Source: a virus. Taken from it: DNA of 26,348 bases. The stretch's first letter is position 1; every line of letters begins with the position of its first letter. Shown here one piece after another: positions 1 to 26,348 of the stretch. The stretch is from positions 1-26,348 of the IMG/VR virus record IMGVR_UViG_3300003690_000058; one strand, written 5' to 3'. The notes below the pieces were generated by a model. The model was given only the letters and a program-made list of their open reading frames with translations, did no database searches and was not told where the DNA came from. Made by a program: the position numbers and the translations under genes.

Positions 1-402
1 ATTGGTGAAATGAAAACTCTCCAAGCTAAAGGGTATAAAATAAAGTGTTATGTCAGAAATGCATATTCCATGGGATTTGTAATTCTTCAATTCTGTAACG
101 AACGCATAGGCGCCCCTTCTTCAACTTATATGCATCACCTCACATCTGTAGGAGGTCGTAGACCTGATAAAAGAACTGATAAAAATAAAAAACTTTTTAA
201 GGCTTTAGATTTTTTCGACAACCATCTGTTAGAAGATATTTCTGAAAGATTAAAAACAGATCCTAAAAAATTTATGGAACTTATTAAAGAAGATAACTGG
301 TGGGGAGCCAAAGAAGCCCTAAAATATAATATTATAGATAGAATAGAACCTTTCTCATTTTGGGATAGAAAAGTAGAATATAAAATTAAATGGTTAAACT
401 AG
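1..402 (+). CDS. ClpP-like serine protease, C-terminal part (probable head maturation protease)
   Basis: This is the C-terminal part of a ClpP-fold serine protease. The frame is open to the first base of the window, so the start lies upstream and the ATG at 10 is probably internal. Counting from that ATG, Ser20 lies in an AYSMG nucleophile motif, His43 in YMHH, and Asp95 in EDNWWGAKEA, followed by LKYNIIDRI. Order and spacing (S-23-H-52-D) match the E. coli ClpP triad Ser97/His122/Asp171, and the block after the Asp matches the ClpP family's DxxxSAxEAxxYGLVD pattern. In phages, ClpP-like proteases beside portal and capsid genes usually mature the prohead by digesting scaffold and trimming capsid proteins. 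Here it lies upstream of the terminase rather than next to the scaffold. The fold is clear; the prohead role is inferred from context. A host-targeting ClpP homologue is the alternative. Confidence 0.8.
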   Translation: MGEMKTLQAKGYKIKCYVRNAYSMGFVILQFCNERIGAPSSTYMHHLTSVGGRRPDKRTDKNKKLFKALDFFDNHLLEDISERLKTDPKKFMELIKEDNWWGAKEALKYNIIDRIEPFSFWDRKVEYKIKWLN

Positions 403-411
403 GAGAGTAAA

Positions 412-726
412 ATGAAAGAAAAAAAATTAGAGATAGACAGTATTAGAGTCTACCAATCAGTTCAATTTGAGAGAAAACAATACACATTTTTTTCTACAAG
501 AGAGATAAATACCGTATCAGGAGTTGAGATTGAATTTATCTCCGAGCTGATGTCTCTTTCTATTAAGTCTAAGGTTGATCATATCATCATTCCCTTGACT
601 AATATTTCTTGTATTTATTTAAAGTCAGATTTAAAAAAAGAACAAGAATCTAAAGATAGGGAAGAAAGACTAAAAATGTCTGCTGCCAAAAGTAGCTATA
701 TTAAAAGACAATCAGGAGATTTGTAA
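412..726 (+). CDS. Small conserved-looking phage protein of unknown function
   Basis: A 104-residue protein that I cannot assign. The first 70 residues alternate hydrophobic and polar positions as expected for a small beta-barrel or SH3-like fold, ending in a hydrophobic strand with the motif IIPLTNISCIYL. The last 35 residues are a charged helical tail rich in Lys and Glu. Small phage proteins of the pattern V-x-x-x-V-x-F ... VP-x-TNI are common beside packaging genes, but their function is not known to me. The start has an AGGAG SD at about 401-405. The stop codon overlaps the next start in a TAATG junction, so translation is probably coupled to the oxygenase-like gene. A small-terminase role is unlikely: no helix-turn-helix is visible and the protein is very short. 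Confidence 0.65.
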   Translation: MKEKKLEIDSIRVYQSVQFERKQYTFFSTREINTVSGVEIEFISELMSLSIKSKVDHIIIPLTNISCIYLKSDLKKEQESKDREERLKMSAAKSSYIKRQSGDL

Positions 727-1622
727 TGAGTGGAAAAAACGCAAAAAAAGCTAGAAAAGAAGTTAAGGTAGAACACACCCAATACAAGAAGAATGAAGAT
801 GGGTCTGAAGATATTATTCCTTCTGACTTTATTAAAAAATCTCTAGATGATACTAAAATGACTTTCTCTAAACCTTTCGGACCTCCTATGGGAGCTTTTA
901 AATGTCCTCCTGAAGTCCTTAAGAAAATGATCAGGCTTACGGATGAAGTCCTGAAAGATAGAGAAAGAGTAGACTGGGGAAGTAACTTAGTTGGAAACGT
1001 TAATGAAGAACCTCTAGTAAAAAACTCTGATCTTAAAAAATATGATTTATATGAATTTTTTAGAAGCTGTGTAGGTACTTACATTAATGGTTACATGCAA
1101 TCATGTGGACATCAAGTTGAAACAATACAAGCTCATGTAGATCACATGTGGATTGTTAGTCAATATGAGAATGAGTATAACCCTGTTCATTTTCATACCT
1201 ACTGTGATATTTCTACGGTTATGTACTTAAAGGTTCCTGAGTTTGATAGTAGGAAAAAAGCTGGAAAACTTCCAGACTACAAAATCCAACGAGATGGAAT
1301 GATAGAATGGGTCTACAAGTCTCCAGACCAAAACGGCTTAGAAATGGGAACTTTTAGTGTAGACCCTGAACCAGGAATGCTTTATATTTTTCCATCGAAT
1401 TTATTACATACAGTTTACCCTTTTCAAGGTAAAGGAGAGCGAAGGTCTATAGCCTTTAATGCTCACTGGGATGCTTTAATGAAAAGTGGTAAAAGATATG
1501 ATAAATCTATGCGTATGAAATCAGATCAAGCTAGTGTAGATTATAGAAAATATTGGAAGACTAAGGATGAAGAAACAAGGTTTGCAAAATCACAGCATAA
1601 CCAAGGAAGCCCTGAGAGTTGA
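726..1622 (+). CDS. Putative 2OG-Fe(II) oxygenase
   Basis: 298 residues resembling the phage/bacterial 'putative 2OG-Fe(II) oxygenase' group (the TIGR02466/PF13759 type of double-stranded beta-helix dioxygenase). What is visible: His155-Phe-His157 followed by Asp161 in NPVHFHTYCD; a YLKVP strand; then PGMLYIFPSNLLHTVYPF with His228; then RRSIAFNAHWD with Arg239/Arg240. These fit the metal-binding HxH or HxxxD, the distal histidine, and the arginine that binds 2-oxoglutarate. The N-terminal 50 residues are charged and probably disordered. Such enzymes hydroxylate proteins, nucleic acid bases or small molecules; the substrate cannot be read from the sequence. The gene starts inside the upstream stop codon (TAATG) and overlaps the terminase gene by 56 nt, so it is made together with the packaging proteins. 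I am fairly sure of the family, not of the substrate. Confidence 0.75.
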   Translation: MSGKNAKKARKEVKVEHTQYKKNEDGSEDIIPSDFIKKSLDDTKMTFSKPFGPPMGAFKCPPEVLKKMIRLTDEVLKDRERVDWGSNLVGNVNEEPLVKNSDLKKYDLYEFFRSCVGTYINGYMQSCGHQVETIQAHVDHMWIVSQYENEYNPVHFHTYCDISTVMYLKVPEFDSRKKAGKLPDYKIQRDGMIEWVYKSPDQNGLEMGTFSVDPEPGMLYIFPSNLLHTVYPFQGKGERRSIAFNAHWDALMKSGKRYDKSMRMKSDQASVDYRKYWKTKDEETRFAKSQHNQGSPES

Positions 1623-3060
1623 AATTCAGAAGCGTCAGGAAAAGCTTAGTAGACCTAAGTTTTCATTTGACGAATACTGTTTTGAGCAACAGCTTAAGTT
1701 TTTCCGTGGGAAAGGTGGTAGATTTAGAAACGCTGTATGTTCACGTAGAGCCGGTAAAACTGTAGGTATTGCAGCAGACATGGTTGACATTGCTCAACAC
1801 GAGCCTGAAGTTAATTTGCTTTATATTACAATTACTCAGCAACAAGCTAGAGCTATTATATGGGCAGATTTAATCAAGATAATCGAAACCTATGAGATAG
1901 ATTGTAAGACAGATAACACAAGATTAACTATCTCATTTCCTAACAAGGCTAGAATCTATATTGCTGGAGCTAAGGATAGATCGGAGATAGAAAAATTTAG
2001 AGGATGGAAACTAAGGAAATGTTACATCGACGAATGCCAATCGTTTAGGTCTTATTTGAAAGAGCTTATAAACGATATTATTATACCGGCATTACGAGAC
2101 TTACGAGGTGGGTTGTTTCTTACAGGAACTCCTGGACCTGTTAAGGCTGGAGTATTCTATGAGTATTCCCAATCAAAAAACTGGAAGACTCATCACTGGA
2201 CAGCTTTTGATAATCCTTATTTGCACAATCCGCCAAAATTAGACTTAGAAGAAATTTTAAGGGAAGAAAGAATTATCAGGAGTATTGACGAAACAGACCC
2301 CTCCTATATTAGGGAGACTTTGGGCAAATGGGTGGAGGATAAAGATGCCCTTGTTTTTAAATTTAATAAAGTTAAAAATACTTATGCTAAATTACCTTCA
2401 GATGGTGAATGGCATTATATCATTGGAATTGATATTGGTTATAATGATTCTGATGCCTTAGCTGTTATAGGCTATAATACTCATTACAAGAGAGTTTATT
2501 TAGTTGATGAACATGTTAAGAATAAGCAGAATATTAGCCAGTTAGTAGAGGTAATTAAGGAGTACAAGGAAGAATACAAACCCATACGAATGGTCATGGA
2601 TGCAGGAGCCCTGGGTAAAAAAATACAAGAAGAGTTACGAATGCGTCATGGGCTTAACATTGAAGCTGCTGAAAAGACTAGAAAAATTGAGTTCATTGAG
2701 CTATTAAATGATGATCTTAGGACTGAGAAGTTTAAGGCATTTAAAAATTCTTTATTTGAAGAAGATTGTATGTTAGTTCAATGGGATAAAGATTCCAGGA
2801 TTCGTAACCCTGAAAGACCAAGAATATCAGATACTTACCACTCTGATATTTGTGATGCAGTTCTATATGCGTGGCGTGAGTGTAGACACTACCTGTCTGA
2901 GAAGCCTGACGCTGCGATAAAGCCTTATACAGATAAGTTTATGGACGAATTAGAACGTCAATTAGCTGATGAATGTGAGAGAAAAAAAGAAGACCCTTAT
3001 GCTTATGAATTGGATAAGCAACTACAAGAGGATATGGATGAAATGGAAGAATATTTATAA
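1567..3060 (+). CDS. terL: Terminase large subunit (DNA packaging ATPase/nuclease)
   Basis: 497 residues with the full set of large-terminase motifs. The N-terminal ATPase has Walker A CSRRAGKT (residues 58-65), Walker B CYIDE (152-156, catalytic Glu156) and the coupling motif TGTP (186-189). The C-terminal RNase H-like nuclease has acidic residues Asp289 in GIDIG, Asp345 in MVMDAG and Asp427/Asp430 in HSDICDA. It docks on the portal, pumps DNA into the prohead and cuts the concatemer. The ATG at 1567 lies inside the oxygenase gene and is preceded by GGAAGA at 1555-1560. The next in-frame ATG falls after Walker A, so this start is preferred. The C-terminus is charged and Glu-rich. No small terminase is recognised in this window; it may lie upstream. 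Confidence 0.96.
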   Translation: MKKQGLQNHSITKEALRVEIQKRQEKLSRPKFSFDEYCFEQQLKFFRGKGGRFRNAVCSRRAGKTVGIAADMVDIAQHEPEVNLLYITITQQQARAIIWADLIKIIETYEIDCKTDNTRLTISFPNKARIYIAGAKDRSEIEKFRGWKLRKCYIDECQSFRSYLKELINDIIIPALRDLRGGLFLTGTPGPVKAGVFYEYSQSKNWKTHHWTAFDNPYLHNPPKLDLEEILREERIIRSIDETDPSYIRETLGKWVEDKDALVFKFNKVKNTYAKLPSDGEWHYIIGIDIGYNDSDALAVIGYNTHYKRVYLVDEHVKNKQNISQLVEVIKEYKEEYKPIRMVMDAGALGKKIQEELRMRHGLNIEAAEKTRKIEFIELLNDDLRTEKFKAFKNSLFEEDCMLVQWDKDSRIRNPERPRISDTYHSDICDAVLYAWRECRHYLSEKPDAAIKPYTDKFMDELERQLADECERKKEDPYAYELDKQLQEDMDEMEEYL

Positions 3061-3071
3061 CAAAATTACAA
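3054..3071 (+). repeat. Boundary motif copy A (TTTATAACAAAATTACAA)
   Basis: An 18-nt AT-rich element spanning the terminase stop codon. It matches copy D at 22401-22418 in 17 of 18 positions and fits the consensus WTWATAAYAWAAWTACAA shared with copies at 5284 and 20244. It ends in TACAAT, a plausible -10 hexamer (3067-3072), but the upstream hexamer TGGAAG (3044-3049) is a poor -35. It may be a phage promoter or processing element. AT-richness after stop codons is the competing explanation. Confidence 0.3.
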
Positions 3072-3084
3072 TAGGAGAAGCTCT

Positions 3085-3309
3085 ATGCTAAAAAATATGG
3101 AAGATGTCAAACTATTCATTGAATGGTGTAAAGAGCATAAAGTAAAATCCTTTAAAAATAGTGATGTAGAATTCGAGCTATCAGAGCTTAGTTTTATAGA
3201 AAGTGCAGAAGACTTAGTTTCAAAGCTAAAGTCAGGGGAAAGTCCCAATTTCGAAGAAAAACAACAAGAGGAAGAAGATGAAGAACTGATGTTTTGGTCT
3301 TCTACATAA
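3085..3309 (+). CDS. Small acidic protein between terminase and portal
   Basis: 74 residues. The N-terminal half (MEDVKLFIEWCKEHKVKSFK) is a helix followed by short strand-like segments with V-E-F-E-L. The C-terminal third is highly acidic (EEKQQEEEDEE) and ends in a hydrophobic LMFWSST. Small acidic proteins ending in FWS-type motifs, encoded between terminase and portal, recur in podovirus-like phages, and none has a function I can name. The hydrophobic tip on an acidic tail suggests a docking peptide, possibly for terminase or portal. That is inference. The start has AGGAG at 3073-3077, 7 nt before the ATG. An alternative ATG lies five codons downstream without its own SD. Confidence 0.7.
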   Translation: MLKNMEDVKLFIEWCKEHKVKSFKNSDVEFELSELSFIESAEDLVSKLKSGESPNFEEKQQEEEDEELMFWSST

Positions 3310-3319
3310 GGTATAAAAC

Positions 3320-5284
3320 ATGGACTATAATCAACGCTGGTGGGAAGCTTCTCGAACTAATTTGTACTCTGACGTGTTTGCCTACCTCAAGGCTCTAAAT
3401 GATAAGCAAGATTATACTACTGCTTTAAATTTAATTTATGCTAGACTTTATGGTAACTATCAAATGTACGGTCTAGACGCTTATAACTATGCTAGAGTAG
3501 AAACAAGTGCAGCGTCGAACCGAGTAACCCTTAACATTATTCAAAACATGATAGACACTGTAACCTCCAAAATCACAAAGAATAAACCTAGAGCAACCTT
3601 CCTGACTTCAGGTGGAGACTTTAGTCTTCAATCTAAGGCTAAGAAATTAACTAAGTTTATAGAAGGTATTTTTAGTTATACCGAGTTTCATGACAAAGCC
3701 GCTTTTGCCTTTTTAGATAGTTGTATCTTTGGAACTGGATCTATTAAAATATTTGAGGAAGATGGACAAATTAAAACTGAAAGAGTTTTTATTAATGAAA
3801 TCAAAATAGATGATAATGAAGCCTTCTATTCTAAGCCTCGTCAAATGCACCAAGAAAAAATGATGAATAAAGAGGTCTTGAAGCAAATGTTTCCTGAACA
3901 TGCTGTTATGATAGACCAAGCTAGTGACACTTATAATAAGTTTGCTACCCCACCCTATGGAGATGGTGCAGATTTAGTAAGAGTAATTGAATCATGGCAC
4001 CTACCAAGTGGTGAAAAGGCAAAGGATGGAAAACATACAATTTGCATCTCTAATGCTACTCTTTTGGATGAAGACTATTATAAAGATTATTTCCCCTTCG
4101 TATTCTTTAGATGGGGCTTAAAGCCTGTAGGATTTTGGGGAAGAGGTTTGGCTGAAGAACTTCAAGGTATTCAACTGGAAATGAATAAAATTTTAAGAAC
4201 GATACAGGTTTCAATGCACCTTGTATCTATTCCAAAGCTATTAGTTGAAGCAAGTTCTAAGATTGTATCTGCTCACCTAAACAATAAGATTGGGGGAATT
4301 ATTAAATATGCTGGAACTCCTCCACAATATGCACCTCTTGGAGGTATTCCTCCAGAATTATTTGCTCACCTTGATAGATTATATGCCAGAGGTTACGAGA
4401 TTGCAGGTATTTCACAACTAGCCGCCCAATCTCTAAAACCTGCCGGTCTGGATTCAGGCAAAGCTTTAAGGGAATTTAACGATCTTGAAACTGAAAGGTT
4501 CATGGCTACAGCTCAAAGATATGAAAAAACATTTATGAACGCTGCAGAAATTATGATCGACATGGCTAAAGATATCCATGAACGTGAAGGAGATTTCAAG
4601 GTTAAAGTCAAAGATGGGAAGTTTGTCGATACAATTCCCTGGAAAGACGTTAACATGGATGCTGACAAATATATGATGGAACTTTATCCTACTTCAGCTT
4701 TATCCAACACACCGGCTGCAAGGTTGGCTGATGTTCAAGACCTTTTAGCTGCAGGTTTTATATCTAAGGAAGATGCCCTCAAGCTTTTGGACTTTCCAGA
4801 TTTAGAGTCTACTATGAACCTACTTAATTCTGACGCCACCAACTTAGAGCGTATAATTGAAACTATGATGGATAAGGGAGATTATTTCCCTCCAGAGCCT
4901 TATCAAAACCTTGAAAATGCAATTCGTAAGACTCAGCAAGCCTATTTAATGTACCGTACTCAGGGAGCTTCAGAGGACCGTTTAGAGCTTCTCAGACAGT
5001 ATATGGAAGATTGTCAAAACCTATTGATTAAGGCTCAAGCTCAAAGCCCAGAAGCTAAAGCTCAAGAACTAGCTGCTGCTGGTGCGCCTGCTGCTGCAGC
5101 TCAAGTTGTAGGAGCTGACATTGCAGCACCTGTAGGTGAAGAAAGTCTTATAGGTGAAGGAGCCCTGCCTCTAGGAGAAGAAGAAATTGTAGAGGAAGAA
5201 GTAGTAGAGGAAGGTCCTGTAGGTGAAGATGTAATGGAAGAAGTTATAATGGAAGAAGCTAAAGGTATGGCTGCTCCAGAATAA
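3320..5284 (+). CDS. Portal protein
   Basis: 654 residues, within the size range of podovirus portals (T7 536, P22 725). Its position after the terminase and before scaffold and capsid is the standard portal position. Family-like features are an N-terminal helical segment with WWEASRTNLY; NIIQNMIDTVTSKITKNKPRATFL (the canonical start of the portal core); FLDSCIFGTGSIKIF; a wing/stem region with FFRWGLKPVGFWGRGLAEELQGIQLEMNKILRT; and SGKALREFNDLETERF in the crown-proximal helix. The last 70 residues are Ala/Gln-rich and then strongly Glu-rich (EEEIVEEEVVEE), a likely disordered tail facing DNA. The dodecameric ring forms the DNA entry and exit channel and nucleates capsid assembly. The SD before the ATG is weak (AAGG at about 3308-3311), so translation may depend on the preceding small gene. 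Confidence 0.92.
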   Translation: MDYNQRWWEASRTNLYSDVFAYLKALNDKQDYTTALNLIYARLYGNYQMYGLDAYNYARVETSAASNRVTLNIIQNMIDTVTSKITKNKPRATFLTSGGDFSLQSKAKKLTKFIEGIFSYTEFHDKAAFAFLDSCIFGTGSIKIFEEDGQIKTERVFINEIKIDDNEAFYSKPRQMHQEKMMNKEVLKQMFPEHAVMIDQASDTYNKFATPPYGDGADLVRVIESWHLPSGEKAKDGKHTICISNATLLDEDYYKDYFPFVFFRWGLKPVGFWGRGLAEELQGIQLEMNKILRTIQVSMHLVSIPKLLVEASSKIVSAHLNNKIGGIIKYAGTPPQYAPLGGIPPELFAHLDRLYARGYEIAGISQLAAQSLKPAGLDSGKALREFNDLETERFMATAQRYEKTFMNAAEIMIDMAKDIHEREGDFKVKVKDGKFVDTIPWKDVNMDADKYMMELYPTSALSNTPAARLADVQDLLAAGFISKEDALKLLDFPDLESTMNLLNSDATNLERIIETMMDKGDYFPPEPYQNLENAIRKTQQAYLMYRTQGASEDRLELLRQYMEDCQNLLIKAQAQSPEAKAQELAAAGAPAAAAQVVGADIAAPVGEESLIGEGALPLGEEEIVEEEVVEEGPVGEDVMEEVIMEEAKGMAAPE

Positions 5285-5301
5285 TAATAATAAAATTACA
5301 A
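5284..5301 (+). repeat. Boundary motif copy B (ATAATAATAAAATTACAA)
   Basis: The second copy of the 18-nt boundary element, starting at the last base of the portal stop codon. It matches copy D in 14 of 18 positions, and the right half AATTACAACT is identical between B and D. It ends in TACAAC, a weak -10-like hexamer (5297-5302). No convincing -35 sits 17 nt upstream. A hairpin follows at 5316-5336. Confidence 0.3.
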
Positions 5302-5315
5302 CTAATAGAGGTCAA

Positions 5316-5336
5316 TGACCGAGCGTAAGCTCATCA
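5316..5336 (+). other. Hairpin with GTAA (GNRA-type) tetraloop upstream of scaffold gene
   Basis: GAGC (5321-5324) pairs with GCTC (5329-5332) around a GTAA loop, a stable GNRA-class tetraloop in RNA. TGA (5316-5318) and TCA (5334-5336) extend the stem beyond a small internal loop. A nearly overlapping GGTCA-A-TGACC palindrome lies at 5310-5320. No T-run follows, so this is not a terminator. The scaffold SD begins eight nt after the hairpin, suggesting a role in mRNA 5' stability, processing or SD presentation. Confidence 0.5.
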
Positions 5337-5355
5337 AGTTATAAAGGAGATTTTT

Positions 5356-6270
5356 ATGGAAAACCAAGAGGTTATGAACGAAACAGTTCAATACCAATCA
5401 GACAACGCAGAGCCTTTAGTAGATGCTTCTCAAATATTTGAACCAGAAGCAGAATCCGAGGGAGAAAGTCATGAAGTAGAAGAAGTAAGAGAGCAAGAAG
5501 GGGAAGACGACCAGTTTTCACGCAAGTTCGCAGCTTTGAGCAGAAGAGAAAAAGAAATTAGAGCAAAAGAAGCTGATTATGAACAAAGAGTAGAGGAGCT
5601 ACAGTCTAGACTGTATGAGTTAGAAAACAGTCCTGAAGAACCTCAAATCCCACTAGAGGAAAGACTAAGGCGTAATCCTTTTGAAACTCTAGAAGAAATG
5701 GGTTTAGGCTACGATAAGTTAACCGAATTAGCACTTAACGATGGGAAACTCACCCCTGAGATGCAAATGAGGTTAATGAGAGAAGAGTTAGAACATGGTT
5801 ATAAGTCTAAATTTGAGGAGCTGGAAGAACGATTAGCTCACAAAGAAGAAGAAGAAGAACACAGTAAATATGAAGAGATAGAACATAATTTTAAGCGAGA
5901 AATAAACTCTTTCGTAGAAGGCAGAGGTGAGTTTGAACTTATTAATGCAAACGAAGCGAGTGAGTTAGTTTATGATGTAATTGAAGAACATTACAGCGAT
6001 ACAGGTAGAGTCCTACATATTGATGAAGCTGCCGAAGCTGTTGAATCTTACCTAGAAGATGAGTTGGAAAAATTAATGAGCTTAGACAAAGCAAAAGCTA
6101 GATTTTCTCCAAGATATGAGCCAGCACCAAAAAGACAAGCGTCACCTACATTGTCAAACGCCCATTCTGCTCAGGCGTACCAAAGAGCAGATAGACCGCT
6201 ATCAAATGAGGAGTCTGTAAGAGAGGCTGCTAAGTTAATAAGATGGGATGATGAAGGAAATTTAATTTAA
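5356..6270 (+). CDS. Capsid scaffolding protein
   Basis: 304 residues, very acidic and predicted mostly helical, lying directly before the capsid gene as scaffolds do. A phage-scaffold signature is visible at residues 56-72: KFAALSRREKEIRAKE, followed by a coiled coil to about residue 95. A second Glu-rich helical stretch runs around residues 150-185 (EELEERLAHKEEEEEHS). The C-terminal 60 residues become basic and proline-containing (FSPRYEPAPKRQ) before RWDDEGNLI, consistent with the positively charged coat-binding tail known for P22-type scaffolds. Its role would be to set capsid size and then leave or be digested, possibly by the ClpP-like protease at the left edge. The start has AAGGAG at 5344-5349. 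Family assignment is by composition, motif and position. Confidence 0.88.
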   Translation: MENQEVMNETVQYQSDNAEPLVDASQIFEPEAESEGESHEVEEVREQEGEDDQFSRKFAALSRREKEIRAKEADYEQRVEELQSRLYELENSPEEPQIPLEERLRRNPFETLEEMGLGYDKLTELALNDGKLTPEMQMRLMREELEHGYKSKFEELEERLAHKEEEEEHSKYEEIEHNFKREINSFVEGRGEFELINANEASELVYDVIEEHYSDTGRVLHIDEAAEAVESYLEDELEKLMSLDKAKARFSPRYEPAPKRQASPTLSNAHSAQAYQRADRPLSNEESVREAAKLIRWDDEGNLI

Positions 6271-6298
6271 TATAATATAATAAACAAAGGAGAATAAC

Positions 6299-7510
6299 AT
6301 GGCTGCTTTATCCGCAACAGGTTTTGCCGCCGCCCTGAAACAACATTATACTGACGAACGAATTGAGAATATGGTTTATAAGGATAATCCATTTCTTGCT
6401 ATGGTCGCTAAGTATGAAGATTTCGGAGGCGAAAACTTAAAACTTCCAATTAAATATGGAAACCCAATGGGTCGGTCTGCTACTTTCACGACTGCTCAAT
6501 CTAACGTTACTGGTGGTAACATCAAGGCGTTTTTACTAACTAGAATAAAAGATTATGCAATTGCTCAGATTGAAAACGAAGTACTTGAAGCTTCAAAAGG
6601 TAATGCGAATGCGTTCCTAGAAGCTGCTGTATTCGCTATCGATGGTTCAATTCAGGCTGCTACTCGTTCTTTGGCTGTAGCTCTCTATGGGAATGGTAAA
6701 GGTTCAATCGGTGTTGTTAGCACCTCTGATTCAACTACCATTACTCTTGCTACTACTCAAGACATTACTAACTTTGAAGTTGATATGTCACTTGTATCTT
6801 CTGCTGATGAGTCAGGTGGAACGGCAGGTACAGCTATTTCTGTAACTGGTATTAATAGAGATACTGGTGTTCTTACCATGGGCGCAGATCCCAGTACAAT
6901 TTTTACATCTACTCTGAAGTATATTTTTGTTGAAGGTGATTATGCTACAGATTCAACTGCTCTTTTAAAAATCTCTGGTATAGCTGCTTGGCTACCGTCA
7001 ACGGCTCCTAGTGCAACCGATTCTTTTTTCAACGTTAACAGAAGTGCTGATGTTGATAGACTCGGTGGTATTCGTTTCGATGCTTCCTCACTTCCTATAG
7101 AAGAAGGTCTTATCGGTGCGGCTGCACGAGCTGCTAGAGCTGGTGGAAAACCAGATTACTGTTTCATGAACTACTCTAACTTTGCCGATTTGGAAAAATC
7201 CTTAGGTTCTAAGGTTTCTTATGTTGAAAAAAACATTAAGCCCGAAATTGGTTTTAGAGGAATATTGATTCACGGACCTAGAGGTCCTATAAACGTTATA
7301 CCTGATCAAAACTGTCCTAATGGGGTAGCTTACATGATTCAAATGGATGTTTGGAAATTGTATTCTCTTGGTAAGGCTCCCAGAATTCTTTCTGGTGATG
7401 GGCTTAAACAACTGAGAGTTTATAATGCTGATGCCATTGAAGTTAGAGTTGGTTACTATGGTCAATTAGGCTGTAGGGCTCCAGGTTGGAACGTGAGAAT
7501 TGGATTATAA
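6299..7510 (+). CDS. Major capsid protein (HK97-fold type)
   Basis: 403 residues. The N-terminus (SATGFAAALKQHYTDERIENMVYKDNPFLAMV) and the C-terminal half (KPDYCFMNYSNFADLEKSLG ... GILIHGPRGPINVIPD ... LKQLRVYNADAIEVRVGYYGQLG) match the pattern of major capsid proteins that follow scaffold genes in podovirus-like phages. A beta-rich insertion, about residues 140-235, contains FEVDMSLVSSADESGG ... NRDTGVLTM ... FVEGDYA ... AAWLP, a common insertion in this coat group and probably surface-exposed. No delta-domain-like N-terminal extension is seen, so the separate scaffold is needed for assembly. A strong SD (AAAGGAGA, 6286-6293) suits very high expression, and an efficient terminator follows the stop codon. 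Confidence 0.94.
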   Translation: MAALSATGFAAALKQHYTDERIENMVYKDNPFLAMVAKYEDFGGENLKLPIKYGNPMGRSATFTTAQSNVTGGNIKAFLLTRIKDYAIAQIENEVLEASKGNANAFLEAAVFAIDGSIQAATRSLAVALYGNGKGSIGVVSTSDSTTITLATTQDITNFEVDMSLVSSADESGGTAGTAISVTGINRDTGVLTMGADPSTIFTSTLKYIFVEGDYATDSTALLKISGIAAWLPSTAPSATDSFFNVNRSADVDRLGGIRFDASSLPIEEGLIGAAARAARAGGKPDYCFMNYSNFADLEKSLGSKVSYVEKNIKPEIGFRGILIHGPRGPINVIPDQNCPNGVAYMIQMDVWKLYSLGKAPRILSGDGLKQLRVYNADAIEVRVGYYGQLGCRAPGWNVRIGL

Positions 7511-7521
7511 TTTAAATACTT
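7504..7521 (+). repeat. Weak boundary motif copy E
   Basis: ATTATAATTTAAATACTT spans the capsid-gene stop codon and fits the WTWATAAYAWAAWTACAA consensus at 15 of 18 positions. The mismatches include the last two bases, so the TACAA end is not preserved. It contains a perfect TATAAT at 7506-7511, but no -35 sits at proper spacing and the terminator stem starts immediately after. It is recorded because of its position; chance in AT-rich sequence is quite possible. Confidence 0.15.
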
Positions 7522-7549
7522 GAGAAGTCCTTCGGGGCTTCTCTTTTTT
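7522..7549 (+). terminator. Intrinsic terminator after the capsid gene (UUCG tetraloop)
   Basis: GAGAAGTCC (7522-7530) pairs over nine positions with GGGCTTCTC (7535-7543), with one G-T wobble, around a TTCG loop, one of the most stable RNA tetraloops. Six T residues follow (7544-7549). It lies 11 nt after the capsid stop codon. It should end much of the packaging/capsid transcript here, leaving downstream structural genes to read-through or to their own promoter. Confidence 0.92.
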
Positions 7550-7550
7550 G

Positions 7551-7572
7551 CTGCGTGTTGAATGACACTCAG
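7551..7572 (+). other. Hairpin just upstream of the SD of gene 7590
   Basis: CTG (7551-7553) pairs with CAG (7570-7572), and GTGTT (7555-7559) with GACAC (7564-7568, one T-G wobble), around a GAAT loop with a single c/t mismatch. It sits between the terminator and the AAAGGAGA SD (7576-7583). It is modest on its own but fits the pattern of hairpins placed directly before an SD in this genome. Confidence 0.4.
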
Positions 7573-7589
7573 ACTAAAGGAGAAATAAA

Positions 7590-8024
7590 ATGGCTAATCG
7601 AAATTTTAGCAGAGTACAAACTTTAGATAGAGAAATTAAATTTTTATTTGGACAAGCTTTGGTTACAGACGCTTCTGGCGCTGTTACACTTAACGAGAGT
7701 CTTAGTGCTGGGATTAAAAGTTTCGTTTACGTAGCTCAAGGCGTTTATGATATTACTTTAGGAGTTCCAAGTGGAGCTTCAGATAAATATTCAGCTTTGA
7801 TATACTTCGGTCTTACAATGTTTAACGCAGCAGAAGTAGGAACCACGGGGGCGCTTGGTCAACTACAAGTTGATACTGTTTCTACTGATGGAGTTTTCCG
7901 TATTATGATATTAGACCATAACTTCGGGGCAAAGCATCCACGTGATGCGTCTAAAATTAAATTTGTAATCGCTGTAAAGAACTCTAACGTATCTGCTGTA
8001 GGTACTGGAACTCTTACCCAATAA
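7590..8024 (+). CDS. Putative virion protein after the capsid gene (candidate decoration protein)
   Basis: 144 residues with no recognised enzymatic motif. The N-terminus MANRNFSRVQTLDREIKFLFGQ resembles a short protein type often encoded directly after major capsid genes in marine podovirus-like phages. The rest is beta-rich with alternating Gly, Thr, Ser and Val (AGIKSFVYVAQGVYDITLGVP ... IKFVIAVKNSNVSAVGTGTL), compatible with a compact beta-barrel or sandwich. Position and fold suggest a capsid decoration or head-associated protein; a tail role is also possible. It begins after a terminator, which would lower its dose relative to the capsid protein unless read-through is high or an internal promoter exists. 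The start has AAAGGAGA, 6 nt before the ATG. Real gene, uncertain role. Confidence 0.7.
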   Translation: MANRNFSRVQTLDREIKFLFGQALVTDASGAVTLNESLSAGIKSFVYVAQGVYDITLGVPSGASDKYSALIYFGLTMFNAAEVGTTGALGQLQVDTVSTDGVFRIMILDHNFGAKHPRDASKIKFVIAVKNSNVSAVGTGTLTQ

Positions 8025-8035
8025 AGGAGTCAGAC

Positions 8036-8278
8036 ATGATGATAATGGACCCTGAAAAAAAGAAGTCTGGTCTTGTTGTAGCTATCATGAAAAAGCTCAA
8101 AGATGGAAAACAAGTTGAAGAAGCTGAAGTTGAAGAGTTTGATAAACCAGATTACGAAGAAGGATACTCGGCTTCGGTCGATGAAATGTTTGATGCCCTT
8201 AAGGCAGACGATAAATCAAAATTTAAACATGCCCTTAAAAGTTTTATTAAGATGTGCATGGATTCAAGAGAAGATTAA
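8036..8278 (+). CDS. Small acidic protein of unknown function
   Basis: 80 residues. A Lys-rich start (DPEKKKSGLVVAIMKKLKDGK) is followed by an acidic linker (EEAEVEEFDKPDYEEGYS) and a C-terminal amphipathic helix (VDEMFDALKADDKSKFKHALKSFIKMCMD). Small proteins ending in a FxALKxxDxxxFxxALKxFIxxC-like helix are common between capsid and connector genes of podovirus-like phages; no function is known to me. The start has AGGAG at 8025-8029, 6 nt before the first of several Met codons (M1, M2, M4). The last codons lie just before a G/C-rich hairpin region that separates this gene from the next. Confidence 0.65.
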   Translation: MMIMDPEKKKSGLVVAIMKKLKDGKQVEEAEVEEFDKPDYEEGYSASVDEMFDALKADDKSKFKHALKSFIKMCMDSRED

Positions 8279-8281
8279 ATC

Positions 8282-8308
8282 AGGGGGGGATAAAACCTCC
8301 CTTCTTTT
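8282..8308 (+). terminator. Candidate (leaky) intrinsic terminator, alternative to an SD-sequestering hairpin
   Basis: AGGGGGG (8282-8288) pairs with CCTCCCT (8296-8302), with one G-T wobble and a 7-nt loop, followed by TCTTTT (8303-8308), a short T-rich tract. The same CCTCCCT can instead pair with AGGGGG at 8309-8314, which is the apparent SD of the next gene. The two structures exclude each other. This could be a weak terminator, a translational switch, or both. Confidence 0.45.
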
Positions 8309-8319
8309 AGGGGGTTGTA

Positions 8320-9057
8320 ATGGCTGCTTTTACTTTTACTCAATTAGGAGATAGAGTCAGAGAACGAAGTGATATGGAGAACAATAATTTCATAGGTGAC
8401 TCTGAACTAGTAAACTACATAAACGCCTCGGCTGCCGAGTTGCATGATATTGTAGTACAAGTTTATGGAGATGATTATTATGTGGAGACAAAAGAATTTA
8501 CTACTACTTCAGGGGTGTCTTTATATCCTATTAATGATTCTACGTCTTCATATGATTTAGCTATTAGTGATTTTTATAAAGTTAGAGGAGTTGATGCAAA
8601 GCTTAATGGTGCAGAATACTTTACTTTAGAACCTTTTAATTTTAATGAAAGAAATCTTTATGCAAATTTTGGCTCATGGAGTGTTTTAGGAATTACAAGT
8701 GTAAGATACAGACTAGTTGGAGATAATTTTATGTTTACTCCTCAACCTGATTCTGCAGTATCTGTTAAAATTTGGTATATTCCTACATCAGATAAACTTA
8801 CCTATGATTCAGGAACCTCAACTGTAAGTGGTACTATTAGTGTAACTCAAGGTTATGAAGAGTATATTGTACTCGATGCAGCTATAAAGTGTCTGCAAAA
8901 AGAAGAAAGTGACGTTACAGTTTTAGTTGGACAAAAGATAGCAATGAAACGAAGAATTGAAGAAGCTGCAAATAATAGAGATGCAGGAAGCCCTCTGGCT
9001 GTATCTGATATTTATAATGAAAACAACAGATACTGGTGGGGAACTATAAGGACATAA
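8320..9057 (+). CDS. Head-tail connector (adaptor) protein
   Basis: 245 residues. The N-terminal helical part (FTFTQLGDRVRERSDMENNNFIGDSELVNYINASAAELHDIVVQVYGDDYY) is a pattern common to adaptor proteins that bind beneath the portal in podovirus-like phages (the P22 gp4 / T7 gp11 position). A beta-rich middle follows (YKVRGVDAKLNGAEYFTLEPFNFNERN ... VKIWYIPTSDKL), then a long C-terminal helical region (GYEEYIVLDAAIKCLQKEESDVTVLVGQKIAMKRRIEEAANNRD) that would insert between portal subunits. The order capsid, small proteins, adaptor, nozzle fits. The SD is an unusual AGGGGG (8309-8314), which can be hidden in a hairpin. Function is by pattern and position; sequence identity to characterised adaptors is not assessable here. 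Confidence 0.78.
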   Translation: MAAFTFTQLGDRVRERSDMENNNFIGDSELVNYINASAAELHDIVVQVYGDDYYVETKEFTTTSGVSLYPINDSTSSYDLAISDFYKVRGVDAKLNGAEYFTLEPFNFNERNLYANFGSWSVLGITSVRYRLVGDNFMFTPQPDSAVSVKIWYIPTSDKLTYDSGTSTVSGTISVTQGYEEYIVLDAAIKCLQKEESDVTVLVGQKIAMKRRIEEAANNRDAGSPLAVSDIYNENNRYWWGTIRT

Positions 9058-9058
9058 A

Positions 9059-9376
9059 ATGGCTTTAAAGTTTTTTAAAAAGATAAATACTACGATAAAA
9101 GAATTATATCAAACGCAAGAAAATATAGAGCAAGTTTTAAAGCCTATATTAAACTCAGCTATAATTGATGGAGTTTTAATTAAAGATATAGACGTAGGCA
9201 CAAGTGATACAATTGTAAACCATAAGCTCGGTAGACCACCATTAGGGTGGATAGTCATAAAGCGAAATGAAAATGCTGTTATTTATGAGTCTGCAACGAC
9301 AAACAATGACAGAAATAGGTTTTTAATATTACAAGCTTCATCGGCAACAACCGATACTTATTTTTGGATATTCTAG
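9059..9376 (+). CDS. Small tail/fibre-associated protein
   Basis: 105 residues starting one base after the connector stop codon. An N-terminal charged helix (residues 1-35) leads into a short beta domain with the motif VNHKLGRPPLGWIVIKRNENAVIYES and a terminal strand TYFWIF. Short phage proteins with an HxLGRxPxGWIV motif and an aromatic C-terminal strand are frequent near tail fibre genes, where they are thought to be small fibre or adaptor components. No enzymatic residues stand out. An AAGGA SD lies at about 9049-9053. Its place between connector and fibre-like genes supports a virion role. Confidence 0.65.
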   Translation: MALKFFKKINTTIKELYQTQENIEQVLKPILNSAIIDGVLIKDIDVGTSDTIVNHKLGRPPLGWIVIKRNENAVIYESATTNNDRNRFLILQASSATTDTYFWIF

Positions 9377-9385
9377 GATATAACT

Positions 9386-10099
9386 ATGGCTAGTTCAGGA
9401 ACATATTTAAACATAACTTTGCCCGATGTAGGAACTACCTTAGGACCGACATGGGCTACCCAATTAAACTCTGCTTGGCAAAGTTTAGATTCACACGATC
9501 ACAGTAGCGGCAAAGGAGCGCAAGTTCCTTCAGCAGGTATAAGTATTAATGCTAATTTATCCTTTGCAACGGCTGGCACATCATATAAGGCTACAGATTT
9601 GGAGAGTCTTAAGTTTACGAATAATGCAGGTACAGCTTTTACTTCAACTGCTTATGATAATTCTGCATTTAGTGAAGGAGGAACTGGAGAACTTTATTAT
9701 ATAAACTCTGATAATGCTAAATGCCAAATTACAAATGGAACTGTTGTTAACGTCGCCGGACAGGCAGCTATAAAATATAGTGTGTTATTAATTTCTGATG
9801 ATACTACTCTTGCTTTGTCAGATAATTATTCTCTTTATTTAGTAAACAGTAGTACAGTAGCTATTACCGTTACTCTACCTGCAGCCAGTACAGGTACAGA
9901 TGGAAGATTTGTAATAATAAAAGATTATTCAGGAAACGCTAGTACTTATAATATAGGTATAAGGGGCAATGGTTCAGAGCAAATAGATGGAGCAGGTACT
10001 TCTACTACAGATGCTTATACTATAGCTTCTAACTATGGGTCTGTAATTATTGCTAACTATACTTCAGGAACTGGTAATGCTAAATGGACAATCGTATAA
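9386..10099 (+). CDS. Putative tail fibre/spike protein with HDHS motif
   Basis: 237 residues. The N-terminal part has the tail-fibre pattern LPDVGTTLGPTWATQLN ... LDSHDHSSGKG (His37-Asp-His39), often used by phage fibres to dock on the tail and perhaps bind metal. The C-terminal domain (about residues 145-237) is beta-rich: YSLYLVNSSTVAITVTLP ... IIKDYSGNA ... IDGAGTS ... IASNYGSVIIANY. The same module, clearly homologous, forms most of the 118-residue protein at 22018-22374 (shared VTLP, IDGA and IASNYGS). This suggests a shared trimeric or carbohydrate-contact domain used in two places on the virion. It lacks the length of a full host-range fibre, so it may be a short adaptor fibre. The SD is AGGATA. 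Confidence 0.72.
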   Translation: MASSGTYLNITLPDVGTTLGPTWATQLNSAWQSLDSHDHSSGKGAQVPSAGISINANLSFATAGTSYKATDLESLKFTNNAGTAFTSTAYDNSAFSEGGTGELYYINSDNAKCQITNGTVVNVAGQAAIKYSVLLISDDTTLALSDNYSLYLVNSSTVAITVTLPAASTGTDGRFVIIKDYSGNASTYNIGIRGNGSEQIDGAGTSTTDAYTIASNYGSVIIANYTSGTGNAKWTIV

Positions 10100-10108
10100 G
10101 GAGTCAAC

Positions 10109-13100
10109 GTGCCTTTACAAAAACAAAATGTAAACTTTCCCTTAGCTCAAGGACTAAACACTAAAGTTGACCCTAAACAACAACCTCCTGGTACGTTTAA
10201 GGTTCTTCAAAATGTTAAGTTTACAACTATGGGAGAGTTTAGAAAAAGAAATGGCTACAGCTCAATAACTCTTTCCGATGTAGATGGAGCTGCAGTTTCT
10301 AATTCTATAGGACTGTCTAGCTTTAAAAGTCAATTATTAACTTTGACTAAAACTAGAGTATTTTCTTATGCAGAAAATGGAGGAGTCTGGAATAACGAAG
10401 GTCCTTATTCTATTTTGGATGTAGAATCTCAGGTTATAAAACAGAGTAATGTTCAACAAACTGAACTCCAATGTGCTTTTTTAAATAATTTAAAAGTATT
10501 TGCTTGGTGTGAAGTCATTAATGGAAATAATAGAGTTAAAGTATCTGTTATAGATCAAACTGATAGAACTTTTATTGTTAATAGTCTGGAAATTCCTGAT
10601 CAATCTAATACTGACTCTACTCAAAATATTTCTTCTCTAAGGTTAATAGAATTTAGTAATAGAATGTGGATTTTCTATGTAGTTGATGGAGGAACTGATG
10701 CAGATAAATTAATGGTACGTAGATTTGATTTACTAGGTTATGTTGGTGGGGAAGTTTTATTTGCTAATTCCTTTAATGCTGAAGGAGATATTAATATTTT
10801 TGGTTCTATAGGATTATTAGATAATACAAAATATATTTATGATGTAGCTGCAGGAACTGAAAAACTTAGCATAGGACTTTATGATGATTCTAGTGATTTA
10901 ATATATTTACCTATAAAAAGAGATTCTACACTAGGAGGAAGTGTTGCTTATACAGGTGAACAACCTAGTGTAGCCATAGATATGATTACAGACCCTACAG
11001 GTAGAATTATCACAGCTTTCATAGATAATAGTACTAACGTTAAGCTCCAGGTTCATGATGAGAATTTATCTCTACTTACTCCTATTACTACTCCTGATTT
11101 ATACACTTTATCTGATATTTCAACTCCTACCTTTACTGGAAAAAATATATGTGTAGGATCGATTGATTCAGATACTTATACTGTTTTTGTCCATGGTTTA
11201 GGTAATGGAGTTGACTTGTATAACACCTCTACCGATGCTGCATCTTTTGATTCAACTACAGCTAGTTATAAGTATAACTGGACTTTGAATAGTGTAATAT
11301 CATTTAGTTATAATATGACTACTCCCTCAACCCCAAGCGCCTTAACAAATGTTTTGAAAGGAGTGGGTATAGCATCTAAAGCCTTTACTGATGGAATAAG
11401 TCAATACTTTAATGCAGTATGGGATAGTTCATTTCAAAATACCTATTTTACGGTTCGAGCAGATGGAACTATTCATGCTAAAATTAGTGATGGAATTGGT
11501 GGAGGATTATTAAATACTACTAGGTATAAAGCAGGTTCTAGTACAGGCTATCTTACAGCTACTTACAATGTTCCTAGTTTATCTAATGTAGCCGCTATTG
11601 ACTCTAATAATTTTATATTTGTTAGCAAGATACAAGGTAAAATTGTTAATAATAATACAAAATTTTATACCTTATCAGGAATGAACTCTAGCATTCTAAG
11701 CTTTGACAGTCAGGTGGGAAACCAGAGTGTAAGCATAGCCGATAATCTTCATCTTGCAGGTGGGGCGTTAAGAATGTACGATGGAGCTAAAGCTGTAGAA
11801 CATGGGTTCACGACCTTTCCTCCTGTGACTTATCATGCCTCATCGGTAAATGCTTCTGTTGTTTCCCGACCTGGGGTGGATGGAGTTTTTCCTAAACCTG
11901 CTACAATTGCAGGTTCTAATGTTTGGAACTATAGAGCAATTTACACTTGGACAGATGCTCAAGGAAATATTCATAGATCAGGGTTAGCTGCTCTGACTCA
12001 GATAACAGTTGTGAGAGAAGCTACAGTAATATGGGATGATGCTGAAACCTACAGTACAGGTACTAAAGTAATGGCTACTAATGCAGATGGTTTAATTAGA
12101 GATTTTGAAGCAGCACAATACACAATAGCAGACCAAGAACCTTTTGCTGATGATGGAACATACTGGACCTTATTGCCTGACGGATATGCTAGTATAATGT
12201 TAGCAGTTCCTACTCTTCAGCTTACAGATAAATCAGATGTAAAACTAGAAATCTACAGGACAAAAGTTAATGCTTCTATTTACTACAAGGTTACAACTTT
12301 AGACGCTAGTGCAGCTAATAATCCCTTAGTTAGTAATGACAAAAGCTATCAGTGGATGTTAGTAAGTGACGCCCTAACTGACACAGCTATAGCTACTAAC
12401 GAGTTACTCTATACAATGGGAAATGAAGTTGAAAATATTGCTGCTCCTTCAAACTCTATAGTTGAAAGTTTTAAGAACAGAGTTTTTATTGCAGGTTTAG
12501 AAAATAGATTAGAAATGAGATATTCTAAGATTATCCAACTTTTATCGCCTGTATCTTTTAATGATACTGGAGACTATCAGATTTTTGTTTCAGAGGTAGG
12601 GGGTGACATCACAGCTCTGAAGGCAATGGATGATAAGCTTATAATATTTAAAGAACATGCAATCTTTTATCTAGCTGGAGATGGACCAACTAATACAGGT
12701 GAGTTTAACAACTTTATCGAGCCTACGCTTATAAGCTCCGATGTAGGCTGTGTGCGTAAAAATAGTCCAGTTTTTACCCCTCTGGGTATTTTCTTTAAAT
12801 CAAGCAAGGGAATCTTTCTGCTTACTAGGTCCTTGGGCTTAGAGTATAAGGGGGCTCCTGTAGAAGACTACAACTCTTTGACTATAATGGACTCTGATAC
12901 AGTAGCAGATCAAGATCAAGTTAGGTTTTTAACCTCGGATGGAGACACTATAGTCTACAACTACATTCTAGACAGATGGTGTACTTTTGATAACCATAGA
13001 GGTTTAGCATCTCGTATGGTTGGAAATACCTATTATTATTTAAATACAAGTGGTAGTGGTAATTTAGTTTATAAAGAAGTAAATAACAAATTTGACGATA

Positions 13101-13603
13101 ATGGACATCCTGTAAAAATTAACCTTGAAACAGGTTGGATATCGTTTGCAGGGATTCAAGGTTATCAGAGAATCTACAAGATGATGATTTTAGGAGAATA
13201 TAAAACTGATCATTCTTTAACTCTTAAAATAGCTTATGATTTTGATGAAGAATATGTAGACGAACTGACAATGAAGTTTTATGATATAACTTCAACAGAT
13301 ACAGGTGTAGATATAGAAAGTTATAAGTATGGAAATCCTATAACTCCTGGAGTTTATGGAGATCCTGGTTCTAGTACAACCTATACAACGGCTATAGCTT
13401 ACGGTGGAAAGAACAACAATCAATATCAAGTATTAATACAATTAAAAAAACAAAAATGTGAATCATTTAAAATTAGAATTGAAAACTTACAAAATACGGA
13501 CCAAATAGGGGAAGGGTTGATACTGTCTAACCTAGCATTTGTAATTGGAATTAAAGCTGCTGAATATAAGATTAAAACTTCTAGGGTTTTTGGAACTTCG
13601 TAG
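10109..13603 (+). CDS. Large tail nozzle/hub-like protein
   Basis: 1164 residues, almost entirely beta-rich. The start (PLQKQNVNFPLAQGLNTKVDPKQ followed by NVKFTTMGEFRKRNGYSSI) is characteristic of nozzle or tail-tubular-B-like proteins encoded after the connector in podovirus-like phages (role of P22 gp10 / T7 gp12). The nozzle-like core in the last third includes FKNRVFIAGLENRLEMRYSK, DDKLIIFKEHAIFYLAGDGP, SPVFTPLGIFFKSSKGIFLL and IVYNYILDRWCTFDN, read as beta-propeller blade repeats. It is larger than T7 gp12 (794) or P22 gp10 (472), with an extra N-terminal beta region. It would form the DNA exit nozzle and the fibre attachment hub. The start is GTG: AAGGAG lies 6 nt upstream and the first in-frame ATG is some 40 codons in. 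Confidence 0.78.
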   Translation: MPLQKQNVNFPLAQGLNTKVDPKQQPPGTFKVLQNVKFTTMGEFRKRNGYSSITLSDVDGAAVSNSIGLSSFKSQLLTLTKTRVFSYAENGGVWNNEGPYSILDVESQVIKQSNVQQTELQCAFLNNLKVFAWCEVINGNNRVKVSVIDQTDRTFIVNSLEIPDQSNTDSTQNISSLRLIEFSNRMWIFYVVDGGTDADKLMVRRFDLLGYVGGEVLFANSFNAEGDINIFGSIGLLDNTKYIYDVAAGTEKLSIGLYDDSSDLIYLPIKRDSTLGGSVAYTGEQPSVAIDMITDPTGRIITAFIDNSTNVKLQVHDENLSLLTPITTPDLYTLSDISTPTFTGKNICVGSIDSDTYTVFVHGLGNGVDLYNTSTDAASFDSTTASYKYNWTLNSVISFSYNMTTPSTPSALTNVLKGVGIASKAFTDGISQYFNAVWDSSFQNTYFTVRADGTIHAKISDGIGGGLLNTTRYKAGSSTGYLTATYNVPSLSNVAAIDSNNFIFVSKIQGKIVNNNTKFYTLSGMNSSILSFDSQVGNQSVSIADNLHLAGGALRMYDGAKAVEHGFTTFPPVTYHASSVNASVVSRPGVDGVFPKPATIAGSNVWNYRAIYTWTDAQGNIHRSGLAALTQITVVREATVIWDDAETYSTGTKVMATNADGLIRDFEAAQYTIADQEPFADDGTYWTLLPDGYASIMLAVPTLQLTDKSDVKLEIYRTKVNASIYYKVTTLDASAANNPLVSNDKSYQWMLVSDALTDTAIATNELLYTMGNEVENIAAPSNSIVESFKNRVFIAGLENRLEMRYSKIIQLLSPVSFNDTGDYQIFVSEVGGDITALKAMDDKLIIFKEHAIFYLAGDGPTNTGEFNNFIEPTLISSDVGCVRKNSPVFTPLGIFFKSSKGIFLLTRSLGLEYKGAPVEDYNSLTIMDSDTVADQDQVRFLTSDGDTIVYNYILDRWCTFDNHRGLASRMVGNTYYYLNTSGSGNLVYKEVNNKFDDNGHPVKINLETGWISFAGIQGYQRIYKMMILGEYKTDHSLTLKIAYDFDEEYVDELTMKFYDITSTDTGVDIESYKYGNPITPGVYGDPGSSTTYTTAIAYGGKNNNQYQVLIQLKKQKCESFKIRIENLQNTDQIGEGLILSNLAFVIGIKAAEYKIKTSRVFGTS

Positions 13604-13615
13604 GAAAGGTGTAGA

Positions 13616-15301
13616 ATGAAAGATAAAAAATTTAAACCAAGCTTAAAGGATACTGCTCGAAGGGCTAGGATTATATCCGACATTAAGGCATTTGAAAAGT
13701 CTAAAAATATCCCCAACGGAGAAAGACTCAAAAAAGGAGTAGATGCTCCAGTTCAAATTCCTATAACACCGAAAGGTGGTCACAGAGGAGAGTCTGAAAA
13801 TCATGGAAAATTTGGAGCCTTAGACGTAGGTATAGCTCACTTACCCGATGATGTTCAAGCTGAGTTCATAGAATTTATGACAACCAAAGGACATAGAGTT
13901 TATGATGAAAGAGATGAAATCTCTAAAGACCCTAAGAAACAAGCTTTAGGCTTAAGAGCTGGTATAGTTCATATAGATGATAATGTAGATGAAAAAGTAG
14001 CTGACCCTGAAAAGAATTTTGTTCTTGAAAAAGATGAGTCTGATATAGAAAGTGGGTATAAAGACGAACACGGAGATCAGCATCATGGACATGGTACTGG
14101 TGGTGTTTATTCTGGCACTAGGGCTCGGGGCTATGGCTCTGGCTCAGGTGGTGGTACTTACATGCAAGGTGCTCCACCCAGTCGGAAGGGTGGCAAATCC
14201 CAAATAAAACCTTCTGTAAACTGGGCAAAAAAAGCAGCAGACGCCGAGGCAGCTCGGGCAAAGATAGCAGCAGAAGCTGCAGCATATAGAGAAAAAACTA
14301 AAGATTATGAAACCCTAAAAACTAGAAAAGAAGAACTAGAGTCCAAACCATTTAAAGCTCAAAGACAACAAATGATACGACAAGAAGCTCAAGCTAAAGG
14401 GTTAGCTCCATCTCAGGCTGAAGCAGCTATGAAACGTACTGAAGAACGTCTATTTCAACAACAGTTAGCAGCTACTAAAGGGCAAAGAGGTGGAGGAGCT
14501 TCAAGGATTAGAGGATTACGCCGAATGGGTGAAAAAGCCGCTGGTCGTACAGCCGAAATGGGTGCCTTAATGCGTATGAGAGAAAAAGCTATGGCTGAAC
14601 AAGCTTTAAGTGGTTCAGTCTCTACCATGACAGGTCAAGCCCTAAAGGATAGGTGGACCAAAATGGGGCTTGATGTAAATAAAGAAATTGCAAAAATTCA
14701 AGCTGATGCTGCTAGATATGGTGCAGACCTTAGAGCTAGTGCAGCTAGATCCCAAGCCCAAGGGTCAATGATTGGAGGCTTACTCGGAGGGTTAGGAACT
14801 ATAGCCGGATTTGCAATGTTTGGTGGTTCAGATAAAAATATGAAGAAAAAAATTAAAAGAGAAGACTTATATAAAAACGAATATGGAGACTCTTATCCTT
14901 TGTTTGAGAAAGAGGAAGGAGATTCTAAAATCCATACTCCTGTAAAAGTAACTCCTCAAGATTTATTAAAGAAAAAGACTAAACGTCGAAAAGCAGTTAA
15001 ATACGAAAAGGGAGAGCCTAAAGACTTTCATCCCCAAAAGTTTTTAGATGCCTTAAAGCCTCACAGCTTTGAGTATAAGGATAAATTTAAAAAAAATCCC
15101 ATGGGAGGGGAAGGAAGATTTTTGGGTGTAATGGCTCAAGACCTAGAAAAAGCTGGACCAGTTGGAAAGAGTATGGTAGAGGATACCCCAATGGGTAAAC
15201 TAGTTAATTATGGTAAGGGCTTTGGAGCTGTATTGGCTGCACAGGCTCATTTAAACCAAAGACTTAAGGCTCTTGAGTCTAAGAAGAAAAAGAGGAAATA
15301 G
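13616..15301 (+). CDS. Internal/ejection protein: degenerate M15-like module, glycine-zipper segment, S74 chaperone domain
   Basis: 561 residues in four parts. (1) Residues 55-122 resemble an M15 zinc peptidase: His63-x6-Asp70 (HGKFGALD) and His119 (IVHID) match the ligand pattern, but the position three before His119 is Gly116, where M15 enzymes carry the catalytic Glu/Asp. (2) A Gly/His-rich linker (150-195) and a long Ala/Arg/Glu helix (200-380). (3) A glycine-rich hydrophobic segment, 386-402 (IGGLLGGLGTIAGFAMF). (4) A peptidase S74-type intramolecular chaperone: GGSDKNMKKKI with Ser405 and Lys410 as the expected autocleavage pair, then LDALKPHSFEYK, GVMAQDLEKA, LVNYGK and an AHLNQRLKALE helix. 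About 57 polar residues are inserted after the Ser/Lys motif. It is probably packaged in the virion and released with DNA. Domain calls are by motif; the ejection role is inferred. Confidence 0.75.
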   Translation: MKDKKFKPSLKDTARRARIISDIKAFEKSKNIPNGERLKKGVDAPVQIPITPKGGHRGESENHGKFGALDVGIAHLPDDVQAEFIEFMTTKGHRVYDERDEISKDPKKQALGLRAGIVHIDDNVDEKVADPEKNFVLEKDESDIESGYKDEHGDQHHGHGTGGVYSGTRARGYGSGSGGGTYMQGAPPSRKGGKSQIKPSVNWAKKAADAEAARAKIAAEAAAYREKTKDYETLKTRKEELESKPFKAQRQQMIRQEAQAKGLAPSQAEAAMKRTEERLFQQQLAATKGQRGGGASRIRGLRRMGEKAAGRTAEMGALMRMREKAMAEQALSGSVSTMTGQALKDRWTKMGLDVNKEIAKIQADAARYGADLRASAARSQAQGSMIGGLLGGLGTIAGFAMFGGSDKNMKKKIKREDLYKNEYGDSYPLFEKEEGDSKIHTPVKVTPQDLLKKKTKRRKAVKYEKGEPKDFHPQKFLDALKPHSFEYKDKFKKNPMGGEGRFLGVMAQDLEKAGPVGKSMVEDTPMGKLVNYGKGFGAVLAAQAHLNQRLKALESKKKKRK

Positions 15302-15303
15302 AC

Positions 15304-17847
15304 ATGGCTGAACAATTTCAAACAATGGGTGAGCAGCAAGACTACGATGTAGTTAGAGCTTTACCTGCGAAAAATATTTCTGATTATTATGATAATTTCT
15401 ATGGTTACCAAGATTTAGTAGAAAAGTATAAGGAAGCTCCAAGGGGTAAATTTTATCAACAAAAAAAAGATTTCTACGATAAAAAAATTAGTAACATCTT
15501 AGATAAAGAGGGTAGAAGATATACTCCTGAAATGAAAGTAATGAGAGAGTCTTTTTTTGATCAAGATGCTCAAGAAAGAAAAAAAGTAATGGATGTAGTA
15601 TCAGAATTTTTTAAATCAACAGGAGGAAAGGTTCCTGAAAAATTTGTTACAAGTGCAAGACGAGACCCCGAAGTAGGGAGAGCAAAAGGACATGCTAAAT
15701 TTGGTGCTACAGATTTTAACATGGGGCTTTTGCCCAAAGATCAACAAGAAAAATTTATAGATTTTATGAGGCAAAAGCATAGAGTTTTAGATGAAAGGGG
15801 GGCTATTTCTCAAAAAGAATGGAAAAGAAAAGCTGGAAGAGGTAAGGAAATTGTTCATGTAGATGCAATGACTACCGATAAATTTAAAGAACAAGGTGCT
15901 TTTGACAAACCAGGAACTGTTAGAACAGAATTACCAGGAGGAAGGCGTTTAGGGGCTATTCGACCTGGCGGTGACCCTTCCCAAGTTTTGGGTTATAAAA
16001 CAAAATCTAAATTTGCTGATGTTACTAAGGAAAGAGACCAACTTACTACTGACCAGTTTACTGACTATATGGGAAAAATTAGAGAAAAAATAGAAGATGG
16101 GAGTACCTTTGAAGAAGCAAAAGTAGAAGTAGACGAAGAAATAAGAACTCCTGCAGGCGAAGAAATTGAGTCAGATTTTGTAACTCAAACAGATATAGGA
16201 CAATTACCAGGACAGGGACCACAAAGCCAACAAGCTCAGTTTGGAGCAGCTAGATTTGAATCCCCTCAAATAACTCCTGATGTTTCTAGACGCCTTCCTA
16301 CTATGGCTCCTATGGGTGCGCCTGGACAAATTCCTATGCGTGATGCAGGTGCTGTAGAAGAAGAAGAATTTAAAGTTGAGGAAGTTGTTAAAGCTCCAGA
16401 AGTTGAAGCAAAAGTTCCATCTGAAATGCCAGTTGTTAAAGAAGATTTTGCCTATGAGGAAAAAGATAGGTTTGCTAGAGACTTAAGTGAAAATCCTGAA
16501 AAAATAGAAGACATGGATGAATTTGAATTATCTGAGTCTGTAAACAAAATACCTCCTATAGTTTATCGGGGAACTGACGTATTTGACCCATATGCAGTAT
16601 TAAGAAAAAATCTTCTAGACAAATTAGGAAAAGTAAAAAGAACTCAAGCTCCAGAAGCTGTGGGTGTAAGAGAAACAGTTTCTATTTCTAAAGAAGAAGA
16701 ACCTGATATTGTTAAACTTATAGGTGCTAAATCTCCTGAAGAAGGAGCTAAAGATTTTGTTCAAAGAGCGCAAGACATGCTTCAACAAGAACTGGAAAGA
16801 TATAAATCAAAAGAATTTGAACTATCAAAGGTAGACCCTAAAAGATTTTGGAATAATGCTACTACGTCCCAAAAGATATGGGGCGCTATTGGTGTAATGC
16901 TTGGAGCTATTGGTGGAGCTATGTCAGGTCAGCCTAACTATGCAGCTAACATGATTCAAAAAATGATTGATGCAGATATTGATGCTCAAAAAGATACTAA
17001 TGAAAATAAAAGATTGATGAAAAATGAAGCTTATAGAAGAGTTACAATGTCAATTAACAACCTTCAAAGAGCTGAGACTAAAAAATTTCAAAAAGATAAA
17101 TTAAATCTTTTGATACGAGAACTAAACATGAAAATGCAACAGAATCAATTAAAGACTCAAGGTACTGTATTAGCTAAAATAGCAGGAGGAGCAGCTTTTG
17201 CTCAAGGCGGAGTTCCTATTAAAACGTGGAACATTATAAGACAACAAAGTCCTGAATTAGCCAAAAGACTAGAAGATAAGTCTGTTGTTATTGGAGATAA
17301 GATTCAATTTGCTCTAAATAAAGACTTAGCTAAACAACTAAATTCTACTATTAGAGATATGAGATTAGCAGGTAAATCTATACAAAAATTAGGAGAGTTG
17401 TCCGATGATATTAATTGGGCAGACCAAGCTTTTAAACTTCATGCTGCAGGAAAACTAGAAGAAGCCAGAGCCCATGCAAGAGGTTTAATTGGTGTAATGA
17501 GGGAATCTGTTGTGGGTGGTGGTGTTATGACTGAACAAGATAGAAAATTAATTGAAAGTTTAATCCCCAATCCCGATAAGTTTTTTAGGCTAGGTGCTAC
17601 AGACAGGGCTCGTTTAAAGTTTTTGTTTAATAAAGCTAATGATAACTTACAAGGAGCGATGGATAGTGCAGGTATTTCTGCTCCTATAGATGCTAATATT
17701 AAGATAAATCGAGCTAACATAAAACAACACCTACGAAGTGCAGGGTTAGAGTCTACGGCTGAAAATATTAAAAAATCTATAAAAATATTGAAAAAAAATA
17801 AAGTATGGAAGGCACAATCTGCATTGAAATATTTACTCCAAGGATAA
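15304..17847 (+). CDS. Internal/ejection protein with M15-like peptidase module
   Basis: 847 residues. Residues 115-190 hold an M15 zinc-peptidase-like module paralogous to that of the preceding gene: TSARRDPE, His130-x6-Asp137 (HAKFGATD), then Glu182-x-x-His185 (EIVHVD). The His-x6-Asp ... Glu-x-x-His order equals VanX His116/Asp123/Glu181/His184, so this copy could be active, probably cutting peptidoglycan peptides during DNA entry. A long acidic, Pro-rich disordered middle follows (270-480). The C-terminal half begins with FWNNATTSQKIWGAIGVMLGAIGGAMSGQPN (hydrophobic at 525-541) and MIDADIDAQKD, a pattern common in large phage internal virion proteins, then long helices. The SD region is weak because it overlaps a Lys-rich gene end (AAAGAGGAAATAGAC), suggesting coupling to the gene before. 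Virion role likely, enzymatic activity plausible. Confidence 0.75.
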   Translation: MAEQFQTMGEQQDYDVVRALPAKNISDYYDNFYGYQDLVEKYKEAPRGKFYQQKKDFYDKKISNILDKEGRRYTPEMKVMRESFFDQDAQERKKVMDVVSEFFKSTGGKVPEKFVTSARRDPEVGRAKGHAKFGATDFNMGLLPKDQQEKFIDFMRQKHRVLDERGAISQKEWKRKAGRGKEIVHVDAMTTDKFKEQGAFDKPGTVRTELPGGRRLGAIRPGGDPSQVLGYKTKSKFADVTKERDQLTTDQFTDYMGKIREKIEDGSTFEEAKVEVDEEIRTPAGEEIESDFVTQTDIGQLPGQGPQSQQAQFGAARFESPQITPDVSRRLPTMAPMGAPGQIPMRDAGAVEEEEFKVEEVVKAPEVEAKVPSEMPVVKEDFAYEEKDRFARDLSENPEKIEDMDEFELSESVNKIPPIVYRGTDVFDPYAVLRKNLLDKLGKVKRTQAPEAVGVRETVSISKEEEPDIVKLIGAKSPEEGAKDFVQRAQDMLQQELERYKSKEFELSKVDPKRFWNNATTSQKIWGAIGVMLGAIGGAMSGQPNYAANMIQKMIDADIDAQKDTNENKRLMKNEAYRRVTMSINNLQRAETKKFQKDKLNLLIRELNMKMQQNQLKTQGTVLAKIAGGAAFAQGGVPIKTWNIIRQQSPELAKRLEDKSVVIGDKIQFALNKDLAKQLNSTIRDMRLAGKSIQKLGELSDDINWADQAFKLHAAGKLEEARAHARGLIGVMRESVVGGGVMTEQDRKLIESLIPNPDKFFRLGATDRARLKFLFNKANDNLQGAMDSAGISAPIDANIKINRANIKQHLRSAGLESTAENIKKSIKILKKNKVWKAQSALKYLLQG

Positions 17848-17850
17848 CAA

Positions 17851-20247
17851 ATGGCGGAATTTGAAGACATCACATTTACAAAGGAAGAAATTGAATCGTC
17901 AGACTTAAAGGATTCAAATCTTTCAGATCAGGGAACAGAAGAACTCGTAGGTCAAATAGAAGACGATATAGAGTTTGGCAATCGTCCTATTCAAACTGCC
18001 CTGGAATCTGCAGCTAACACAATGTCTTTTGGTATTACAGATCAAGGTATAGCAGCCTTAGGTCCTGAGTACGAAAAAGGATTAAGAGAAAGAAGACAAA
18101 GACATAAATTAGCTAGTGGTGTTGGTGTAGGGGTAGGTATTTTAGGTCCAGCCCTTCTTTCAGGAGGAGGTTCGCTTGTAGGTAAAGCTGCTCAAGGAGC
18201 TGGTTCGGGTATGGCGTCTGCAGCTAAATTAGGAAATTTTGCTGAAAAACTAACAACGGCTGGTATAAAAAAACTCGTAAAAGACACAGGAAGTAAAACG
18301 TTTGCAAAAGAAGTTTTAAGAAAAGGAATAGCAAGAGGTGCAGGTTCAGCCGTAGAGGGAAGTTTATATGGTATAGGACATTTGGTATCTGAGGAAGCTC
18401 TAGGACGATCTGAGTTTAATGCAGAAAATCTTATGGCTTATGGTGGACAAGCTGCTTTATTTGGTGGAGTAGTGGGGGGTTTGTTCGGAGTAACTCCTGC
18501 AATCTACAAAGAGGGAAAAGAAATTATAGTTCCTCGTTTAAAGGGTGGTAAAGTTGTAGGTTTTGTAAATAAAAAAATTAAAAACTTTAAGGATTATTTT
18601 CTTAATCCTGAGTATGCAGCCATGAAATTATCAGGAGCAACTCATAAAAAAATCTCTGAGATTATATCTAAAAATCCTGAATTAGCAGCTAACTTACCTA
18701 AAGTCTTAAAGGATATAATGAAAAAAGACTTAATGTCTTTGACTTCTAATCGTAGACTTTTTGATGCTGCAAATGATTATTTGGAACGAACTGGAAAAAA
18801 GATTGGTCAAACTCTGGACGATATTTCAGCTTCAGCACCTCCTGAAATTTTTCCTACTAAATCTTCTATGTCTTTTGCTATTCAAAATAGATTAGAAAAA
18901 CTTAAGAAAAATCTTAATCTTATAGATGATGTAGGTAAACCAAGAATTGGAACAGGCATAGCCGACGATATTAAGGTTATAGATAAAGAAATTAGAGCAT
19001 GGTCTAAGAACAACTTAGATGATTCGGTTTATGATGCTTCAGCTTTAAATAAAGAAAAGCAGGTTTACCAAGATCGTTCTAATTGGGAGCGTAGAGGTGA
19101 AGTTCCTTTGAGAGAAAAAGTATCTAGAGAAGTTTCTAGAACCTTTAGGGATGAAGTATTAGGTTTTGCCTCTAAAACTGACTCTGCTCTCTATGGTCGG
19201 TTGAAGCAAGAGTTCTTAGACTTTGGAACTATGACTAACTTTTTAGAAAACTTTGGTAGTAAAATTGGTCAACAATCTGGAAAAGCTTTTGACTTTAGTA
19301 GGGACATATTTACAGCCGCTATAGCTGGAAGTATGTTTGATCTTTTAGGTCCTGTTGGAGCCGGTCTTGCTCTTAAGACTTTTGCTAAGTCTGACCTAAA
19401 ACAAAAGATGATTGTATTAACTCAGATAGAAAAAGCTAGTACTAAGGTTCCAGAATTTATAGCTAGGTCAGTTAAAGGCTATATGAAAAAAGGAAAAAAG
19501 CTGAAGGGTGTTGTTGTTCCGTCTACAGTTAAATTGCTTATGGACTCTCCCCTCTCTAAAAAGCCCGACAAACCTTTAACAAAACCAAAGGATGATTCAG
19601 AAGCCCTGGAAAATATGACAGTTAATTTGAGTAGACTTAAATCAGACCCTACGGCTTTATATGGTTCAATGTCCAATAGATTCTTTAGCCTTATGGCTCC
19701 TAAAACTTTTGGTGCTTCAGCTCAAGTCTTTCAAAGAGCTGTAGACTTTTTATCCTCAAAGATTCCAAAACATTCTATGCCTGTTAATCCTTTTTCTAAA
19801 AGAATTTATGAGCCCTCTACTCAGGAAATGTATAAGTTTAAAAAATATCTGGAGGCTGTACAAAATCCTCTAGTAGTAATGCAACACCTCCAAAAAGGAC
19901 AAATAAGTAGAGAAGGGGTGGAAGCAATAAGTTTTGTTTATCCTGAACTCTATATTGAAATGCAAGGTAATGTTTTTAAGCAGTTAGAAAAAAGCCAAGA
20001 TATTGACTATCAGCAAAGACTTCAGCTTGGCATTTTAATGGGTATTCCAACTGATAGAGCCCTGGAACCTGAAGCAATTGCTAGTTTTCAGCAACATTAT
20101 TCTGAAGCTCAAGTTAGTCAAGCTGGAGGTGCCATAGCTCCTAAAAAGGGTATAAGTGCTTCAGCAGCTAAACAGCTAGATATGGCACAATCTCAAGCTA
20201 CCGAAGTTGAAAAAGTCAGTAATCGTAGAGACCTTAACAGGGCTTAA
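17851..20247 (+). CDS. Internal virion/ejection protein, glycine-rich membrane segments
   Basis: 798 residues starting 3 nt after the preceding stop codon. An acidic N-terminus (1-45) precedes a Gly/Ala-rich hydrophobic region, 88-125 (SGVGVGVGILGPALLSGGG), a second such region at about 192-217 (AENLMAYGGQAALFGGVVGG) and a third near 480-510 (AAIAGSMFDLLGPVGAGLAL). The rest is mostly helical and Lys-rich, with a C-terminal Gln/Ala-rich stretch. Proteins with this alternation of glycine-zipper hydrophobic patches and helices are typical of podovirus ejection proteins that leave the capsid and line a channel through the cell envelope (role of T7 gp15/gp16 or P22 gp16/gp20). No lytic transglycosylase signature is visible here, so wall cleavage may fall to the M15-like module of the neighbour. 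Start ATG with AAGGA 7-8 nt upstream. Confidence 0.72.
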   Translation: MAEFEDITFTKEEIESSDLKDSNLSDQGTEELVGQIEDDIEFGNRPIQTALESAANTMSFGITDQGIAALGPEYEKGLRERRQRHKLASGVGVGVGILGPALLSGGGSLVGKAAQGAGSGMASAAKLGNFAEKLTTAGIKKLVKDTGSKTFAKEVLRKGIARGAGSAVEGSLYGIGHLVSEEALGRSEFNAENLMAYGGQAALFGGVVGGLFGVTPAIYKEGKEIIVPRLKGGKVVGFVNKKIKNFKDYFLNPEYAAMKLSGATHKKISEIISKNPELAANLPKVLKDIMKKDLMSLTSNRRLFDAANDYLERTGKKIGQTLDDISASAPPEIFPTKSSMSFAIQNRLEKLKKNLNLIDDVGKPRIGTGIADDIKVIDKEIRAWSKNNLDDSVYDASALNKEKQVYQDRSNWERRGEVPLREKVSREVSRTFRDEVLGFASKTDSALYGRLKQEFLDFGTMTNFLENFGSKIGQQSGKAFDFSRDIFTAAIAGSMFDLLGPVGAGLALKTFAKSDLKQKMIVLTQIEKASTKVPEFIARSVKGYMKKGKKLKGVVVPSTVKLLMDSPLSKKPDKPLTKPKDDSEALENMTVNLSRLKSDPTALYGSMSNRFFSLMAPKTFGASAQVFQRAVDFLSSKIPKHSMPVNPFSKRIYEPSTQEMYKFKKYLEAVQNPLVVMQHLQKGQISREGVEAISFVYPELYIEMQGNVFKQLEKSQDIDYQQRLQLGILMGIPTDRALEPEAIASFQQHYSEAQVSQAGGAIAPKKGISASAAKQLDMAQSQATEVEKVSNRRDLNRA

Positions 20248-20262
20248 TAATAAAAATACAAT
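20234..20262 (+). promoter_or_regulatory. Candidate sigma70-like promoter for the fibre gene block
   Basis: TTAACA (20234-20239; one mismatch to TTGACA) and TACAAT (20257-20262; one mismatch to TATAAT) are separated by exactly 17 bp. The -10 lies in the gene gap, the -35 in the last codons of the preceding gene. Transcription would start around 20268-20270, just before the TAGAGA/TCTCTA hairpin and the SD of gene 20309. It is the best host-type promoter I can find in the window. The -10 half coincides with boundary motif copy C. Confidence 0.45.
20244..20261 (+). repeat. Boundary motif copy C (TTAATAATAAAAATACAA)
   Basis: The third clear copy of the 18-nt boundary element, spanning the stop codon at 20245-20247. 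It matches copy D in 14 of 18 positions. It leads directly into a hairpin and SD, and its end is the -10 hexamer of the candidate promoter. Confidence 0.3.
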
Positions 20263-20296
20263 GAGTAGAAACTAGAGATTACAGTCTCTAACTCAT
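20261..20296 (+). other. Two-tier hairpin immediately before the SD of gene 20309
   Basis: TAGAGA (20273-20278) pairs with TCTCTA (20285-20290) around TTACAG. Outside it ATGAG (20261-20265) can pair with CTCAT (20292-20296) across an asymmetric internal loop. The AAGGAG SD starts at 20297, directly on the 3' edge of the stem. If the promoter at 20234-20262 is real, the inner hairpin would sit at the very 5' end of the mRNA. Confidence 0.5.
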
Positions 20297-20308
20297 AAGG
20301 AGTTTTCT

Positions 20309-20686
20309 GTGGGAAGAAAAAATGTAGTACGTTCGTACAAAATGTTTGACGCTGTGACAATTAGCACAACCCAATCATCTACAGCTACCAATGTCCTCAA
20401 TCTTGACAATGCGTCTATCCAAGTAATTTGGTCTGGAGGAGGAACTCCTGTAGGTACTTTAACCGTAGAGGCTACTAACATAGACCCCGACCTTCCGAGT
20501 TTTGACTCAACTACAGACTATGTAACTTTAACTTTAAGTGGAACAATCTCCGTATCTGGTAACAGTGGTAACCATTCAATTATTTTAGAAGAAATGCCCT
20601 TTTATGCGATAAGATTAACTTATACCAGCACATCTGGAACTGCAACAATGAGCGCCTACCTAAGCTCAAAAACGATAGGAGCATAG
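20309..20686 (+). CDS. Beta-sandwich virion protein of unknown role, GTG start
   Basis: 125 residues. The sequence reads as a compact beta-sandwich: FDAVTISTTQSSTATNVLNLDNASIQVIWSGG, then GTLTVEATN, YVTLTLSGTISVSG, and a closing AIRLTYTSTSGTATMSAYLSSK. The pattern SIQxxWxG ... GTLTVEAT ... FYAIRLTYTxTSGTAT recurs in small phage proteins near fibre genes, which may be fibre adaptors or decoration proteins; the exact role is unknown to me. The start is GTG at 20309, supported by AAGGAG (20297-20302) at 6 nt. The next ATG (Met12) has no SD. It opens the fibre gene block after a candidate promoter and hairpin. The next gene starts 1 nt after its stop codon. Confidence 0.7.
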   Translation: MGRKNVVRSYKMFDAVTISTTQSSTATNVLNLDNASIQVIWSGGGTPVGTLTVEATNIDPDLPSFDSTTDYVTLTLSGTISVSGNSGNHSIILEEMPFYAIRLTYTSTSGTATMSAYLSSKTIGA

Positions 20687-20687
20687 C

Positions 20688-21971
20688 GTGTCTCAATATA
20701 CTTTTCCCCCAGTTACTATTTCTTCTGTCGGAGTTGATTATGAAGCTGCTAATGCAGCAACGGCTTTACCTAGTACATTAGCCATTATAGGTGGATGGAC
20801 TGGTACAGCTATCACAGTTCTAAAAACTGCTGCTGATGGAGCTTTACAGGTAGATATTGAAAGTAGTGCAACTATAACTGTCAGTGGAACTGTAGCTGTT
20901 TCAGCTATTGCGGCTGAACTACCTGCAGGAACTCAGACTATAGGCGCTGTAACTTTAGCTACAAGTACAGGAGTAGACATTGGTACAGTCGGATTACTGG
21001 CTGGAACTCAATCTATTGGTACGGTTATCCTGGGAGCAGGTTCAGCCAATATAGGTGCTTTAACAGCAGGTACAGCAGAAATTGGAAAACTGGCTGCAGG
21101 TACAGCAAATATTGGAAATGTATCGTTGTTAACTGGAACTCAAGCTATTGGAAGCGTAACTGTTTCGTCTGGTACAATTACGTTAGCAGCAAACTCTGGT
21201 GTAGATATTGGGGATGTTGACGTTACGAGTATAATTCCAGGAGTTGGAGCTACTAATTTAGGTAAAGCAATCCAAAGCGCACAAGGAGTAACTGACACAG
21301 GGGTTCCAGCTTTAGTAGTTAGGAATGATGTTTTAGCAGATTTATCTGGAGCTGATGGAGATTATGCTCCTGTGCAGGTTAATGCAACAGGTGCTGTTTA
21401 TACTGTTTTATCAGCCAGTACAGCAGAAATAGGAAAACTCGCAGCCGGTACAGCTTCAATAGGTACAGTTGTACTCGGAGCTGGAAGTGCAAATATTGGC
21501 GCTTTAACTGCAGGAACAGCCGAAATTGGGAAATTAGCAGCCGGTACAGCAGCTATTGGTAGTGTGACTATAGGCACAAGTACTGGAGTAGATATTGGAA
21601 ACGTTGGATTATTAGCCGGAACAAACGAAATAGGTAAACTTGGAGCAGGTACGGCTATAATTGGTAAAATTCTTCCCAATGCTCCTGTAGATTTTTTAGA
21701 TTCAGGAATTATAGACACCAGTACAGCTAACATAGCAACAGGTGGAACTACAGTTGTAGCTTCCCTAGCAGCAGATTGTAAGGAAATAGAAGTTGTAGAC
21801 GATATTGGAGAGTATATGTCAATGCGTGTAGGTGGAGCAGTTAAAGCCTATCTACCTTTAGGTGGAGGTTCAGTACAGGTCTCTCTTTCAGCTACCGATG
21901 CAGTACAATTATATAGTGAAACAGGTACAGCAATAGCTAGTGGTAGTATTGCTATTAACTTTCTAGGCTAA
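20688..21971 (+). CDS. Repeat-built tail fibre protein, GTG start
   Basis: 427 residues dominated by short repeats of the type AGTAxIGxL, TGVDIGxV and GAGSANIGAL, each about 9-11 residues, filling about residues 75-175 and 240-325. Regular Ile-Gly and Gly-Thr spacing suggests a beta-solenoid or triple-beta-spiral-like shaft. The two repeat fields flank a non-repetitive segment (about 180-240, GVGATNLGKAIQSAQG ... GDYAPVQV). The C-terminal 85 residues (FLDSGIIDTST ... IASGSIAINFLG) form a probable globular head. One 33-residue block occurs twice (21018-21116 and 21462-21560) with 31 identical residues. The start is GTG, with AGGAG (20677-20681) at 6 nt and the preceding stop codon 1 nt away. 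Likely a structural fibre; receptor binding is inferred only. Confidence 0.72.
   Translation: MSQYTFPPVTISSVGVDYEAANAATALPSTLAIIGGWTGTAITVLKTAADGALQVDIESSATITVSGTVAVSAIAAELPAGTQTIGAVTLATSTGVDIGTVGLLAGTQSIGTVILGAGSANIGALTAGTAEIGKLAAGTANIGNVSLLTGTQAIGSVTVSSGTITLAANSGVDIGDVDVTSIIPGVGATNLGKAIQSAQGVTDTGVPALVVRNDVLADLSGADGDYAPVQVNATGAVYTVLSASTAEIGKLAAGTASIGTVVLGAGSANIGALTAGTAEIGKLAAGTAAIGSVTIGTSTGVDIGNVGLLAGTNEIGKLGAGTAIIGKILPNAPVDFLDSGIIDTSTANIATGGTTVVASLAADCKEIEVVDDIGEYMSMRVGGAVKAYLPLGGGSVQVSLSATDAVQLYSETGTAIASGSIAINFLG
21018..21116 (+). repeat. Fibre repeat block, copy 1
   Basis: Thirty-three codons, reading from GTVILGAG to AAGTANIG. They match copy 2 (21462-21560) at 31 of 33 residues but at only 76 of 99 nucleotides: 18 codons differ and 16 of those changes are synonymous. 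Confidence 0.85.
21462..21560 (+). repeat. Fibre repeat block, copy 2
   Basis: The second copy of the 33-codon block, from GTVVLGAG to AAGTAAIG. In copy 1 the TSTGVDIG-xVGLLAGT unit lies before the block; here it lies after it, so the repeat units have been rearranged, not simply duplicated in tandem. Confidence 0.85.
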
Positions 21972-21983
21972 CGCCTACTAGTC

Positions 21984-22011
21984 AGAGTTGTAATAATATA
22001 ACTCTAGGAGG
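21984..22011 (+). promoter_or_regulatory. Hairpin fused to a full AGGAGG ribosome binding site
   Basis: AGAGTTGTA (21984-21992) pairs over nine positions with TATAACTCT (21997-22005), one G-T wobble, around an ATAA loop. The consensus SD AGGAGG (22006-22011) begins on the very next base, and the ATG follows after 6 nt. There is no T-run, so this is not a terminator. A stem ending at the SD would keep it single-stranded and could also block 5' exonucleases. Confidence 0.6.
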
Positions 22012-22017
22012 ACTACA

Positions 22018-22374
22018 ATGCCAGCAGCAATTTTTAATGGAAGTTATGTTAAAATATTAAAAGAAGAACTTAAAGCAAAATCGGGTGGGCTTTTTGATAA
22101 GGTCTACGTGAGTGCCAAATCTACAGCTTTTACAGCAGCCGTAGGTTATACTTATTTAATTAACACTGGAACAGCCATAGCTGTGACTTTACCGTCTGCA
22201 ATAACAAATGCAGCTATAGTGTTTAAGGATTCTACAGGCACAGCAGGAACAAATAATGTAACTATAACCAGAGCCGATTCTGCGACCATAGATGGAGCTA
22301 CTACTCTTGTAATCGCATCAAACTATGGTTCAGCTAAAATTATATCAGATGGAACGAACTGGTTTATAGCATAA
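22018..22374 (+). CDS. Small fibre-associated beta module
   Basis: 118 residues. After a short basic start (FNGSYVKILKEELKAKSGGLFDKVYVSA), the rest is one beta domain: YTYLINTGTAIAVTLPSAI, IVFKDSTGTAGTNNVTITR, IDGATTLVIASNYGSAKIISDGTNWFIA. The same domain forms the C-terminus of the protein at 9386-10099, with common positions YLxN, VTLP, KDxxGxA, IDGA, IASNYGS and a final W-x-I. Freestanding copies like this may trimerise as fibre tips or bridge two fibre proteins. It is flanked by two larger fibre genes and has the strongest SD in the window (AGGAGG) behind a hairpin, suggesting high copy number. Function is inferred from context only. Confidence 0.68.
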   Translation: MPAAIFNGSYVKILKEELKAKSGGLFDKVYVSAKSTAFTAAVGYTYLINTGTAIAVTLPSAITNAAIVFKDSTGTAGTNNVTITRADSATIDGATTLVIASNYGSAKIISDGTNWFIA

Positions 22375-22376
22375 AC

Positions 22377-22405
22377 ATAAATGTCGCCTCTGGGTCGACG
22401 TTTAT
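22377..22405 (+). other. Ten-base-pair hairpin in the longest gene gap
   Basis: ATAAATGTCG (22377-22386) pairs with CGACGTTTAT (22396-22405), ten pairs with one T-G wobble. The loop contains CC...GG that can add two more pairs. It starts three nt after the stop codon of the 118-residue gene. No T-tract follows directly (the next bases are AACATAATTA), so termination is doubtful. Protection of the upstream mRNA 3' end, or processing, is more likely. Its 3' arm overlaps boundary motif copy D. Confidence 0.55.
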
Positions 22406-22418
22406 AACATAATTACAA
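22401..22418 (+). repeat. Boundary motif copy D (TTTATAACATAATTACAA)
   Basis: Differs from copy A (3054-3071) at one position. Unlike A, B and C it does not overlap a stop codon, lying 26 nt after one, so stop-codon context alone does not explain it. It ends in TACAAC. The following 60 nt hold only T-rich sequence and the SD for the next gene; no further gene is seen in the 104-nt gap. Confidence 0.35.
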
Positions 22419-22478
22419 CTTATAACCCCTACTCTATTGGCTCTGGCTTTTAGACTTTTTTAGGGTGTGGAGAATAAA

Positions 22479-25316
22479 ATGTCTTATATAGGAAAAAACC
22501 CTAAAGTTAACACCCTTAACATGACAGCTCAAGCGGCACTACCCACTACGCCTGTAGAGGGAATGCTTTGGAGATCAGATGGAACAGTCAGGGGTGTTGG
22601 ACTATTTGAATATAAAAATGCTAATTGGATTCAAGTTGATGAACAGTTGGGAGATGCAGACACCCTTAGTCTTCAATCTTCGGATGGAGTTAACCTTACA
22701 TATGATGCTAATTGGTACAGCTCAGGAAGTTTAAATATTCAGGGTAGATCAGATACCTGGGGAGCTGAAAGGGAGGATCTTTCAGGTACAGGTACGAATG
22801 ACTTTTTGTCTTTAAGTACAACGGCTGCAGACCTTTTAAACTCTAGAGGGGTGTCAGTTATAAAGTTTGCTCCTACCGATGCTACTGCAGGTCGAAATGC
22901 TTACTTTGGAATTAGACGTGACCTACAGCAAGGATGGAGAGGTTCGAATCTTGTAGTAGATTTTAGATATAAAACAAATGAATCTACAGGAGACACAACT
23001 GGAACAGATTGGTTGTTTGTAGCTCGGGATGCTTCATTGCCTCCGTTAGAGATTTCTACTCAAAGTACAAATACTTTTGTTGTTTCTGCTATTGCTGATG
23101 TTTTAGCAGAAGATGGGACTACGAGTATTTATCAAGCTCCTGTAGTTGGTGATAGTATCATGTTAACTGATACGTCCAACAATACTTACATTCGTTATAT
23201 TACGGTTCTTAGTACAGCAGCAACGTCAGGGTCTACTCCAACTGTAACTTACAGTGGAACAGACCTTACTCTTCCCACCAGTACAACTGCAAACGCTACG
23301 GTAATTCCTGGAATTTTTACGTCCTTAACTCAATATCTACCTGCAGCAGATTCAGAAGGTAAAAGTTATAAGGCTCAGGTAAAAACAGATACAGATACTA
23401 AAGCCATTGAATATGGTATAATGCACATTAGTACTCAAACAGATCAACAAATTTATGTAGATAACATTCTGTTGTCGGCTAATAAGTTTTTGCAAGCTTC
23501 AAGTCGGGGAAAGAGTGAATGTTATTTTGCTAAATCACAGACTCTGTTTTGGAGTACTACTGGTACTACTAGTGTGTGGGATTTTGATTTGTTAGTAGCC
23601 CAAGCAGGAAGCCCTTTATTAGCTCAAAGTAATCTAATAAGTATTGCCGATGATGATAGCAAAACTAAAATTACAGCCAAAGAAGATATAGCTATAACTG
23701 TTAATATAACTGCTTATATGGCTGCTGAAAATAAGATGGAAATATATGACGGTAATGGTGATATTATAGGAGTTCAACAAACACAATCAAGTACGATTAA
23801 TACTTACAACCAAATAAGTGCCACAATAAACTTAGCTAAAGATGGTTATATCTATACTACAACTGCAAGTAAGGGAAATACAACCGGAGCTATATCTATT
23901 ACGGTTGAACCTCAAGTTAATGACGTAATAATTTTGGAATCCCAGGATGAGATATTTACTTCTTGGGTTAGTTATACGCCAACAGGAGCCTATAGCACTA
24001 ACGTCACCTACTCAGGCAAATGGAGAAGAGTAGGAGACACTATGGAAATAAGGGTAATGCTAGAGTTCACAGGTGTTGCAAGTGGAACTATGGGCGTGTC
24101 TATACCATCTGGCTATTCAGTTGACCTAAACAAACTAGCAAGATCATCAACCAATACTAAAAATAAAATTGGAGAATTTCAATATGATGCAGCAGGGTCT
24201 TACTATTATCAAGGTACAGTAGGGGTATCTGCTACTTCAGGTAACGTAATAGGTTTAGGTCAAGTCTACATGGGAGATGGGACCTATATTTATACCCAAA
24301 ACTGGAGTGGGACTTCAGGCACTGGTGATGTAATGCAAATCCAGGCGTCCTTTCCTGTTCAAGGTTGGACCGCAAACTTTAATCCATTGTTGTCGATGCC
24401 ATTAGTTGATTTAGGACAACCTACTGAATTTTGGTATCATGGTTGGGACTCTGGCGTAGCTTTGTGGGACGGAACAAGTGGTCAATACCTATGGGATGAA
24501 GCACTTCTTAGAGGACCTAATCTTGGAAATGGAGTAGGGAACCTAGCGAATAGTAATTTCATAACTGTTTCAAATATTACTTCAGGAACTAATACAGTTA
24601 CGGCTGTGCAGGCTAAACAAGATATAATTTTAAATATGGGTATGTCCGGTTCCCTTACTGCAGCTCAAGAAATTGCTTGTTATGATACTAATGATGTAAG
24701 TTTATTTAGACAGCAACAATACGGAAGCACTTACCACACATCTTGTTCAATAAATGTTAAATTAAGTGCAGGAGATTATATTTACTGGTATGCGCATCTA
24801 ACTCATACCTATGGGAATGTGTGGATTACGGCAACTAAACCTCAAACTGGAAACATGGCTCATATTATAAAACCTGCCGTGGCAATCATAAAGGATGTTA
24901 AGGCTTATAATGCTGATGCAGGAGCTGCGACTTCAGGCGACTGGCGAACAAGAGATTTAAATACTATAGAAGGTGAGAGTTGGTTTGTAACTTTGGCAGA
25001 CCCTGATTTTACCCTAGAGCCTGGTACTTACAAAATCAACGCAACATCTCCTTTTTATGGTGCAACCTACTATTCTTCTGTAAGGTTATATGATGTAACT
25101 AATAGTTCAGTAGTTAAGTATAGTGCGCAGACTTATGCCCACACCGCTCAGGTAAATGCCCTCATAGATGCTGTACTAACTATAGGCGCATCTACCGCAT
25201 TTAGAATACAGTACCGTGTTCAGACTACAGATGCTGATGGGTTAGGGTTATCAAACTATCTTGACTCAACGGCTGTATCCGTTTACACAACAGTAAGAAT
25301 TGAAAAACTTAAATAG
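22479..25316 (+). CDS. Large tail fibre protein
   Basis: 945 residues. The N-terminus (MSYIGKNPKVNTLN ... PVEGMLWRSDGTVRGVGLFEYKNANWIQV) is a virion-attachment motif seen at the start of phage fibres. I place the start at ATG 22479, not the upstream GTG at 22467, because GGAG (22469-22472) is then a properly spaced SD. Domains, approximate: jelly-roll-like 70-180 (RSDTWGAERED ... LQQGWRGSNLVVDFRYKT); beta region 190-370; a first copy of a beta module 385-485; a fibre domain 493-630 (FTSWVSYTPTGAY ... KWRRVGDTMEIRVMLEF); a second, diverged module copy 684-790; and a C-terminal domain from 815 (FTLEPGTYKINATSPF ... RIQYRVQTTDADGLG ... VYTTVRIEKLK) resembling C1q/TNF-like fibre heads. Probably the host-recognition fibre. 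No hydrolase motif is seen. Confidence 0.82.
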   Translation: MSYIGKNPKVNTLNMTAQAALPTTPVEGMLWRSDGTVRGVGLFEYKNANWIQVDEQLGDADTLSLQSSDGVNLTYDANWYSSGSLNIQGRSDTWGAEREDLSGTGTNDFLSLSTTAADLLNSRGVSVIKFAPTDATAGRNAYFGIRRDLQQGWRGSNLVVDFRYKTNESTGDTTGTDWLFVARDASLPPLEISTQSTNTFVVSAIADVLAEDGTTSIYQAPVVGDSIMLTDTSNNTYIRYITVLSTAATSGSTPTVTYSGTDLTLPTSTTANATVIPGIFTSLTQYLPAADSEGKSYKAQVKTDTDTKAIEYGIMHISTQTDQQIYVDNILLSANKFLQASSRGKSECYFAKSQTLFWSTTGTTSVWDFDLLVAQAGSPLLAQSNLISIADDDSKTKITAKEDIAITVNITAYMAAENKMEIYDGNGDIIGVQQTQSSTINTYNQISATINLAKDGYIYTTTASKGNTTGAISITVEPQVNDVIILESQDEIFTSWVSYTPTGAYSTNVTYSGKWRRVGDTMEIRVMLEFTGVASGTMGVSIPSGYSVDLNKLARSSTNTKNKIGEFQYDAAGSYYYQGTVGVSATSGNVIGLGQVYMGDGTYIYTQNWSGTSGTGDVMQIQASFPVQGWTANFNPLLSMPLVDLGQPTEFWYHGWDSGVALWDGTSGQYLWDEALLRGPNLGNGVGNLANSNFITVSNITSGTNTVTAVQAKQDIILNMGMSGSLTAAQEIACYDTNDVSLFRQQQYGSTYHTSCSINVKLSAGDYIYWYAHLTHTYGNVWITATKPQTGNMAHIIKPAVAIIKDVKAYNADAGAATSGDWRTRDLNTIEGESWFVTLADPDFTLEPGTYKINATSPFYGATYYSSVRLYDVTNSSVVKYSAQTYAHTAQVNALIDAVLTIGASTAFRIQYRVQTTDADGLGLSNYLDSTAVSVYTTVRIEKLK

Positions 25317-25328
25317 GAGAAAATATAA

Positions 25329-26306
25329 ATGGAAGATTTAAAATTACTAGAAGATCACAAATTCGACGACCTTAAGGCTAAACTTGAGGTAGAGATTGAA
25401 AATCTCAAAAAGTATGTCAAACCTGCAGAGCTTTCAATTGAAGCACTTGAAAAAGTAGAGCCTTTGAATGAAAAAAAGATTGAAAACTTTAAGGCTGAAA
25501 TTGAGTTGCTTGAAAAAGAGATATTGGAAAGGGAAGACCAAATAAATCTTATTGATGCCGAAGTAAAACATCGTGCAAACATAAGGCTTCTTATTGAAAA
25601 TGCGTTGAAAGAATTAAATTTTGATGAAGAAGAAGTTCATAAAAGATGGGATAGAGAAAAAGATGTAGAAGTGGAGTATGTCGTTCCTATTATTGATCAG
25701 TTTTTACATCAAATGGATTTTTGTGATCACGTTGAACTTAAGGAAGAATTAAGAGTTGATGGAATACTACAACTCGATGATGAAGGATTGCCCATTGAAG
25801 TTGTAAAAGAGATCAAACATATTCCCTGGAACAAAAAGGCTGTACTGAAAGACTTAAAGTTAAAGCTTGATCTTGATAAAGCGAATAACTTAGTTCGGAA
25901 TGTTAAGGATTATAAACATAATAAGAAAAAGGGTGAACTAGAAAGAAGGCTAAAGTTACTAGTACAAAATAACGTTTACTTCCTAAAAGCATTTGGTGAA
26001 GAAATTGAAATCATCAAGGGAGAAAGACATGGAGTTCATCGTAATCATCGTATAGCTCGGTGGGATAAAGACGACCTACCATTATTTGAAGAAAAAATCC
26101 TAAAGCTTGAGTTAGCTAAAAAGAATAAGGATGAGAAGGAACGAATTCAGAAACCTATTGATGATAGAGTTAGGGCTTATAAGGCTGTAGATGGGTTGTT
26201 ATTAGAAGCCTTAGTTGAGAAGTTAGAAGAAAACAGACCAGATAAAATGGTAGAATACTTAAAACTACGTAAAGAAATAAAAGATAAACATCCATTGGAG
26301 GATTAA
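25329..26306 (+). CDS. Charged coiled-coil protein, candidate fibre assembly chaperone
   Basis: 325 residues, extremely rich in Lys and Glu, with no membrane segment. Residues 10-85 form a probable coiled coil (LEVEIENLKKYV ... EIELLEKEILERED). The middle (110-230) is mixed alpha/beta with RWDREKDVEVEYVVPIIDQFLHQMDF and LPIEVVKEIKHIPWNKK. The C-terminal 45 residues (RVRAYKAVDGLLLEALVEKLEENRPDKMVEYLKLRKEIKDKHP) faintly resemble the C-terminal helix pair of tail-fibre assembly chaperones, which often end in IKxKYP. Its place directly after the large fibre gene, 12 nt apart and with an AGGAGA SD overlapping that gene's stop codon, suits a chaperone. The N-terminal coiled coil is not typical, so a structural or unrelated role is possible. 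Gene certain, function uncertain. Confidence 0.6.
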   Translation: MEDLKLLEDHKFDDLKAKLEVEIENLKKYVKPAELSIEALEKVEPLNEKKIENFKAEIELLEKEILEREDQINLIDAEVKHRANIRLLIENALKELNFDEEEVHKRWDREKDVEVEYVVPIIDQFLHQMDFCDHVELKEELRVDGILQLDDEGLPIEVVKEIKHIPWNKKAVLKDLKLKLDLDKANNLVRNVKDYKHNKKKGELERRLKLLVQNNVYFLKAFGEEIEIIKGERHGVHRNHRIARWDKDDLPLFEEKILKLELAKKNKDEKERIQKPIDDRVRAYKAVDGLLLEALVEKLEENRPDKMVEYLKLRKEIKDKHPLED

Positions 26307-26348
26307 ATGGCACATTCAAAAAAGAGTATTGCGTCAGAGATTGCTGAA
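26307..26348 (+). CDS. Start of a further gene, cut by the window edge
   Basis: An ATG directly abuts the preceding stop codon (TAAATG), with GGAGG (26297-26301) 5 nt upstream. Fourteen codons are visible (MAHSKKSIASEIAE) and remain open to the end of the window. Too short to assign. The good SD and tight spacing make it a credible continuation of the same operon. Confidence 0.55.
   Translation, partial: MAHSKKSIASEIAE

Follow-up and report, generated by a model that had tools for sequence, protein, structure and literature searches.

The window analyzed here, a 26,348-base viral sequence from IMG/VR without cellular context, encodes two consecutive proteins, A and B, that begin with homologous modules. 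By our estimate (probability of about 0.6), these modules are divergent M15/LAS zinc peptidases of the MepK-Peptidase_M15_3 group, carried on probably ejected virion proteins, and the module of B cuts peptidoglycan. The pair recurs in a related virus with its presumed ligands conserved, the N terminus of B is a slot in which domains are swapped among relatives, and the module of A is under purifying selection.

The three-gene cluster and its paired modules

Genes for the terminase, portal (P22/SU10-like), capsid, and tail proteins precede three consecutive ORFs, A (561 amino acids; 13616 to 15301), B (847 amino acids; 15304 to 17847), and C (798 amino acids; 17851 to 20247). These ORFs and all features of A and B given below lie on the plus strand. 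Relatives likewise have A, B, and C in this order behind the tail gene, and C is the most conserved of the three. No family model puts a name on these proteins, and sequence searches revealed no relation between them and solved structures or cultured phages. The "ejection-type" label of A and B in the initial annotation is suggested by their position and by candidate membrane segments of C near residues 86 to 111, 200 to 219, and 486 to 508.

In protein A, the N-terminal M15-like module is followed by a His/Gly-rich linker, an Ala/Gln-rich coiled region, a single hydrophobic stretch at residues 384 to 404, and the C-terminal part. Its conserved scaffold (14207 to 15289) is common to relatives without the module. 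The C terminus of A contains a Peptidase_S74 (endosialidase chaperone)-like segment (15038 to 15160), for which the match is just below the cutoff in the window and above it in A of the relatives L089 and L092. Peptidase_S74 is usually a tail-spike feature. Since such a C terminus is unusual in an ejection protein, A is possibly located in the tail.

The M15-like module of A spans approximately residues 26 to 132 (13691 to 14011) and that of B residues 80 to 199 (15541 to 15900). Direct residue counts reproduce every position named in the initial annotation. In A, H63-x6-D70 (13802 to 13825) would supply metal ligands 1 and 2 and G116-I-V-H119 (13961 to 13972) ligand 3, and the module further contains a G54-G-H-R57-like motif and D97-E98-R99. 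The corresponding elements of B are H130-x6-D137 (15691 to 15714) and E182-I-V-H185 (15847 to 15858), together with S117-x-x-R120 and D163-E164-R165. The distances from the first to the third ligand are 56 residues in A and 55 in B, as had been described, and the intervening sequence is indeed alignable (LPDDVQAEFIEFM...HRVYDERDEIS in A and LPKDQQEKFIDFM...HRVLDERGAIS in B). A BLASTP comparison of A with B yields 30 identities over 64 positions (47%; 54 bits; E value, 9e-12), indicating that they are paralogous.

The modules have no match in Pfam, PHROGs, PDB sequences, or cultured phages, and when A, B, or the modules were themselves used as queries, including in pattern scans, no match was returned in IMG/VR, GTDB genomes, or phages. 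Relatives were therefore identified from conserved gene order, starting from the capsid protein, a search with which gave 95 relatives, and from protein C, whose alignment retrieved 71 loci; the A-B-C region was then compared by synteny. In one relative, L099, the module is present in both A and B, again as a tandem pair, whereas in L106 (L082 denotes the same record) only B contains it. The resulting five-module set (A and B of the window, A and B of L099, and B of L082) is invariant for H-x6-D, D-E-R, and H-x-D. The third-ligand His lies in H-x-D as in MepK, both in the window (H119-x-D121 and H185-x-D187) and in the three homologues. Because the ligands recur in L099 (both proteins) and L106/L082 (B), the likeness of the modules goes beyond chance.

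An arginine precedes the first His in an S/G-x-x-R motif, which reads S-x-x-R in the three B modules; both A modules have G-x-x-R (GGHR). MAFFT placed the GGHR of A and the SGHR of L099 B in different columns, and the two were paired by eye; given this pairing, a loss of the arginine in A was rejected.

Several other features were observed in these genomes. In A of L099 (4448 to 7456), residues ~169 to 330, after the M15-like module, resemble a Hint (intein/hedgehog autoprocessing) domain (Hom_end_hint, 3.9e-7, just under the cutoff; Hint, 0.02; ...GGGGSCFIAGTLV...VVHNGG). This order of an LAS-type zinc domain followed by Hint resembles that of animal Hedgehog precursors. In the window, a head-protease-like fragment (10 to 402) and the terminase ORF flank a 2OG-Fe(II) oxygenase-like gene (726 to 1622; phrog_81, 4e-34), which overlaps the terminase ORF. 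The products of 22018 to 22374 and 9386 to 10099 share a segment, and relatives of one match the other at 1e-4 to 1e-16, so that two proteins of the tail region have this module in common. Degenerate GTxxIGxVTL-type repeats occupy 20688 to 21971, where relatives seem to vary by whole repeat blocks.

A swap slot at the N terminus of B

Across approximately 30 relatives, the N-terminal part of B varies, and all share the scaffold that follows (residues ~233 to 838; 16000 to 17817) whatever the N-terminal domain. The slot contains Phage_lysozyme2 in L086/L096 and L098 (5.7e-10 and 5.3e-13) and Glyco_hydro_108 (3.3e-14) with PG_binding_3 (1.7e-10) in L104. Weak matches were obtained to SLT_3 in L101 (0.002) and to M23 in L105, and a domain without a family name occupies the slot of L097, L100, L102, and L108. 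In distant relatives, B is mostly short and without any such N-terminal domain.

The slot of L083, L107, L110, and L111 matches, weakly, a second M15-like subtype (A4). In this subtype, a long insert separates S-G-x-R from S-x-H-x-x-G-x-x-x-D, and an Asp possibly replaces the last His. It is listed as weak because its hhalign score against MepK is slightly above the shuffles (25.9 versus a shuffle maximum of 22.5) and the third ligand is not clear; comparing A3 directly with A4 gave no significant match.

The initial annotation had overlooked this slot, which provides the strongest functional evidence. As sister phages fill it with accepted peptidoglycan hydrolases (GH108 and Phage_lysozyme2), placing a hydrolase at the N terminus of a clustered virion protein, the window B module is likely one too. 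The earlier suggestion that B is a virion-borne peptidoglycan peptidase is thus plausible.

At the start of B in L097, L098, L100, L102, L106, and L108, an open hydrophobic leader was observed, such as LRAILIFVLLGSTAMA. These genes have two potential Shine-Dalgarno/start pairs, AGGAG...GTG and GGGAG...ATG, which suggest that B occurs in two forms, one with a signal-like leader and one lacking it. The second ATG is missing from L101 B, and window B lacks such a leader.

The residue at position -3 and the probable relation to M15 peptidases

Three residues before the last His (position -3), window B has a Glu, and the other four of the five modules (the A modules of the window and L099 and the B modules of L099 and L082) have a Gly. 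The corresponding stretch of E. coli MepK is S-N-F-V-H-I-D, with Asn at -3; among six phage M15_3 peptidases, this position is taken by N (twice), S, D, G, and T. As an endopeptidase, MepK is active and cleaves 3-3 cross-links in vitro (PMC9249393), and in its Klebsiella homologue YcbK, both HxH and ExxH are reported to be absent (PMC3927764). Since E-x-x-H is missing in the nearest known group and MepK is active, VanX, whose motif it is (PMC3927764), is the wrong yardstick, and Gly at -3 is no sign of inactivity. The glutamate of the shared DER motif (E98 in A, E164 in B) could serve as the general base, although this is only a guess.

The A modules of the window and L099 are 68% identical and keep every ligand. 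For comparison, most other shared structural proteins of the two are 37 to 56% identical, the capsid protein 68%, and one small protein 79%. A dN of 0.23 and a dS of 0.87 (dN/dS, about 0.27) indicate that purifying selection acts on the A module, unlike on a decaying copy. This conservation fits catalysis and a zinc-dependent structure alike and does not by itself separate the two.

The absence of a conserved general base at -3 might indicate that both modules are M15 derived and noncatalytic, functioning as zinc-stabilized peptidoglycan-binding or structural domains. A precedent would be the hedgehog N domain, whose retained zinc site is often called pseudo-active (PMC6027127). We regard this as unlikely, as M15_3 enzymes function without Glu at -3 and the B slot elsewhere holds catalytic hydrolase families.

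The reading of the initial annotation, in which B is an active VanX-like peptidase with Glu182 as the base and A a zinc-binding but dead, structural paralogue, appears quite improbable. It draws on the E-x-x-H of B and the G-x-x-H of A, and a conserved VanX-type Glu is exactly what the comparison fails to show. The B modules of L082 and L099 carry Gly, accepted M15_3 peptidases have other residues at this position, and A is selectively maintained with all ligands, which together argue against inactivity of the first module on account of Gly116. Of the proposed tandem active/inactive pair, the tandem arrangement stands and recurs in L099, but the split into active and inactive copies is not supported. 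More generally, the ExxH motif alone should not decide whether M15-like domains are active or dead.

The relation to M15 enzymes was assessed with an aligned reference set of seven accepted sequences, E. coli MepK and six phage peptidases. Compared by hhalign, the five-module profile matches this set with an E value of 6e-4, a score of 26.1, and a probability of 29%, with S/G-x-x-R, H, D, and H-x-D all in register. None of 200 column shuffles reached this score (10.3 ± 1.8; maximum, 15.5), windows taken from the unrelated C alignment scored at most 14.3, and the reversed profile scored 13.1. The match stays the same when MepK is removed from the reference set. An AF2 model of the five-sequence alignment (mean pLDDT, 70; pTM, 0.68) predicts an M15-compatible topology of helix, (short strand), strand, helix, strand, and strand, in which ligands D58 and H106 (module numbering) fall within strands. 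A Foldseek search with this model gave no significant match, the top entry of the viral library being a "Peptidase M15A" at an E value of 0.97, and a sequence search for a solved homologue of MepK found none.

The modules share with MepK (YcbK) and Peptidase_M15_2 and M15_3 (LAS, hedgehog/DD-peptidase fold) the S-x-x-R strand, H-x6-D, a terminal [IVF]-H-[IVF]-D, and the dispensability of Glu at -3. They differ from this group in having G at +4 rather than +3 after the first His and an inserted RVxDERxxxS segment in place of the GGxGxY strand, and they fall below every threshold for PF01427, PF05951, PF08291, and all of Pfam. By profile comparison, the modules are nearest to the MepK/Peptidase_M15_3 type of zinc peptidase; M15 identity is probable, not proven, and the M15-like assignment of both proteins in the initial annotation is supported by the in-register match. 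That they are instead unrelated, perhaps metal-binding domains whose H-x6-D and H-x-D arose by convergence is very unlikely, because the four motif elements align in order and well above the shuffled and unrelated controls, even though no family model or fold search is significant and the hhalign probability is low.

Proposed role and comparison with known systems

If the modules are M15-type peptidases at the N termini of two consecutive virion proteins, the paired modules are probably the means by which this virus cuts the bacterial wall. By analogy with T7, B would deliver its peptidase to the wall as ejection proceeds, and C may reach the inner membrane via its candidate membrane segments. 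The B module would likely open stem-peptide cross-links locally as a channel across the wall is formed by the ejected proteins. The A copy, an orthologous and selectively kept second copy, probably binds zinc by the same His/Asp/His set and, as neither copy needs Glu at -3, may also be catalytic. More tentatively, both modules could be active zinc peptidases that differ in the bonds they prefer; a single phage would thereby eject two M15-type enzymes, borne by consecutive channel proteins, and the group would reequip the slot with glycosidases or peptidases to suit host wall chemistry. A phage group with an interchangeable enzyme slot, putative metallopeptidases, and a kept second copy would make wall chemistry as the driver of swapping directly testable.

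VanX (M15D) shares H-x6-D with the modules and E-x-x-H with window B only. It is a soluble dipeptidase, and E-x-x-H is not conserved among the modules. An M15-type domain in a virion structural protein is also known from Ochrobactrum phage vB_OspM_OC, as a virion-associated lysin on a T4 gp5-like hub. That protein differs from those described here in being a T4-like baseplate hub with a clear M15_3 sequence and, over the stretch read, just one M15 copy. According to a review, endopeptidase virion lysins are almost entirely confined to phages that infect Gram-positive bacteria (PMC6116005).

In T7, the N-terminal part of gp16 cuts peptidoglycan, and in K1E the hydrolase, with lysozyme activity, is on the gp15-type gp35; hydrolase swapping between ejection proteins has already been noted (PMC8954989). 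As proposed for the cluster described here, a peptidoglycan hydrolase domain is carried on one of three clustered ejection proteins, N-terminally in gp16. In contrast to T7 and K1E, the domain is here a putative metallopeptidase that occurs in two consecutive proteins at once, and a single phage group fills the slot with two or more clear hydrolase types and several weaker ones. The arrangement is probably a variant of the hydrolase-bearing ejection protein in which a second copy is kept in tandem.
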